A DNA stretch of 64,000 nucleotides from Rhodospirillaceae bacterium (GTDB taxonomy: Bacteria; Pseudomonadota; Alphaproteobacteria; Rhodospirillales; JABHCV01), in assembly GCA_018662005.1 (NCBI GenBank), contig JABJHA010000004.1, positions 124,001 to 188,000 of the forward strand, read 5' to 3'. The position numbers were made by a program, and so were the translations under genes. Positions 1 through 64,000 of the stretch are shown here, piece after piece (the first letter of the stretch is position 1; each line of letters opens with the position of its first letter). The notes beneath the pieces are model-generated. The model ran no database searches, was not told the origin of the DNA, and saw only the letters and a list, made by a program, of their open reading frames with translations.

Positions 1-1139
1 GCAATCCGCTGACGCATCACCCGACCTGGAAGCATGTGGATTGCCCAAAATGCAACAAACCGGCTGAACGCGAAACCGATACATTCGATACGTTTTTCGA
101 ATCATCCTGGTATTTTGCTCGCTTCTGCTCAGCCCAGTCTGATCAGGCCTTCACCCGTGAGGCGGCGGATTACTGGCTGCCTGTCGATCAATATATCGGC
201 GGCATTGAACATGCCGTGCTGCATTTACTGTATTCGCGCTTTTTCACCCGCGCCTTAAAACAATGTGGCTATCTGGGCATTAAAGAGCCATTCGCCGGGC
301 TGATGACCCAAGGCATGATCTGCCATGAGACCTACAGGGACGATACGGGTAACTGGTTGTTGCCCGAGGAGGCGGAGGCCGCTTCTGGCCCGATCACCCG
401 TGGCCGTTCGGAAAAAATGAGCAAGTCAAAAAAGAACGTCGTCGACCCGGAAAACATCATTAGTGAATACGGCGCCGATACGGCCCGCTTGTTCATGTTG
501 TCGGACAGCCCGCCCGATCGCGATCTTGACTGGACCGACAGTGGCATTGATGGGGCCTGGCGCTACGTCAACCGTTTATGGCGGATGATGAGTGAACCTA
601 AGGTAGCACTTGCAAATACCGGCAGCCCCCAACCAGACACGCTTTCAGAAGCCGCCGATGCGGCGCACCGGGCCATCCATAAAACCGTCGCAGCTGTTTC
701 AGGCGATCTTGATAAATTTCACTTCAACAAAGCCGTTGCCCGCATTCGGGAGCTGACAAATGTTCTCGACGCCCTTGAGTGCGACGAGGCTGGTGTCGAT
801 TGGGTTTTGCGGGAAGGCTATGAAACCGTTGTCCGGTTGATCGGGCCGATGATGCCCCATATCGCCGAGGAGTTATGGCAACAACTGGGTCACGACGTTA
901 TGCTGACCGACACCGCCTGGCCGGAAGTTGACGAAACCCTGCTTGTCGAAGACACTGCGACTGTCGCCATTCAGGTCAACGGCAAACTGCGTGGCACCGT
1001 CGACCTGCCCAAAGGTTGTGACGCCAAGGAAGCAGAAAAAATCGCCCTTTCTCTGCCACGTGTTGCCGAGGCCGTTGAAGGCAAGGACATTCGCAAAGTG
1101 ATTGTCGTGCCCGACAGGATTATCAATGTTGTCATCTGA
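1..1139 (+). CDS. leuS: Leucyl-tRNA synthetase, C-terminal part (5' end outside window)
   Basis: Charges tRNA-Leu with leucine in the cytoplasm. The reading frame is open from base 3, so the gene enters from outside and only about 378 C-terminal residues are present. Visible are a zinc-ribbon-like CPKC near the left edge, the class I signature KMSKS at 414-428, the anticodon-binding helical domain after it, and the C-terminal LeuRS domain ([11 protein letters not shown]). The stop at 1137-1139 overlaps the start of lptE, and a LeuS-LptE-HolA order is common in alphaproteobacteria. The missing N-terminal half should hold the HIGH motif and the editing domain. Confidence 0.97.
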
Positions 1140-1686
1140 GTCACCCCGCCAGCGCCTTGTTCGGTTTTGCGTCGTCATCCTTGTCGCTCTGCTTGTTGGC
1201 GCTTGTGGTTTCCGGCCCCTTTACGGCAGACACGGCGCGGGCATTGTTCCCGCCGAGCAATATCTCGCCCGCATAGAAATCAGGCAAATTGAAAATCGCA
1301 TTGGTCAGCAGCTGCGCAATAATCTGCTCAGCCGCCTAAACCCAAAGGGTTCGCCGGACCGACCGTTGTATTCCCTGTCAATCACCATCTCAGAGTCCGT
1401 TTCCAGCCTGGGGATTAAGAAATCGGCTGTCGTGACGCGTGGGAATCTTAGGGTTTCGGCGGAGTACACAATGGTAAAGTTGCATTTAAATGAAGAGGTG
1501 GCGGACGAGAAAGAAGCCCTGGCCAGCGGGTCTGTGCTGGCGACCAGCAGCTACGATATTCCCCAGGCCCAGTATGCAGTCCTGGCAGCCCTTAAGGACG
1601 CCCGGGCCCGCGCTGTCAAAGAGCTTGCCGACGATATCAGGACCCGGCTTGCCGTTTATTTTAAACAAAACCCCGAAAGCTTATAG
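1126..1686 (+). CDS. lptE: LPS-assembly lipoprotein LptE
   Basis: Outer-membrane lipoprotein that plugs the LptD barrel and helps deliver lipopolysaccharide to the cell surface. The 186-residue product has a basic N-terminus, a hydrophobic stretch and a lipobox LVGAC with the acylated cysteine at residue 27, followed by GFRPLYG, typical of LptE. I chose the ATG at 1126, which overlaps the end of leuS by 14 bases; an upstream TTG at 1102 would only lengthen the n-region. Its position between leuS and holA is the usual one and supports the call, since LptE sequences are poorly conserved. Confidence 0.88.
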
Positions 1687-1705
1687 CCTTCAGCAAAAAG
1701 GCCCC

Positions 1706-1715
1706 TTCACGTGAA
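1706..1715. other. Degenerate parS-like core at the holA start
   Basis: TTCACGTGAA matches the central ten bases of the parS palindrome, but the outer bases do not fit (CCC on the left, AAT on the right). It covers the holA GTG codon. It could be a weak ParB site or chance; the two perfect sites at 5.2 and 7.15 kb are much better candidates. Confidence 0.25.
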
Positions 1716-2733
1716 AATAACCGGCGCTCGCCAAGACAGTTTTATTGCCAAACCCGACCCGGCCATCGTCTGCGTTCTGCTTTACGGGCCTGACCGGGGG
1801 CTGGTTAGCGAACGGGCCCGAAAATTATCGGCCACCGTCGTCGAGGCCCCTGACGATCCCTTTCGCGTCGTCGAAATGACGGGCGCCAATCTGAAAGCTG
1901 ACCCGGCCCGGCTTCTTGACGAGGCCCAGTCTATGGCTTTTGGTGGCGAGCGCAGATTGCTTAAGCTGCGTGACATTGGCGACGCCGCGAGTAAGACACT
2001 CAAGGAATTTCTTCACGTCGCAACCGCTTCGGACGCCCTGCTTGTTGTCGAGGCGGCTGAGCTCGGTCCACGCTCAAGCCTTCGTAAACTCTGCGAGAGC
2101 GAAAAAAATGCTGCCGCCATCGCCTGCTATAGCGATGATACAGGCAGCCTTACCAGGGTCATCGGCGAAACCCTTGGCGCCCACGACCTGAAACCATCCC
2201 GTGACGCCGTGGCCTATTTGACCGGTAGCCTGGGTTCGGATCGCAGCGTCAGTCGTGGCGAACTTGAAAAACTTGCCCTTTATATGGGCGGACCGGGCAC
2301 TGTTGAGCTGGGTGATGCCATGGCCGCTATTGGCGACAGCGCGGCAACGGCGCTTGATGATATCAGCCTGTCGGCTGGCTCCGGTGATCGGGCCGGGCTC
2401 GACAAAGCCTTGTCCAGGGCCTTCGACGAGGGCTCACACCCTGTTCAGATCCTGCGCGCTGTCGCCCGTCATTTCCTGCGCCTGCATTTGGCTGCCGGAC
2501 TGGTCACTGGCGGCAAAAACCCCGATCAGGCAATGAAATCACTGAAACCGCCCGTCATGTTCATGCAGGCAGATCGTTTTCGCACACAGCTGCAACGCTG
2601 GAAACCCGCTCACCTGAACGAGGCGCTGGATATTCTCAGTGAAGCGGAAATGGACTGTAAAACCACCGGCATGCCCGTAGAGGCTGTTTGTAGCCGCGCC
2701 CTGATGCGGATCGCCCAGGCCGCGCGCCATTGA
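1711..2733 (+). CDS. holA: DNA polymerase III, delta subunit
   Basis: Clamp-loader subunit that opens the beta sliding clamp during replication. The 340-residue length fits the family. The N-terminal AAA-like domain begins with VLLYGPDRGLVSER, and the C-terminal helical collar domain includes HPVQILRAVARHFLRL. The start is GTG at 1711, 24 bases after the lptE stop; this GTG sits inside TTCACGTGAA, the core of a parS-like palindrome. The gene ends 20 bases before the stop of convergent parB. Confidence 0.93.
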   Translation: MKITGARQDSFIAKPDPAIVCVLLYGPDRGLVSERARKLSATVVEAPDDPFRVVEMTGANLKADPARLLDEAQSMAFGGERRLLKLRDIGDAASKTLKEFLHVATASDALLVVEAAELGPRSSLRKLCESEKNAAAIACYSDDTGSLTRVIGETLGAHDLKPSRDAVAYLTGSLGSDRSVSRGELEKLALYMGGPGTVELGDAMAAIGDSAATALDDISLSAGSGDRAGLDKALSRAFDEGSHPVQILRAVARHFLRLHLAAGLVTGGKNPDQAMKSLKPPVMFMQADRFRTQLQRWKPAHLNEALDILSEAEMDCKTTGMPVEAVCSRALMRIAQAARH

Positions 2734-2753
2734 TTCGGCTACAAAACTAATAT

Positions 2754-3719
2754 TCAGCTGCTGCCGTCGCCGGTAATTTCGGCATCGCGGATCACACCCA
2801 GATCATCATCAGGGACACCAGCGCCCAGCAGCGGTTTTTGTTTGTGACTCAGGCGGGCAAGCACATCATCAAGCTGGGCCAGATCTGTGTAATGAACGGT
2901 CAGGGAGCCATGGCCGTCTTTAAAGCGAATATCAACTTTCAGGCCAAGCAGGTCCGACATGTCCCGCTCAAGGGCTAAAGTATCGGGGTCTTTCGATACG
3001 GTCCGGGCCGCAGGCTTGCTGCCGCCGGTATTTTCTTTTTTCACCAACTGCTCTGTTTGGCGGACGTTAAGTCCTTGTTTTAAAACGGTTTTTGCCAACG
3101 CAACGGGATCGTTTGCGGTTAAAAGGGCGCGACCGTGTCCGGCGCTCAGCTGCCCGGTATCAATCATCTTCTTAAGCGCGTCCGGCAAGCCCAATAGCCG
3201 CATGGTGTTGGCGACATGACTGCGGCTTTTGCCCATGGCCTTGGCCAGGTCTTCCTGGGTATGGGTGAATTCGTCCATCAGGCGCTGATAGCCCTCTGCC
3301 TCTTCAAGCGGCGACAGGTCCTGTCGTTGCAGGTTTTCGACCAGTGCAATTTCCAGGGTTTCCTGATCGTTCAGGTCCTTGATAATCACCGGCACTTCAT
3401 GCAGCTTGGCCCTTTGCGCCGCTCGCCAGCGCCGCTCACCGGCAATGATCTCGTAAGCGTTTGGCCCCTCTTCGTCGCCAAGACGGCGGACCAGCAAAGG
3501 CTGCAGGATGCCCTTTTCAGATATAGAGCGGCTCAGCTCCTCAATCTGTTCGTCGTCCATAATATGGCGCGGCTGATACTTGCCCGGCTGCAGAAATTCG
3601 ATCGCTATGGTCTTGGTCGAGCGAACCTTGTCGAGAGCGGCATAATCCTCGCCGCCATCACCCAACAATGCCGACAGGCCGCGCCCGAGTTTGCGTTTTT
3701 TATCTTCTGGCGGGGTCAT
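2754..3719 (-). CDS. parB: Chromosome-partitioning protein ParB
   Basis: CTP-dependent DNA clamp that loads at parS and spreads to form the partition complex at the origin. The 321-residue protein has the N-terminal ParA-contact tail RKLGRGLSALLGD (residues 9-21), the CTP-binding motifs GERRWRA (94-100) and ENLQRQDL (128-135), a helix-turn-helix near 154-175, a variable linker and a C-terminal dimer domain. It overlaps parA by 4 bases (ATGA) and is the last gene of the leftward rsmG-parA-parB block. Two perfect parS sites lie 1.5 and 3.4 kb upstream of its start. Confidence 0.97.
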   Translation of the reverse strand: MTPPEDKKRKLGRGLSALLGDGGEDYAALDKVRSTKTIAIEFLQPGKYQPRHIMDDEQIEELSRSISEKGILQPLLVRRLGDEEGPNAYEIIAGERRWRAAQRAKLHEVPVIIKDLNDQETLEIALVENLQRQDLSPLEEAEGYQRLMDEFTHTQEDLAKAMGKSRSHVANTMRLLGLPDALKKMIDTGQLSAGHGRALLTANDPVALAKTVLKQGLNVRQTEQLVKKENTGGSKPAARTVSKDPDTLALERDMSDLLGLKVDIRFKDGHGSLTVHYTDLAQLDDVLARLSHKQKPLLGAGVPDDDLGVIRDAEITGDGSS

Positions 3720-4594
3720 TTCGCCTGCTCCTTACGTTCGCGTCTGATCACTTCCCCGGCCAGATGCAGGTACGCCTGGGAGCCGGCACAGGCCAGATCA
3801 TAAACAAGAACCGGGCGACCGTAAGACGGGGCCTCCGAGATCCGGACATTGCGCGGGATCACCGTGTTGTAGACCTTGTCGCCAAAAAATTCACGGACAT
3901 CACTGGCGACCTGATCAGACAGGTTGTTGCGCTTGTCAAACATGGTCAGGACAATGCCCTGTAATTCCAGATCCGGGTTAAAGCCGTTGCGGATACGCTC
4001 AATTGATTTCATCAGGTGACTGATGCCTTCAAGGGCGAAAAATTCACACTGCAGTGGCACCAGCACCGCTTGCGCCGCAGCCAGGGCGTTGATCGTCAAC
4101 AAGCCCAGGGCAGGCGGGCTATCAATCAGAACATAATCATAGAGGCCGTTCTCTCCGCCCGCGTCGGCGACTGGTGCCAATGCCCGTCGTAAACTGAATT
4201 CACGCCCCTCCACATCGACAAGCTCAATCTCGGCGCCGCTCAAATCCATCCCCGAGGGGACAATGTCAAGGCCCGGAATATCCGTCGGCTGAATGGCTTC
4301 GGCAAGGGTAATCTGTTCCATCACCACATGATAGGTATTGCGGGTGCGGGCCTCCCGACTGACTCCCAGGCCGGTGCTGGCGTTGCCTTGCGGATCAAGG
4401 TCAATAAGCAGGACCTTCTTTTTGATCGCCGCCAGCGCCGTCGCCAGATTTATCGCTGTCGTTGTCTTGCCGACGCCGCCCTTTTGGTTGGCGATGGCAA
4501 TAATGCGCGTCTTGCCGCCTTGCCATCCCAAGGGTGTCGTTGCAGCCGTAGAGTGGGTTTTCGCCGTGTTTTCAGCCATCATGTCAGCCAGCAC
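3716..4594 (-). CDS. parA: Chromosome-partitioning ATPase ParA
   Basis: Walker-type ATPase that binds DNA nonspecifically and moves ParB-parS complexes apart during segregation. It carries the deviant Walker A KGGVGKTTT (residues 38-46 from this start), the LIDLDPQGN motif (63-71) and the VLIDSPPALG segment (155-164). The roughly 25 residues before GGKTRIIAIANQKGG are poorly conserved, so the downstream ATG giving MAENTAK is a possible alternative start. It overlaps rsmG by 11 bases and parB by 4, indicating translational coupling. Confidence 0.96.
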   Translation of the reverse strand: MLADMMAENTAKTHSTAATTPLGWQGGKTRIIAIANQKGGVGKTTTAINLATALAAIKKKVLLIDLDPQGNASTGLGVSREARTRNTYHVVMEQITLAEAIQPTDIPGLDIVPSGMDLSGAEIELVDVEGREFSLRRALAPVADAGGENGLYDYVLIDSPPALGLLTINALAAAQAVLVPLQCEFFALEGISHLMKSIERIRNGFNPDLELQGIVLTMFDKRNNLSDQVASDVREFFGDKVYNTVIPRNVRISEAPSYGRPVLVYDLACAGSQAYLHLAGEVIRRERKEQAK

Positions 4595-5204
4595 GCCTTG
4601 CTATTTTTTCCAATTTGAGGATCGTCCCGGAAGGATCCGTTTGACTCTGGATTTTAGACACCTGCATCATCCAGTTTTTCACCGTAAGGGTCAATTCCTG
4701 ATCGGCTTTTTTGCCCTTCAAAAACAAACAAACCGAACCATCGCCAAGGAACGGTTCGGCCAGGCCTAGTAATTTGTCCAATGGGGCCAGGGCGCGCGCG
4801 GTGACGACATCGACGCAGTCCGGCGCAACCTCTTCAATGCGGCGGCTTTCAAGGCGCACCGTCGCGTCTGTCCCGGTCACCCGCATGGCCTCGGCCAAAA
4901 AGGCGCATTTTCGTCCATCGCTCTCCACCAGCGTCACCTGGGGCCCGCCCATGATCGCCAGCACCAGGCCCGGAAAACCGGCGCCGCTGCCAAAATCCAT
5001 GATCCGACAGTCCGGTTTCGGCAGCAAAGGAAATAGCTGAGCCGAATCAAGCATATGGCGCTGCCACAGGTCGGGGATGGTTGCCGGTCCGACAAGGTTG
5101 ATCTTCTTCTGCCATTTTTCCAAAAGATCCGCATAAAGCTGCAAACGGCCCAGGGTTTCTGCCGTGACGCCGGTCAATTCCTGAAATTGTTTCACGTGAA
5201 ACAT
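4584..5204 (-). CDS. rsmG: 16S rRNA (guanine-527-N7)-methyltransferase RsmG
   Basis: Uses SAM to methylate N7 of G527 in the 530 loop of 16S rRNA; its loss gives low-level streptomycin resistance in several bacteria. The 206-residue length is typical. The SAM site DFGSGAGFPGL lies at residues 70-80. The first codons (MFHVKQ) are themselves encoded by a perfect parS palindrome, so protein and centromere sequences are superimposed here. The start overlaps the mnmG stop by one base and the 3' end overlaps parA. Confidence 0.96.
   Translation of the reverse strand: MFHVKQFQELTGVTAETLGRLQLYADLLEKWQKKINLVGPATIPDLWQRHMLDSAQLFPLLPKPDCRIMDFGSGAGFPGLVLAIMGGPQVTLVESDGRKCAFLAEAMRVTGTDATVRLESRRIEEVAPDCVDVVTARALAPLDKLLGLAEPFLGDGSVCLFLKGKKADQELTLTVKNWMMQVSKIQSQTDPSGTILKLEKIARRAG
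5188..5203. promoter_or_regulatory. parS: parS centromere site 1 (within the rsmG start)
   Basis: The sequence TGTTTCACGTGAAACA is a perfect 16-bp palindrome identical to the widely conserved chromosomal parS consensus. It covers the first codons of rsmG. ParB is encoded about 1.5 kb away and the presumed oriC lies about 12 kb away, both as expected for origin-proximal parS sites. Confidence 0.95.
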
Positions 5205-7096
5205 TACGCTGAAAGCTTGTCACGACGGCGGACATGGGTCAGCAGGGTTGTCAGCGCCGCCGGGGTGACGCCGGAAATTCTTCCGGCCGCCGCCAGGGTT
5301 GCCGGTCGCGCCTGTTCCAGTTTGCTAACGGCCTCGCTGGACAGGCCGGGCAGGGCGGCAAAATCAAGGTCACCGGGGAGTTCGAGCGCCCCGTCACGGC
5401 GGAAGGCGCTGACATCGGCCTCCTGCCTTTTCAGGTAACTGCTGTAACGGGCGTCAATTTCCATTTGTTCGGCAATCTTGCCCTCAAGTTCGGCCAGCTG
5501 CGGCCACAGGGTGGCGAGGGCGGCGCGATCAATACCCGGATAAGCGAGCAGTTCGCGGGCGCTGCGGCGGACCCCGTCCTGATTAACCCTGATGCCGTGG
5601 TCGGCAAGCAGGTTGGGGGTTGCCGACAGGCCATCGAGCAAGGTGCGGGCTGCTTCAAGGGCTTGGGATTTGTCCGTAAACGCTTTGCTTCTGGCAGGGT
5701 CGACAAGGCCCAGCGCCATGCCTTTACGGGTCAGTCGCTGGTCTGCGTTATCGGCCCGCAAGGCCAGTCGGTATTCGGCACGCGATGTAAACATCCGGTA
5801 GGGCTCTTCGGTGCCAAGGGTAACAAGGTCGTCGATCATCACGCCGATGTAAGCATCGGCACGGTCCAGGGTGAAAAAATCAACGGCTTTGTTGCCGACG
5901 CGTCCGGCCAGCAAAGCGGCGTTAACGCCGGCCATCAGGCCCTGCGCCGCGGCTTCTTCATAGCCGGTGGTGCCGTTGATCTGTCCGGCCAGAAACAGGC
6001 CCGCGGCTTTACTGACCTGCAGGGCGGGAGTCAATTCGCGCGGATCGACAAAATCATATTCGATGGCGTAACCGGGCTGCATCATGACCGCCCGCTCAAG
6101 GCCGGGAATGGTTTTCAGCAAGGCCAGCTGGATATCTTCCGGAAGCGAAGTGGAAATGCCGTTGGGATAGACGGTCGGGTCGTCCAGCCCTTCCGGTTCA
6201 AGGAAGATCTGATGGCGGTCGCGACCGGCGAAGCGCACCACCTTGTCTTCAATGGACGGGCAATAGCGCGGCCCGGTGCCTTCGATCTGGCCAGAATACA
6301 AGGGCGCCCGGTCAAGGTTTTCTGAAATCAGGGCATGGGTGGCCGCCGTGGTGCCGGTGATATGGCAGGGGATTTGCGGAATGTCGATCTTGTCGGTAAG
6401 GAAGGAGAACGGGGTCGGCGGGGTGTCGCCCAGCTGTTCCTGGAGGCCGGAATAATCAATGGTGCGACCATCAAGGCGGGGCGGGGTGCCGGTTTTCAAC
6501 CGCCCGAGCCTGAGGCCCAACCGTTCGATACTTTCGGCGAGACCGATAGTCGGCGCTTCGCCAACCCGGCCCGCCGCTGTTTTCCTCGTCCCCAGGTGGA
6601 TAACGCCCCTGAGAAAGGTCCCCGTTGTGATGACCACGGCGGCGGCTTTTATCTCCACCCCGTCAGCCGTCACCACGCCCGATACGCCGCCATCTGAATC
6701 AAACATCAGGTCTTCTGCTGCCGCCGCGACAATGCTCAGCCCGGATTGCGCGGACAGCAACGCCTGGACGGCGCGCTTATAGAGTTTTCGGTCGGCCTGG
6801 GCGCGGGGCCCCTGAACCGCCGGCCCCTTGCGCCGGTTGAGCATACGAAACTGGATCCCGGCGCGGTCAATGGCACGCCCCATAATACCGTCCAGGGCAT
6901 CGACTTCGCGCACCAGCTGTCCCTTGGCGAGGCCGCCAACGGCAGGGTTACAGGACATTTCGCCAATGGTGTCGGTGCGATGGGTCAGAAGCAGAGTCGC
7001 CGCGCCCATACGGGCCGCCGCCGCCGCCGCTTCCGTTCCGGCGTGACCGCCGCCGATCACAATAACATCATATGACTGTTTCAAGGCTTCAACCAT
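5204..7096 (-). CDS. mnmG: tRNA uridine-5-carboxymethylaminomethyl modification enzyme MnmG (GidA)
   Basis: FAD-binding partner of MnmE; the pair installs the (carboxymethyl)aminomethyl group at C5 of wobble uridine 34 in certain tRNAs. The 630-residue length is typical. The dinucleotide-binding motif [10 protein letters not shown] is at residues 15-24 and the conserved [11 protein letters not shown] at 49-59. Its partner mnmE lies just upstream on the same strand, separated by about 160 bases that carry parS site 2. The stop touches the rsmG start, the classic gidA-gidB arrangement near alphaproteobacterial origins. Confidence 0.97.
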
Positions 7097-7149
7097 GGCC
7101 GGAATGTAGGCACGACGGTCCCCGGAGTCAAAGCATTCAAGCGCCAGAA

Positions 7150-7165
7150 TGTTTCACGTGAAACA
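7150..7165. promoter_or_regulatory. parS: parS centromere site 2 (mnmE-mnmG intergenic)
   Basis: This is a second perfect copy of TGTTTCACGTGAAACA, 1,962 bases from the first. It lies in the 159-base gap between the mnmE stop (7256) and the mnmG start (7096). Apart from parS I see no other clear signal in this gap. Confidence 0.95.
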
Positions 7166-7255
7166 TTGGCAACAGAACCTGCCGAAAATGATTCCGTTTT
7201 GTTCTTCGATTCGGACTCGCAACGTCGACGCGCCCTCGATTCGGCTGAGCAACGG

Positions 7256-8602
7256 TTACTTGCCGATGCAGAATTCCGAAAAAATAACGTCAAGCAGGTC
7301 TTCCACATCGACGCGCCCGGTAATGCGGCCCAGTTCCCGTGAGGCCAGGCGCAGGTCCTCTCCCATTAATTCAGGCTCTCCGGCCTCAGCAGCGCGGGCG
7401 AGAGCCTGACGGCAGGTGGTCAAGGCGCTGCGGTGGCGCTGCCGGGTCAGCCCGGCCCCTTCGCCAGCCATTCGTTCGGCCGCTTCGCTTTGCAAAGCGT
7501 CCAGCAGGGTATCAAGGCCGCTACCGGTTTTCGCAGAAACCGCAAAGGCCGGGCACTTTTCGATGTGCCCGGGCAGGGGGCTGGTAACCAGATCAGCTTT
7601 GTTGAGGACGACAAGGGTGTCGGCGTCAATCAGGTCAAGGGTCAGGGCGTCCAGGCCGCCGTCCGTGTCCAGGTCTGTGGCATCGAACACCGCCAGCTTC
7701 ATGTCGGCGTCACCGGCCCGCTCGCGCGCCCGGCGCACCCCTTCTGTCTCGATGCTGTCCCTGGCCTCGCGCAATCCCGCCGTATCGGCTGCGATGACCG
7801 GATAGCCGCCAAGATCGAGATGGACATCGATAACATCGCGGGTCGTCCCGGCAATATCACTGACAATCGCCGCGTCGCGTTTGGCGAGCCGGTTGAGAAG
7901 GCTCGATTTACCGGCGTTTGGCGGACCAACAATGGCCAGATAAAGCCCGGCACGCAGGCGCTCACCGCGGTGGCCGTCATCAAGATGGGCGGCGATTTGC
8001 CGATTCAGATCGGCCGTAATGGCAAGCGCCTCGCCAAGCAGATCATCGGGGATATCTTCATCTGAAAAATCGATATCGGCTTCAGTCAGGGCCTGGGCCC
8101 GGGTCAACTGTGCTGCCCAGCCATCATACAGACGGCCCAGCTCACCGCGAGACTGGCGCTGGGCCTGGCGGCGCTGGGCGTCTGTTTCGGCGTCAATCAG
8201 GTCGGCCAGGCCCTCTGCGGCAGTCAGGTCAAATTTGCCGTTCTCGAAAGCCCGGCGTGAGAATTCCCCGGCTTCGGCAGGGCGCAAACCCGGTAGCCCC
8301 GAAAGGGCGTCAACGATAGCGCCGATCACCGCCGGGCCGCCATGAAGATGCAGCTCAACCACGTCCTCGCCGGTGAAGCTGGCGGGGGCCGGAAACCAAA
8401 GGGCGAGGCCGTCATCGAGAACGGTATCTTTATTTTTGGGACACCGGAAGCTGGTTCTTGTCGCCTGACGCGGTGACGGCAAGGGTCCGGCGCTCAGACG
8501 TTGCAGCGCCTTACCTGAACCGGGACCGGACAGGCGAATGACCGCGATACCGGCGCGCCCGGCTCCGCTGGCCAGCGCAAAAATGGCCTCCTCCACGCTC
8601 AT
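7256..8602 (-). CDS. mnmE: tRNA modification GTPase MnmE (TrmE)
   Basis: GTPase that works with MnmG to modify uridine 34 of tRNA. The 448-residue protein has an N-terminal folate-binding domain, helical domain and inserted G domain. The Walker A motif GPPNAGKSS is at residues 226-234, followed by the G2 region DIAGTTRD, and the chain ends in FCIGK, the conserved C-terminus whose cysteine is characteristic of the family. The start overlaps the stop of the upstream [2Fe-2S] gene by 4 bases, so the two are probably co-transcribed. Confidence 0.97.
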   Translation of the reverse strand: MSVEEAIFALASGAGRAGIAVIRLSGPGSGKALQRLSAGPLPSPRQATRTSFRCPKNKDTVLDDGLALWFPAPASFTGEDVVELHLHGGPAVIGAIVDALSGLPGLRPAEAGEFSRRAFENGKFDLTAAEGLADLIDAETDAQRRQAQRQSRGELGRLYDGWAAQLTRAQALTEADIDFSDEDIPDDLLGEALAITADLNRQIAAHLDDGHRGERLRAGLYLAIVGPPNAGKSSLLNRLAKRDAAIVSDIAGTTRDVIDVHLDLGGYPVIAADTAGLREARDSIETEGVRRARERAGDADMKLAVFDATDLDTDGGLDALTLDLIDADTLVVLNKADLVTSPLPGHIEKCPAFAVSAKTGSGLDTLLDALQSEAAERMAGEGAGLTRQRHRSALTTCRQALARAAEAGEPELMGEDLRLASRELGRITGRVDVEDLLDVIFSEFCIGK

Positions 8603-8916
8603 TCATCATCCTTAAGCATCAGGCGCTCGACCGGTTTGCCATCCTGAAGGTGTTGCTCAAGAATTTCATCAACATCATCGCGGGTTTCCATGCGGTACCA
8701 GATGCCTCCCGGATAAACCACCACCACCGGGCCCAGCTCGCAGCGATCAAGGCAGCCGGCGGAATTGATTCGGATTCCCAACAACCCCAGTTCCTTGGCC
8801 CGGACCTTCATGTAGTCGCGTAATTTAACAGAGCCCCGCGCCGCGCACGAGCCGCGCGGATGTGTCTCGGGTCGTTGGTTCGTGCAGCAAAAAACATGCA
8901 GCCGATAATAGCTCAT
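8599..8916 (-). CDS. Thioredoxin-like [2Fe-2S] ferredoxin-domain protein
   Basis: A 105-residue cytoplasmic protein of the small (2Fe-2S) ferredoxin / NuoE-like thioredoxin-fold family. Cysteines at 11, 24, 55 and 59 follow the C-x12-C...C-x3-C pattern expected for a [2Fe-2S] cluster; a further cysteine is at 10. The fold is supported by LGIRINSAGCLDRCELGPVV. No redox partner is identified. It overlaps mnmE by 4 bases downstream and the DUF6489 gene by 4 bases upstream, so all three probably share an mRNA. The cluster assignment is by motif; its role next to mnmE is unknown. Confidence 0.85.
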   Translation of the reverse strand: MSYYRLHVFCCTNQRPETHPRGSCAARGSVKLRDYMKVRAKELGLLGIRINSAGCLDRCELGPVVVVYPGGIWYRMETRDDVDEILEQHLQDGKPVERLMLKDDE

Positions 8917-9164
8917 TTTGTGTCTTTGCCTTCTTTGCCGGGAGTCATTTGTGAGAAGAACATTTTCTGCATCTGCTCGAAGCTTTCCATACCGGCGGGC
9001 AGCCAGGTTTTGAACAGGGCGTCCGGGCCCATTGAATCAAGGCCCTCTTTCATGCGCTGTTCCACTTCATCCATCATCGCCTTTTGCATGGGCTGGACAT
9101 CAGGCAGGCCGAAGAAGGCGCGGGCCTCTTCAGGGGTGCAATCAATATCGAAGGTAATTTTCAT
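8913..9164 (-). CDS. Small DUF6489-like protein
   Basis: An 83-residue acidic, helical, soluble protein rich in methionine (PMQKAMMDEVEQRM) with no signal peptide or membrane segment. It resembles the short alphaproteobacterial DUF6489 family, whose function is not known to me. As the first gene of the leftward block, its start at 9164 probably lies just downstream of the promoter for the [2Fe-2S]-mnmE genes, in the 90-base gap before the divergent gene at 9255. Met-rich helices could serve protein or metal binding, but that is a guess. Confidence 0.7.
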   Translation of the reverse strand: MKITFDIDCTPEEARAFFGLPDVQPMQKAMMDEVEQRMKEGLDSMGPDALFKTWLPAGMESFEQMQKMFFSQMTPGKEGKDTK

Positions 9165-9254
9165 CAGTCTTGCTCCATAATTAATTTAGGACTTGTTTCT
9201 GAACCCGTAACACACAAAATGTAAATCACAAAAAGCTGATATAAGAGATTCCCC

Positions 9255-11279
9255 ATGAACCGCAATCTATTAGACCAGGAAACCAGCCCGTACTTGCTGC
9301 AGCACCGCGCCAATCCGGTGCATTGGCAACCGTGGGGCGAGGACGCCCTGCAGGCGGCCAGGAAAGGCAATAAGCCGATCCTGCTATCGATTGGCTACTC
9401 GGCCTGCCACTGGTGTCACGTCATGGCCCATGAGAGCTTCGAGGATGAGGCCATCGCCGGGGTCATGAACGATCTTTTCATCAACATCAAGGTCGACCGG
9501 GAAGAGCGCCCGGACCTGGATGTCATTTACCAGTCGGCGCTGGCGCTGATGGGCGAGCAGGGCGGCTGGCCTCTGACCATGTTCCTGACCCCCGAAGGAG
9601 AGCCCTTTTGGGGTGGCACCTATTTTCCGGCAACTCCACGTTACGGTCGTCCGGCCTTTCCTGATTTGCTGAAACAGATATCCAATACCTACGACAGCCA
9701 ACGGGATCGCATCGCCGAAAGCGTCGTGGCGCTGAAGACGGCCCTTGAACAGCTCTCCAAACCAGCCGGTGGGCCGGGCTTGAGCTTCCCCCTGCTCGAC
9801 GAGGCCGCCGCCATCGCCCAAAGTGCGACTGACTCCGTTTGGGGTGGCACCCAGGGTGCGCCGAAATTCCCGCAGGTCAGTTTTTTTCAGTTTCTCTGGC
9901 GCTCATCCTTGCGTACCGGCAGGAAAGATTACGCAGACAGCGTCACACTTTTGCTGGAACGCATGTGCCAGGGCGGCATCTACGACCACATCGGCGGAGG
10001 ATTCGCCCGCTATGCCACCGACGAGATCTGGCTGGCCCCGCATTTCGAGAAGATGCTTTACGACAATGCCCAGCTCATTGAGCTGATGGCCGATGTGTGG
10101 CGGGTGACGAAGAACCCGTTGCTGGAAATCCGCATCGCTGAAACCATCGACTGGTGCCTGCGCGAGATGATTGTTGAAGATGACACTGGGGAAGGTTTCG
10201 CTTTCGCCAGCGCCCTTGACGCCGACGCCGAAGGCGAAGAAGGGCGCTTTACGGTCTGGAGCGCGGCTCAGATCGACAGCGTGCTGGGCGAGCGATCCGA
10301 ACACTTCAAAGCCGTCTATGATGTCACCCCGGGCGGTAACTGGGAAGGCAAGAACATCCTCAATCGTAACGCCAGCGACGATACCCGCAGGCTCGGAGAC
10401 AACGCCCTTGAGGAAATGCTGACAGGTTGCCGCGCGGCGTTGCTGAAAGTCCGCGACGATCGCGTCTGGCCCGAACGTGACCACAAGGCGCTGGCCGACT
10501 GGAACGCCATGATGATCGCCGCCCTCGCCCACAGTGGCAACCTGTTGGGTCGCCGCGACTGGACCCATCATGCCGAGGCGGTGTTCGACTTTGTTTGCCG
10601 CAACATGATTGAAGACGGCCGCTTTCGTCATTCCTGGCGTGACGGAAAAGCCCGCCATACCGCCGTGCTCGATGACTACGCCCACATGATCCGGGCCGCC
10701 CTGGTCCTGTATGAAGCGACGGCAAATGGTGTCTATCTGGATCAGGCCGAAGCCTGGATGGCCATCGTCAACGGCCGCTATTGGGACGCAGACGGTGGCG
10801 GTTATTTTCTCAGCGCGGATGACACCACCGATGTTATCACCCGCTCCAAAACCATCGCCGATAACGCCGTGCCCTCTGGTAATGGCGTGATGGCGGAAGT
10901 CCTGGCCCGGCTTTACCTGTTAGGCGGCAAAGAAGATTACCGGGAACAGGCGGAGCGGTTGATCCGCACATTCTCAAGCTCACAGGCCCGCAATCTGGTC
11001 AGCTTGCCCGGCCTGATGATGGGTTATGAAATCCTTGAGCGCGCTTTATGCATCGTCATCGTTGGCGATGATGACGGCCTGTTGCGCGCCGCCCGCGAAG
11101 CAGCGCCGCCGTGGCGGGTGATCCTGAGGCTCGCTCCCGGAGCTGATTTGCCGCAAGGCCATCCGGCCCACGGCAAAACCGGGACGGGCCAACCCACAGC
11201 CTTCGTTTGCACAGCCGGCACCTGCAGCTTGCCGGTGACCGCCGCAGAAGACTTGAGAGATCATCTGGCAAAGCTGTAG
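9255..11279 (+). CDS. DUF255 / YyaL-like thioredoxin-domain protein
   Basis: A 674-residue cytoplasmic protein of the family related to B. subtilis YyaL and animal SPATA20. An N-terminal thioredoxin-like domain carries CHWC at residues 51-54 and the family signature EERPDLD, followed by [12 protein letters not shown]. The rest is an alpha/alpha-toroid resembling N-acylglucosamine 2-epimerases ([18 protein letters not shown]). The biochemical activity of the family is not established. It is divergent from the mnmE block and followed by ogt after 10 bases. Confidence 0.9.
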
Positions 11280-11289
11280 ACTGTCGGTC

Positions 11290-11739
11290 ATGTATTTCCA
11301 AGCCATCAAAAGCCCGATTGGTCCGCTCACCCTGTTTGCCGATGAAGAGGCCCTTGTCGCCCTTGAGTTCGGGCAAGGGCCGGAAGGTGCGGGCTCGGCC
11401 CTTCTTAAGGACGCACAAGCACAGCTGAAAGCCTATTTCGCGGGCAAGCTGAAACGTTTTGACCTGCCCCTGAACGCTCCTGGCACGCCGTTTCAAAAAT
11501 CTGTATGGCACCTTATGCGCGAAATTCCTTATGGCGTTACGCGCAGTTACGGCGATCTGGCCTATGATCTGGACAGCGGCCCGCGTGCCGTCGGCGGCGC
11601 TTGTGGCAAAAACCCCATTGCCATTATTGTCCCCTGTCACCGGGTGGTCGCTGCGGGAGAAAAAATAGGCGGATTTAGCGGTGGCACGGGCATCGATACC
11701 AAAACATCGCTACTGCGCCTTGAGGGCGTCACCTTTTAA
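11290..11739 (+). CDS. ogt: Methylated-DNA-[protein]-cysteine S-methyltransferase
   Basis: Suicide repair protein that moves the methyl group from O6-methylguanine (or O4-methylthymine) in DNA to its own cysteine. The 149-residue protein has the active-site motif PCHRVV with the acceptor cysteine at residue 116, preceded by the asparagine hinge segment GKNPIAI and the helix-turn-helix region QKSVWHLMREIPYG. It lacks the AraC-like regulatory half of Ada, so it is the Ogt/MGMT type. It starts 10 bases after the DUF255 gene and probably shares its mRNA. Confidence 0.93.
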   Translation: MYFQAIKSPIGPLTLFADEEALVALEFGQGPEGAGSALLKDAQAQLKAYFAGKLKRFDLPLNAPGTPFQKSVWHLMREIPYGVTRSYGDLAYDLDSGPRAVGGACGKNPIAIIVPCHRVVAAGEKIGGFSGGTGIDTKTSLLRLEGVTF

Positions 11740-11768
11740 ACTTTCAAACAATCGATAGGAACAAGACC

Positions 11769-12746
11769 ATGACCAAGGCCATTTGTATTCACGAAACCGG
11801 CGGACCCGATGTTCTCAAATGGGAAGACGTCGATGTTGGCGAGCCCGGCCCCGGTCAAGCGCGCGTTCGCCATACCGCCGTCGGCCTGAACTATATCGAT
11901 GTCTACGGGCGCACCGGCTTGTACCCACTACCCGCGCTACCCCATGCGCTGGGCATGGAGGCCGCAGGGACAGTCGAAGCCATTGGCGAAGGCGTCAGCG
12001 AAGTCGCCGTCGGTGATCGCGTCGCCTATGTCATAGCGCCTCCCGGCGCCTACGCCCAGGAGCGGCTGGTTCCTGCCGACAGACTGGTCAAATTGCCCGA
12101 CAACATTTCAGAGGATACGGCGGCGGCGATGATGCTGCAGGGCATGACCGCCCAATACCTGTTGCGCCAGACCTATAACGTCAAGCCGGGCGATAGCATC
12201 CTGATCCACGCCGCGGCTGGCGGCGTCGGCCTGATCGTCTGCCAGTGGGCCAAACATCTGGGGGCCACGGTCATCGGCACCGTCGGCAGTGATGAAAAGG
12301 CGGAGCTGGCGAAAGCCCACGGTTGTGACCATGCAATCGTTTACACCCGTGAAAACTTCAAGGACCGGGTTGAAGAGATCACCGACGGCGAAGGCGTCAA
12401 CGTGGTTTATGATTCCATCGGCAAGGACACCTTCATGGACTCACTGGATTGCCTGAAGCCGCTGGGCATGATGGTCACCTTTGGCAATGCCACCGGCCCG
12501 GTCGATCCGTTTTCGCCCGGCCTTTTGGCGCAAAAAGGCTCGTTGTTCATCACCCGGCCAACCCTGTTTACCTACATGGCCAAACGCGAAGATCTGATGG
12601 CCATGGCCGCAGACTTGTTCGAGGTGGTTTCATCGGGGGTGGTGAAAATCGAGATTAACCAGACCTATGACCTGAAAGACACGGCCCAGGCTCACACCGA
12701 CCTTGAGGCCCGCAAAACAACGGGTTCGACGATCCTGAAACCCTGA
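11769..12746 (+). CDS. qor: NADPH:quinone oxidoreductase (zinc-independent MDR family)
   Basis: Medium-chain dehydrogenase/reductase that reduces quinones with NADPH. The 325-residue length fits. A GroES-like N-terminal domain (residues 1-125) precedes a Rossmann domain with the motif AAAGGVG at 148-154. The zinc-binding cysteine lobe of alcohol dehydrogenases is absent, placing it in the zeta-crystallin/Qor group. It lies 29 bases after ogt with a recognisable AGGAAC upstream of the ATG, and it ends at a strong bidirectional terminator. The exact substrate is not determinable. Confidence 0.9.
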   Translation: MTKAICIHETGGPDVLKWEDVDVGEPGPGQARVRHTAVGLNYIDVYGRTGLYPLPALPHALGMEAAGTVEAIGEGVSEVAVGDRVAYVIAPPGAYAQERLVPADRLVKLPDNISEDTAAAMMLQGMTAQYLLRQTYNVKPGDSILIHAAAGGVGLIVCQWAKHLGATVIGTVGSDEKAELAKAHGCDHAIVYTRENFKDRVEEITDGEGVNVVYDSIGKDTFMDSLDCLKPLGMMVTFGNATGPVDPFSPGLLAQKGSLFITRPTLFTYMAKREDLMAMAADLFEVVSSGVVKIEINQTYDLKDTAQAHTDLEARKTTGSTILKP

Positions 12747-12770
12747 TCGATTCGGCAGGAAAACAAAAAA

Positions 12771-12803
12771 GGCCGGAGCCCCTGACTTTAGGGTTCCGGC
12801 CTT
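12771..12803. terminator. Bidirectional intrinsic terminator
   Basis: A GC-rich stem GGCCGGAGCCC (12771-12781) pairs with GGGTTCCGGCC (12791-12801) across a 9-base loop, with one G-T pair. Six A residues precede the stem and CTTAAATTTG follows, so it can stop transcripts from the convergent genes on both sides (qor on the plus strand, the 87-residue protein on the minus strand). Confidence 0.85.
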
Positions 12804-12822
12804 AAATTTGTTCTGAAATCAC

Positions 12823-13086
12823 CTAGTTGGCGATTTTCGGCTTCAGGGTCTGCAGGATTTGCAGCGACTGGCCCATCTTCGACATGTTGCTGGTCTTGTG
12901 GCCGTCATCATGGATCGCCATGCCAGCCATCAGGTCCTTCATCAGGACGTCCTTTTGCTCGGCGCTCAGGTGCTGATTGTTCTCCAGCGCCTTGACGGCG
13001 GCAGGGTAGTCTTCGGTGCCGCTACAGGCCAGTGCTGACGTTGAAACCGTCAGGGCCATGATCGCGGCGGTTAAGAAGTAACGCAT
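12823..13086 (-). CDS. Small secreted protein of unknown function
   Basis: An 87-residue protein with an N-terminal signal peptide (hydrophobic IMALTVSTSALA, likely cleavage before CSGTEDYP) that should send it to the periplasm; if the cysteine were acylated it could be a lipoprotein, but the context is not a clean lipobox. The rest is helical and polar with many methionines and lysines. I do not recognise a family. It lies 11 bases after the rho stop on the same strand and ends at a bidirectional terminator, so it may be expressed with rho. Confidence 0.7.
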   Translation of the reverse strand: MRYFLTAAIMALTVSTSALACSGTEDYPAAVKALENNQHLSAEQKDVLMKDLMAGMAIHDDGHKTSNMSKMGQSLQILQTLKPKIAN

Positions 13087-13097
13087 GGAAAAATCTC

Positions 13098-14354
13098 CTA
13101 AGTGTTCATCGAGTCAAAGAAATCATCGTTGGTCTTGGATTCCTTGAGCTTGCCATTAAGGAACTCCATCGCATCGACAACACCCATGGGCATCAGGATA
13201 CGACGCAGGACCCACATTTTAGATAGGGTGCCCTGATCAACAAGCAATTCTTCTTTTCGGGTTCCGGACTTGGTAATGTCGATGGACGGCCAGACACGCT
13301 TGTCGGACAATTTGCGATCAAGGATGATTTCCGAGTTACCGGTGCCCTTGAATTCTTCAAAAATAACCTCGTCCATACGCGAGCCCGTATCGATAAGAGC
13401 GGTGGAAATGATCGTCAGCGAGCCGCCTTCCTCGATATTCCGGGCTGCGCCAAAGAAGCGCTTCGGCTTTTGCAGGGCGTTGGCGTCAACACCACCGGTC
13501 AGCACCTTGCCCGAACTGGGTACACAGGTGTTGTAGGCGCGGGCCAGTCGGGTGATGGAATCTAGCAGAATAATAACGTCGCGCTTGTGCTCAACCAGTC
13601 TCTTGGCCTTGGAGATGACCATCTCGGCAACCTGAACGTGGCGGCTGGCGGGCTCATCAAAGGTCGAGCTGACAACCTCACCTTTGACCGAGCGGGACAT
13701 GTCGGTGACTTCTTCTGGGCGCTCATCAATGAGCAGCACGATCAGGTAGCATTCGGGATGATTAACGGCGATGGCTTGGGCGATGTTTTGCAGCATTACC
13801 GTTTTACCGGTCCTGGGCGGGGCGACAACCAGGGCGCGCTGCCCTTTGCCGATTGGTGAAATCAAATCGATGATGCGCGAGGTACGGTCCTTGGCCGTCG
13901 GGTCATCGACTTCCATTTTCAGGGCTTCGTCCGGATAAAGCGGCGTCAGGTTATCAAAATTAATGCGATGGCGAACCTTGTCAGGCTCTTCAAAATTGAT
14001 CTCGTTGACCTTAAGCAGGGCAAAATACCTCTCGCCGTCCTTGGGTGAGCGGATCTGGCCCTCAACCGTATCGCCGGTACGCAGGGAAAAGCGCCTGACC
14101 TGGCTTGGACTAACATAAATGTCATCGGGGCCGGGAAGGTAGTTGGCCTCGGCGCTACGCAGGAAGCCGAAGCCATCCTGCAGCACTTCGATGACGCCAT
14201 CGCCAAAAATGGCGACGTCGTTTTCGGCGAGCCTTTTGAGAATGGCGAACAACATGTCCTGTTTGCGCAATGTGGAGGCGTTTTCAATTTCGAGTTCTTC
14301 GGCATAAGCGAGAAGCTCTGCCGGAGGTTTGGATTTCAGTTCTTTGAGATTCAT
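13098..14354 (-). CDS. rho: Transcription termination factor Rho
   Basis: Hexameric RNA helicase that ends transcription at rho-dependent sites. The 418 residues contain the N-terminal helical region, the cold-shock-like RNA-binding domain (DGFGFLRS, residues 60-67) and the RecA-like ATPase with Walker A APPRTGKT at 178-185. The ATG at 14354 has only a weak Shine-Dalgarno (GAG). A 240-base leader separates it from hemJ; a hairpin lies 27 bases before the start. Rho genes are often autoregulated through the leader, which would fit but is not shown here. Confidence 0.98.
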
Positions 14355-14594
14355 GGGAGCTCTTTTTTTGGAAGTTGAACGGCTTTGGGAAAAGCCATTG
14401 CGGGGGTGTAAGGAAAGGCGCGTAAAGAGAAGCGGGTACGTGCGAAAAGCACAAATTTCAAACGGCAGGATAAGACTGGAGGTCGGTTATACCGCGTGAA
14501 GAGGATTGGAAGACGCTTGCAAAGATGGTAGCGCGTCGGAAGATATAGTCAAATAACCAATGCCCGCCGCAATTGCAAGCCTGTATTTAACGGT
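14355..14594 (-). promoter_or_regulatory. rho leader with a short hairpin
   Basis: This 240-base gap between hemJ and rho has no gene. At 14381-14396 GGCTTT and AAAGCC form a 6-base stem with a GGGA loop (read on the minus strand as GGCTTTTCCCAAAGCC), followed by an A-rich spacer leading to the rho ATG. I could not find a clear -35/-10 pair. A leader role is inference. Confidence 0.4.
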
Positions 14595-15038
14595 TCACCA
14601 AGGTTTCAGAACCGCCACCAAAACAATAATGATCATCAGGATCGTTGGCACCTCGTTGGCAATGCGGAAAAATTTCTCCGGTTTTGTGTTTGCGTCGACC
14701 TCGAAAGCGCGCCGCCAGCCACCCATCATCATGTGAATGACCATCAGGCCGACGACACACAGCAACTTGACGTGCAACCAGCCAGCGCTCCAATCCGTTG
14801 AGCTGTCGGCTAAAAGCAGGCCGCCGAACAACAGTGAAGACAGCATCGCCGGGTTCATAATGGCCCGAAGCAGACGGCGCTCCATGATTTTGAACGTTTC
14901 CGAAGCCTCCGAGCCTGCCTCCGTCCCGCAGTGATAGACAAACAGCCGTGGCAGATAGAGCAAGCCCGCCATCCAGGCAATCACCGAAATAATATGACCG
15001 GCCTTGATCCACAAATAGGCATCACCTGAAAATTCCAT
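14595..15038 (-). CDS. hemJ: Protoporphyrinogen IX oxidase HemJ
   Basis: Membrane protein that oxidises protoporphyrinogen IX to protoporphyrin IX, the step before iron insertion. The 147-residue length and about four membrane segments fit HemJ (UPF0093), with the conserved histidine in IKAGHIISVIAWMAG near the N-terminus and HVKLLCVVGLMVIH later. It follows hemH by 4 bases in the hemE-hemH-hemJ series, so all the late heme genes act together here. No hemG or hemY alternative is visible nearby. Confidence 0.93.
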   Translation of the reverse strand: MEFSGDAYLWIKAGHIISVIAWMAGLLYLPRLFVYHCGTEAGSEASETFKIMERRLLRAIMNPAMLSSLLFGGLLLADSSTDWSAGWLHVKLLCVVGLMVIHMMMGGWRRAFEVDANTKPEKFFRIANEVPTILMIIIVLVAVLKPW

Positions 15039-15042
15039 CGGC

Positions 15043-16101
15043 TTATTTCCTTATGCTTAACGGGCAACACACGACCCCGGGGGCGCACGCCCCGCCCACT
15101 TCGGAGCAGGATATCGTAACCGCTTCACCCTTGTCACCCGCCTTGATGGCGTCCATGGCCCGATCAACGCAGTTTTTCAGGCCGCCGATAAAGCGTGCCT
15201 CCGTGCCCACCGTCGCCACCCGGTGGTAGGCGCATACGCCCAACTGGTCAGCCAGTTCGCGATATTCGATATCAAGTTCGACGAGGGTTTCGGAATGTTC
15301 CGAAACAAATGCGATGGGAACGATAACAACGGGGACGCCGTCGTTTGCTGCACGGGCGATTTCATCCTCCGTAGACGGACCGATCCACTGAAGCGGGCCA
15401 ACCCGGCTTTGATAACAAACAACCCAGTCCAAGTCCGCCTGGGCCAGGTTTGCGACAATGGCCGTCGCCGTCATTTCCACGTGGCGGGGATAGGGATCGC
15501 CCGCATCGACAATTTTTTTTGGCAACCCGTGAGCCGAAAATAAAATCCTCGGCTTGCCGGCGCTTGATGCCTGGTTGATCTCGCTTTCAACCAGCCTTGC
15601 AATGGCGGTGATAAACCCCGGTTCGTCCGGATAGCAACACACCGTTGTGGTGGTCGCGTCCAGTCCCGCTTGCTTTGCCGCCCGTTTCCAGTCAGTCAGG
15701 CTCGAGCCCGTTGTGGTGGTCGAAAATTGCGGGTAGAGCGGCAGCAAGACGACCCGGTCAGGCGCGAAGTTCCTGACCGCACGGGCTGTCTCGTCGCTCA
15801 TGGGATGCCAGTAGCGCATACTGATAAAGGCCTTGATTTCGTCTGGCCCGGAAAACAGTTGTTCCAGGGCCCGCGCCTGCTTACCGGTTAAATCCAGCAG
15901 CGGCGATTTGCCGCCCAGGTGCTGGTATATTTTCAGGGCGATGGGCGCTCGCCGGAAAGATATCCAGCGGGCGAGAAGCCAGCGAATGGGGCCGGGCGCG
16001 CCGATAATGGCCGGATCACTAAAAAGATTTCGCAGAAATGGTCGAACAGCTGCCGGCTTGTCCGGTCCGCCGAGATTAAAAAGGACGATGGCGACCTTCA
16101 T
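15043..16101 (-). CDS. hemH: Ferrochelatase with Cys-rich C-terminus
   Basis: Inserts Fe(II) into protoporphyrin IX to make heme. I start it at the ATG at 16101, giving MKVAIVLFNLGGPDKP and 352 residues; longer reading frames run into hemE. The active-site segment LFSAHGLPKK holds the conserved histidine. The C-terminus contains CSEVGGACAPGVVCCP, a four-cysteine cluster that may ligate a [2Fe-2S] centre, as reported for ferrochelatases of some other bacteria including Caulobacter. It begins 7 bases after the hemE stop. Confidence 0.94.
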   Translation of the reverse strand: MKVAIVLFNLGGPDKPAAVRPFLRNLFSDPAIIGAPGPIRWLLARWISFRRAPIALKIYQHLGGKSPLLDLTGKQARALEQLFSGPDEIKAFISMRYWHPMSDETARAVRNFAPDRVVLLPLYPQFSTTTTGSSLTDWKRAAKQAGLDATTTTVCCYPDEPGFITAIARLVESEINQASSAGKPRILFSAHGLPKKIVDAGDPYPRHVEMTATAIVANLAQADLDWVVCYQSRVGPLQWIGPSTEDEIARAANDGVPVVIVPIAFVSEHSETLVELDIEYRELADQLGVCAYHRVATVGTEARFIGGLKNCVDRAMDAIKAGDKGEAVTISCSEVGGACAPGVVCCPLSIRK

Positions 16102-16108
16102 GAAGAAC

Positions 16109-17149
16109 TCATTTTCCCCAGCCCTGAATGATGGCGGCCAGTCGTTCAACATGTTCAGGTGGTGTCTCGGGTAGAATTCCGTGCCCCAGATTGAAAATAT
16201 GCGGTCCCCCGGAAAATCCTTCAAGGATGGCGCGGATTTCTTTTTCCATGGACGCGCCGCCGGCAATCAGGGCCATGTTGTCCAGATTGCCCTGGACCGT
16301 ACACAGGGGTTGCAAGTGTTTCGCCGCCCAACTGACCGGAACACTGTTATCAAGACTGACGCCATCAACACCGGTTTGTTTAACAAAATCCTGATACAGG
16401 ATACCGGCGCCTCGCGGAAAGCCCATAACCGGCACGCCGGGACAGGCTTTATTCAGTCTCTTAACAATCTCGGTTGTCGGTTGTGTGACCCAACGCTGAA
16501 ATTGACTTTCACTTAAAACGCCGGCCCAGGTATCGAAAAGCTGAATGACTTCCGCACCGTTCTCAACCTGTTTGATCAGGTAGGCCGATGTCGCCTCGAC
16601 AAGGAGATCAATGAGCTTGCCGAAACCTTCCGGGTCCGCGTAGGCCCAGGTCCGGGCCCGCGGGTAATCTTTCGACCCCTTGCCTTCGACCATATAGGTG
16701 GCAACCGTCCACGGCGCCCCGGCAAAACCGATTAATGTGGTTTGTTCAGAAATTTCAGAAGATAGCCGACTGACGGTTTGATAAACCGGGTCTAGATGAT
16801 CATGCAATCCATCCAGAGACAGTTTTCCTATATCGCCAATAGACCTAACAGGTTCAAGAACCGGTCCTTCACCTTCGCGAAATTCGACTTTTTGGCCAAG
16901 CGCGTCGGGAACCACCAGAATATCACTGAACAGAATCGCCGCATCAAAGTCATATCGCCTGAGCGGCTGCAAGGTTGCCTCGACAGCCAGATCCGGCGAA
17001 TAACAAAAATCAAGGAAGTTTTTAGAATTTTTTCGCAGTTCCCTGTATTCGGGCAGGTAGCGACCGGCCTGGCGCATGAGCCAAAATGGTGGCCTCGTTA
17101 AACTCTCGCCTTTCAGGGCACGAAGAAAATATTTATTTTTTGTATCCAT
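16109..17149 (-). CDS. hemE: Uroporphyrinogen decarboxylase
   Basis: Decarboxylates uroporphyrinogen III to coproporphyrinogen III in heme synthesis. From the ATG at 17149 the product begins [15 protein letters not shown], matching other HemE N-termini, and has 346 residues; the signature [14 protein letters not shown] follows near residue 25. A second ATG at 17182 with an AAGG four bases upstream would add 11 residues and cannot be excluded. The gene is the left border of the presumed chromosome origin, which is the classical hemE position in alphaproteobacteria. Confidence 0.95.
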
Positions 17150-17182
17150 GGTCGGGAACGTAACCGAGATCGCTCTTCTCAT

Positions 17183-17660
17183 ATACCTTAAATATATATT
17201 TTATATAAAAAGGTAGTAGTTGTTGTAGTGGGCTTAAAGTCGGGGATTATTTCTTTTCAACAGGTTTCCCCCAATGCTGCTTTATCAAACGAAAAGATAT
17301 CTGAAATTTGTGGAAAAGGTGTGAGCAATGGCGATGATAAAAAATGGTTACATTTTGACAATCTTCTCCCTGCCTTGAAGCCCTATATAACTTTTACTGT
17401 TGCCTGTTCAGATGGTGGAACGATGATTTAAAAAACCTGAAATAATAATAATATAGGGGAAAACAAATTTGGTTTGCCGTGTTTTCCGGTGTATTCCCCT
17501 ATCATGGAAAACATACAATGCCTTGTATGAGCAATGGCATGAAAACAAGTGGTTCGGGGATGGAAAGATCAGTTTTGTAAATATCCCGAGATGCACACAT
17601 TCTATCCCCAGTGTCGGTTAATGGAATCCGGACACCGGGAAGCGCCGGAAAGAGCGATTG
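17183..17660. other. oriC: Candidate chromosomal replication origin (oriC)
   Basis: A 478-base AT-rich stretch without a credible gene between divergent hemE and ppsR, the known oriC position in Caulobacter and Rickettsia. It opens with a very AT-rich run (17181-17213) suited to unwinding. DnaA-box-like 9-mers include TTTTCCACA on the minus strand at 17309-17317 (fits TTWTNCACA), TTTTCAACA at 17254-17262 and CTATCCCCA at 17602-17610 (one or two mismatches). TGTTTTCC or its complement occurs three times (17458-17465, 17480-17487, 17506-17513). ATAGGGGAA/TTCCCCTAT (17453-17461/17494-17502) and CATACAA/TTGTATG (17512-17518/17523-17529) are inverted repeats; GAGCAATGGC is repeated directly (17323, 17529). 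Confidence 0.85.
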
Positions 17661-18485
17661 ATGGTCAGTAAACATTTTCATTTACATCTGGTTTCAGACG
17701 CCACAGGCGAAACCGTCAATCTGGTGGCGCGCGCCACCCTGGTGCAATTCGATAATATTGAACAAACCGAACATGTCTGGAATATGGTCCGCAGCGAAGG
17801 TCAGATCAGGGATATCATTGAAGGGGTAAAGGAAAATCCCGGATTCGTGCTGTACACCCTTGTCGACAATGAAATGCGAACCATGCTGGAAAACAGCTGC
17901 CGGGAACTAAAGGTCCCCTGCATCCCCATTCTTGATCCGGTGGTTAATGCCTTGGGATCATATCTTAAGGCGGAAATTCAGGCAGCACCCGGGCGTCAGC
18001 ATGTTATGGACGCGGAATACTTTGCCCGTATAGAGGCCTTGCATTTTGTTCTCAGCCACGATGACGGCCAGGCGACCCGCTCGCTTAACGAGGCCGATGT
18101 GATCATCGTCGGGGTTTCCAGGACCTCCAAAACACCAACCTGTATTTACCTCGCCAACAGGGGCCTGAAAGCCGCCAATGTCCCCATTGTTCCGGGCTGC
18201 GCCCTGCCTCCGGAATTGTTGCAGTCAAAAAAACCACTGGTTGTTGGCCTGACAAATGATCCCAGGCAGTTGGTGCAAATCCGGCGCAATCGCTTACGCT
18301 CATTGGGCCAGGACGAAGAAACCGATTACATTGATCCCGAAACGGTTTCCAGTGAGGTCAGGGAAGCCAAGCGCCTTTACGCAAATCAGGGCTGGCCGGT
18401 GATCGATGTGACCCGAAAATCCATTGAAGAAGTTTCGGCAAAGATCCTGCAGCTTTATAACCGACGCCTTGATCAACATTCCTGA
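17661..18485 (+). CDS. ppsR: Pyruvate, phosphate dikinase regulatory protein-like kinase/phosphorylase (DUF299; RP001 homologue)
   Basis: Member of the family of bifunctional serine/threonine kinase and Pi-dependent phosphorylases that switch PEP synthase or pyruvate, phosphate dikinase on and off with ADP. The 274-residue protein starts MVSKHFHLHLVSDATGET, the family hallmark, and has a P-loop-like GVSRTSKT at residues 151-158. The start is the ATG at 17661 rather than the TTG three bases earlier. Which enzyme it controls cannot be told, since neither target gene is in the window. It borders the candidate oriC. Confidence 0.92.
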   Translation: MVSKHFHLHLVSDATGETVNLVARATLVQFDNIEQTEHVWNMVRSEGQIRDIIEGVKENPGFVLYTLVDNEMRTMLENSCRELKVPCIPILDPVVNALGSYLKAEIQAAPGRQHVMDAEYFARIEALHFVLSHDDGQATRSLNEADVIIVGVSRTSKTPTCIYLANRGLKAANVPIVPGCALPPELLQSKKPLVVGLTNDPRQLVQIRRNRLRSLGQDEETDYIDPETVSSEVREAKRLYANQGWPVIDVTRKSIEEVSAKILQLYNRRLDQHS

Positions 18486-18511
18486 AGGGTGTGAAGGGAA
18501 GAGCCAGCATC

Positions 18512-19354
18512 ATGAAGCATGGGAAACTTAAATCCGGCGTCATAGGCTGGCCCATTGATCATTCCCTGTCACCGCGGCTGCATGGTTTCTGGTTGCGCGA
18601 GCACAAGATCAATGGCTCTTATAAAGCCATCGCTGTTGAACCAAAGGCCCTGCCTGCCACCCTGAAGACCCTGGCCGAAAACGGCTATGCCGGTTTGAAC
18701 GTGACCGTCCCCCATAAAGAAGCGGTTATTGCCCATCTTGACGAGATCACTGATCAGGCCCGCAGGATCGGCGCGGTCAATACGATTGCTGTCGATGACA
18801 AGGGGCGTCTCATGGGCTCCAATACGGACGGATTCGGCTTCATTGAAAACCTCAAAAAAGGCCATCCGGGATTTAGTGCGGCCAGCGGCCCCGCCGTCGT
18901 GCTTGGGGCCGGGGGCGCTGCGCGGGCCATTGTTGCCGCCCTGATCGATGAAGGCGCGCCCTCCATTACGCTGCTAAACCGGACCCGCAAGCGGGCCGAA
19001 CGCCTGGCCGAGGAATTGGGCGGCCCGGTTCGGGTCGTCGACTGGGACGCGCGCAACGCAGCGATCAAAGACGCCGCCCTGCTGACCAACACGACGACGT
19101 TGGGGATGACGGGTAAAGCGGCACTGGATATTTCCCTGGACGCCCTGCCCATCGAGGCACTGGTCAATGACGTTGTTTACGTACCCCTCGAGACGCCGCT
19201 TTTGGTAGCGGCGCGGGCTCGCGGAAACGCCACGGTCGACGGCCTGGGCATGTTGTTGCATCAGGGCCGTCCCGGTTTCGCCGCCTGGTTCGGGGTTGAT
19301 CCGCAGGTTACGGACGACTTGCGCCGCCACGTTCTGTCCGGGACAGGCGGATGA
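18512..19354 (+). CDS. aroE: Shikimate dehydrogenase (NADP+)
   Basis: Reduces 3-dehydroshikimate to shikimate in aromatic amino acid synthesis. I use the ATG at 18512 (280 residues), which places the substrate-binding start GVIGWPIDHSLSP at residue 9; a GTG at 18491 is less likely. VTVPHK (64-69, with the catalytic lysine) and SNTDGFGF are present, and the NADP-binding loop is LGAGGAARAI with NRTRKRA after the second strand. It overlaps coaE by 4 bases. Confidence 0.95.
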   Translation: MKHGKLKSGVIGWPIDHSLSPRLHGFWLREHKINGSYKAIAVEPKALPATLKTLAENGYAGLNVTVPHKEAVIAHLDEITDQARRIGAVNTIAVDDKGRLMGSNTDGFGFIENLKKGHPGFSAASGPAVVLGAGGAARAIVAALIDEGAPSITLLNRTRKRAERLAEELGGPVRVVDWDARNAAIKDAALLTNTTTLGMTGKAALDISLDALPIEALVNDVVYVPLETPLLVAARARGNATVDGLGMLLHQGRPGFAAWFGVDPQVTDDLRRHVLSGTGG

Positions 19355-19992
19355 TCATTCTTGGCCTGACTGGCTCCATCGGCATGGGCAAGACGGCGGC
19401 GGCAACGGCTTTTCGCAATCTTGGTGTGGCGGTCCATGATGCGGACAAAGCCGTTCACGGCTTAATGGTTCCGGGTGGCCTCGCCACCGCGACCGTTCTG
19501 TCCGCCTTCCCGGGCGTTGAAAAAGAAGGCGGTGTTGATCGCCAGGCCCTGGGGGCACTGGTTTTTGGCAAACCAGCCAAATTGCAAAAACTGGAAAAAA
19601 TCCTGCATCCCCTGGCCCGGCAAAAACAGGCGGAATTTTTGGCTGTTGCCGCCAGGCGGAGACAAAGGCTTGTTGTCCTGGATATTCCGCTGTTGTTTGA
19701 AACCGGTGGGCACGAACGCTGCGACGGAGTCGTTGTCGTCAGCGCCCCGGCGCTTGTTCAAAAACAGCGCGTCATGGCCCGCCCGGGCATGACGCGGAAA
19801 CGCTTTGATTCCATTCTAAGCCACCAGATTTCTGACCCTGACAAGCGCCGGATGGCCGACTTTGTTGTTTTGACCGGCCTTAGCCGTCATCACAGCTTGC
19901 GTCAAATCGCCAACATTGTCACTGTAACGAAATCCTGGAAGCCCCGTCAGTGGTCGGCTCGAAACAACAGCAAGCGGATGATCATGTTCTAA
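19351..19992 (+). CDS. coaE: Dephospho-CoA kinase
   Basis: Phosphorylates the 3'-hydroxyl of dephospho-CoA, the last step of coenzyme A synthesis. The P-loop GSIGMGKT lies at residues 8-15, and the DIPLLFETG segment and the HPLARQ lid region are present. At 213 residues it is slightly longer than the usual 200 or so; the extra residues are a basic C-terminal tail ([13 protein letters not shown]). It overlaps aroE upstream (ATGA) and its TAA shares a base with the dnaQ ATG. Confidence 0.95.
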
Positions 19993-20684
19993 TGCGCGAA
20001 ATTATTCTTGATACCGAAACGACAGGCTTTAACCCCTTGGGGGGTGACCGGATCGTTGAAATCGGCTGCATAGAACTGGTCAACCACCTGGCCACCGGCA
20101 GGGTTTATCAGCAATACATTAATCCTGAGCGCGATATGCCCGCCGAGGCTTTCTCGGTGCATGGCCTGTCCGAGGAATTTCTTTCGGAGCAGCCTGTCTT
20201 TGCCGACATTGCCGATGACTTCCTGGAATTTATCGGCGATGACACGCTGGTCATCCACAATGCGCAATTTGATATGGGCTTTATCAATGCCGAGCTCGCC
20301 CGTCTTGAACGTCCAGCGGTACCCATGCAGCGGGCCGTTGATACGGTGCGCATGGCGCGCAAGAAATTTCCCGGTGCTCAAGCCAGTCTGGACGCCCTGT
20401 GCCGACGCTTTCAAATCGATAACTCCAACCGCACATTACATGGCGCGCTGCTGGATTCAGAGCTGCTGGCGGAAGTTTATCTGGAACTCATTGGCGGGCG
20501 GCAGCCGGATCTGGCGCTGGTTGAAAACGCCAGAATGGCGGCAAAAGTCACCCCTGAAGAAACAGTCCCGCCTGCCGGCGTCCGTGAGCCCCGGCCTCAC
20601 GCGGAAAGGCCTGAAGAGCTAAAAGCGCACGAGGCTTTTATTGATGGCCTGGAAAACGCCGTCTGGCGCGGCGCGAGCGACTAG
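19992..20684 (+). CDS. dnaQ: DNA polymerase III epsilon subunit (3'-5' proofreading exonuclease)
   Basis: Proofreading exonuclease of the replicative polymerase. From the ATG at 19992, which overlaps the coaE stop as TAATG, it has 230 residues. ExoI DTETTG is at residues 7-12, ExoII is [10 protein letters not shown], and ExoIII is [14 protein letters not shown] with the general-base histidine and last aspartate. The C-terminal part should bind the alpha subunit. Two large palindromes follow before secB. Confidence 0.96.
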
Positions 20685-20743
20685 ATCAGTTCACGTTTAG
20701 TTTGAACACGTTGTGTTCGAACGAAACGTGAAAAACTGATCGA
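20685..20743. repeat. Long imperfect palindrome 1 downstream of dnaQ
   Basis: GATCAGTT...AACTGATC arms close a stem that continues through CACGTTT/AAACGTG and GAACAC-GTT-GTGTTC, with a 3-base bulge and two mismatches. The total stem is about 25 bp with a 3-base loop. It begins right after the dnaQ stop. There is no run of T, so a standard intrinsic terminator is not clear; it may block transcription or be a protein-binding site. Confidence 0.7.
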
Positions 20744-20757
20744 CTTATTAAACAGCG

Positions 20758-20815
20758 AGCCGATACACACACTTAAACTGAATCAAGTAGTGATTCCGTT
20801 TAAGTGTGATCGGCC
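20758..20815. repeat. Long imperfect palindrome 2 between dnaQ and secB
   Basis: CACACTTAAACTGAATCA (20768-20785) pairs with TGATTCCGTTTAAGTGTG (20791-20808) with one mismatch over 18 bases and an AGTAG loop; GCCGAT/ATCGGC extend the stem after a 3-base bulge. It ends next to the secB stop at 20816, so it probably ends secB and dnaQ transcripts from opposite sides or is a REP-like element. Confidence 0.75.
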
Positions 20816-21340
20816 CTAGCCCTGGTCTTTGTTGTTGCCTTTATCGGGCGACTGGGAAGTCTGGTTATCCGCCCCAGCCTTTTCACTAACCTGATTTTGG
20901 AACATGGCGACAAAGTCGACCGGAGCCAGCATCAGCGGCGGGAAGCCGCCGTCGCGTGAACAGTCGGCCACGATGTTACGGGCAAACGGGAACAGCAGGC
21001 GCGGGCATTCGATCAGCAAGATGGCCTGAAGATGTTCTTCGGGCACGTTGATGGTGAACAGGCCGCCATAAACAAGTTCCGAAATAAACGCCGTTTCCTC
21101 GCCCACTTTACAGGTTGCCCGAATGTGCAGCTGAACCTCGAAAAAGCTGTCCTGAACCGGGTGAGCGTTGACGTCGACATTGATGGTGACATCCGGCGCA
21201 TCTTTTTGAAGTTTGCCGAAAATGCCTGGAGTCGAAGGCGCTTCAAAGGATAAATCCTTGATGTACTGAGCATTGATCTGGATAGGCGGCGCGGCGGGTG
21301 CGTCTTGTCCATCTGTCGGCTGTTCGGTCTGGTCGCTCAT
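20816..21340 (-). CDS. secB: Protein-export chaperone SecB
   Basis: Tetrameric cytoplasmic chaperone that keeps preproteins unfolded and hands them to SecA. The 174-residue protein has a low-complexity N-terminus (about 22 residues, Gln/Pro/Ala rich) and then the SecB fold from INAQYIKDLSFEAPSTPGIF through VAHIQ-like strands to RNIVADCSRDGGFPPLMLAPVDF. A polar tail (SEKAGADNQTSQSPDKGN) follows. It lies alone on the minus strand, with fxsA upstream on the same strand about 80 bases away. Confidence 0.95.
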   Translation of the reverse strand: MSDQTEQPTDGQDAPAAPPIQINAQYIKDLSFEAPSTPGIFGKLQKDAPDVTINVDVNAHPVQDSFFEVQLHIRATCKVGEETAFISELVYGGLFTINVPEEHLQAILLIECPRLLFPFARNIVADCSRDGGFPPLMLAPVDFVAMFQNQVSEKAGADNQTSQSPDKGNNKDQG

Positions 21341-21422
21341 AGAAGGGTCTCCCGTTGCAATGCGGCTTCATTCATTTGCAACAGTGGATAACACGCATTC
21401 ATCAGAAAAAACAACCGTCCCA

Positions 21423-21917
21423 TCATGATCCGCCGGGCGGCGGAAGCGGATGGTCGGAATCAGGGCCGCTCTCTTCGCCGTGAACTTCCTGATATTCACC
21501 TTCAATAATAGTGGAGTCGTATCCTTGCGGCGGATTTTGTGTGTGCATTTGAAAATCACCACGTGCCTTAAGGCGGCGCGCCATCAGGCCTCGCAGAATC
21601 AAGCGAAAGGGCGGCATAAATAAAAGAAGGCCAACTCCGTCGGTGACAAACCCCGGCGTCAACAAAAGTGCCCCGGCAACCAGCAGGCACAAACCATCGA
21701 ACAGCTCGGCCACCGGCAAACGCCCCGCGTCCATGCTTTCGCGAACCCGAACCAGGGTCGCAAGGCCCTGATGGCGCAACAGGGTAGAGCCGATAATGGC
21801 TGTCAGAATGACGACGCCGATGGTTGGCCACAGGCCCAGCCAGACGCCGGCCTCGATAAAGACCGCGATTTCAATGATCGGTACGGCGATCATGGCCACG
21901 AGAATTATCAGTCCCAA
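21423..21917 (-). CDS. fxsA: FxsA family membrane protein (TTG start)
   Basis: A 164-residue inner-membrane protein of the FxsA family, named after suppression of F-exclusion of phage T7 in E. coli; its cellular role is not well known. From TTG at 21917 the product begins MGLIILVAMIAVPIIEIAVFIEAG, with the family's first helix at the N-terminus, and GGAGG sits five bases upstream, so the RBS supports this start over a longer ATG frame. Hydrophobic segments include LCLLVAGALLLTPGFVTDGVG. The C-terminal tail is acidic. Confidence 0.85.
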   Translation of the reverse strand: MGLIILVAMIAVPIIEIAVFIEAGVWLGLWPTIGVVILTAIIGSTLLRHQGLATLVRVRESMDAGRLPVAELFDGLCLLVAGALLLTPGFVTDGVGLLLFMPPFRLILRGLMARRLKARGDFQMHTQNPPQGYDSTIIEGEYQEVHGEESGPDSDHPLPPPGGS

Positions 21918-21922
21918 GGGAG

Positions 21923-21927
21923 CCTCC
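21923..21927 (-). promoter_or_regulatory. Ribosome binding site deciding the fxsA TTG start
   Basis: CCTCC on the plus strand is GGAGG on the coding strand, five bases before the TTG at 21917. No comparable site precedes an upstream ATG, which argues for TTG initiation. Confidence 0.75.
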
Positions 21928-22098
21928 AAAAACCTTTCCCGATATTTATGCCCGCTTACCCTTGCCCGCAAGGTCAAGACACCTTATTTAGTGACCTGAG
22001 CGCCACTTGTCGTTAACGTACAGGGGGTTAAGATTTAATCAGGGCCCGCTGCCGCTCCAGGCGACGCGCCTGCACATTGACAGTTTAGTATACCTATC

Positions 22099-22806
22099 AT
22101 GAACGACGGCTTTCAGTTTTTCGACATTATTCTTTTCGCCATGATCGCGGTTTTCTTGATCTTGCGGCTGCGTAGCGTTCTTGGCCGCCGTGATGGCCAC
22201 GAAGGCAATATATCAGATTTCATTAGCCGCCTTTCACAGAACAATAAAGACAAGGAAGACGCCGCCGGTAACGATAACATCATCCACCTTGATAAAAAGG
22301 ACGATGAAGATTTCAAGCCGGCCGCTGCAACAATTGAGGAAGAAGAGCAGTCACCGCTTCTGAACGGCTTGCGCACCATTGCCGCCGCCGACAGCGATTT
22401 TGATCCGGATGAATTTATTTCCGGCGCCCGCATTGCCTTTGAATATATTCTGGGCGCCTACGCATCGGGCGACTCAAAGGCCCTTAAGCCGCTTTTGAGC
22501 AATGACGTGTTCGCCAATTTCGAGAAATCCATTCGCGACCGGGAAGACGCCAACCAAACCATGGAAGAAACGCTGGTCGGCATTCGCAAGGCCGACCTTG
22601 TCGAAGCTGGTATGGAAGGCTCGATCGCCCAGATTACCGTCAAGTTTGTTAGCGATCAGGTGCATGCGCTCAGCGACGAGGAGGGCGCTATTGTCGAGGG
22701 CGATCCCAACAAAATTGTCAGCGTCACCGATTTCTGGACTTTCATCCACGATACCCGCTCGCGCGATCCCAACTGGTCGCTGGCGGCGACTCGCAGCCTG
22801 GATTGA
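22099..22806 (+). CDS. Tim44 / TimA-like domain protein
   Basis: A 235-residue protein with one N-terminal membrane helix (IILFAMIAVFLILRL), a charged linker rich in K, D and E, and a C-terminal Tim44-type domain (DEFISGARIAFEYILGAYASGD...). Bacterial Tim44-like proteins sit in the inner membrane of alphaproteobacteria; in Caulobacter TimA is proposed to be an ancestor of the mitochondrial import motor anchor, but its function is not settled. It lies in a row with mltA (4-base gap), on the opposite strand to fxsA. Confidence 0.85.
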   Translation: MNDGFQFFDIILFAMIAVFLILRLRSVLGRRDGHEGNISDFISRLSQNNKDKEDAAGNDNIIHLDKKDDEDFKPAAATIEEEEQSPLLNGLRTIAAADSDFDPDEFISGARIAFEYILGAYASGDSKALKPLLSNDVFANFEKSIRDREDANQTMEETLVGIRKADLVEAGMEGSIAQITVKFVSDQVHALSDEEGAIVEGDPNKIVSVTDFWTFIHDTRSRDPNWSLAATRSLD

Positions 22807-22810
22807 TCCC

Positions 22811-24028
22811 ATGAAGGGCTGGAGCCTTGCACTTATTGTGATGGTTGGGGCATGTACCCCTGTCGCGGTCTTGCCTCCTGGCACGTCAACACCTGTACCC
22901 GAAAGCGCGCCTGTGGCCGCTCAACCGCCAGCCCAAAAACTGGTGTTGAAGAAAACCTCCTTCAATAAAATAACCGGCTGGTCAGGGGACAGACATGATC
23001 AGGTGATTGGCACATTACTGCGCTCGTGCGCTAAATTTGCAAAAATGCCCGCCGATCTTTCCCTTGGCTCTATTGGCGGCGTCGCCGGGGACTGGACAGC
23101 ACCTTGCCAGGCCGCCGCCGCCCTGCCCGTCGGCAATACGGAATTGTCGCGTGCTTTTTTCGAGGCCCACTTCCAGCCCTACCTGGCAACCGCCGATGGC
23201 CGCCCTGAAGGCTTGTTCACGGGCTACTTTGAAATCGAACTTAAGGGCTCCTGGTTGCGCAAGGGGCCCTATACAACCCCCATATACGAACGCCCGCCCG
23301 AACTGGTTGATGCAAACCTGGGTGACTTTAATGCCGAACTAAAGGGCAAGCGCCTTTCGGGCAAGGTTGTTGCCGGACGGTTTGTTCCCTTTGATGATCG
23401 CGCGGCGATTGATGCCGGAGCCCTTTCGGGCCGGGGTCTGGAAATGATCTGGGTTGATAGTCCCGTTGACGCTTTTTTCCTGCATGTTCAGGGATCGGGC
23501 CGGGTCATAATGGATGACGGCTCTATCGTTCGTATCGGTTTTGCGGCCAAAAATGGCCATGCCTATAAGTCAATCGGCCGGGAACTGATAAAAAGCGGCG
23601 CCCTGACTCGTGAACGGGTGTCCATGCAATCGATCAAGGCCTGGCTGCACGATAACCCGGAAAAAGGGGCGGCGCTTATGGCCTCCAACCCGTCGTTTAT
23701 CTTTTTCAGGGTGATTGATGGGGCGCTGAAGTCCTTGGGTCAACAACAGGGCCCGATTGGCGCGCAAGGCGTGCCGCTGACGCCGGGCCGCTCGCTTGCC
23801 GTTGATCGCGGATATTTCCCTTTGGGGATTCCCATCTGGCTTGACACCACCGACCCGCTGGACCCCGGCGCGCCCTTAAGACGGCTTGTCATTGCCCAGG
23901 ATACGGGCAGCGCCATCAAGGGGCCGGTGCGTGGCGACCTGTTTTGGGGATTTGGGGCTGCGGCCGCTACCCGCGCCGGATTGATGAAACAGCCGGGCCA
24001 CTATTTCCTGCTGCTGCCACGACAATGA
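22811..24028 (+). CDS. mltA: Membrane-bound lytic murein transglycosylase A
   Basis: Cleaves the beta-1,4 bond between MurNAc and GlcNAc in peptidoglycan to form 1,6-anhydro ends. From the ATG at 22811 there are 405 residues: a lipoprotein signal with lipobox VGAC (cysteine 15) and a linker rich in P and A, the MltA domain (LFTGYFEIELKGS, QGSGRVIMDDGS) and the C-terminal 3D domain whose catalytic aspartate lies in AQDTGSAIKGPVRGDLFWG. It starts 4 bases after the Tim44 gene and its stop overlaps the lutA start. Confidence 0.95.
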   Translation: MKGWSLALIVMVGACTPVAVLPPGTSTPVPESAPVAAQPPAQKLVLKKTSFNKITGWSGDRHDQVIGTLLRSCAKFAKMPADLSLGSIGGVAGDWTAPCQAAAALPVGNTELSRAFFEAHFQPYLATADGRPEGLFTGYFEIELKGSWLRKGPYTTPIYERPPELVDANLGDFNAELKGKRLSGKVVAGRFVPFDDRAAIDAGALSGRGLEMIWVDSPVDAFFLHVQGSGRVIMDDGSIVRIGFAAKNGHAYKSIGRELIKSGALTRERVSMQSIKAWLHDNPEKGAALMASNPSFIFFRVIDGALKSLGQQQGPIGAQGVPLTPGRSLAVDRGYFPLGIPIWLDTTDPLDPGAPLRRLVIAQDTGSAIKGPVRGDLFWGFGAAAATRAGLMKQPGHYFLLLPRQ

Positions 24029-24798
24029 GCGACGCGAACACAAAAAACGTTGGCCTGTTTGTCACTTGTCTGGTTGATCTGATGCGCCCTTCTGTCGGCT
24101 TCGCCGCCGCCCGGCTGCTTGAGAAAAACGGCTGCACGGTGCATGTTCCGGGCAGCCAGACCTGTTGCGGCCAGCCCGCCTACAACGCCGGTGACAAGGC
24201 AGATGCCCAGGCACTGGCCCGCAACGTCATCACAGCCTTTGAACAGTTCGATTACATCGTCGCGCCTTCGGGTTCATGTGCGGGCATGATCAAGGAACAT
24301 TTTCCGGCCCTGCTAGCGGAAGACGCAGACATGAGCGCCCGGGCCGGGGCAATGGCAGCCAAAACTTACGAACTGATGGAATTCCTGCACGACGTTCTGG
24401 GCGTTAGCGATACCGGCGCCACATTCCAGGGCACCGTTACCTATCAGGACAGTTGTGCGGGCCTGCGCGAACTGGGTATCAAGGAGCAACCGCGGGCGTT
24501 GATGGCGGCGGTCGATGGACTTTCCCTCAAGGAGCTTGATGACGGCGAGAGCTGTTGTGGGTTCGGTGGCCTATTTTCGGTCAAATATCCGGATATTTCG
24601 GGAAAAATTGTCGACGACAAGGCTGTGGCCATTGAAAAAACCGGGGCCGATGTTCTGCTTGGCGGCGATCTTGGCTGTCTGATGAACATCGCCGGGCGCT
24701 TGCAGCGCCGCGACTCAACCGTCAAAGTGCGGCATCTGGCCGAGGTTCTGGCCGGGACGACGGGCGAGGTTCCGCCAATCGGCGAAACGAAAGAGTAG
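24025..24798 (+). CDS. lutA: Lactate utilization protein A-like (Fe-S) oxidoreductase
   Basis: One of three subunits (LutABC) that oxidise L-lactate to pyruvate through Fe-S clusters in the cytoplasm. The 257-residue protein has two CCG (cysteine-rich domain) motifs, SQTCCGQPAYN at residues 44-54 and ESCCGFGG near 175-182, plus QDSCAGLREL. It begins 4 bases inside the mltA end (ATGA). lutB follows 11 bases later and lutC overlaps. No lactate permease or LutR regulator is nearby, so the lactate role is by family. Confidence 0.9.
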   Translation: MSDANTKNVGLFVTCLVDLMRPSVGFAAARLLEKNGCTVHVPGSQTCCGQPAYNAGDKADAQALARNVITAFEQFDYIVAPSGSCAGMIKEHFPALLAEDADMSARAGAMAAKTYELMEFLHDVLGVSDTGATFQGTVTYQDSCAGLRELGIKEQPRALMAAVDGLSLKELDDGESCCGFGGLFSVKYPDISGKIVDDKAVAIEKTGADVLLGGDLGCLMNIAGRLQRRDSTVKVRHLAEVLAGTTGEVPPIGETKE

Positions 24799-24809
24799 CG
24801 GGGGAACTC

Positions 24810-26222
24810 ATGCAATCTACCTCCCGCCAATTTTCCAGCAACGCCCGTAAGGGGATCGCCGACGAAAAATTGCAGGCGGCCCTGTCCAAACTCAGTCACG
24901 GCTTTCCCGTAAAAAGACTGGCGGCGATGGCGCGGTTGCCGGAATTTGAGGCGTTGCGCGACGATGCCCAGGCCATCAAAGAGCACACGCTGGCAAATCT
25001 CGGGACCTATCTGGAAACCTATGAAGCGAAAGTTCTGGAAAGTGGCGGTCACGTCCATTGGGCCACCGACGCCGCGGAGGCCTGCGAGATTATTTTTGGT
25101 GTCTGTCGCGACGTTGACGCGAAGACCGTGACCAAGGGGAAATCAATGATTTCCGAAGAGATTGCGGTCAATGAGTATCTGCAGCAAAACGGCGTCCAGC
25201 CCATTGAGACCGATCTAGGCGAATACATTATTCAGCTGCGCGGCGAGCCACCCAGCCATATCATTGCCCCGGCCATTCATTTATCCAAAGACCAGGTCGA
25301 GCAAACGTTCAGGGAAGAGCATCAAGACCTGCCCGCCGACCGCAATCTTGAGGAGCCCCGCGCCCTGCTCGAAGAAGCCCGGGCCATGCTGCGGCGCAAG
25401 TTCATCGCCGCCGATGTTGGCGTCACCGGGGCCAATATGGTCATTGCCGAAACCGGCACCTCGATTATCGTTACCAACGAAGGTAACGGCGATCTGACGC
25501 AAACCCTGCCGAAAACCCATATCGTCATCGCCAGCATTGAAAAAGTGGTTCCGACGCTGGAAGACGCGACGACCATCCTGCGGGTGCTGGCGCGTTCGGC
25601 GACGGGGCAGGAAATGTCGGTTTACAATACATTTTCCACCGGCCCAAGGCGTCCGGACGATCTGGACGGGCCTGAAAATTATCACGTCGTTTTGCTCGAT
25701 AATGGCCGCAGCAAGATGCTGGGTGGCGAATTTCACGAAATGCTGCGCTGTATCCGCTGTTCGGCCTGTCTTAACCATTGCCCTGTCTACAAGGCCATTG
25801 GCGGCCACGCATACGGCTGGGTTTATTCCGGGCCCATGGGGGCGGTGTTGATCCCGGGATTGCAAGGGCTTGCCGAATCTCACGATCTGCCCGGCGCTTC
25901 GACTTTTTGTGGCAAGTGTGAAGATGTCTGCCCCATGCGTATTCCGCTGCCGCGTATGCTGCGCAGCTGGCGGGAAAAGGCTTATACGGCCCGATTAGGG
26001 TCGACAAAGGCTCGTTTTGGCCTTGCCGCGTGGGCATTTCTGGCCCGCCGTCCGGTTCTTTACCGGCCCCTTATGGCTATCGGGGTTGCTGTGCTGGCCC
26101 TGTTTGGTCGACGTGGTCGATTTTCCAGCTTGCCACTTGCCGGGGGATGGACCTCAAGCCGTGACCTGTCCGCGCCCGAAGGGCGCACGTTTTTGTCCCA
26201 GTGGAAGCGGGGGAAACGCTGA
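24810..26222 (+). CDS. lutB: Lactate utilization protein B-like Fe-S protein
   Basis: Subunit of the LutABC L-lactate oxidation complex. The 470-residue protein has an LUD domain (about residues 50-300) and two [4Fe-4S] motifs: C-x2-C-x2-C-x3-C at residues 314-324 and C-x2-C-x3-C at 367-374. The tail contains a hydrophobic segment (LMAIGVAVLALFGRR), a possible membrane contact. It lies between lutA and lutC, sharing its stop base with the lutC start. Confidence 0.93.
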   Translation: MQSTSRQFSSNARKGIADEKLQAALSKLSHGFPVKRLAAMARLPEFEALRDDAQAIKEHTLANLGTYLETYEAKVLESGGHVHWATDAAEACEIIFGVCRDVDAKTVTKGKSMISEEIAVNEYLQQNGVQPIETDLGEYIIQLRGEPPSHIIAPAIHLSKDQVEQTFREEHQDLPADRNLEEPRALLEEARAMLRRKFIAADVGVTGANMVIAETGTSIIVTNEGNGDLTQTLPKTHIVIASIEKVVPTLEDATTILRVLARSATGQEMSVYNTFSTGPRRPDDLDGPENYHVVLLDNGRSKMLGGEFHEMLRCIRCSACLNHCPVYKAIGGHAYGWVYSGPMGAVLIPGLQGLAESHDLPGASTFCGKCEDVCPMRIPLPRMLRSWREKAYTARLGSTKARFGLAAWAFLARRPVLYRPLMAIGVAVLALFGRRGRFSSLPLAGGWTSSRDLSAPEGRTFLSQWKRGKR

Positions 26223-26902
26223 TGGGGTCACGAGAATCAATCTTAGGAAACATTGCCAAGTCATTGAAAGAAAGTGCCTTATCGCCTTCATCAAAACAGG
26301 AAATTGAGGCCCGACTCAGCGCCCACGACAAAAATACCGTGCCAAAACGTGGTCAGGGCGATCATGAGGCGCAAATGGCGCTTTTTATTGCGGAAGCAGA
26401 ACGGGTAAACGCGACAACGGAGCATCTGGTCGGGTTGGAGCAGGTCGGCGAGGCGGTGTTGCGTTACCTGGCCAGCCACAATCTGCCCGGCTCCGTAAAG
26501 ATTGCCCCGCACGCCCTTTTGGATAACGTTAACTGGTCGAAACACCCCACACTGGACGTGGTCCAGGGCCCTGCAGAGGACAGTGATCAGGCGAGTCTGT
26601 CCGTGGCCCGTGCGGGGGTCGCCGAAACCGGGACCCTGGTCCTTCATTCCGGCCCTGAAAGTCCGACAACTCTTAATTTTTTACCCGACAATCATATCGT
26701 TCTGCTTCCCCAATCACTGCTTGTCGGCGCCTATGAAGAGGCCTGGGACTTGCTGCGTGAGGACTCAAGTGACATGCCGCGGACGGTTAATTGGGTCACC
26801 GGACCCTCGCGCAGTGCCGATATTGAACAAACCTTACTGCTTGGGGCGCATGGCCCAAGGCGCTTGCATATCTTGATTTTAAATGACAAAGAAACCACCT
26901 AA
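26222..26902 (+). CDS. lutC: Lactate utilization protein C-like LUD domain protein
   Basis: Third LutABC member; a 226-residue LUD-domain protein that probably supports assembly or activity of the Fe-S dehydrogenase. The family core is VARAGVAETGTLVLHSG and the segment LPDNHIVLLPQSLLVGAYEEAW. The ATG at 26222 overlaps the lutB stop (TGATG). The 3' end overlaps the Smr-domain gene by 20 bases, so the five genes from lutA to the XRE gene are likely one mRNA. Confidence 0.9.
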   Translation: MGSRESILGNIAKSLKESALSPSSKQEIEARLSAHDKNTVPKRGQGDHEAQMALFIAEAERVNATTEHLVGLEQVGEAVLRYLASHNLPGSVKIAPHALLDNVNWSKHPTLDVVQGPAEDSDQASLSVARAGVAETGTLVLHSGPESPTTLNFLPDNHIVLLPQSLLVGAYEEAWDLLREDSSDMPRTVNWVTGPSRSADIEQTLLLGAHGPRRLHILILNDKETT

Positions 26903-27479
26903 AGCTCGAAAAACAAGCAATAAATCAGGCTTGAATGAAGCCGATGATGAGGACCTTTGGGGCCATGTCGCGGCCTCTGTGCAGCCGCTTGACGGGCACC
27001 TTAAAAACCGCACTCCGGACGTTGAAAGCAAGCCCGAATCCCCGGGAGCGGGGCCGGCAAACAAAAAACCAGCCTCTCGCAGTTCTTTTGCGTCTGCGCA
27101 AACGCCGCCCGTCCGCCCGTCGCTGCCGGAATTAAGCCTTTCCAGCCAGCCCGGAATCGACAAAAGCACGGCAAAAAAGCTGAAAAAAGGCCAACAGCGG
27201 ATCGAGGCCCGCATCGATTTGCATGGCATGACCCAGGTTGAGGCCCACCGGGCTCTTGATAGCTTTGTTGATGGCGCCTACCAGGCCGCAAAGCGGTGCG
27301 TTCTGGTGATTACCGGCAAGGGTCTTAAACCGGATGGAGCGGTCGGGGTCATTCGCGCCGCGGTGCCGCGCTGGCTCAACGAGCAACCAAACCGAAGCCG
27401 GGTGCTTGCTTTTACCCACGCAACCCCCAAGGATGGCGGCGAGGGGGCGCTTTACGTCATGCTGAAGAGGAAACGATGA
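26883..27479 (+). CDS. Smr domain protein
   Basis: A 198-residue protein with a disordered, basic, proline-rich N-terminal half (about 90 residues) and a C-terminal Smr domain: the conserved DLHGMTQVEAHRAL starts at residue 112 and the GKG motif VITGKGLKP is at 142-150. Smr domains are endonucleases acting on DNA or RNA in several proteins (MutS2, SmrB at collided ribosomes). The N-terminus lacks a MutS-like part, so it resembles stand-alone YdaL/SmrA types. It overlaps lutC and touches the XRE gene. Confidence 0.88.
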   Translation: MTKKPPKARKTSNKSGLNEADDEDLWGHVAASVQPLDGHLKNRTPDVESKPESPGAGPANKKPASRSSFASAQTPPVRPSLPELSLSSQPGIDKSTAKKLKKGQQRIEARIDLHGMTQVEAHRALDSFVDGAYQAAKRCVLVITGKGLKPDGAVGVIRAAVPRWLNEQPNRSRVLAFTHATPKDGGEGALYVMLKRKR

Positions 27480-27856
27480 CTCCGTTTGGGCAAAAAGTCA
27501 GACAACTGCGACAGGAGCGGGGCATTTTGATGAAAAAAATGGCGGCCGACCTGGGTGTTTCCAATGCCTATCTGTCGGCCCTTGAGCACGGCCACCGGGG
27601 CCGCCCCGCCGCCGGTTTGGTGCGTCAGATTTGTGATTATTTCGAGCTCATTTGGGACGAGGCCGAGGACATCAAGCGCCTCGCTCACTTGTCGCACCCG
27701 CGCGTTACCGTCGATACCGCAGGCTTAAGCCCGCAAGCGACGGAGCTTGCCAACCTGCTGGCCGAAAATATCGGGGAGTTGGACCCGGACACACTGCAAT
27801 GGATTGTCGATGAAATCAAAAGCCGCAAAACCACACCAAAAGGGCCCACCCATTAA
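27476..27856 (+). CDS. XRE-family helix-turn-helix protein
   Basis: A 126-residue Cro/C1-type DNA-binding protein. The HTH spans about residues 4-60 (VRQLRQERGILMKKMAADLG, SNAYLSALEHG), and the remainder is a helical domain with a polar tail. It overlaps the Smr gene by 4 bases, so it is co-transcribed with lutABC-Smr and could regulate them or act on other targets. Convergent with the DDAH-like gene, overlapping it by 4 bases. Confidence 0.85.
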   Translation: MTPFGQKVRQLRQERGILMKKMAADLGVSNAYLSALEHGHRGRPAAGLVRQICDYFELIWDEAEDIKRLAHLSHPRVTVDTAGLSPQATELANLLAENIGELDPDTLQWIVDEIKSRKTTPKGPTH

Positions 27857-28644
27857 AGGGTTGGTGTAAATCTGAGCGACATACAGGACAGGCCGCCGTC
27901 AACCTTTGCGGCCTCGCTGATATCCAGCTGAACCACTGCAAACCCGGCCCTGGCAATCAGTTCTGCAGATCTTGGGAGCCCGTCAGGGATCAACATCCTG
28001 TCGTTGACGGCAATGGAGTTGGCAGCGGCTTCCTCGCCTTCGGGAAGAACGAGGGTTTTATAGGCATCGAAAAATCCTGCTGTGGCCATGGCTTTGGTGA
28101 CAACGATGGTTTCACCATCAAGCAGCCCGCAGGCGGTTTTGAAGTGCAGGACCCCGGGTGGTGTCTGCAAAATCCGCACAGCCCACCCCCAGTCACGGAC
28201 ACAATCCTGCAAGGCACCGGCTCCTGCGGCATCGGTTCGTTTTGAAAGGCCGACGATAATCTCGCTCTCGGTGATCATAATATCGCCGCCTTCGATAAAG
28301 CCATCCTCGCCGACGTTGCGGACATCATCAAAATAGGGGCCAAGTACATCGGCCATGACCGCAGACTCGCCGGTTCGTGTCTCCGCTCCGGGCCTTAGGG
28401 TGACAGCGCCTTCAGGCAGGCAGAGGGCGGAATCTTCAATAAAAACCGAATCCGGGAATGACTCCCAGGCGGGCAAAATATCAACGTGGACCCCGGCCTC
28501 TTTCAGGGCCTGAATATAACGCCCATGTTGGTCGGTGAAGCGCTCGTGATCTGGATTGCCAGCATCAAGGGCGCGCAAACCCCCGGCGATGCTTTTACCC
28601 GGTTGGCGCACAATGGCGTTGCTGAAGTGGGTGCTGTGGCCCAT
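27853..28644 (-). CDS. Dimethylarginine dimethylaminohydrolase-like (arginine deiminase superfamily)
   Basis: A 263-residue guanidino-group-modifying enzyme. DDAH hydrolyses N-omega-methylated arginine to citrulline and an amine. The catalytic set is visible: ED at residues 70-71, the acidic EGGD at 118-121, histidine 167 in GVLHFKT and the nucleophilic cysteine 254 in GLSCMSLRF. The size fits bacterial DDAH rather than the larger ArcA arginine deiminase. Its start overlaps the hslU stop (TAATG), so translation is probably coupled to hslVU, an odd pairing. Confidence 0.85.
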   Translation of the reverse strand: MGHSTHFSNAIVRQPGKSIAGGLRALDAGNPDHERFTDQHGRYIQALKEAGVHVDILPAWESFPDSVFIEDSALCLPEGAVTLRPGAETRTGESAVMADVLGPYFDDVRNVGEDGFIEGGDIMITESEIIVGLSKRTDAAGAGALQDCVRDWGWAVRILQTPPGVLHFKTACGLLDGETIVVTKAMATAGFFDAYKTLVLPEGEEAAANSIAVNDRMLIPDGLPRSAELIARAGFAVVQLDISEAAKVDGGLSCMSLRFTPTL

Positions 28645-29960
28645 TACAGGATGAACTTGCGCAGGTCGGCATCTTTGGCAAGCTCGCCGACTTTATCGCG
28701 CACGTCACCGGCCTCAATGGCGTAGGTCTCGCCGCCTTTTTCCGAAGCATCAAACGAGATGTCTTCCAGCAGCTTTTCCAACACCGTGTGCAGGCGGCGG
28801 GCGCCAATGTTCTCAACCCCCTGGTTAATTTCCTCGGCCAGATCGGCAATAGCGCCAATGGCGTCGTCGCTGAAGGTCAGGGTCACGTCCTCAACGGCCA
28901 TCAGGGCCGTGTACTGCTTGATCAGGCTGGCTTCGGTTTCCATCAGGATGCGGACGAAGTCATCACGGGTCAGCGAGCGTAGCTCGACCCGCGTTGGCAG
29001 ACGGCCCTGCAATTCGGGCAGCAGGTCCGACGGTTTGGCGATATGAAAAGCGCCCGAAGCAATAAACAGGATGTGATCGGTCTGGATGGTGCCGTGCTTG
29101 GTCGATACGGTGGTGCCTTCAATCAGCGGCAACAGGTCGCGCTGAACCCCTTCGCGGCTGACATCAGCGCCAGCGCGGTCGGAACGGGCAGTGATTTTGT
29201 CAATTTCGTCAAGAAACACGATGCCGTTGTTTTCAACATTGCTGAGGGCTTCCTTGATGATCTTGTCCTCATCGAGCAACTTGTCGCCCTCTTCGGCAAC
29301 CAGCACTTCATAGGAGTCGACCACCGACATGCGTTTCGGCTTTGTTTGCTGACCGAAGGCCTTGCCCATCATGTCACCGATGTTGAGCATCCCCATTTGT
29401 GCCCCGGGCATTCCGGGAATATCGAAAGTAGGCATGCCGGAACCTGCAGACTCGGCAACATCAATTTCGATTTCGCGCTCATCAAGTTCACCTTCACGCA
29501 GCATTTTGCGGAACTTCTGGCGGGTTTCTTTTGATGCGCTGTCGCCGACCAGGGCGTCGATGACTCGTTCCTCGGCATGATTTTCGGCCTTGGCAACAAC
29601 CTGGACACGCATTTTTTCACGCACCATGTGAATGGAGATTTCAACAAGATCGCGGATCATTTGTTCGACATCGCGGCCAACGTAGCCGACCTCGGTAAAC
29701 TTGGTCGCCTCGACCTTGATGAAGGGTGCTTGTGTCAATTTCGCCAGACGACGTGAAATTTCTGTCTTGCCGACACCGGTCGGACCGATCATCAGAATAT
29801 TTTTCGGCAGCACTTCCTCGCGCAGGTCGTCATCCAGTTGCTGGCGGCGCCAGCGGTTGCGAAGGGCGACGGCGACGCAGCGCTTGGCGTCGTTCTGACC
29901 AATGATATAGCGATCAAGTTCAGAAACGATTTCGCGCGGGGTAAAACTGGCAATGGACAT
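28644..29960 (-). CDS. hslU: HslU ATPase of the HslUV (ClpYQ) protease
   Basis: AAA+ unfoldase that feeds proteins to HslV under heat and other stress. The 438-residue length fits. Walker A is GPTGVGKT at residues 59-66, the I-domain falls between about 110 and 230, and Walker B is [10 protein letters not shown]. The C-terminal EIR/LRKFIL tail needed to activate HslV is present at the end (DADLRKFIL). hslV lies directly upstream with no gap, so both are in one operon; the DDAH-like gene follows. Confidence 0.97.
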
Positions 29961-30509
29961 CTAGAGACTCTCGATAATGACATTATTGTTGGTGTAGACG
30001 CAGATATCGGCGGCGATGGCCATGGCCTTGCGGGCGATGGCTTCGGCATCCATATCGTCGCGATCAATCAGGGCGCGGGCTGCGGCCAGGGCGTAGTTGC
30101 CGCCCGAGCCGATGCCGATCAGGCCGTCCTCGGGCTCCAGCACGTCGCCGGTTCCGGTAAGGACCAGCGACACATCCTTGTCGGCGACGGCCATCATCGC
30201 CTCAAGGCGGCGCAGGTAGCGGTCGGTGCGCCAGTCCTTGGCCATCTCAACGCAGGCCCGGGTTAATTGTCCGGGATATTGCTCAAGTTTGCCTTCCAGG
30301 CGCTCAAACAGGGTAAAGGCATCGGCGGTGGCCCCGGCAAAACCGGTGATCACGGAGCCGTCGCCCAAAGTGCGCACCTTGCGGGCATTGGCTTTGATAA
30401 CCGTATCGCCAAGGCTGACCTGGCCGTCACCGGCAATAACGACAACGCCGTTCTTGCGCACCGTCAGGATGGTTGTGCCGCGCCAGCCGGGAAATTTTTG
30501 ATCTGCCAT
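29961..30509 (-). CDS. hslV: HslV peptidase of the HslUV protease
   Basis: Proteasome-like threonine peptidase assembled as double hexamers with HslU caps. The 182-residue protein has the catalytic threonine in [19 protein letters not shown], near residue 12 or 13; the leading [10 protein letters not shown] is removed in related proteins. It directly precedes hslU. A promoter-like TTGACC-N17-TAAATC (30543-30571) lies 35 bases upstream. Confidence 0.97.
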
Positions 30510-30542
30510 GATGGATGTCCGTAAAAATAAGTGTGAGCTGAG

Positions 30543-30571
30543 GATTTAGGCCTACAAAGGGGTTCGGTCAA
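30543..30571 (-). promoter_or_regulatory. Candidate hslVU promoter
   Basis: On the minus strand TTGACC (30566-30571) and TAAATC (30543-30548) are 17 bases apart, 34 bases before the hslV ATG. CTTGACC...CCTAAAT also loosely resembles an alphaproteobacterial RpoH (sigma-32) promoter, which would fit a heat-shock protease. It is based only on sequence pattern. Confidence 0.5.
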
Positions 30572-30575
30572 GTGC

Positions 30576-31187
30576 TCAGCGTGCGATGATGGTAACGCCG
30601 ACGCCGATCATTACCGAGCCAGCACCCCGGCTCATAACCTTCAGCGCCTTTTCGCTTTTTATCAATGTCCGTGCCCGCGCCGCTGCGACGGCAAAGGAAA
30701 CAAGAACACAAACCAGCACGCCAAGGACGATGGCAATGGCCAGCGCCGCGTCAAGCGGGGCAAGCGCGCCAAGGTCAATAAAGCTCGGCAAAATACCGAC
30801 ATAGAAAATAATCACCTTGGGGTTGGACAGGGTTATCAGGAGGCCGCTGACAAAACCGCGCAATCCGTCGTTGCCGGCAACATCGGCCCCATCAAGGGAG
30901 GCGAGCCCGGCGCGCCATGCCTTGATGCCTAAATAAATCAGGTAGCCGGCGGCGCAAAGCCGAATAACCGTGAACGTCGTCTCAAAACGGCTGGCAATTA
31001 GCGATAAGCCGCCGATAACAAGAATCAAAAACGCCAAATCCCCGCAGACCATACCAGCAATAAAACCAATGCTGCGGCGCAGGCCTTTTGACAAGGTGTG
31101 ACCAACCAGCGCTAGGATACCCGGGCCGGGTGAGACCATGGCGATAAAACAAATGATGGCCAGGGCCAGGGCGCTTTGTGCGGACAT
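30576..31187 (-). CDS. LysE/RhtB family amino acid exporter
   Basis: A 203-residue inner-membrane exporter of the LysE/RhtB type, expected to export amino acids or similar small metabolites. Six hydrophobic segments are visible, with the family motif [21 protein letters not shown] near residues 19-39. I start at the ATG at 31187 ([12 protein letters not shown]); a TTG six bases upstream is less likely. It lies downstream of a 107-base gap shared with divergent hisB. The substrate is not clear from sequence. Confidence 0.88.
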
Positions 31188-31294
31188 GTCCAATCCCTAC
31201 CAATCCTTTGCAAAATCCGCAAGGGGGGACTTCCGGTTTGCGTTGCCACCTGTTACAAGGGCGTGAAGGATTTATCCATTTAGCGAGGTCGCCC

Positions 31295-31894
31295 ATGCGC
31301 AAGGCCACAGTAGAGCGCAATACAAACGAAACGAAGATCTCCGCATCGGTTGATCTTGACGGCACCGGAAACTATTCGGTGGCGACCGGTATTGGCTTTC
31401 TTGACCACATGCTCGAGCAGTTGTCGCGCCACAGCTTGATTGATCTTGAGGTCAAGGCCGAAGGCGACCTGCACATCGACTTTCACCACACCACAGAAGA
31501 TACCGGCATTGCCGTTGGCGAGGCATTTTCAAAGGCGCTTGGCGACCGCAAGGGAATTTCACGTTTCGGTCAGGCGCTATCGCCCATGGACGAAACCCTG
31601 ACCCGCATCGCCCTTGACGCGTCCAACCGGCCTTATCTTGTCTGGAAAGTGGAATTCGCGCGCGACAAGGTTGGCGACATGGATACGGAACTGTTTAAAG
31701 AATGGTTCGCGGCTTTCGGTCAGGCCGCCGGTCTGACATTGCATGTGGAATGCCTGTACGGCGACAACAATCACCATATCGTCGAATCCTGCTTCAAGGG
31801 TCTGGCCCGGGCGTTACGTCAGGCCATTGAGATTGATCCCCGCAAGGCTGACGCCGTGCCGTCGACCAAAGGTGTGCTCGGCGGCTCTCTCTAG
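31295..31894 (+). CDS. hisB: Imidazoleglycerol-phosphate dehydratase
   Basis: Dehydrates imidazoleglycerol phosphate in histidine synthesis. The 199-residue protein is the monofunctional type without a histidinol-phosphatase domain. It begins [16 protein letters not shown], and the metal-binding repeats are [11 protein letters not shown] and DFHHTTED, with the mirrored later pair [11 protein letters not shown]. It starts the rightward his cluster hisB-DUF2628-hisH-hisA-hisF-hisE, all closely spaced, so one mRNA is likely. Confidence 0.97.
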
Positions 31895-31910
31895 TCGAAG
31901 AATTAAGACC

Positions 31911-32303
31911 ATGAAGACACGTATCTACACCGTGCACCTGCTTGATAATGCCGACCCGGTGCTGGTCAAGCAGGGCTTTAACTGGCCCGCCTTTTTCTTT
32001 GCCGTGCCGTGGGCCCTGTTTCATCGCATGTGGTGGGTTGCCGCGGGTTTTGTTGTTTTGCAAATCGTCTTGGCGGCAATTTTTGTTAGTGCCGGCCTGA
32101 ACGACACGCAGCAAGCCATTGTCAGCTTTTTGCTGGCCATTATCATTGCCACCTCTGCCGACGCGTTGCGCACGCACGCCCTTGCGAGGCGCGGATACTT
32201 ACTGACAGAGGTGGTCGTTGAAGAAAACAGCGACAGGGCGCTCAGACGCTTTCTCGAAGCCCGGCCCGAAGTGACGGCAAGACTGGCGGGGCCACATTCA
32301 TGA
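31911..32303 (+). CDS. DUF2628 small membrane protein
   Basis: A 130-residue protein with about two to three hydrophobic stretches ([38 protein letters not shown] after the membrane part). DUF2628 proteins are small inner-membrane proteins of unknown role often found in his operons of alphaproteobacteria, as here between hisB (17-base gap) and hisH (4-base overlap). The start ATG at 31911 is close after the hisB stop. Confidence 0.85.
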
Positions 32304-32944
32304 GCGTCGTCATTATTGATTATGGTTCGGGCAATCTGCGCTCGGCGGCGAAATCCTTTGAGCGCGGGGTCAAAGATGACGGCCTGTCGCTGGATGTGAT
32401 TGTCAGCGCCGATCCCGATCAGGTCAGGGCGGCGTCCCACATCGTACTTCCGGGGGTTGGTGCGTTCGCCGATTGTCGGGCCGGGCTTTTGGCCCTTGAT
32501 GGAATGGTCGACGCACTGAAAGAGGCCGTCATAAGCGAGGCCAAGCCGTTTTTCGGAATTTGTGTCGGTATGCAACTGATGGCAACGATGGGTCTTGAGC
32601 ACGGCGAATATTCGGGACTGGACTGGATCGCCTCGAAGGTTCAGGCCCTGTCACCTGACGACAAGACACTTAAAATTCCACACATGGGCTGGAACGAATT
32701 GATGGTCGGCGACCATAGGCACCCCGTTCTTGAGGGCCTTGGCGAGAAGCCACATGTCTATTTCGTTCACAGTTATCATATGGTCTGCGAGAACGCCGCA
32801 GACGTTCTGGCAAGCACAAACTATGGTGGCCCGGTAACGGCAATGGTGGGCCGCGACAATATGGTCGGCAGCCAGTTTCATCCGGAAAAAAGCCAGCGCG
32901 TCGGCCTTAAAATTATTGGTAATTTCCTCAAATGGAAGCCTTGA
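32300..32944 (+). CDS. hisH: Imidazole glycerol phosphate synthase, glutaminase subunit
   Basis: Class I glutaminase that supplies ammonia to HisF. The 214-residue protein has the catalytic cysteine 88 in [10 protein letters not shown], and the His-Glu pair in SQFHPEKSQ near the C-terminus. It overlaps the DUF2628 gene by 4 bases and ends 4 bases before hisA. Confidence 0.97.
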
Positions 32945-32948
32945 AAAA

Positions 32949-33674
32949 ATGATTTTCTTTCCCGCCATTGATCTCAAAGACGGCCAGTGTGTGCGGTTGC
33001 TTCGCGGCGACATGGAAAAGGCGACGGTGTTTAATGATGACGCCGGGGCGCAAGCCAAATCCTTTGAAGATAAGGGGTGCGGGTGGCTGCATGTGGTTGA
33101 TTTAAACGGCGCATTCGCGGGCAAGCCGGTTAACGGCGAAGCGGTCAAGGCGATCCTGGACGCCATCACGATACCGCTACAGCTGGGTGGCGGCATTCGC
33201 GACATGGAAACCATCGCCTACTGGCTTGATGCCGGTGTCAGGCGGGTTATTCTGGGCACGGTGGCTTTGCGTGATCCGGATCTTGTCCGCCGTGCGTGCC
33301 AGCAGTATCCGGGCCGGGTCGCCGTTGGCATCGATGCCCGCGACGGTTTTGTCGCCGTCGAAGGCTGGGCCGAGGTTTCGCAAATGAAAGCTTTCGAGCT
33401 GGCCGATCTTTTTGAAGACGCCGGAGTCGCCGCCATTATTTATACGGACATCGGTCGCGACGGGGCCATGGAAGGCCCCAACATTGAAGCCACGACGGCG
33501 CTGGCCGCAGCCCTATCAACGCCGGTGATCGCTTCGGGCGGGGTTTCGTCCATGGCCGACCTCAAACTGTTGAAAGACGCCGGCGGCGGATTGCTTGAAG
33601 GGGTTATCAGCGGCCGTGCTGTTTATGATGGCGAGATTGATGTCGGTGAAGCTGTCCGGTTTTTGCAATGCTGA
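32949..33674 (+). CDS. hisA: Phosphoribosylformimino-5-aminoimidazole carboxamide ribotide isomerase
   Basis: Isomerises ProFAR to PRFAR by an Amadori rearrangement. The 241-residue TIM barrel starts [17 protein letters not shown] with catalytic Asp 8; the second catalytic aspartate is in the TDIGRDG motif. I use ATG at 32949, because an upstream frame start at 32916 falls inside hisH. It overlaps hisF by 7 bases. Confidence 0.97.
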
Positions 33675-34444
33675 AGGCGCGCATTATTCCGTGTCTTGAT
33701 GTGGAAGGCGGGCGCGTCGTCAAGGGCGTCAACTTTGTTGATCTTGTCGATGCCGGGGACCCGGTCGAACAGGCGCGTATTTACGATAAGGCCGGGGCTG
33801 ACGAGCTGACGTTTCTCGACATAACCGCCTCACACGAAGGCCGCGACACCATTTTCGATGTCGTCTCGCGGACCGCCGAGCAGTGCTTCATGCCGCTGAC
33901 CGTCGGCGGCGGCGTGCGCACGGTTGATGATATTCGCAAGCTGTTGCTGGCCGGGGCCGACAAAGTCTCCATCAACACGGCGGCTGTTCACAATCCGGAC
34001 TTTGTCCGCGAGGCGGCGCAAAAATTCGGCTCCCAGTGTATCGTCGTTTCCGTTGACGCCAAATCAGTCGGCACCGACAAGTTTGAAATTTTTACCCACG
34101 GCGGTCGCAACGCAACGGGCATTGACGCGATCGGCTGGGCGGAGCGCATGACGTCTTTGGGGGCCGGGGAAATTCTCCTCACATCCATGGACCGGGACGG
34201 CACCAAACAGGGCTTTAACCTGCCACTGACCCGCGCCATTTCCGATGCGGTAACCGTGCCGGTGATTGCCTCAGGCGGTGTCGGCACGCTAGAGCACATG
34301 GTCGAAGGTATCCGCGATGGCCATGCCTCGGCAGTGCTGGCGGCCTCGATTTTTCATTTCGGCACCTATAGTATTGAGGAAACCAAGGCCTATATGGCGG
34401 CGGCGGGAATTCCTGTGCGCCTGAAAAATGAAGGCGACGAATAA
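33668..34444 (+). CDS. hisF: Imidazole glycerol phosphate synthase, cyclase subunit
   Basis: Uses ammonia from HisH to make imidazole glycerol phosphate and AICAR. The 258-residue TIM barrel begins [20 protein letters not shown], with the catalytic Asp 11 in CLDV and the second aspartate in the [12 protein letters not shown] segment. It overlaps hisA by 7 bases and shares a base with the hisE start (TAATG). Confidence 0.98.
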
Positions 34445-34779
34445 TGAATGAACAGACCATCGACAGCCAGATTCTGGAGCGCCTGTTTCAAACCATCAAG
34501 GGCCGCCACGGGGAAAACCCCGACACGTCCTATACGGCAAAACTGTTCGCAGAGGGGCGTGGCGAAATCGCCCGCAAGGTAGGCGAGGAAGCCACCGAAA
34601 CCATTGTCGCCTCGCTTGACGAAAGCGAAGAAAAAGTGGTTATGGAAAGCGCCGACCTGCTTTATCACTTGCTCGTGCTGTGGGCCGATGTCGGTATTGA
34701 TCCATCCCACGTGTGGGCAGAGCTGGCGCGCCGGGAAGGCACCTCGGGGATCGACGAGAAAAACGCGCGGGGGAAATAA
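34444..34779 (+). CDS. hisE: Phosphoribosyl-ATP pyrophosphatase
   Basis: Hydrolyses PR-ATP to PR-AMP, the second step of histidine synthesis, in a separate polypeptide from HisI (not in this window). The 111-residue helical protein has the MazG-like metal-binding EEATETI segment and ESADLLYHLLVL. It begins at the last base of hisF and is followed one base later by the start of hinT. Confidence 0.96.
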   Translation: MNEQTIDSQILERLFQTIKGRHGENPDTSYTAKLFAEGRGEIARKVGEEATETIVASLDESEEKVVMESADLLYHLLVLWADVGIDPSHVWAELARREGTSGIDEKNARGK

Positions 34780-34780
34780 A

Positions 34781-35149
34781 ATGGCCTATGACAACGACAA
34801 CATCTTCGCAAAAATTCTTCGCGGCGAAATTCCCTGTGACAAGGTGTTCGAGGACGAGCACGCGCTGGCCTTTCGTGACATCAATCCACAAGCACCGCTG
34901 CATGTGCTGGTTATTCCCAAGGGCGCTTACGTCAACATGGATGATTTTTCGGCCCATGGCTCGGACGCCGAAATTGCAGGCTTTATCCGCGCCGTGGGCC
35001 AGGTGGCGCGCGAGCTGGGCATCGTCGATGCCGGATTTCGCACCCTGGCCAACAACGGACCCGATGCCCATCAGGAAGTGCCGCACCTGCACATCCATAT
35101 TTTTGCCGGTCGCGATCTGGGCCGCATGATCAAAAACTTCAAAGACTGA
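34781..35149 (+). CDS. hinT: Histidine triad (HIT) hydrolase, HinT-like
   Basis: Small nucleotide-binding hydrolase that acts on purine nucleoside phosphoramidates and acyl-adenylates. The 122-residue protein carries the triad HLHIHIF with histidines at residues 102, 104 and 106, and FRDINPQAP before it. I chose the ATG at 34781, giving MAYDNDNIFAKILRGE, the family N-terminus; a longer frame runs into hisE. It follows hisE in a conserved alphaproteobacterial order and overlaps the EamA gene by one base. Confidence 0.95.
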   Translation: MAYDNDNIFAKILRGEIPCDKVFEDEHALAFRDINPQAPLHVLVIPKGAYVNMDDFSAHGSDAEIAGFIRAVGQVARELGIVDAGFRTLANNGPDAHQEVPHLHIHIFAGRDLGRMIKNFKD

Positions 35150-36120
35150 TGAATTCCGGTCCACAGGCCAGCAATCGAAACCTTGTCGGTATCAGCTATA
35201 TTCTGATGGGTGTCGGCTTTTTGGCGACCATGGACAGTGTCGCCAAGGTTCTGGTCGGGGCCGAATATTCGGTGATGCAAATTCTTGCTATCCGCGGTTG
35301 GATCATCGTTTTTGTGATGCTGCTGGTCTTGCCCAAAATGGGCGGTCTGGCGGCGCTCAAATCAAAGCAACCGGTCAAGCATCTGATCAGAGTGGTGATC
35401 GGGTTTGCCTCGCCGTATTTTCTCTTCCGTTCCTTTGAGGTGCTGGGCTTGGCCGATGCGACGGTGATTTTCTTTGGCGGCGCGACTTTTTTGATGACCG
35501 CCCTGTCGGCGCTGTTGTTCAAGGAGCCGGTTGGCCGGCATCGTTGGGGCGCGGTGGTTGTTGGTTTCAGCGGCGTTATATACGCCGCCCAGCCGACCAG
35601 CGGGGTTTTTCAGATCGAGGCCCTTTACGCTATTGCCTCGGGCGCGTCCTACGCGATCATGGTGCTGGCGACCCGCTGGCTGGGCGCTGCCGAAGGAACA
35701 TTCAAGCCGGTGTTTTATTTTAATCTTGGCGTCGCCTGTATGGGGTCGCTGGCTTTGCCGGTCGTGTTCAAGCCCATGCCGACGGGCGACATCATCACCA
35801 TTTTGACCATGGCCGCCTTGGCCGTCGGCGGCCACTTTTGCATTACCCGGGCTTTTCACACAGCCCCGGTCAGCCTGTTGGCGCCGTTTGAATTCAGCGC
35901 CCTGATCTGGGCCGCAGGGCTTGGCTACCTTATCTGGTCGGATATTCCGGCGACCAATGTTCTTGTCGGGGCCGCTATCATTGTCTCAAGCGGGGCCTAT
36001 CTTGTTCACCGTGAGGCGCTGGCAGAACGAGCCCAGAAAAGAGCAACAGAAGGGCTGGTGGTCGCCGACCCGCTGATCATCGCAAGCCCCGTCAGCGTCG
36101 AGGAGAAGGCGGGCGATTAA
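35149..36120 (+). CDS. EamA/DMT family transporter
   Basis: A 323-residue inner-membrane protein of the drug/metabolite transporter superfamily with about ten hydrophobic segments arranged as two EamA repeats. Segments such as ILMGVGFLATMDSVAK and FFGGATFLMTALSALLFKEP are typical. The charged C-terminal tail is cytoplasmic. Its substrate cannot be read from sequence. It shares a base with the hinT stop and overlaps the convergent comM stop by 4 bases. Confidence 0.88.
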   Translation: MNSGPQASNRNLVGISYILMGVGFLATMDSVAKVLVGAEYSVMQILAIRGWIIVFVMLLVLPKMGGLAALKSKQPVKHLIRVVIGFASPYFLFRSFEVLGLADATVIFFGGATFLMTALSALLFKEPVGRHRWGAVVVGFSGVIYAAQPTSGVFQIEALYAIASGASYAIMVLATRWLGAAEGTFKPVFYFNLGVACMGSLALPVVFKPMPTGDIITILTMAALAVGGHFCITRAFHTAPVSLLAPFEFSALIWAAGLGYLIWSDIPATNVLVGAAIIVSSGAYLVHREALAERAQKRATEGLVVADPLIIASPVSVEEKAGD

Positions 36121-37670
36121 GCCCTCAGCTTGACCGCGTTACGACCGATCATCAGCCGCCGGTACGACAGGGCTTCGGCAATGTGAATGCGGGCGCTGGG
36201 GGCGTTTGGGTCTCCACCGCTGCTGACCGCGTCCAGATCAGCCAGGGTGCGGGCGACCCGAATGATACGGTGGTAGCCGCGCGCCGATAGGCGCATGCGC
36301 TCGGCGGCCTCCGTCAAAAGGGCGCGCCCGGCATCATTCGGGGTGGCGCATTCATCCAGCAAGGCGCCATCGGCTTCTGCATTGGTGCGGACAATGGGGT
36401 GGTGGGCGTAGCGTTGCTTTTGTATTTTCCTGGCCGCAGCGACCCGCGCCGCCACCTGGGCGGAGCATTCTGCTGGCGGCGGCAATGATAAATCAGCGGC
36501 GCTGAGCGCGGGGACATCAACATGCAGGTCGATACGGTCATACAGGGGACCGGAGATTTTCGCCTGATAATCCTCGGCGCAGCGCGGGGCCCGAGAGCAG
36601 GCCTGGGCCGGGTCTTCCAGATAGCCACAGCGGCACGGGTTCATCGCCGCGACCAGCTGGAAGCGGGCCGGGTATGAGACATGGGCATTGGCCCGGGCAA
36701 CGGTGACCCGGCCTGTTTCCATGGGCTGGCGCAGAGCTTCCAGGGCGGCGCGCTGGAATTCCGGCAACTCGTCAAGAAACAACACGCCAAGATCGGCCAG
36801 CGAAACCTCGCCCGGCTTGGCCTTGTGGCCGCCGCCGACCAGCGCCGCTTGCGAGGCTGAATGATGGGGATCGCGAAAAGGCCTTCTTCCGGTCAGGCCG
36901 CCACCGTCCAGCACCCCGGCCAGACTCTGGATCATCGAGGCCTCAAGAATTTCCTCTGCGTCCAGTGGCGGCAGTAGACCCGGAAGCCGCGCCGCCAGCA
37001 TCGATTTTCCCGATCCGGGCGGTCCTGTCATCAGCATGTTGTGACCACCAGCCGCGGCCACTTCCAACGCCCGCTTGGCGCTTTCCTGACCCTTGATGTC
37101 GATCAGGTCGGGGTACAGGGTGTCATCATCGGCCTTGCCCGGCTTTGGCGGTGACAAAAGTTGCGTGCCCTTGAAATGATTTATCAGGGCCAGCAGGTCA
37201 GGGGGGCTCAGGATATCCATGTCACCGGCCCAGGCCGCCTCAGATCCTTGTGAGCCAGGGCAAATCAGGCCCAGATCACGACTGTTGCAATGGATGGCGG
37301 CGGGCAGAACGCCGTTGACCGGGCTGATCGAGCCATCCAGCGCCAATTCACCCAAAGCGGCAAAGCCCGAAATATCTTCAATGGGCAGCACTCCCATGTC
37401 GGCGAGGATGGCGACGGCGATGGCGAGATCAAAGTGGGATCCTTCCTTGGCCACGTCGGCCGGGGCCAGATTGACAGTGATCCGTTTGGGCGGCAGCGCC
37501 AGGCCAATGGCGCCTAAGGCCGCCCGAACCCGCTCGCGGGCTTCTGAAACCGCCTTGTCGGGCAGCCCGACAATGGTGAAAGCCGGAAGGCCCGAGGCCA
37601 TCTGAACCTGCACATCAATGTCCTGAACATCGATGCCGCGAAAAGCGACGGTATTGATACGGGCAACCAT
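36117..37670 (-). CDS. comM: YifB/ComM family Mg-chelatase-like AAA+ ATPase
   Basis: AAA+ protein that helps branch migration when incoming DNA is recombined during natural transformation in several bacteria. The 517-residue protein has an N-terminal Lon-like domain (MVARINTVAFRGIDVQD), a Walker A GPPGSGKS at residues 216-223, a zinc-binding CRCGYLEDPAQAC segment, and a C-terminal Mg-chelatase-type domain. ATG at 37670 has a CAGG nine bases upstream; a TTG at 37679 is less likely. In the window there is no other competence gene. Confidence 0.9.
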   Translation of the reverse strand: MVARINTVAFRGIDVQDIDVQVQMASGLPAFTIVGLPDKAVSEARERVRAALGAIGLALPPKRITVNLAPADVAKEGSHFDLAIAVAILADMGVLPIEDISGFAALGELALDGSISPVNGVLPAAIHCNSRDLGLICPGSQGSEAAWAGDMDILSPPDLLALINHFKGTQLLSPPKPGKADDDTLYPDLIDIKGQESAKRALEVAAAGGHNMLMTGPPGSGKSMLAARLPGLLPPLDAEEILEASMIQSLAGVLDGGGLTGRRPFRDPHHSASQAALVGGGHKAKPGEVSLADLGVLFLDELPEFQRAALEALRQPMETGRVTVARANAHVSYPARFQLVAAMNPCRCGYLEDPAQACSRAPRCAEDYQAKISGPLYDRIDLHVDVPALSAADLSLPPPAECSAQVAARVAAARKIQKQRYAHHPIVRTNAEADGALLDECATPNDAGRALLTEAAERMRLSARGYHRIIRVARTLADLDAVSSGGDPNAPSARIHIAEALSYRRLMIGRNAVKLRA

Positions 37671-37753
37671 AACAGCCAACCTGCTCCTTCTTTCACACGC
37701 GTAAGACGTAAAGGAGCATAGCTGGAACGAAAAGAGAACACCAGAACTTTCGT

Positions 37754-38701
37754 CTACCGCAATCGCGCTTCAATGGCGTCCCAGAGCTGGGTTTCCAGTT
37801 TGACCCCGTCGAAACGGTTGATTTCCTGGATGCCGGTTGGCGAGGTGACGTTTATCTCTGTCAGATAGTCGCCAATGACGTCAATACCGGTGAAAATAAG
37901 GCCGCGGCGTTTTAGTTCCGGGCCGATGGTCTGGCAAATCTCGATTTCCCGTTTGGTTAGCTCCGATGGCAGCGGTGTACCGCCAGCGTGCATGTTGGCG
38001 CGCACATCGCCTTCGGGCGGCACCCGGTTGATGGCCCCGGCAGGCTCGCCGTCAATCAGGATAATGCGCTTGTCGCCTTTGCGGACATCGGCAAGGTAAG
38101 CCTGCACCATCACCGGCTCACGCGAGATGGCGGCGAACATTTCAAGCAGAGCGTTTAAGTTGTCGTCCCCGGGCGGCACGTGAAAAACACCGGCCCCGCC
38201 GTTTCCGTACAAAGGCTTGATGATGATGTCTTTGTGGGCATCGCGAAAATCCTTGATGGCAAGCGGGTCGCGGCTGATCAGGGTTGGCGGCATCAGGTCC
38301 GGGAAAAGGGTTGCGAACAATTTTTCCGGGGCGTTGCGCACGGACGCCGGATCATTGACGACCAAGGTGTCCGGGTGGATGTGATCGAGCAGGTGGGTGG
38401 CGGTAATGTAGGACATATCAAAGGGCGGGTCCTGACGCATCAGGACCACGTCAACCTCACCAAGGTCGATCACCTCAGGCGCCCCCAGGGTGAAATGATT
38501 GTCCAGTTCCGGACGAACACTTAAAGGCCGCGCCCGGGCCGTCACCAGGCCGCCCATGAAAGACAGAACTTGCGGGCCATAATGATAAAGCCGGTAGCCG
38601 CGGGCCTCGGCCTCAAGGGCGAGCACGAAGGAGCTATCGGCGTTGATGTCGACGGCCTCTATGGGATCCATCTGGATGGCGACGCTGCGGGATTTTGTCA
38701 T
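37754..38701 (-). CDS. gshB: Glutathione synthetase
   Basis: Adds glycine to gamma-glutamylcysteine with ATP to form glutathione. The 315-residue ATP-grasp enzyme begins with [18 protein letters not shown], followed by the binding segment [12 protein letters not shown] and the metal-binding region near [11 protein letters not shown]. gshA is not in the window. It is followed by a TPR/SirB1-like gene upstream on the same strand with a 15-base gap, so the block down to rsmI may be co-transcribed. Confidence 0.96.
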
Positions 38702-38716
38702 TTTGGTTTAAGCATC

Positions 38717-39562
38717 CTAATTCAACCTGCCGCGCAGTTCCTGCAACAGGATCGAGGTCCGGTAGCGCGAGGCGTCGATCCCGGCGGTTTCCAGGTATTG
38801 TTCCAGCGCCGCGACGGCTTCGGCAACCCGGTCAAGACGGGCGTTGAGGATGCCTGCTTCGCGCCACAGGGCGGGCTCTGCCGGGGCCAGCATCAGCAGG
38901 GTCTCGACAACTTCGAGCGCCCCTTCAAGATTTTCAGAACGCAAATGAAGAACTTTGGCGTTACGCCGGGACCTTAAAATAATCGCCCGGTTGCTCATGG
39001 CCCCGGTATGGCGGGGCTGGATTTCAACCTGCGGACCGGAAACCGCCTTGTAAATATCGCGCAGATCAAAAGGTTCCATGACCTTGCCGCCATCGAAGGG
39101 ATCAAGAATGCGGCGCTGGCCGGCAAATTCAAGCCGCACCAAAAAGCGCGGCGGAAAATCAAGGCCGTCAATTTCCCAGCCCAGCGCGCGGGAGACATGG
39201 ATGTAGATGATGCCAAGCAAGGTCGGCAGGCCCTCGCGGCGATCAATCACCCGCATCAGGTTGGCGCATTCGGCATCTTCATAGGCGTCGTCACTGCCGC
39301 CGTAACCGGCGCGGCGGGCGATCACCTGTTGCAGGGCCTGGATACGCATATCCAGCCCGCGCTTGGGGCTGTCGGCTTCTTTGCCGGCGTAAGCCGCGAC
39401 ATCATCGGTGAGTTTTTCCAGATGGCGCGCATAGATAGCGGGATCAATGCCCGGCCGTTCGGATTTGGCCAGAACCAGCGCGGTCTCGGTCAGGCCAAGC
39501 TCATGATCGCCCAGTTTGCCAAAGGCGTTGAGGCGACGACGGATTTCCGGCGACGGCTTCAT
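38717..39562 (-). CDS. SirB1-type transglutaminase-like/TPR protein
   Basis: A 281-residue cytoplasmic protein with an N-terminal transglutaminase-like SirB1 domain (YEDAECANLMRVIDRREGLP, LLGIIYIHVSRALGWEIDG) and a C-terminal region with tetratricopeptide-like helices (LEVVETLLMLAPAEPALW). Proteins of this kind often sit near gshB, BON and RsmI genes in alphaproteobacteria; the function is unproven. The start overlaps the BON gene stop by 4 bases. Confidence 0.85.
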   Translation of the reverse strand: MKPSPEIRRRLNAFGKLGDHELGLTETALVLAKSERPGIDPAIYARHLEKLTDDVAAYAGKEADSPKRGLDMRIQALQQVIARRAGYGGSDDAYEDAECANLMRVIDRREGLPTLLGIIYIHVSRALGWEIDGLDFPPRFLVRLEFAGQRRILDPFDGGKVMEPFDLRDIYKAVSGPQVEIQPRHTGAMSNRAIILRSRRNAKVLHLRSENLEGALEVVETLLMLAPAEPALWREAGILNARLDRVAEAVAALEQYLETAGIDASRYRTSILLQELRGRLN

Positions 39563-40158
39563 GCCCCCGCCCCCTTGATATCGGCCTTGAGCTGTACATA
39601 GGAAACCACCCGCCTGACATAGGAAATGTTGCGGGCCTGGGCGATCACCCGGTCCAGTTCAGCCTGATCCTGGGCGATGCCAAGCAGGAAGACCACCCCG
39701 CGTACAGTCTCAATAGCGTAGTTGACGGCCAGAACCTCACCGTCAAAGGTCAACCTTGATTTAAGTTCTGCGGTGATGGCGGTGTCGCGGGCGACTTCGC
39801 TAAAGCTCGGCGCTTCACCAACAACAATCTCGTTCATCACATCCTTGATGCCGTCTGCCTTCCAGGCCATGCCGACGGCGTCGGCGCGCTCCTGCTCGCT
39901 ACGGGCGACCCCGGTCAGCAAGGCCCGGCTCTCATAAACTTCGATGCTCATATGGACGACCATGTTCTTGTCGCGCTGGACCCACAGTTTAAAAATCCGG
40001 GCTTCGATGGCACCGTCGCGGGCGACCCCTTCGATGCCCCGTTCCTGGTAGGCGGCAACCCCGGTCGCGGCCCCTGCGCCAAGGGTCAGGCTGACCGGAT
40101 CGCAAGCGCCAACAGCAACAAGCGCCAGCAGAAGAAATAATCGGAAGGAGCGAATCAT
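39559..40158 (-). CDS. dolP: BON-domain outer-membrane lipoprotein (DolP/YraP-like)
   Basis: A 199-residue lipoprotein with a lipobox LVAVGAC and two BON domains. DolP in E. coli is an outer-membrane lipoprotein at the division site that protects envelope integrity and acts with the BAM complex. I start at ATG 40158 (MIRSFRLFLLLAL), as an upstream frame would overlap YraN. The E. coli yraL(rsmI)-lpoA-yraN-diaA-yraP gene group is matched here by rsmI, lpoA, yraN and this gene, which supports the DolP call. Confidence 0.85.
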   Translation of the reverse strand: MIRSFRLFLLLALVAVGACDPVSLTLGAGAATGVAAYQERGIEGVARDGAIEARIFKLWVQRDKNMVVHMSIEVYESRALLTGVARSEQERADAVGMAWKADGIKDVMNEIVVGEAPSFSEVARDTAITAELKSRLTFDGEVLAVNYAIETVRGVVFLLGIAQDQAELDRVIAQARNISYVRRVVSYVQLKADIKGAGA

Positions 40159-40201
40159 GGGAGTAAGTGTAAAGTTAGATGGGTTTTCAGACAAAGCCAT
40201 T

Positions 40202-40567
40202 TTACGCGCCCTGTATCCACGCACCCGTAAGGTGCCGGGGCCAGCTTCGCGGACTTTGCACTATCAGGTCAAAGCGGGCATCGCAGGTTGACAGTTGATG
40301 ATTCTGGGCCAGAAAGGCCAGTGCCGTACGCTCGATACGGCGGCGCTGTTGGGGACCCAGGGCGTGAAGGGCGTCATCCAGTGACTTGCGCGCCTTGACC
40401 TCGATAAAGGCCAGAATGTTACCGCGCCGGGCGATGATATCGATTTCACCACCAGCAGCCTGATAGCCGCGCTGCAGGATTCTGTAGCCCGTTAGCCGTA
40501 AACGCCAGCAACTGAATGCCTCGGCAAATTTACCAAAACGCTGGGCCGATGTTTTGGCAACCGTCAT
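40202..40567 (-). CDS. yraN: YraN/UPF0102 family nuclease-like protein
   Basis: A 121-residue protein of the UPF0102 family, which has a restriction-endonuclease-like fold. The core GGEIDIIARRGNILAFIEVK contains the E/D and EVK metal-binding residues. The biochemical role is not established. It lies between dolP and rsmI in the conserved RsmI-YraN order, overlapping rsmI by 4 bases. Confidence 0.92.
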   Translation of the reverse strand: MTVAKTSAQRFGKFAEAFSCWRLRLTGYRILQRGYQAAGGEIDIIARRGNILAFIEVKARKSLDDALHALGPQQRRRIERTALAFLAQNHQLSTCDARFDLIVQSPRSWPRHLTGAWIQGA

Positions 40568-41496
40568 GAACGCGGACCTTTAAGTTCCAGGGCGCGGGCG
40601 TAGACGTCGCGCTTGACCGCGCCGGTGGCCGCCGTGACAGCCACTACCGCGTCTTTTAGGGACAAGGTCTCAAGGGCGTCGCCAAGCAGGCGGTCGATAT
40701 CTTCCGGGGTTGCTTGCTTCTCGGTGCTCAGGGGCGGGGCGACGACAATGGTGACCTCGCCCTTGGGCGGGCCAGCAGTGTCATAGTGGGTGGCAAGGTC
40801 GTCGAGGGGGCCCCTGCGGACTTCCTCAAATTTCTTGGTCAGCTCGCGGCCGATGGCGGCTTCGCGCGGGCCCAGCACCACCGCCATGTCGTTTAGGGAT
40901 TTGGCCAGCCGTTTCGGGCTTTCCAGAAACACCAGACTCGAAGGGATGGTTTTCAGTTCCGTTAATTCTGCCTGCCGCTTACCGGATTTGTTAGCCAGAA
41001 ACCCTGTGAACAAAAAACGGTCTGTCGGCAACCCGGCCAATACCAAGGCGCTGAGCACCGATGAGGGTCCCGGCAGGTGGGTCACAAAAAGACCACCCTC
41101 ATAACATGTGCGAACCAGCCGGTAACCGGGGTCCGATATCAGCGGCGTTCCGGCGTCCGACACAAGCGCCACGGTTTGGCCTTCTTTGAGGCGTTTGATA
41201 ACCTGCGGCCCGGCCGTACCGGCATTGTGTTCGTGATAGGCCATAAGCGGGCGGGCAATATTGTGAATGGCCAAAAGCTTGGATGTCACACGGGTGTCCT
41301 CGCAAACAATGACATCGGCGGCGTGCAAGGCATCTAAAGCCCGCAGGGTGATATCGCGGGCATTGCCGATTGGCGTTGCAATAATATAAAGTCCACTGGG
41401 CCAGCGCCCGGCGACATTTACAGAAGAACGAGAGTGCCCAGATGAGAGGTCCGAACGCTTTGAATTGCGGTTTTGTTTTGCCCCGGATTTTGTCAT
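40564..41496 (-). CDS. rsmI: 16S rRNA 2'-O-ribose C1402 methyltransferase RsmI
   Basis: SAM-dependent enzyme that methylates the 2'-OH of C1402 in 16S rRNA, working with the RsmH base methylation. The chosen start is ATG 41496, preceded by an AGG nine bases upstream; 310 residues, with an N-terminal basic extension of about 30 residues before GLYIIATPIGNARDITLRAL. VSDAGTPLISDPGY is the SAM-pocket motif. It is divergent from lpoA and the two predicted starts overlap, so they may share control. Confidence 0.93.
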   Translation of the reverse strand: MTKSGAKQNRNSKRSDLSSGHSRSSVNVAGRWPSGLYIIATPIGNARDITLRALDALHAADVIVCEDTRVTSKLLAIHNIARPLMAYHEHNAGTAGPQVIKRLKEGQTVALVSDAGTPLISDPGYRLVRTCYEGGLFVTHLPGPSSVLSALVLAGLPTDRFLFTGFLANKSGKRQAELTELKTIPSSLVFLESPKRLAKSLNDMAVVLGPREAAIGRELTKKFEEVRRGPLDDLATHYDTAGPPKGEVTIVVAPPLSTEKQATPEDIDRLLGDALETLSLKDAVVAVTAATGAVKRDVYARALELKGPRS

Positions 41497-42953
41497 TTCG
41501 AATGCCTGCATTGATGGCGCTGTTGATTGCGGCGGCGACGCTGCTGATTGTCGGCTGTGAGTCTCCACGACTTCCCTCTGTGTTACAAGGTTCCAGCGTT
41601 CCGGTGCCCGCGTCAACCAGTTCCGGGAAACCTGCGAAGCAGGCGGCCCAGCCGGCCCCTCAACCGCAGATGACAGAGCTTCCGGCCCCTGCCCCGACCC
41701 CGGCCATCAAGGATGATCGTCAAATTCCGTCGCTTGTTCCCTATTTAACAGGCCAGGCGCCTGCCACGTCACAAACCGCACCCGGCCAGCACGTGCCGAT
41801 TACGCCGATGGCGACATCATCAACCGTCAGGGTGGCGTTGCTGGTTCCCTTAAGCGGCCCGAACGAAAAACTGGGCAGGGCGATGCTGAATGCCGCGCAG
41901 CTGGCGCTGTTTGATTTTTCCGACCAGCGTTTTGAGCTGCTTATTCATGATACCGGCGGCACCCCCGAAGGGGCGTTGGAGGCGGCCCGTTTTGCCATTG
42001 GTGACGGGGCGTCGGTTATTCTGGGGCCGCTTTTGGGGACCTCGGTCAGCGCCGTCGCTCCCCTGGCCCGGGTCGCCAATGTCAAGGTTATCGGCTTCTC
42101 AAGCGACCGCACGGTCACCGGCGATGGCGTTTACACCATGGGATTTTTTCCGGAAACCGAAGTCAGCCGGGTCGTCAGTTATGCTGCCGCCCAGGGCCTC
42201 GGCCGTTTTGCCGTCCTTGCCCCCAGTGGCCCTTATGGCGAAACCGTGCTCGAGGCGCTCAGGCAAGCCGCGGTGCGCGGCGGTGGCGAGGTTACCAGGG
42301 TGCAGTTTTATGACCCGTTGACCGAGGATTTCTCAGGCATCGTACGTGAATTGGCCGATTACGACAGGCGCCGTCAGGCGCTCCTCAACCAGCGCGCCGA
42401 GCTGGCTGAACGGGACGATGATATTGCACGCAGAGCATTGAAAAGACTGGAAAAATTACAAACCATCGGGGAATTGCCCTTTGACGCCCTGTTGCTGGCG
42501 GATGGCGGTGCGCCGCTCCTCTCAATCGCGGCGCTGTTGCCATTTTATGACGTCGATCCAAAAAAAGTGCGGATGCTCGGCACCGGCCAATGGGACACCC
42601 CGGGCCTTGGTTCTGAACCGGCCTTAAGCGGCGGCTGGCACGCCGGACCGCCGCCGGACGCGCGAGCCGAATTTATCGCCCAGTATGAAAAAGTTTACGG
42701 CAACAAGCCCCATCGACTGTCGACGCTGGCTTATGATGCGACGGCGCTGGCGGCGGTATTGGCCCGGGCCGAAGGCGGACCGAACTTCTCGGACGCTGTG
42801 CTGACGACAAAAAGCGGCTTTTGGGGCCGCGACGGCATCTTCCGCTTCCTGCCCGATGGCAGCGTTGACCGGGGTCTGGCGGTGTTACAGATCGAGCCCA
42901 GGACAACCAAGGTCATCAGCCCGTCACCGGATGCCTTTAGTGAGGCAAATTAG
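41442..42953 (+). CDS. lpoA: Penicillin-binding-protein activator LpoA-like lipoprotein
   Basis: Lipoprotein of the LppC/LpoA family; in E. coli LpoA stimulates PBP1a from the outer membrane. Signal and lipobox LIVGC (cysteine 39 with this start) are followed by a long Pro/Ala/Gln-rich linker (residues 50-130) and a periplasmic-binding-protein-like domain (VRVALLVPLSGPNEKLGRAM, later VASVIL-type sheets). The exact start is unclear: ATG 41442 gives a basic n-region with R2 and R15, ATG 41502 would drop it. It is divergent from rsmI, as in the classical rsmI/lpoA arrangement. Confidence 0.85.
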   Translation: MRGPNALNCGFVLPRILSFRMPALMALLIAAATLLIVGCESPRLPSVLQGSSVPVPASTSSGKPAKQAAQPAPQPQMTELPAPAPTPAIKDDRQIPSLVPYLTGQAPATSQTAPGQHVPITPMATSSTVRVALLVPLSGPNEKLGRAMLNAAQLALFDFSDQRFELLIHDTGGTPEGALEAARFAIGDGASVILGPLLGTSVSAVAPLARVANVKVIGFSSDRTVTGDGVYTMGFFPETEVSRVVSYAAAQGLGRFAVLAPSGPYGETVLEALRQAAVRGGGEVTRVQFYDPLTEDFSGIVRELADYDRRRQALLNQRAELAERDDDIARRALKRLEKLQTIGELPFDALLLADGGAPLLSIAALLPFYDVDPKKVRMLGTGQWDTPGLGSEPALSGGWHAGPPPDARAEFIAQYEKVYGNKPHRLSTLAYDATALAAVLARAEGGPNFSDAVLTTKSGFWGRDGIFRFLPDGSVDRGLAVLQIEPRTTKVISPSPDAFSEAN

Positions 42954-42958
42954 GCCCC

Positions 42959-44086
42959 TCAGGCCAGCAATTCGGCCAGCACGGCGTTCAGGCACAGTCT
43001 GCCTTTTTGGGTTGTGCACAGGCCGTTTTCGTCGCAGATCAGGAATTCAGCCTCAATCAGGCGCTGCAGGGCGTTTTCGTCAATGATGGCCCTGACACGG
43101 GAGAAGCGCTCCCCATCAATGCCCTGGCTTAAGCGCAGGCCCGTCAAAAGCAGCTCTTCGGCCCGGCTGGCGGCGCTTAGAGTGTGGCGTTTGGCGGTGG
43201 CGTGGCCGTCTTTATCGACTCTTTCAAGCCAGCGGGCCGGATCATGGATTTGATAAAGGGCGTCTGTGGCGGCGCTGCCCGATAAGCGCCCATGGGCGCC
43301 CGGACCGATACCGACGTAATCGCCACCCCGCCAGATCGCCAGATTATGGCGGCATTCCTGATTTTCCAGCGCATAATTTGAAATTTCATAAGCATTAAAA
43401 CCCTTTAACGCCATTTGCTCATGTGTCAGTTCATAAAAATCAGCGCCGCTTTCTGAATCTGCCTCGGCGACGCCGTCACAGAAGAACGGCGTCCCCTCTT
43501 CGATGCTCAACTGGTACAGTGAAAGGTGTCCTCCGGCCAACTCAAGCGCTTGATTTAACTCATTTTTCCAGTCCGCTGTCTGTTGGCCGGGTAGTCCGTA
43601 AATGAGATCGAAGGAAAAACGCTCAAATCTTTCCGACGCCAGAGAAATCGCCTTCATTGCGTCATTTGCGGAGTGCTCTCTTCCAAGGAATTTCAAAGAC
43701 TTATCATTAAAACTTTGCACGCCAAGTGAAAGACGATTAACCCCGGCATTGGCAAAATCCGCAAGTTTCCCCGCCTCGACCGATGTGGGGTTGGCTTCAA
43801 GCGTAATTTCCAGAGTCTCCGAGCACGTCCAGAAGCCTTTTGCCGCCGAAATCAGGGCCGCCGTTGTGGCCGGGGCCATGGTCGAGGGGGTGCCACCGCC
43901 AAAAAACACAGTTTCAAGCCGGTTTTGACGGGTTTCAGCAGCAAAATGGGCCATTTCAGCCAATAACGCCCGCCGCCAGCGCTCTTCATCGACGGGACCG
44001 ACCGAAACATGGCTGTTAAAGTCACAATACGGGCATTTTGACAGGCAAAAAGGCCAATGAATGTAAAGGGATAGGCCTTGAATCAT
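42959..44086 (-). CDS. hemW: HemW-like radical SAM protein (heme chaperone)
   Basis: Radical SAM family protein related to coproporphyrinogen dehydrogenase but, in studied cases, acting as a heme chaperone. The 375-residue length matches. The cluster motif C-x3-C-x2-C is at residues 14, 18 and 21 (CLSKCPYC), followed by the GGGTPS SAM-binding loop. It lacks the fourth cysteine of HemN proper (CxxxCxxC then not C-x-C), so HemW rather than HemN is preferred. The stop sits in a TGAGGGGC, resembling the ends of the repeat family. Confidence 0.93.
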
Positions 44087-44688
44087 GAGACAGGATCAAA
44101 GCAGGCATCGACCAGCTTTCTAAACGCTTCGGCGCGGTGGCTGATGGCGTGTTTGGCGGCTGGATCCATCTCGGCGAAGGTGATGTGGTGGCCGGTGGCC
44201 ATGAACGTTGGGTCATAACCGAAGCCTTTATCTCCCCGCGGCGGCCAGACCATGGTGCCCTGGACATGTCCCTCGAATGATTCCATGTGGCCATCGGGCC
44301 AGCAGAGGGTCAATGCACAGGCGAAGTGGGCGCTTCTATTGTTTTTATTTTCAATGGCTTGCTCAACTTTCTTCATAGCGATACCGAAGTCTTTTGCCGG
44401 CCCCGCCCAGCGCGCCGAATAGATACCCGGTTCGCCGCCAAGGGCGTCAACGGCGAGACCGCTGTCATCGGCCAGTGCGGGTAAATTTGAGGCCAGCGCT
44501 GCCGTCCGGGCCTTGATTTCGGCGTTGGCGATGAATGTCAGGCCGTCTTCGACGGGCTCCGGCAAGCCTAAATCCCCGGCGGAAACCACCTCGACACCAA
44601 AAGGCGATAAAAGATCGCCAATTTCCCGGACTTTTCCCGGGTTATGGCTGGCGATGACCAGTTTTGGTTCTTTAAATGGTCGCGGCAT
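44083..44688 (-). CDS. rdgB: XTP/dITP pyrophosphatase (RdgB/HAM1)
   Basis: House-cleaning enzyme that hydrolyses inosine, xanthosine and other noncanonical purine triphosphates. The 201-residue protein has the N-terminal [11 protein letters not shown] and later FGYDP segments ([12 protein letters not shown]). I use the ATG at 44688, five bases after GGAG; an earlier in-frame start lies inside a repeat. It overlaps hemW by 4 bases at its end. Confidence 0.96.
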
Positions 44689-44706
44689 GGGCGCTCCATA
44701 TTTATT

Positions 44707-44847
44707 GCCCCTCAAGCGCCGGCCCGCAGTCGCGGGCTTGGGGAACCAAGTTTATCGGTAACAAAAAATGGCTCATCCCACCATTTATATTTTGACTTCC
44801 AGAGACCCAGCCAAGAGAGCGGAGCGAACGCCCGGCGCTTGAGGGGC
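44707..44847. repeat. MITE-like palindromic element, copy A
   Basis: A 141-base non-coding element between rdgB and rph. Its ends are perfect 16-base inverted repeats: GCCCCTCAAGCGCCGG (44707-44722) and CCGGCGCTTGAGGGGC (44832-44847). Inside are a CCCGC...GCGGG hairpin at 44723-44734 and a block GACTTCCAGAGACCCAGCCAAG (44794-44815) shared with copies B (inverted) and C. No transposase gene is present. Confidence 0.8.
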
Positions 44848-44871
44848 CTGAACCTTTATGATGGGCATTAA

Positions 44872-45585
44872 CTAAACCAACGCCTCGCGTTGCGCCGCCA
44901 CCAGTTCATCGACGCCCTTGCGGGCCAGAACCATTAATTCACTGAATTGTTCCGGCGAAAAGGGTTCTTCCTCTGCGGTTCCCTGAATTTCGACGATTCC
45001 CTGCCCGGCGGTGAGGACGAAATTGGCGTCGGCCTCGGCCGTGCTGTCCTCGTCGTAATCCAGGTCCAGGATCGCGTCTCCCTTGTATAGGCCGCAGGAA
45101 ATGGCGGCGACCTGATCGGTCAGGGGCACGGATTTCAGGACACCCAGGTCAACCATCCGCTGAAAGGCCAGATGCAGGGCCACATAAGCGCCGGTGATGG
45201 AAGCCGTGCGTGTGCCGCCATCGGCCTGAATGACGTCACAATCGACGGTCACCTGCATTTCACCCATCGCCTGAAGGTCTGTGACGGCGCGTAAAGAACG
45301 CCCTATAAGGCGTTGAATTTCCTGTGTTCTGCCTGACTGCTTTCCGCGTGCCGCCTCGCGGCCCATGCGCGAACCGGTGGAGCGCGGCAACATGCCGTAT
45401 TCGGCGGTGACCCAGCCTTTGCCGGAACCCCGCATCCACGGCGGCACCCGTTCTTCAACACTGGCCAGACACAACACATGGGTTTCGCCCATTTTAATCA
45501 GGCATGAGCCTTCGGCATGTTTGTTGACGCCCGTTTCCATGGAAATAGCGCGGAGTTCATCAGGCTTACGGCCGGAAGGTCTCAT
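44872..45585 (-). CDS. rph: Ribonuclease PH
   Basis: Phosphorolytic 3'-5' exoribonuclease that trims tRNA precursors. The 237-residue length matches the family with the start at ATG 45585 ([13 protein letters not shown]); the catalytic-site arginine/aspartate segments are [19 protein letters not shown] and [17 protein letters not shown]. It is divergent from hrcA; the 112-base gap contains the hrcA promoter candidate and the AAGGA of rph. Confidence 0.97.
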
Positions 45586-45636
45586 GAAATTCGTTCCTTT
45601 ATTGACTTCAGAATGGCGCACGCTAACCTCCCTGCG

Positions 45637-45665
45637 TTGACGGGGCAAGGTCTGGTCACTACATT
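45637..45665 (+). promoter_or_regulatory. Candidate hrcA promoter
   Basis: TTGACG (45637-45642) and TACATT (45660-45665) are 17 bases apart, with the hrcA ATG 33 bases further. No CIRCE inverted repeat (TTAGCACTC-N9-GAGTGCTAA) is present in the gap. Sigma-70-like by pattern only. Confidence 0.5.
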
Positions 45666-45697
45666 CCGGCAATCATATTTATTAAAAGCCAAAGATC

Positions 45698-46738
45698 ATG
45701 ATTCCTGAACTGGACGAGCGCTCGCGCGTTATCTTCAAACAAATTGTCGACGCCTACGTGACGACAGGCGAGCCCATCGGCTCGCGCACCCTGTCGCAGC
45801 GCCTGAATTCATCGCTGTCCCCGGCGACGGTTAGAAACGTCATGGCCGATCTGGAAGATGCCGGTTTGTTGTTCAGCCCCCATGCGTCTGCTGGACGGAT
45901 GCCGACGGACGCCGGTATCCGGCTGTTCGTCAACGGCTTGCTTCAGGTCGGCAACCTGAGCCGCGAAGAGCGCGAAAGCATTGAAGGCCAGTGCCATGTG
46001 GAAGGCACCTCGGTAGAGGGCTTGCTGAAAGAGGCGACGACGGTGCTTTCGGGGCTTTCCCATTGCGCCGGGCTGGTGACGGCACCAAAAACCGACGTGC
46101 CCTTGAAACACATCGAAATTGTCGCCCTAAGCCCGGGCCGGGCGCTGGTCGTGCTGGTAACCGAAAACGGTATTGTTGAAAACCGCATTATCGAAACCGC
46201 CCACGATCTGCCGCCATCGGCGCTGGTCGAGGCCAGTAATTTTCTCAGCGCCCGTCTGGTTGGCCGCACCATTGTCGAGGCCACGGGCCAGATCATGGCG
46301 GAACTGGACCAGCACCGCGTCAATCTTGATGCCCTGACCCAAAGCGTCGTCGCTTCGGGGCTTGCCAGTTGGGCAGGCGATGATGAAGGGGGTACCCTTA
46401 TTGTCAGCGGCCAGGCAAATTTGCTGGAAGATGTGCACGCGGCCTCTGACCTTGAGCAGATCCGCTCTTTGTTTGAAGCCCTTGAGACCAAGGAAACAAT
46501 GCTTAAATTACTGACACTTGCCGACGGCGCCGAAGGGGTGCAAATATTCATCGGCTCGGATAATCAGTTGTTTGGGATGTCCGGTTGCTCGATGATTGTT
46601 GGCTCCTATCGCGATGGACGGGAACAGGTTGTTGGTGCCATCGGGGTTGTCGGACCGACGCGAATGAATTATGCCCGCATTATTCCGATGGTCGATTATA
46701 CCGCCAAGCTTGTCGGTCGCCTTGTCGGCAATCGGTAA
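45698..46738 (+). CDS. hrcA: Heat-inducible transcription repressor HrcA
   Basis: Represses chaperone genes by binding CIRCE, and is itself kept active by GroEL. The 346-residue protein has an N-terminal winged-helix domain (FKQIVDAYVTTGEPIGSRTL, SPATVRNVMADLEDAGLL) and a GAF-like dimer domain. It heads the hrcA-grpE-dnaK-dnaJ cluster. Since no CIRCE is visible in this window, its operator is probably at groESL elsewhere, as in other alphaproteobacteria. Confidence 0.96.
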   Translation: MIPELDERSRVIFKQIVDAYVTTGEPIGSRTLSQRLNSSLSPATVRNVMADLEDAGLLFSPHASAGRMPTDAGIRLFVNGLLQVGNLSREERESIEGQCHVEGTSVEGLLKEATTVLSGLSHCAGLVTAPKTDVPLKHIEIVALSPGRALVVLVTENGIVENRIIETAHDLPPSALVEASNFLSARLVGRTIVEATGQIMAELDQHRVNLDALTQSVVASGLASWAGDDEGGTLIVSGQANLLEDVHAASDLEQIRSLFEALETKETMLKLLTLADGAEGVQIFIGSDNQLFGMSGCSMIVGSYRDGREQVVGAIGVVGPTRMNYARIIPMVDYTAKLVGRLVGNR

Positions 46739-46772
46739 ATGAAAAAAAGAATTTAAGAGAGTTAAAGCCACC

Positions 46773-47576
46773 ATGTCCCCAAGTACAGAAATAGACACTG
46801 AAAAAGACATCGAACAAGAATTAGAAAACGAAACCGCCGATGAGGCGCCGGAAACGGAGCCGAACGACGGCGAAGGTGAAGCCCTGGCCGAAGACGATGA
46901 GCCGCTTTTCGGGCCCGATGCTTCGGACGAAGAACTTGAGCTTCTTGATGGCGAGGAACCCGAAGGGGATTTAAGCGCCCTTGAAACCGAACTGGCCGAG
47001 GTCAAGGATCAACTGCTTAGGGCCGTCGCCGAAACCGAAAATGTCCGCAGACGCGCCCAGCGTGAAAAGGAAGACGCCGGAAAATACGGTATCGCCTCTT
47101 TCGCCCGTGAGATGCTTTCGGTCTCCGATAATCTTGGCCGGGCGCTGGATAGCGAGCGCGCTGATGAAGAAAAGAAGGCCAACGCCGACTTGAGCATCGA
47201 AGAATTGCTCGAACGGTTTGGCAATTTTATTGAGGGCGTGCAGATGACGGAAAGCTCTCTGCAAAAGACCTTCGAGCGCATTGGCATCAAAAAGCTCGAT
47301 TCCATCGGCCAGCCTTTTGATCCGAAATTACACCATGCGATGTTTGAATTAGAAGACCCTGGCCAGCCTTCAGGTACTGTTTTACAGGTCATCGAAGCGG
47401 GTTATGTCCTGCAGGATCGCTTGCTGCGTGAAGCCAAGGTTGGCGTTTCCAAGGGCGGACCAAAGGCCGAGGCAGGCGCCCCCGAACAGGAATCCGATCC
47501 GACTGAAGCCGAAGACGCCGCCAGTGCTTACGAGCAACCGGTGGAGACCGGGGCGAAAGTCGATAAAGAGTTATAA
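46773..47576 (+). CDS. grpE: Nucleotide exchange factor GrpE
   Basis: Releases ADP from DnaK. The 267-residue protein is longer than the E. coli one (197) because of an acidic, low-complexity N-terminus of about 65 residues (Glu/Asp rich) and a Glu-rich C-terminal tail of about 40. The coiled coil (ETELAEVKDQLLRAVAETEN) and GrpE domain (AMFELEDPGQPSGTVLQVIE) are clear. It lies 34 bases after hrcA. The ATG at 46773 has an AAGAGAG upstream. Confidence 0.95.
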   Translation: MSPSTEIDTEKDIEQELENETADEAPETEPNDGEGEALAEDDEPLFGPDASDEELELLDGEEPEGDLSALETELAEVKDQLLRAVAETENVRRRAQREKEDAGKYGIASFAREMLSVSDNLGRALDSERADEEKKANADLSIEELLERFGNFIEGVQMTESSLQKTFERIGIKKLDSIGQPFDPKLHHAMFELEDPGQPSGTVLQVIEAGYVLQDRLLREAKVGVSKGGPKAEAGAPEQESDPTEAEDAASAYEQPVETGAKVDKEL

Positions 47577-47763
47577 GAGGAAAAAACCATCGACAAGGTT
47601 GCGTCGTTTGACTGTGCACCATATATAACGCCCGGAAGCCGCTTTGTTCCGTTTATCGGGACAGGCATTTCCAGGAACAGTTTTGACAAGGGGATTTCCC
47701 GCCCGCAAGCGCCCTGATGGGGCTTACCCGAGGAAATCTGCCGTAAAGCAAGAAGGATAGAAC
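47577..47763 (+). promoter_or_regulatory. grpE-dnaK intergenic: promoter candidate and 5' leader hairpin
   Basis: TTGCGT (47599-47604) and TATATA (47622-47627) are 17 bases apart, a sigma-70-like promoter for dnaK. Downstream GATTTCC (47693-47699) pairs with GGAAATC (47732-47738), enclosing a smaller stem (AAGC-CCC...GGG-GCTT). The AAGGA ribosome site (47752-47756) stays outside the hairpin. No CIRCE is visible. Confidence 0.5.
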
Positions 47764-49743
47764 ATGAGCAAGGTTATCGGAATCGACCTTGGCACCACCA
47801 ATTCCTGTATCGCCCTGATGGACGGTAAGGAAGCCAAGGTCATTGAAAACGCCGAGGGCGTTCGCACAACACCGTCAATTGTCGGCTTTACCGAGGGCGG
47901 CGAGCGGCTTGTCGGACAACCAGCCAAGCGCCAGGCGGTGACAAACCCCGAAAACACCCTGTTCGCGATCAAGCGTCTGATCGGTCGCCGTTTCGACGAC
48001 CCCTTAACCGAAAAGGACAAGGGCCTTGTTTCCTATTCAATCGTTTCTGGCGACAGTGGCGATGCATGGGTTGAAGCCGGTGGCAAAAAATACAGCCCGT
48101 CCCAGGTCAGCGCCTTCATCCTGCAAAAGATGAAAGAAACAGCGGAAAGTTTCCTTGGCGAGGACGTTACCCAAGCGGTGATTACGGTCCCCGCCTATTT
48201 TAATGATTCCCAGCGCCAGGCAACCAAGGACGCAGGCAAGATCGCCGGTCTTGAAGTGCTGCGTATTATCAACGAACCTACCGCGGCGGCGCTTGCTTAT
48301 GGGTTGGACAAGAAAGAAACCGGCACCATTGTCGTTTATGATCTTGGCGGTGGCACCTTCGATGTTTCGGCCCTGGAAATCGGCGACGGCGTGTTCGAGG
48401 TCAAGTCAACCAACGGCGACACCTTCCTGGGTGGTGAAGATTTTGACGCCCGCATCGTCGAATATCTTGCTGACGAGTTCAAAAAAGACAGTGGCATCGA
48501 CCTGCGCGAAGACAAGCTGGCCCTGCAACGCCTGAAAGAAGAAGGCGAGAAGGCCAAGATCGAACTGTCCAGCGCCATGCAGACGGAAATCAACCTGCCG
48601 TTCATCACCGCAGACGCTTCGGGACCGAAGCATCTGAACATCAAGCTGACCCGCGCCAAGCTGGAAGCCCTGGTTGATGATTTGATCGTCCGCACCATCG
48701 AGCCCTGCAAGAAGGCATTGAAAGACGCCGGTTTGACGGCTGGCGATATCGACGAGGTGATTCTTGTTGGCGGCATGACCCGTATGCCCAAGGTCATTGA
48801 GATGGTGAAAGAATTCTTCGGTCGCGAACCCCACAAGGGCGTCAATCCCGATGAAGTCGTCGCCATAGGTGCTGCCATTCAGGGCGGTGTTCTGCAAGGC
48901 GATGTCAAGGACGTGCTGCTGCTCGACGTGACGCCGCTGTCTTTGGGTATCGAAACCCTGGGCGGGGTGTTTACCCGCCTGATTGATCGCAACACGACAA
49001 TCCCGACCCGAAAAAGTCAGGTCTTCTCGACCGCCGAAGACAGTCAGACCGCGGTCACCATCCGGGTCTTCCAGGGCGAGCGTGAAATGGCTGCCGATAA
49101 TAAAATACTGGGCCAGTTTGATCTGGTTGGTATTCCACCTTCGGCACGTGGCATCCCGCAAATCGAAGTGACCTTCGACATCGACGCCAACGGCATTGTC
49201 AATGTCTCGGCAAAAGACAAGGCCACGGGCAAGGAACAGCAGATCAAGATTCAGGCCTCCGGCGGACTGACCGACGATGATATCGAAGGCATGGTCAAGG
49301 ACGCCGAATCCCATGCTGATGAAGATAAAAAACGCCGCGATGTTGTTGACGCCCGTAACCACGCCGATGGCCTTGTTCATTCAACCGAGAAGAATTTGAA
49401 AGAATACGGCGACAAAATCGACGAAGCCGACAAGACGGCCATTGAAGCGGGCATTCAGGAGCTTAAAGACCTGCTCGCCAGCGAAGATCCGGACGCCGAA
49501 GCAATCAAGGCGAAGACCGACACCTTAAGCGAACAGGCGATGAAACTTGGCGAGGCCATGTACAAGGAAAGCCAGGCCGAAGCCGAAGCCGCGGGTGGTG
49601 AAGGCACTTCGGGCGACGAGGCATCTGCAGGTGAAGGTTCTGATGACGCCGATGTCGTTGACGCCGAATTCGAGGAAGTCGATTCCGAGGCTGACGCCAG
49701 CAAAGAAAAGTCTGAAGACGAAGAAGATAAAAAGGACGGCTAA
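47764..49743 (+). CDS. dnaK: Chaperone DnaK (Hsp70)
   Basis: ATP-driven Hsp70 chaperone. The 659-residue length is slightly longer than in E. coli (638), from a C-terminal acidic tail ([18 protein letters not shown]). The N-terminal ATPase motif [11 protein letters not shown], the linker region [19 protein letters not shown] and the peptide-binding domain are all present. A strong AAGGA lies before its ATG. A hairpin of about 10 bp follows the stop before dnaJ. Confidence 0.98.
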
Positions 49744-49770
49744 AACCCGTTCGCAGAAATTGAAAACAAG

Positions 49771-49805
49771 CCACCCCGGCGGGTCTTACTGATCTGCCGG
49801 GGCGG
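49771..49805 (+). terminator. dnaK-dnaJ intergenic hairpin
   Basis: CCACCCCGGC (49771-49780) and GCCGGGGCGG (49796-49805) form a 10-base stem with one mismatch and a 15-base loop. There is no T run after it, so it may attenuate, protect the dnaK mRNA 3' end or reduce dnaJ expression, rather than fully terminate. Confidence 0.45.
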
Positions 49806-49825
49806 TTGCGCATTAAGGTTCTAAC

Positions 49826-50956
49826 ATGTCCAAGGAAGATTTCTACACGCTCCTGGGGGTATCGCGGGACGCGGATACGGATGAAATCAAGAAGGCTTAT
49901 CGCAAGCTGGCCATGAAATATCATCCGGACCGTAATCCGGGGGACGAGGAAGCTGAACGCAAGTTCAAGGAAGTCAACGAGGCCTATGAGGTCTTGAAGG
50001 ACGAGGAAAAACGCGCCGCTTTTGATCGTTTCGGCCATGCAGCTTTCGAGCAAGGCGGTCCCGGTGGCGGTGGCGGTGCCGGATTTGGCGGTTTCGCCGA
50101 TATCTTCGATGAAATGTTTGGCGACTTTGGCGGCGGCGGCGGCGGCGGCCCCAGGGGTGGTGGCGGTCGCGGTTCTGACCTGCGCTACAACATGGAAATT
50201 ACCCTCGAAGAAGCCTTTGAAGGCAAGAAGAGCAACATCCGGGTGCCCACATCGGTGGTCTGCGATAGCTGCACCGGTTCGGGCGCTGCCGGTGGTGCTG
50301 CGCCGGTTTCTTGCTCGACGTGCGGCGGCCATGGCCGGGTTCGCACCCAGCAGGGGTTCTTTACGGTTGAGCGGACCTGCCCGTCCTGTCAGGGCACCGG
50401 TCAGGTTATTAAAGAACCCTGCACGTCGTGTGGCGGGCAGGGCCGCACTCATAAGGAAAAAAACCTGTCGGTCACCATTCCGGCCGGGGTCGAGGACGGC
50501 ACCCGCATTCGCCTTGGTGATGAGGGTGAGGCCGGTTTGCGCGGCGCTCCTGCCGGTGACCTGTATATTTTTCTATCCGTCAGTCCACACCGCATGTTCA
50601 GGCGCGATGGCGCTAACATTCATTGCCGGGCGCCGATCCCCATGACCACGGCGGCCCTGGGTGGCTCCATCGAAGTGCCGACGGTTGAGGGCAAGTTGAC
50701 CCGCATTTCCATTCCCGCTGGCGCCCAGTCAGGACAGCAGTTTCGCCTGAAGGGCAAGGGGATGCATATCCTGCGCTCCAACGCGCGCGGCGACATGTTC
50801 GTACAGGTCGCCGTTGAGACGCCTGTCTCGCTTAACCCTAAGCAAAAAGAACTGCTCAAGGAGTTTGAAGAAGAGAGCGACCACCAGCAACACAGCCCTG
50901 AATCCCACGGTTTCTTTGACAAGGTCAAAGAACTTTGGGAGGATTTGAAAGAATAG
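49826..50956 (+). CDS. dnaJ: Chaperone DnaJ (Hsp40)
   Basis: Co-chaperone that stimulates DnaK ATPase and delivers substrates. The 376-residue protein has the J domain with HPD at residues 33-35, a Gly/Phe-rich region (about 75-115), a zinc-finger domain with four CxxCxGxG-type repeats ([32 protein letters not shown]) and a C-terminal substrate domain. An AAGG lies before its ATG. It is the last gene of the hrcA-grpE-dnaK-dnaJ series. Confidence 0.98.
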
Positions 50957-51263
50957 GGAGTCTTTGGTGTTGCCCCTCAGGCACCGGGGTTAAGGATCAA
51001 GCCCCTCAGTCGCCGGGCGCTCAATCCGTTCGCTTGGCTGGGCCTCTGGAAGTCAAGTTTCAAATGGCAACAGGAGCTTTATCCTTAAAAAACCGGGCTC
51101 ACACACTTTTTCTTCAAGCCCGCGACCGCGGGCCGCCGCTTATGCGGCGAGCCAAGGGTTCGGAGAACCCGCCCGGCATCTGAGGGGCTTGAACTCTTAA
51201 AGAGCACACCTTCTCGTTTCGTGTTATATGATTTTGGCAAAGTTTTCTAAGGGGAGCGCGGTT
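50957..51263. repeat. MITE-like element region, copy B, between dnaJ and dapB
   Basis: A 307-base gap without a gene. The main element spans 51001-51188 with GCCCCTCAG at the left and TGAGGGGC at 51181-51188. Its CTTGGCTGGGCCTCTGGAAGTC (51033-51054) is the reverse of copy A's block with 21 of 22 matches, so it is inverted relative to A. An extra GCCCCTCAGG end lies at 50972. Internal stems include CCCGC/GCGGG (51119-51132), GCCGC/GCGGC (51133-51146) and GGTTC/GAACC (51157-51169). A ribosome site GGGGAG precedes the dapB ATG. Confidence 0.75.
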
Positions 51264-52061
51264 ATGAAAGTCGGAATCGTTGGATGTGCTGGCCGCATGG
51301 GCCGGATGTTGGTGGCCGAAACGCTGGCCACGGACGGCTGCGCCTTAATCGGCGGCACGGAACATGCCGAAAGCCCGTTTCTGGGCTCGGATCTGGCGGC
51401 CCTGGCCGGTATCGATAATGCCGGTCTGGTTGTTGGCAGCGATACCAACGCGCTTTTTGCCGAAGCCGATGTGGTCATTGATTTCACCTTGCCGCAAGCA
51501 ACCATCGACCACGCCGACGCGGCGGTCAAAAGCGGTACGGCGCTGGTTCTGGGCACCACCGGGCTTGGCGTCGCCGAACAGATGGCCATTGAGAAAGCAG
51601 CCGAAAGCGTTACCGTTATTCAGGCCGCCAATTATTCCGTCGGTGTCAACCTGCTGATGGCGCTGACAACGCAAGTGTCCGGGCTTCTGGATAACGACTA
51701 CGATATTGAAATCGTTGAAATGCACCATCGCCACAAAGTTGACGCCCCCTCGGGCACGGCCCTGGCTTTAGGTCAGGCGGCGGCGGATGGTCGCGGCGTC
51801 GATTTGCAAAGTGTGTCCGAACGGGTCCGCGATGGTCATACCGGCGAGCGGACTGCGGGCGACATAGGCTTTGCCACCTTGCGCGGCGGTGATGTAGTCG
51901 GCGAACATTCGGTTGTTTTTGCCGCCGAAGGGGAACGCATTGAGCTGACTCACAAGGCTTCAAGCCGAACCTTGTTTGCGCGTGGCGCTGTGCGTTCTGC
52001 ACTGTGGTGCGAGGGCAAGCCTGCCGGCCTGTATTCCATGGCCGACGTGCTCGGCCTTTAA
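51264..52061 (+). CDS. dapB: 4-hydroxy-tetrahydrodipicolinate reductase
   Basis: Reduces HTPA to tetrahydrodipicolinate in the lysine and meso-diaminopimelate pathway, thus feeding peptidoglycan synthesis. The 265-residue enzyme has the N-terminal nucleotide-binding GCAGRMGRM at residues 7-15 and the active-site HHRHKVDAPSGTAL. ATG at 51264 follows GGGGAG. It overlaps the convergent DUF2244 gene by 4 bases. Confidence 0.97.
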   Translation: MKVGIVGCAGRMGRMLVAETLATDGCALIGGTEHAESPFLGSDLAALAGIDNAGLVVGSDTNALFAEADVVIDFTLPQATIDHADAAVKSGTALVLGTTGLGVAEQMAIEKAAESVTVIQAANYSVGVNLLMALTTQVSGLLDNDYDIEIVEMHHRHKVDAPSGTALALGQAAADGRGVDLQSVSERVRDGHTGERTAGDIGFATLRGGDVVGEHSVVFAAEGERIELTHKASSRTLFARGAVRSALWCEGKPAGLYSMADVLGL

Positions 52062-52546
52062 GGATCTTTTGGCGCGCCCTCTTTTAAGGAAGCCAGCGCC
52101 TCGTTCAACTGCCGGGCAATCACATCACAGTCATTGGCGGTCAGCAATGAGCCGACGATCATACGCTCACCGTGGGATGAGATTTCGATATGGCCGTAAC
52201 GGCGGTCGGTTGAGTCGGAAATGACACGCACCCAGTAGGGGTCGAACGATTTTTCGGCATGGAAACGACCGGGCCCTTTCACGTGCAGGGTGTTGGCCTT
52301 CAGGGTTATGGTTTCGATGCGGTTGCCGGTTTTGATGAACATTCTGATGATGCCCAGGATCAGAATAAACTCGGCCCCGTAAAAAACCGATAGGGGCCAA
52401 ACGCCGAAGTAAGCCGCGCCGCCGCCGATTACGGACCAGAAAAAACCAAGCACCAGCAGCACGATAAAACCGGCCCCGGGTTTGGCGCTGCGCTGGGGTT
52501 TTAGGGTGGCTTGAAACAAAATATCGTCTGTTGGCGCATCATCCAT
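52058..52546 (-). CDS. DUF2244 membrane protein
   Basis: A 162-residue protein with two adjacent N-terminal membrane helices (FIVLLVLGFFWSVIGGGAAY and SVFYGAEFILILGIIRMF) and a C-terminal domain (ETITLKANTLHVKGPGRF, PYWVRVISDS). DUF2244 proteins are small alphaproteobacterial membrane proteins of unknown function. It overlaps dapB's end and is divergent from nth by 55 bases. Confidence 0.85.
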   Translation of the reverse strand: MDDAPTDDILFQATLKPQRSAKPGAGFIVLLVLGFFWSVIGGGAAYFGVWPLSVFYGAEFILILGIIRMFIKTGNRIETITLKANTLHVKGPGRFHAEKSFDPYWVRVISDSTDRRYGHIEISSHGERMIVGSLLTANDCDVIARQLNEALASLKEGAPKDP

Positions 52547-52601
52547 GTTTTTAAAATAAACTTTTCAGTCTTGCCATTGCCACGTTAAATTCAAAACCGC
52601 C

Positions 52602-53237
52602 ATGAAAAAAACTGACATCGAAATATTTTACCAGACCCTGTCCGATGACAACCCGGATCCCAGGGGCGAGCTTGACTGGGTCAACACCTACACCTTGCTT
52701 GTCGCCGTCGTGCTATCGGCGCAGGCTACCGATGTCGGGGTTAACAAGGCGACGGGGCCGCTTTTCAAGAAAGTCAAAACACCCGCAGCCATGCTCAAGC
52801 TGGGCGAGGAAGGTTTGCGCGGCTATATCAAGTCCATTGGCCTGTTCAACACCAAGGCCAGGAATGTCATCAAACTGTCACAGATGCTGGTTGATGGTTA
52901 CGCAGGCAAGGTGCCCGAGGATCGCGGTGAGCTGGAAAAACTTCCGGGCGTTGGTCGTAAAACCGCCAGCGTCGTTATGAACATCGCCTTTGGCGCGCCG
53001 ACCATCGCTGTCGATACTCATATTTACCGGATTTCCAACCGCACCGGGCTGGCACCGGGCAAAAACGTACTGGCGGTAGAGGCGAAGCTGGAAAAAGTCA
53101 CCCCGGCCCACTGGAAACTGCACGCCCATCACTGGCTGATATTGCTCGGGCGTTATGTCTGTAAAGCGCGCAAGCCCGAATGCTACCGCTGCCTTGTCCG
53201 CGATGTCTGCGCCTTCAAGGGCAAGACGACGCTTTAA
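52602..53237 (+). CDS. nth: Endonuclease III (DNA glycosylase/AP lyase)
   Basis: Removes oxidised pyrimidines from DNA and nicks the resulting abasic site. The 211-residue protein has the helix-hairpin-helix LEKLPGVGRKTA with catalytic Lys 120 and Asp 138 (VDTH), and the C-terminal [4Fe-4S] motif C-x6-C-x2-C-x5-C at residues 187, 194, 197 and 203. It ends beside the copy C repeat, whose stem could act as a terminator. Confidence 0.97.
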   Translation: MKKTDIEIFYQTLSDDNPDPRGELDWVNTYTLLVAVVLSAQATDVGVNKATGPLFKKVKTPAAMLKLGEEGLRGYIKSIGLFNTKARNVIKLSQMLVDGYAGKVPEDRGELEKLPGVGRKTASVVMNIAFGAPTIAVDTHIYRISNRTGLAPGKNVLAVEAKLEKVTPAHWKLHAHHWLILLGRYVCKARKPECYRCLVRDVCAFKGKTTL

Positions 53238-53260
53238 TATTTCCCTGTCGCCATACCTGT

Positions 53261-53321
53261 CTTGGCTTCCAGAGACCCAAAAAGCCAAGCGAACGGAGCG
53301 AGCGCCCGGCGCATGAGGGGC
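53261..53321. repeat. MITE-like element, partial copy C, with hairpin
   Basis: A single element end between the convergent nth and lipoprotein genes. CTTCCAGAGACCCA through the CGCCCGGCGC-TGAGGGGC end resembles the right end of copies A and B. CTTGGCTT (53261-53268) and AAGCCAAG (53282-53289) form a perfect 8-base stem that may end the nth transcript. The left half is missing, so it is a solo end or decayed copy. Confidence 0.7.
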
Positions 53322-53334
53322 AAAAAGTAATGCT

Positions 53335-53793
53335 TTAGCGCGCTAAAGCCTCAAGCAGGCATTCGGCACCCGACACTTCCTCGATGCTGTGGCCGCGGGC
53401 TTCTACGTGGCTGACCCGGTAGGTGTCTTCACCCAGATATAAAAAGACGTCGAGCAGGCAGCCGGATTTTCTGTATTGCCAGATTTCCGCCGGTGGATCA
53501 CGGCGTTTGAAGTCGGGGTTACCCAGCATTTGCTGGATGGCTGTCGCGGCAAGACCAACCAGCCGTTCCGGTCCTGGGGCGTCCGGGCCTTCCAAACCAT
53601 CGCGCATGGCCCGTTCCGGCGGCTGCATGGTGACTCGTGGTAAACTGGCGAGATCATCGACGGGGTGGGTGGTGTTGGTGGGTGCATCCGTTTGTGGGGT
53701 TTGCGATGTTTCGGTTGTTTCAGGGCCTGCGCAGGCGACCAGAACGAAGACCAGAAACAAGGCCGGGATTTTAAAGAGAGCAGACACGTTCAC
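53335..53793 (-). CDS. Putative lipoprotein of unknown function
   Basis: A 152-residue protein with a lipoprotein signal (FLVFVLVAC, cysteine 21), a Thr/Gln/Pro-rich linker up to about residue 50 and a C-terminal globular part containing two cysteines (KSGCLLDVFLYLGED and SGAECLLEAL). No family recognised. It overlaps the bactofilin gene start by 4 bases, indicating a shared mRNA with bactofilin and EI24 genes. Confidence 0.75.
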   Translation of the reverse strand: MNVSALFKIPALFLVFVLVACAGPETTETSQTPQTDAPTNTTHPVDDLASLPRVTMQPPERAMRDGLEGPDAPGPERLVGLAATAIQQMLGNPDFKRRDPPAEIWQYRKSGCLLDVFLYLGEDTYRVSHVEARGHSIEEVSGAECLLEALAR

Positions 53794-54374
53794 GCCGGAT
53801 CAGTATCCGTGTCATCTTTTTCAGGTGTCACCTGGGCTGGTGCGTCAAGGGCATGCATGTCGCCGGAAACTTCGCCGCCGGCTTCAATAATGATGCTGCC
53901 GTAGTGGACCGAACCGCTTATTCTGCCGCCACTGCGCACGGTTAATTTGTTGCTGACAACCAATTCACCATCTACATGACCGCTGATGTCGGCATCTTCA
54001 ACCTCGGCGCTGCCCTTGAAAACGCCGCTTGGGGCAACTTCGATCAAACGCGCTCCGGCCAGACTGACCTCCACGTGGCCCTCGACCACCAGTCGTTCAC
54101 AGGCGGCGATTTCTCCGGACAGGCGGATGTCGCGTCCGACCACCAGTCTTTTACTGTCGCTATCGCCGGCGCGGTGACGGTCAAGGCGGTTGGGCACCGA
54201 TGGAATATCAACGGGCCTTTTCTGACTGGCCGCACTGGCCCCGCCCGCGTTCAGGTTTGGCGCTTTGGTTGGTGGTTTGGACGGTGTGTGTGTTCCCTTG
54301 GAAGCGAACGGTTTGAGCGGCGGCGCGTCATCGCTGCTGTCGTTATCGTCGCTATCCTTATTTCGCCGGAACAT
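53790..54374 (-). CDS. Bactofilin (polymer-forming cytoskeletal protein)
   Basis: A 194-residue bactofilin with a disordered N-terminus rich in S, P and D, a beta-helix core (VVGRDIRLSGEIAACERLVV, LVVSNKLTVRSGGRISGSVH) and a disordered C-terminal tail. Bactofilins form filaments that scaffold wall synthesis, stalks or polar complexes, for example BacA in Caulobacter. It lies between the EI24-like gene and the lipoprotein gene. No peptidase partner (LmdC/M23) is beside it. Confidence 0.93.
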   Translation of the reverse strand: MFRRNKDSDDNDSSDDAPPLKPFASKGTHTPSKPPTKAPNLNAGGASAASQKRPVDIPSVPNRLDRHRAGDSDSKRLVVGRDIRLSGEIAACERLVVEGHVEVSLAGARLIEVAPSGVFKGSAEVEDADISGHVDGELVVSNKLTVRSGGRISGSVHYGSIIIEAGGEVSGDMHALDAPAQVTPEKDDTDTDPA

Positions 54375-54386
54375 GACATCTTCTCC

Positions 54387-55049
54387 TTAGGCGCGGTTGC
54401 GGAAGTCCTCGAACAGATGGACCATCATACCGGTGGCGATAATCGGCGCCAGTAAATTGACGACAGGCACCGTCAGCAAAAAGGCAATCAACGCTCCGGT
54501 CATGAACAATTTAAAGCCGTTACGCTTACGAAGCGCCGTCGCCTCGGCGGGGCCTAAGCGCCTGAGCGCCACCAGTTCAAAATATTCACGTCCCAAAAGA
54601 TAGCCGTTCACGCTGTAGAAAACAAAAGGGAAAAGTGGCCCGGCTAACAACAGCGGCAGCATCAAAATATTGAGCGCGAGCATAATCGCCAGGAATCTGA
54701 GGGTGGTCAGGACCGTATCGCCTAAGGCCTGGCCGTGGGCGGCCCCCAGACCGGGATAGTGACGGGCCTCTACGGCGCTTGCGATTTCTTCGAGAAAAAG
54801 ACCAATAACGGCGCTGATGGCGGCCGGGAACAAAAGCCAGGTCAAAACCCCGGTCGCCAGCCCGCCAAGCCAGTCGATAGCGGTTTCAAGCCAGCCGATG
54901 GAAAAAAGCGCGGTGTTGGCGAGCAGGAATCCAATGACCACCCACAGTAAAATGAAAACGCCCGCCGCCGCCGCCAAAGCGAACCAGATGACCCTGCGCG
55001 CCCTGGGGTCGGAAATTTGCTGCGCGGCCTTGATAAATGCACTGATCAC
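54387..55049 (-). CDS. EI24/CysZ-like membrane protein
   Basis: A 220-residue inner-membrane protein with about four hydrophobic stretches (VIWFALAAAAGVFILLW, FLAIMLALNILMLPLL, LIAFLLTVPVVNLLAP) and the EI24-domain signature YSVNGYLLGREYFELVALRR. The related CysZ is a sulfate transporter, but distant members have unknown roles. It precedes the bactofilin gene by 12 bases and is divergent from the PfkB kinase. Confidence 0.85.
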   Translation of the reverse strand: MISAFIKAAQQISDPRARRVIWFALAAAAGVFILLWVVIGFLLANTALFSIGWLETAIDWLGGLATGVLTWLLFPAAISAVIGLFLEEIASAVEARHYPGLGAAHGQALGDTVLTTLRFLAIMLALNILMLPLLLAGPLFPFVFYSVNGYLLGREYFELVALRRLGPAEATALRKRNGFKLFMTGALIAFLLTVPVVNLLAPIIATGMMVHLFEDFRNRA

Positions 55050-55116
55050 TTGGAATGTTGCCTCGTCTAAGTGTGTTTAACATTTACAGGATGTGTAGAC
55101 TTAAATACGCTCCTGC

Positions 55117-55161
55117 GGCAAGGGCTTTAACCCTTGCCCGTAAAGGCTTTGTCGCTATACT
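55117..55161 (+). promoter_or_regulatory. Candidate promoter and operator of the PfkB kinase gene
   Basis: TTGCCC (55134-55139) and TATACT (55156-55161) are 16 bases apart. GGCAAGGG (55117-55124) and CCCTTGCC (55131-55138) form a perfect inverted repeat around CTTTAA; the right arm overlaps the -35. A regulator could bind here, but none is known. The ATG of the kinase lies 45 bases further on. Confidence 0.5.
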
Positions 55162-55206
55162 GCGCCGCCTTATACCCAAAGCACCATCAAGTTTAAGGAA
55201 CATCCC

Positions 55207-56199
55207 ATGAGTGAGACCCGTTTTGACGTGGTCGGCATCGGCAACGCCATCGTTGACGTTCTGGCCCATGCCAATGACCAGTTCATTAATGAAAATAATC
55301 TGATCAAGGGGACCATGAGTCTGGTTGATGAGGAAACCGCCCAATCCGTATACGACAAAATGGGTCCGGGTATAGAGTGCTCCGGCGGCTCGGCGGCCAA
55401 TACCATTGCCGCAATGGCCTCGCTTGGCTCAAGGGGCGCTTTCATCGGCAAGGTCAGGGATGATCAACTGGGTACGGTTTTCCGCCACGACATAACGGCC
55501 CTTGGCATTACTTTTGAAACCGAAGCAGCCAGTGATGGGGCCTCGACCGCCCGCTGCATGATCCACGTCACCCCGGACGCCCAGCGGACCATGCAGACTT
55601 TCCTCGGTGCCTGCGTCAGTCTTGGTCCCGATGATATTGACGAAGGCATCATCAGCGCCGCCGCCGCAACCTATCTTGAGGGCTATCTGTGGGATCCGGA
55701 TCAGGCAAAGCAGGCCTTTCGCAAGGCGGCGACAGTCGCCGAACAGGCCGGTCGCCAAGTGGCGCTCAGTTTGTCCGACCCGTTTTGTGTCGATCGTCAC
55801 CGCGATGACTTTCTCGATCTGGTGAAGAACCACGTTAATGTGGTGTTCGCCAACGAAGAAGAAATCATGTCGCTTTATCAGGTTGAAAATTTTGATGAGG
55901 CCTTGCAAATGGTTCGCGCCGATTGTGATATCGCCGCTTTGACCCGCAGCGAAAAGGGCTCGGTTATTGTCCGTGGTGATGAGGTTCATATTGTTGACGC
56001 CGAACCGGTCGACCATGTTGTCGATACAACCGGCGCCGGCGATGCCTACGCGGCGGGTTTCCTGCATGGATTGACCACCGACAAACCCCTTGATGTGTGC
56101 GCCCGTTTGGGCGGCATCGCGGCGGCTGAAATCATCAGCCATGTGGGCGCCCGCCCGGATGTTTCCTTAAGTGATCTTGTTGAAAAGAAACTGAACTAA
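55207..56199 (+). CDS. PfkB family sugar/nucleoside kinase (adenosine kinase-like)
   Basis: A 330-residue ribokinase-family enzyme. It has the N-terminal [17 protein letters not shown], the [15 protein letters not shown] segment, and the C-terminal signature [16 protein letters not shown] with the catalytic aspartate near residue 278. Sequence and length resemble alphaproteobacterial adenosine kinases, with some relation to sugar kinases; the exact substrate is a guess. It is followed by typA only one base after its stop. Confidence 0.87.
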
Positions 56200-56200
56200 A

Positions 56201-58027
56201 ATGAAACTTCGTAATATCGCCATCATTGCCCACGTTGACCATGGTAAGACAACACTGGTTGACACACTGCTGCGCCAGTCCGGTTCGTTTCGTGATAACC
56301 AGCGGGTCGAAGAGCGGGCCATGGATTCGGGCGACCTTGAGCGCGAGCGCGGCATCACTATATTGGCCAAGTGCACCTCGGTTGAATGGCAAGGCGTGCG
56401 CATCAATATCGTCGACACCCCGGGCCATGCGGATTTTGGCGGCGAGGTCGAGCGTATCCTGTCCATGGTTGATGGCGTCCTGTTGCTGGTAGACGCCGCT
56501 GAAGGGCCAATGCCGCAAACCAAGTTTGTCACCGCCAAGGCCCTGAAACTGGGCCTCAGGCCGGTTGTCGTTATCAACAAGGTCGACCGTCCCGATGGCC
56601 GTCCCTACGAAGTGCAGGACGAGGTCTTTGATCTCTTCACGGCCCTGGATGCCAGCGACGAACAGCTTGATTTTCCAACCATTTTCGCCTCTGCCAAAAA
56701 TGGCTGGGCGGCTATGGAGCCGGAAGGCGCGCAGGAAAACATGCATGATATTTTCAACCACATTCTAAGCCATGTGCCCGAACCGGAAATCGATCTGGAT
56801 GCCCCGTTTTCCATGTTGGCCACGACCCTGGAATCCGATCCTTTCCTGGGTCGTATTCTGACCGGTCGCATTCAGTCGGGCACGATCAAGGCCAACGACC
56901 ATATTCACGTTCTCAACCGGGATGGTGAAGAGGTTGACCAGGGTCGCGCCACCAAGCTTTTGGCGTTTCGGGATTTGCGCCGCGAGCCCGTCGATAGCGC
57001 GTCCTCTGGTGATTTGATCGCCATTGCCGGCCTGACAAAGGCAACTGTCGCCGATACCCTGTGTGCGGTGGAGGTCGCTGAGCCTTTGAAGGCCGACCCG
57101 GTTGATCCGCCGACCCTGGCCATGACGTTTTCCATTAACTCCTCGCCCATGGCCGGCAGGGAAGGCTCGAAGGTGACGTCGCGGATGATCAGGGATCGCT
57201 TGATGTCTGAAGCCGAAGGTAACGTCGCCATCCGCATTTCCCAGGCCGACAACACGGATTCCTTTGAGGTCGCAGGTCGTGGTGAGTTGCAGTTGGGTGT
57301 ACTGATTGAACAGATGCGGCGCGAAGGTTTTGAGCTTTCAATCTCGCGTCCCCGCGTGTTGTTTCAGGAAGACCCCGATACGGGCAAGACGCTGGAGCCT
57401 TTTGAAGATGTCCAGATCGATGTGGACGAGGAATTCTCCGGCATCGTTGTTGAGGCGATTTCGGTACGCAAAGGCAAGATGACCGAAATGCACCCCTCAG
57501 GCGGCGGCAAGGTTCGACTTTCCTTCATCGCCCCGGCCAGGGGATTGATCGGTTATCATGGCGAATTCCTGACAGAAACCCGGGGCACCGGTGTGATCAG
57601 TCGCACCTTTCACAGTTACGGTCCCCACGCCGGTGACATTACCGGGCGACGCAACGGTGTTCTTATTTCAAACGCGCCGGGCAAAACGGTGGCCTACGCC
57701 CTGTCCAATCTTGAAGGGCGCGGGTTTCTATTCCTTGGTTCCGGCATTCCGGTTTACGAGGGCATGATCATTGGTGAGCACGCCAAGAACGGCGACCTTG
57801 AGGTCAATCCCATGAAGGGAAAGCAGTTGACCAATGTGCGGGCCTCGGGAACGGACGAGGCGGTGCGCCTGACGACGCCCAGGCAAATGAGCCTGGAAGA
57901 GGCGATCGCCTATATTGCCAATGATGAACTCGTTGAAGTCACGCCTGATAATGTTCGGTTACGCAAGCGCCACCTTGACCCCCATGAACGCAAACGTGTC
58001 GAGCGTGGGCGCGAAAAGCGCGGATAG
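56201..58027 (+). CDS. typA: Ribosome-associated GTPase TypA/BipA
   Basis: Translational GTPase related to EF-G that helps ribosome assembly and stress or cold responses. The 608-residue protein has G1 AHVDHGKT, the switch region RGITILAK, G3 DTPGHADF and G4 NKVD (at about 130), followed by EF-G-like domains and a TypA-specific C-terminus. It begins one base after the PfkB gene and is followed 7 bases later by the JmjC-like oxygenase. Confidence 0.98.
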
Positions 58028-58034
58028 TCATCAT

Positions 58035-59240
58035 ATGATGGTCAGGGGCACGCCCGGTCAGTTTGTCATTCTTGAGGCCATGCCCACGGTCGATGATTTT
58101 TACGAGCTGTACTGGAACAGGTGTCCCTTTGTTGTGCGCGGGGCCATTTCCAAAGACGTCATCGATGGCTTGATCGGGGCTGACGAACTGGCCGGGCTGT
58201 CCATGGAGCAAGCGCCTCTTTCGCGCATGGTAAAGACGGCGGGTCCGGGCAGAGCGTGGTCGTGCCGCTTTGGTCCTTTCACGGAGCAGGATTTTAAAAA
58301 TACCGGCGAGAAGGACTGGAGCCTTTTGGTCCAGAACGTCGAGCAGTTCCACCCTGAAACGGCCGTGTTGCTTAGCCACTTCAATTTTGCGCCGCGTTGG
58401 CTGATGGATGACATCATGGTCAGTTATTCGGCCGTCGGCGGCTCGGTTGGTCCGCATATTGACAGCTATCACGTGTTCCTTGTGCAAGGTCAGGGCAAGC
58501 GAATATGGAAAGTCGCCGACCAGACCATGGCGCAGGAAACCTACATAGGGGGGCTTGATCTGAAAGTACTCGATGGTGATTTTGTCGGCCAGGACGTTGA
58601 GGTCAGCTGTGGAGATGTGCTTTACCTGCCGCCGAAATTTGCCCATCAGGGGACCACTCTGGAGGCGTCGCTGACATTCTCGGTCGGCTTTCTTGGGCCA
58701 AAACTTTCCGAATTGTTCAGTGGTTACGGGCATTATTTATCCATGCGCGAAGACCTTGATCAACGCTATGCGGGTGACGGTATTGTTGGTGATAGTGCTG
58801 GTTTTACGCTGGCCAGCGGCGTCGTTGACGACGTCCGGGGATGCTTTGCCGGACAGCTGGAAACCATGGATTTCAGGCGCTGGCTGGTGCAATTCTTCAC
58901 CGAGTCCGGGCACGAGGATTTTGGTCACTATAGCGAGCGCGAAGAGATGATCGAGGCCAGCGCGCTGAAAGGAAAATTTGAGCAGGGCGCAAGTCTGATC
59001 AAGCCGCATTATGTAAAATTTGCGCTCATACAAACGGCTCCAGAAACCGTCTGTTTGGGGTTTGATAGCCACAACTTTATTGTTGAGCAATTCACCCTTG
59101 CCGCGCTTAAGACATTAATGAAAGAGCAGCCCGTCAACATTAAAAGCAATCCGGAAATTATAACGCACGCCGGCGCTCTTGAATTACTGCTCGACCTCTA
59201 TAACCATCAGGGTCTGGAATTCGGACCAACTTGCACGTAA
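58035..59240 (+). CDS. JmjC/cupin-fold 2-oxoglutarate oxygenase (RoxA/YcfD-like)
   Basis: A 401-residue protein of the ribosomal oxygenase family. The iron triad is clear: HxD at H141/D143 (GPHIDSYHVF) and distal H204 (PPKFAHQG). In E. coli YcfD/RoxA hydroxylates Arg81 of ribosomal protein uL16. From ATG 58035 it starts MMVRGTPGQFVILEAMP; the C-terminal half is a dimer or winged-helix-like region. It follows typA and precedes a GT9 glycosyltransferase by 9 bases. A different protein or cell-surface substrate is possible given that context. Confidence 0.85.
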   Translation: MMVRGTPGQFVILEAMPTVDDFYELYWNRCPFVVRGAISKDVIDGLIGADELAGLSMEQAPLSRMVKTAGPGRAWSCRFGPFTEQDFKNTGEKDWSLLVQNVEQFHPETAVLLSHFNFAPRWLMDDIMVSYSAVGGSVGPHIDSYHVFLVQGQGKRIWKVADQTMAQETYIGGLDLKVLDGDFVGQDVEVSCGDVLYLPPKFAHQGTTLEASLTFSVGFLGPKLSELFSGYGHYLSMREDLDQRYAGDGIVGDSAGFTLASGVVDDVRGCFAGQLETMDFRRWLVQFFTESGHEDFGHYSEREEMIEASALKGKFEQGASLIKPHYVKFALIQTAPETVCLGFDSHNFIVEQFTLAALKTLMKEQPVNIKSNPEIITHAGALELLLDLYNHQGLEFGPTCT

Positions 59241-59249
59241 AAAAGAACA

Positions 59250-60464
59250 ATGAGCGATTCGCCCGAACACAACACATCCATTTCCGGCCACCATTTTGTC
59301 AGCAGCGCCTTTTGGCGGATGTTTCCCGAGGGCATGAGGCGGCGCTGGTGGCTATTCAGGCTGTTCGATCTGATCGCCAGGTATCTGCCCGTCTTTAAAG
59401 CCCGGCGGGGATTGCTGGTGGTGCGCATGGACGGTATCGGCGACATGGTGCTGTTCAGAACAAGCCTTGAGCATTACGCCGAAGTCTTCGGGGTTGATAA
59501 ATCCGAAATAACGGTGCTCGGCTGCGAGAGTTGGGGAGATATTACGACGGAAGTGTTTGCCGATTACCGGGTACTGATCATCAATGAGCACGCCTTTGCC
59601 CGTTGGCCATTATACCGGTTTTGGGTTTCCCTGAAGGTTCGGGCGCTTAACCCGGCGGTTAGTGTTTGTGACAGCTATTTACGCCGCGCGATGATGGCCG
59701 ACAGCCTTGTCTGGGTGTCGGGTGCGCCCAAGGCGATATCGTCACTGCCATTCATCGGCGAGAGAACACGACCTGAATACCTTTATTATCTAAGCCAGGT
59801 GGACAAGGTTGTGCCCACCGGCGACTATCCAACCCACGAAATTATCCGCCACTATAATTTTCTATCTGCCATTTCAGGACGTGAAATTAAACCCGAAGCG
59901 CCTCATATTTCGTGGCGTGACACGTTGCCCCTAAAAGATCTCATCCCCCCCGGCGTCTCTTACGCGGTCCTCAATCCCGGCTCTAATGAATATGGCAGAC
60001 GCTGGCCGCTGGCAAAATATCAGAAGCTGGCAGCGTCGCTGGTCGAGAGAGGGCTGCATGTGGTTTTCGTTGGCGGTGGCGGTGAGCGGCCAGGCGTTAT
60101 TGATACCGGCGACGGGCGTATTATTGATCTGATCGGCAAGACCAATTTGCAGCAACTGCTTGATCTTATGAACCACGCACAATTGGTGGTCAGCAATGAC
60201 ACCGGTCCGGCGCATCTTTCCATAGCCCTGGGAACGCCGACACTGGTTGTTGTCGGCGGCGGTCATTTTGGCTGCTTTGTGCCTTACCCTGAAAACGTAC
60301 GCCCGGATCATGCCCGTTTTGTCTATCACAAGATGGATTGTTATCACTGCTTCTGGAACTGTCCGAAGCGGGCAAGCAAGTTTGACGTCTTTCCCTGCGT
60401 CGAGGCTGTCAGCATCGAACAGGTTTGCGATGAGGTCGAAACCCTGTTGGTGCCCGATCCATGA
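59250..60464 (+). CDS. GT9 heptosyltransferase-like glycosyltransferase 1
   Basis: A 404-residue glycosyltransferase of family 9 (ADP-heptose:LPS heptosyltransferase type). Two Rossmann-like domains are visible: RRGLLVVRMDGIGDMVLFR in the N-domain and LNPGSNEYGRRWPLAKYQKL plus SNDTGPAHLSIALGTPTLV in the C-domain. The tail has the family's Cys cluster CYHCFWNC. It overlaps the next gene by 4 bases. It probably adds heptose or a similar sugar to LPS or other glycan, but the acceptor cannot be told. Confidence 0.88.
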   Translation: MSDSPEHNTSISGHHFVSSAFWRMFPEGMRRRWWLFRLFDLIARYLPVFKARRGLLVVRMDGIGDMVLFRTSLEHYAEVFGVDKSEITVLGCESWGDITTEVFADYRVLIINEHAFARWPLYRFWVSLKVRALNPAVSVCDSYLRRAMMADSLVWVSGAPKAISSLPFIGERTRPEYLYYLSQVDKVVPTGDYPTHEIIRHYNFLSAISGREIKPEAPHISWRDTLPLKDLIPPGVSYAVLNPGSNEYGRRWPLAKYQKLAASLVERGLHVVFVGGGGERPGVIDTGDGRIIDLIGKTNLQQLLDLMNHAQLVVSNDTGPAHLSIALGTPTLVVVGGGHFGCFVPYPENVRPDHARFVYHKMDCYHCFWNCPKRASKFDVFPCVEAVSIEQVCDEVETLLVPDP

Positions 60465-61795
60465 AAACCTGGATCCAGGCTTCGAAAATTTATTTGGAGC
60501 GCCGGGTACTGGTTATCATGCTGCTCGGCTTTTCAAGTGGCTTGCCGTTGCTGCTGGTTTTTCAAACGTTGTCTGCGTGGTTACGAGAATCCAACATCTC
60601 ACTGACCATGATCGGCTGGTTCAGCCTGGCCAGCACCGCCTACGCCTTGAAATTTTTATGGGCGCCATTGGTCGATAAAGTGCCACTGCCGATCCTGTGC
60701 AGGGCCCTGGGGCAACGTCGTGGCTGGTTGATTTTCTCGCAAATCCTGATCGCTTTTGCCATGCTCGGCCTTGGCAGCGCTGATCCGGCGGACGATCTTG
60801 CGGGGATGGCGCTTTGGGCGGTGGCGCTGGCCTTTGCTTCGGCGACCCAGGATATTGCCGTCGATGCCTACCGCATTGAAAGCCTTGATGAGGAACAGCT
60901 TGGCGCCGGTTCGGCCAATTATGTTCTCGGCTATCGCATCGCCATGTTGGCGGCAGGTGCCGGCGCTTTATTTGTTGCCGATGTGTGGGGCTGGTTTATC
61001 GCATACGCGCTGATGGCCTCGCTAATGGGGGTCGGCGTTTTGACCGTTTTATTAAGCCCTGAACCGGATCACACGGCCAGTCCCCAAACCCGGCAACGCG
61101 AGCAGAAAGTCGTCGCCTTCATGGATCGCCACGCCCACCTGCCGACCATGCTGCACGGGGCTATGGTCCGGATTTATGAAGCGGTGATTTGCCCGTTTGC
61201 CGATTTTATGAGCAGGCCACACTGGTTGATGATTCTGCTGTTTGTCGCGCTTTACAAGTACGGCGAGGCCTTGCTTGGTGTTATGGCCAACCCGTTTTAT
61301 CTCGATCTGGGTTTTTCAAAATCTGAAATCGCCGCCGTCTCCAAGGGTTATGGGCTGGCTATGACCCTGATTGGCGGTTACGTGGGCGGTGTTATGGTGG
61401 CGCGCCTGGGCATCATGCGGGCCTTGCTTTATGCCGGGATTTTCCAGTGCCTGGCCAATCTGGCATTCGCCCTGCAAGCCATGGTTGGCTATTCGGTGCC
61501 GATGCTGGCCGTTACCATCAGCATCGAGAACCTGACCGCCGGGATGGCGACCTCGGCGTTCATCGCCTATCTTTCAAGTTTGTGCAACGTCGCCTATACG
61601 GCGACCCAGTACGCCCTGTTGTCATCATTGATGAATGTTACCCGCACCGTATTCGCCGCTGGTGGTGGCTGGCTGGCGGAGAGCCTGGACTGGACCGGTT
61701 ATTTTGTGCTGACAACGTTTGCTGCCGTGCCGGGCCTGATTGTTCTGGTTTGGCTCATGAAGCGAGAGCCTGCCCGAGAGCCTCTGCTACAGTAG
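60461..61795 (+). CDS. MFS transporter, AmpG-like
   Basis: A 444-residue inner-membrane protein with about 12 to 14 hydrophobic segments, resembling AmpG, the permease for anhydromuropeptides (GLPLLLVFQTLSAWLRE and LMILLFVALYKYGEALLGVM are typical). AmpG recycles peptidoglycan products into the cytoplasm. It overlaps the upstream GT9 gene by 4 bases (ATGA) and its 3' end overlaps the convergent second GT9 gene by 41 bases. Substrate not proven by sequence alone. Confidence 0.88.
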   Translation: MKTWIQASKIYLERRVLVIMLLGFSSGLPLLLVFQTLSAWLRESNISLTMIGWFSLASTAYALKFLWAPLVDKVPLPILCRALGQRRGWLIFSQILIAFAMLGLGSADPADDLAGMALWAVALAFASATQDIAVDAYRIESLDEEQLGAGSANYVLGYRIAMLAAGAGALFVADVWGWFIAYALMASLMGVGVLTVLLSPEPDHTASPQTRQREQKVVAFMDRHAHLPTMLHGAMVRIYEAVICPFADFMSRPHWLMILLFVALYKYGEALLGVMANPFYLDLGFSKSEIAAVSKGYGLAMTLIGGYVGGVMVARLGIMRALLYAGIFQCLANLAFALQAMVGYSVPMLAVTISIENLTAGMATSAFIAYLSSLCNVAYTATQYALLSSLMNVTRTVFAAGGGWLAESLDWTGYFVLTTFAAVPGLIVLVWLMKREPAREPLLQ

Positions 61796-62747
61796 TGTAT
61801 GGAATGCGCGCCATCTCGCGGCCGCCAAAGTTTTTTGCTTCGATGATGGTTAGCCTCTCGCTCATAGGCATGAACTTTTCAGGCACCGTCGGCCCGAACA
61901 GGGATACCAGCGGCTTGTCCCCCAGCGCAATCATGTGACCAACGCCTGAATCATTGGACACAGATGCGCTCATCCGTTCGGCCAGCGCCATGGTGAAAAG
62001 CGGATCAAAACCGTTGTCCTTTTGTTGCAGGGGAAACAATGCGGAAGCCACCTGGGCGCGTACCGGGTCCATCCATTCCGGCTCCTGGGGGCCCAGGAAA
62101 AATACCGGAATGCGACCTTGTTCGGCCTGGGTCTGGGCAAGGCGGATAAAGTTTTCCAGATCCCAGCACTTGGGTTTGCCGCCGCTGCCCGGCGCAAAAC
62201 CGACATACGCGGCCCCCACCGGTAGTAATTTCAGGGCGTCGACCCGGTACTGGGGGCTGGGCTCCAGATCGAGGCCGCGTGGTGTTGGGAAGTGTTCACC
62301 ACTGGCCAGTTCGAGCAGGTCAAGAAGCTGACGTTGCATGGATTTGGGAAACTTATAACCGCTTGGTGGTTTATTAGAGGACAACAAAAACCGCGCTGCG
62401 GGCGAGATAAAGGTCTTGTGGGGGATGCGCCACAGGGACAGGGAGGCCCAAAAGATTTTCTGACTGTCGATGACAAGATCGAAGCGCCGACCGGCTAACG
62501 GCATTTTCAGCAACTCGGACGGGTGCAGACCGATACCGGCGTATTCGATCACCTCGTCAATCAGTCCCTCAACAAGAGGCGCCAGAACCGATGCGTAAAC
62601 ACTGGTTTCCTTACCGGCAAGCCAGGTTATATGGGCATCGGGGAATGCCTTCCTGAGACCACGCACGAACGGCAGTTTAAGCAAACCGTCACCGACCCGA
62701 TCGAGACCGACATAGACGAGGACACTTTCAGGTTTGTTGGTGTTCAT
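61755..62747 (-). CDS. GT9 heptosyltransferase-like glycosyltransferase 2
   Basis: A 330-residue GT9 family enzyme. From the ATG at 62747 it starts MNTNKPESVLVYVGLDRVGDG. It has a C-terminal donor domain with GFAPGSGGKPKCWDLENFI and SNDSGVGHMIALGDKPLVSL. A second ATG at 62777 would add 10 residues, and neither has a good ribosome site. It differs in length from GT9 copy 1 and has no Cys-rich tail. Its 3' end overlaps that of the AmpG-like gene. The acceptor is unknown. Confidence 0.88.
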   Translation of the reverse strand: MNTNKPESVLVYVGLDRVGDGLLKLPFVRGLRKAFPDAHITWLAGKETSVYASVLAPLVEGLIDEVIEYAGIGLHPSELLKMPLAGRRFDLVIDSQKIFWASLSLWRIPHKTFISPAARFLLSSNKPPSGYKFPKSMQRQLLDLLELASGEHFPTPRGLDLEPSPQYRVDALKLLPVGAAYVGFAPGSGGKPKCWDLENFIRLAQTQAEQGRIPVFFLGPQEPEWMDPVRAQVASALFPLQQKDNGFDPLFTMALAERMSASVSNDSGVGHMIALGDKPLVSLFGPTVPEKFMPMSERLTIIEAKNFGGREMARIPYTTVAEALGQALAS

Positions 62748-62905
62748 GGTAAACCGTTTCAGAAATATGCTCTCCATCGGTTATCATATTGCGGTCAAAG
62801 TAACCAAGTTTCTATGGATTTTTTGTTGCGACGATAAGTCCGGGCCGTTAAACACTGCCTATACATTAGTTTTTTTTAATATAAACAAGCAGGATTCTTA
62901 AGCGC

Positions 62906-63433
62906 ATGGATATCAGTAAAATACCGGTCGGGGAAAACGCCCCGTACGATGTGAATGTTGTCATCGAAATTCCGATTGGCGGCAATCCGGTCAAATACGA
63001 ACTCGATAAGGCTTCGGGCGCTATGTACGTCGACCGCTTCCTGCACACGGCGATGTACTACCCGTGTAACTATGGCTTCATCCCCCATACCCTGTCCGAC
63101 GACGGCGACGCAGTTGACGCCGCCATAATGGGGCAAATTCCGGTCATGCCGGGTTGTGTCATTCGTTCCAGGCCGATCGGGGTGTTGTTGATGGAAGACG
63201 AGAGCGGCATTGACGAGAAAATTCTCTGTGTGCCGGTCGATAAACTGCATCCCTATTATGCCAATGTCGGTTCTTACCGGGATTTGCGTCAGGTGCAGCT
63301 CGATCAGATCGAACATTTCTTCACCCACTATAAAGACCTGGAAAAAGGCAAATGGGCTAAAACCAAGGGTTGGGGTGAGGCCGAAGAAGCAATGGAACTG
63401 ATCCGCATCGGCATGCAGCGGGCCCAGGATTAA
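62906..63433 (+). CDS. ppa: Inorganic pyrophosphatase (family I, soluble)
   Basis: Hydrolyses pyrophosphate to two phosphates, which drives biosynthesis forward. The 175-residue protein matches the length of E. coli PPase. The active-site region has YPCNYGFIPHTLSDDGDAVD, and substrate-binding KYE/YVDRF segments precede it. It is divergent from the second GT9 gene; the 158-base gap is AT-rich near the ppa start, with no -10/-35 pair I can assign with confidence. Confidence 0.97.
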   Translation: MDISKIPVGENAPYDVNVVIEIPIGGNPVKYELDKASGAMYVDRFLHTAMYYPCNYGFIPHTLSDDGDAVDAAIMGQIPVMPGCVIRSRPIGVLLMEDESGIDEKILCVPVDKLHPYYANVGSYRDLRQVQLDQIEHFFTHYKDLEKGKWAKTKGWGEAEEAMELIRIGMQRAQD

Positions 63434-63445
63434 ACGGTTTTTTCC

Positions 63446-64000
63446 ATGAACCTTATCCACGGCCTCCGGTTTGACAATATTCGTGGTGATATCTTTGGTG
63501 GCCTGACGGCGGCCGTCGTTGCCCTGCCGCTGGCCCTGGCTTTCGGCGTCGCTTCGGGCGCAGGCCCAATGGCCGGATTGTGGGGGGCCATTCTGGTCGG
63601 CTTCTTCGCCGCCTTGTTCGGCGGCACCCCAAGCCAGATTTCCGGGCCGACCGGGCCGATGACCGTGGTCATGGCGGTGATCATCACCAAATACGCCCAT
63701 GATCCGGCCATGGCCTTCACTGTGGTGATGATGGGCGGGGCCTTGCAGACCGTCTTCGGCGCGTTGCGCCTGGGCAGTTATATTTCGCTGGTCCCGTTTC
63801 CGGTGATATCCGGGTTTATGAGCGGCATTGGCTGCATCATCATCATCTTGCAAATTGCCCCGCTATTGGGACAGGCGACGCCGGGCGGCGGCACCTTGGC
63901 GGTGCTGGCGGCGCTGCCGGAAATTTTCGCGGGCATCAGATTTGAGGCGGTGCTGATCGGGACCGGTGCGCTGGCCATCGTCTACCTGACCCCCAGGCCC
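63446..64000 (+). CDS. SulP family anion transporter (5' part)
   Basis: A SulP/SLC26-type transporter that runs off the right edge, with 185 residues visible. From ATG 63446, 13 bases after the ppa stop, it reads MNLIHGLRFDNIRGDIFGGL with the early SulP segment AAVVALPLALAFGVASGAGP and GFFAALFGGTPSQISGPTGP (substrate-binding motif). Several membrane helices follow. Sulfate, bicarbonate or other anions are possible; the STAS domain would be beyond the window. Confidence 0.92.
   Translation, partial: MNLIHGLRFDNIRGDIFGGLTAAVVALPLALAFGVASGAGPMAGLWGAILVGFFAALFGGTPSQISGPTGPMTVVMAVIITKYAHDPAMAFTVVMMGGALQTVFGALRLGSYISLVPFPVISGFMSGIGCIIIILQIAPLLGQATPGGGTLAVLAALPEIFAGIRFEAVLIGTGALAIVYLTPRP

What the first reader, a model, noticed from the sequence alone, without database searches (positions are those of the whole stretch)
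17183..17660. Probable chromosomal oriC between hemE and ppsR
Seen: an AT-rich 478-base gap without a credible gene, divergent flanks, DnaA-box-like 9-mers (TTTTCCACA at 17309-17317 on the minus strand; looser ones at 17254 and 17602) and an AT run at 17181-17213. Known: in Caulobacter and Rickettsia oriC lies between hemE and RP001 (ppsR). Inference: this is the origin of this chromosome, with parS sites about 10-12 kb away.
Basis: partly seen in the sequence, partly recalled or inferred. Interest (0 to 1): 0.75.

Follow-up and report, generated by a model that had tools for sequence, protein, structure and literature searches.

The report
Chromosome replication origin, variant unwinding module
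This gap between two genes is very probably where this alphaproteobacterium starts copying its chromosome, and it carries a repeat that looks like the known DnaA opening signal but with a looser middle letter in each unit.

Summary
The gap (about 17150-17660) lies between hemE and ppsR. On the 394-kb contig the cumulative GC-skew minimum is 5.2 kb away, and 17181-17211 is the least stable 30-step duplex stretch. In a one-contig relative the skew flips at the same gene pair and again near its antipode; dnaA fits worse. 83 distinct gaps from relatives hold 196 near-consensus DnaA boxes against 8.4 expected. In this window alone the boxes are not denser than background.

Such runs occur in 48 of 58 non-rhizobial gaps; the middle base is A 114, T 81, G 23, C 0. 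In B. subtilis A or C works there, and T or G impairs. The DnaA residue that reads that base (Asn187) is Tyr 56, His 1, Phe 1 in 58 alphaproteobacterial DnaA proteins, but it varies elsewhere too. The window fails the published BUS rule at this place (a same-genus relative meets it), so I call it BUS-like, a variant. Binding, unwinding and initiation were not tested.

The parts
17150..17660 (.). oriC interval between the hemE and ppsR start codons
   Evidence: ORFs and Pfam; skew vertex; pooled DnaA boxes in 83 distinct gaps of relatives
17181..17211 (.). AT-rich DNA unwinding element
   Evidence: least stable site of the 394-kb contig over 30 and 40 dinucleotide steps; sixth site over 60 steps (nearest-neighbour energies recalled)
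17214..17231 (+). DnaA-trio-like run TAG TAG TTG TTG TAG TGG; the + strand would be the single strand held by DnaA
   Evidence: only run of five T[AT]G in the 394-kb contig, both strands; conserved in relatives
17241..17249 (-). weak DnaA box next to the run: TAATCCCCG on the minus strand, like the Caulobacter W-box; 9-base spacer 17232-17240
   Evidence: G[GT]GGAT within 30 bases of the run in 45 of 48 loci, at 13-15 bases in 36; sequence checked
17254..17262 (+). DnaA-box-like TTTTCAACA (2 mismatches)
   Evidence: chance not excluded
17309..17317 (-). DnaA-box-like TTTTCCACA (1 mismatch), the best box of the gap
   Evidence: TTWTCCACA is 47 against 0.8 expected over the 83 gaps
17602..17610 (+). 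DnaA-box-like CTATCCCCA, holding a W-box core TCCCCA at 17605-17610
16109..17149 (-). hemE, left boundary gene
   Evidence: Pfam URO-D 5.3e-122
17661..18485 (+). ppsR (COG1806/DUF299 homologue), right boundary gene
   Evidence: Pfam Kinase-PPPase 2.4e-96
7150..7165 (.). parS, exact
5188..5203 (.). parS, exact
2754..4594 (-). parB and parA, origin-segregation genes
   Evidence: ORFs; Pfam ParB_N, HTH_ParB, AAA_31

Best explanation
The gap is the chromosomal origin, oriC. Proposed working: ATP-bound DnaA occupies weak boxes, including the W-type box at 17241-17249. From there a DnaA filament extends toward hemE onto the + strand of the triplet run 17214-17231, and opens the least stable tract 17181-17211 for helicase loading. 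The ParB-bound parS sites 10-12 kb away would then move the new origin. Shown here: the location (skew, synteny), the unstable tract, and the conservation, order and polarity of the module. Inferred: DnaA binding, strand opening and initiation. The triplets differ from the described DnaA-trio in that the middle base is A, T or G, so this DnaA must tolerate or read that base differently from B. subtilis DnaA.
For: Skew minimum 5.2 kb away on a 394-kb contig; none of 2000 block shuffles reached the change-point statistic. In one-contig relative G020 (3,832,570 bases) hemE-ppsR lies at about 3.42 Mb; skew is positive in 7 of 7 samples from 0.095 to 1.235 Mb, near 0 at 1.425 Mb, negative in 9 of 10 samples from 1.615 to 3.325 Mb, and -0.044 to +0.108 across the gene pair, so the second switch (1.43-1.62 Mb) sits at the antipode, 1.51 Mb, while dnaA at position 1 would put it at 1.92 Mb. 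hemE and ppsR are divergent neighbours in 89 of 93 loci. Boxes with up to 1 mismatch: 196 against 8.4 expected in 83 distinct gaps. Least stable duplex of the contig. Module unique in the contig. In 34 long non-rhizobial loci the module pattern occurs 17 times in the gap, always on the + strand, and once in 640,174 bases outside; reversed-order and T[ATC]C controls 0 and 0.
Against: The window's own DnaA-box count is ordinary and there is no exact box. One of three change-point fits misses the gap (156 kb, 146-167), and the cumulative skew falls again beyond about 342 kb. In G020 the sample at 3.515 Mb is -0.023 where positive is expected and that at 2.755 Mb is +0.003, and its own gap shows no run by my pattern. 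No strict CtrA or IHF site. The run is absent, by my threshold, from 10 of 58 non-rhizobial and all 25 rhizobial gaps; only 6 of 22 class-wide gaps reach score 4.
Confidence: 0.85

Rival explanations
1. The origin lies at dnaA, C4:244,491-245,906, 103 kb away, as in many bacteria.
For: dnaA is on the same contig. One box with 1 mismatch precedes it and one follows.
Against: Skew does not turn there; none of the three change-point intervals reaches 244 kb. The relative's second skew switch fits hemE-ppsR and not dnaA.
Confidence: 0.03
2. It is an origin, but the TNG run is not a DnaA-trio: it is a single-strand DUE motif of the E. coli kind (TTGT-like) or a site for another origin-binding protein, fixed for a different reason.
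For: TTG and TGG units depart from the published NAN trio rule, and thymine or guanine in the middle impairs B. subtilis. Rhizobial gaps have a different fixed block in its place.
Against: Order, polarity, three-base phase, spacing of 9 or 12 bases and the adjoining weak box match the BUS; the published spacer peak is 10-13 bases. Same-genus L019 meets the box-spacer-trio rule at this very place with four NAN units.
Confidence: 0.25
3. The gap is only a long hemE/ppsR double promoter and its conservation is regulatory.
For: Divergent genes share it.
Against: Skew vertex, minimum duplex stability, pooled DnaA boxes and near parS.
Confidence: 0.03

Closest known systems
Caulobacter crescentus Cori and the hemE/COG1806 origins of Rickettsia (PMC1914354, PMC4468827, PMC4285127; passages read)
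   Same: Same flanking genes, similar length, AT-rich tract, weak DnaA boxes including TCCCCA-type W-boxes
   Different: No strict TTAA-N7-TTAA CtrA site and no WATCAN5WTR IHF site in the gap; no TGATCCACA G-box
Basal unwinding system (BUS) with DnaA-trios, B. subtilis (PMC8287927 section 13 and part 1 of section 14; PMC10721633 passages)
   Same: Box, spacer, three-base repeats, AT-rich tract, in that order and polarity; guanine and thymine of the 3'-GNT-5' unit kept; DnaA residue Glu228 kept and Arg202 replaced by Lys
   Different: Middle base A, T or G, not A; the adjoining box has 3 mismatches; DnaA Asn187 is Tyr
E. coli oriC putative trios, KAK-boxes (PMC13220808, passages)
   Same: Triplets beside the DUE
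   Different: There the middle base is A; here T and G occur too

Membership tests
hemE-COG1806 (Cori-type) alphaproteobacterial oriC | flanked by hemE and COG1806/ppsR | tested here: met
   89 of 93 loci of relatives
hemE-COG1806 (Cori-type) alphaproteobacterial oriC | shift in GC skew | tested here: met
   relative G020
hemE-COG1806 (Cori-type) alphaproteobacterial oriC | AT-rich, easily opened tract | tested here: met
hemE-COG1806 (Cori-type) alphaproteobacterial oriC | cluster of DnaA boxes | tested here: inconclusive
   pooled relatives strongly enriched; this gap alone ordinary; weak boxes are usual in Cori (passages)
hemE-COG1806 (Cori-type) alphaproteobacterial oriC | CtrA (TTAA-N7-TTAA) and IHF (WATCAN5WTR) sites | tested here: not met
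   0 and 0 in the gap; two loose TTWW-N7-TTWW matches. [quoted passage not shown]
hemE-COG1806 (Cori-type) alphaproteobacterial oriC | replication starts here | not testable with these tools
   needs marker frequency or a plasmid assay
BUS (published search rule) | DnaA box with up to 2 mismatches, 0-16 bases from the trios | tested here: not met
   TAATCCCCG has 3 mismatches; met by same-genus L019, TAATCCCCA, at the same place
BUS (published search rule) | at least three NAN triplets in a row | tested here: not met
   TAG TAG TTG TTG TAG TGG has at most two in a row. The rule's first step, as I coded it, finds only two other three-unit candidates in this gap
BUS (published search rule) | order and polarity box, spacer, repeats, AT-rich tract | tested here: met
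BUS (published search rule) | DnaA-dependent strand separation needing both elements | not testable with these tools
   needs purified DnaA

The most novel reading that the evidence does not exclude
Much of this order (and scattered other Alphaproteobacteria) opens its origin with a relaxed DnaA-trio, 3'-G-D-T-5' (D = A, T or G, almost never C). An aromatic residue (Tyr) in place of Asn187 stacks on the flipped middle base instead of reading its amino group, so sequence reading rests on the guanine and thymine. This would be the reverse of the B. subtilis preference (A or C over T or G).
Probability: 0.4. Interest if true: 0.65.

Novelty: new variant of a known kind. Interest (0 to 1): 0.4.

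Why it matters
The origin itself is where textbook synteny predicts. The module gives a natural test of an open point: how DnaA homologues choose single-stranded origin DNA. The 2023 BUS paper raises the possibility that homologues recognise other sequences (passages). Here a lineage keeps the guanine and thymine of the trio and relaxes the base whose reader residue has changed. If the run works as a trio, the published NAN rule misses origins of this kind, and the rule can be mended and tested with one purified DnaA.

Tried and rejected
DnaA-box density as proof: rejected, since this gap alone is ordinary. CtrA, IHF and GANTC sites: none strict, none strict, and one GANTC in the gap against 1.96 per kb in the contig. 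RNA family or tRNA in the window: none at the gathering score and none. Published BUS rule on the gap: finds two other three-unit candidates, not this module. Idea that Asn187 to Tyr alone explains the middle base: weakened, because other Pseudomonadota also lack Asn there. Of 12 non-alphaproteobacterial DnaA proteins 5 have Ala, 3 Thr, 2 Gln, 1 Ser, 1 Asn; of 8 divergent alphaproteobacterial ones 3 have Tyr, 2 His, 1 Phe, 1 Trp, 1 Ser. The Fisher value for missing C treats triplets as independent, which they are not; I rely on the counts, and on 20 loci out of a hand-picked list of 21, about one per family (A 42, T 35, G 11, C 0). The run threshold and pattern were set after seeing the alignment. 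Cluster of paper searches for trios in Alphaproteobacteria: 'DnaA-trio' with 'alphaproteobacteria' gave 1 paper, an epsilonproteobacterial one, seen as a listing; with 'Caulobacter' 16, most seen as a listing only.

Full report
What is there. The window is G000:C4:124001-188000, in a genome of 3,507,256 bases in 53 contigs. The closest named records that hold its ppsR (95% and 87% identity) are metagenome-assembled Rhodospirillaceae/Rhodospirillales. Between hemE (minus, Pfam URO-D, start probably 17149) and ppsR (plus, Pfam Kinase-PPPase, start 17661) lies a gap of about 511 bases with no credible gene. To the left lie hemH, rho, mnmE, gidA, gidB, parA and parB; to the right aroE and coaE (hemH named from the tblastn query and gene order, not from Pfam).

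Is it the origin? I took the whole 394,017-base contig. Cumulative G-C has its minimum at 135,943; the gap is at 141,183-141,660. GC skew in the 141 kb on either side is -0.020 on the left and +0.031 on the right. A single change point falls at 137 kb (bootstrap 120-155) on the full contig, at 141 kb (131-148) on its first 342 kb, and at 156 kb (146-167) on 40-300 kb; the last misses the gap. None of 2000 block shuffles reached the observed statistic in any of the three. Beyond about 342 kb the cumulative skew falls slightly, which I do not explain.

A chromosome-scale check used relative G020, one contig of 3,832,570 bases, sampled at 20 stretches of 20 kb. Skew is positive in 7 of 7 samples from 0.095 to 1.235 Mb, -0.001 at 1.425 Mb, negative in 9 of 10 samples from 1.615 to 3.325 Mb (the tenth, 2.755 Mb, is +0.003), and changes from -0.044 to +0.108 across the hemE-ppsR pair at 3.42 Mb. 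The sample at 3.515 Mb is -0.023, against expectation. The second switch, between 1.43 and 1.62 Mb, brackets the antipode of hemE-ppsR (1.51 Mb). dnaA is at position 1; its antipode is 1.92 Mb. In the window's own genome dnaA is 103 kb from the gap and outside all three intervals.

Stability. With recalled nearest-neighbour energies, the stretch starting at 17181 is the least stable of the contig over 30 and over 40 dinucleotide steps, and the sixth site over 60.

DnaA boxes. Of 93 loci of relatives, 89 have divergent neighbouring hemE and ppsR. I dropped 10 (4 without hemE, 6 with a gap already in the set), leaving 83 distinct gaps, the window's own among them. They hold 22 exact boxes (0.25 expected), 196 with up to 1 mismatch (8.4 expected) and 508 with up to 2 (113 expected). 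ATCCCC, the core of Caulobacter W-boxes and of the box beside the run, is 131 against 33; TTATCCCCA 21 against 0.7. In the window alone there is one box with 1 mismatch and three with up to 2; 9% and 12% of 511-base windows of the contig match that. ATCCCC occurs three times in the gap against 0.50 expected.

The module. Aligned gaps show a fixed block at the hemE side: AT-rich tract, AGG, five or six TNG triplets, about 13 bases, then GGGGAT. In the window it reads TAG TAG TTG TTG TAG TGG at 17214-17231 and CGGGGATTA at 17241-17249. It is the only run of five T[AT]G in the contig. A pattern drawn from it, AGGTAGTAGTNGTNGTNG with up to 1 mismatch, has one match in the whole genome (the backward control has five). 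Runs at my threshold are in 48 of 58 non-rhizobial gaps and in none of 25 rhizobial ones. In a class-wide sample ppsR was found in 30 of 58 genomes; of 28 new loci 22 had an intact hemE-ppsR gap, and 6 of those reach score 4. G020's own gap has no match to my pattern. In 34 long non-rhizobial loci the stricter pattern occurs 17 times in the gap, all on the + strand, and once in 640,174 bases outside; two control patterns give 0 in both. G[GT]GGAT follows the run within 30 bases in 45 of 48 loci, at 13-15 bases in 36.

Order and polarity equal those of the B. subtilis BUS. Read on the minus strand: a DnaA box, a spacer, CTA/CAA units, the AT-rich tract; the plus strand then reads 3'-GAT/GTT-5' away from the box. 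The published rule asks for a box with up to 2 mismatches, 0-16 bases and at least three NAN units (PMC8287927, section 13 read). The window's box has 3 mismatches and its run at most two A-centred units in a row, so this place is not a BUS by that rule. The first step of the rule, as I coded it, finds only two other weak candidates in the gap. L019, from a same-genus genome (G003), does meet it at the homologous place: TAATCCCCA, 9 bases, CTACTACTGCTA.

The middle base. Over 48 loci the 218 TNG triplets have A 114, T 81, G 23, C 0; TNG elsewhere in the same gaps has G 338, T 322, C 298, A 143. 15 off-pattern triplets inside the runs were not counted. 41 of 48 loci have a T-centred and 19 a G-centred unit. 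In B. subtilis cytosine replaces adenine well, thymine and guanine poorly, because Asn187 contacts an amino group; Arg202 and Glu228 hold the guanine (PMC10721633, passages). Aligned to the B. subtilis chain 8btg, the window organism's DnaA has Tyr213 at Asn187, Lys at Arg202, Glu at Glu228 and Gln at Asn196. In 58 alphaproteobacterial DnaA loci (those returned as best matches in two searches, so leaning to close ones) the Asn187 position is Tyr 56, His 1, Phe 1; Arg202 is Lys in 58 and Glu228 is Glu in 58. Eight more divergent ones have Tyr 3, His 2, Phe 1, Trp 1, Ser 1. Twelve from other classes have Ala 5, Thr 3, Gln 2, Ser 1, Asn 1. So Asn is not general, and the tie between Tyr and the relaxed base is a lead, not proof; I did not measure the trio of the Ala, Thr or Gln groups.

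Verdict. oriC: very likely, of a known kind, at the expected place. New here: the lineage-wide BUS-like module with a relaxed middle base. Overall confidence of 0.85 covers location and the DnaA-led mechanism together; for location alone I would say 0.95, for the trio-like working about 0.7.

Noticed in passing
L054-L070, L072-L079 (rhizobial hemE-ppsR gaps): Instead of the TNG run, 23 of 25 rhizobial gaps share the exact block GGTTTCTATTTCTTAGAGTCGGTG; 0 of 58 others have it. Its function is unknown to me.
   Followed up: partly
18485-18491: ppsR and aroE are directly adjacent here and in the closest relatives (L018-L020, L085), while most others have room for one more gene between them (maf, label recalled).
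   Followed up: no
G000:C4 from about 342 kb on: The cumulative GC skew turns down again some 200 kb right of the origin, too near to be the terminus; perhaps an inversion or insertion.
   Followed up: no
G000:C4:244491-245906 (L115): dnaA, followed by a dnaN-like ORF (name recalled), lies 103 kb from the origin.
   Followed up: partly
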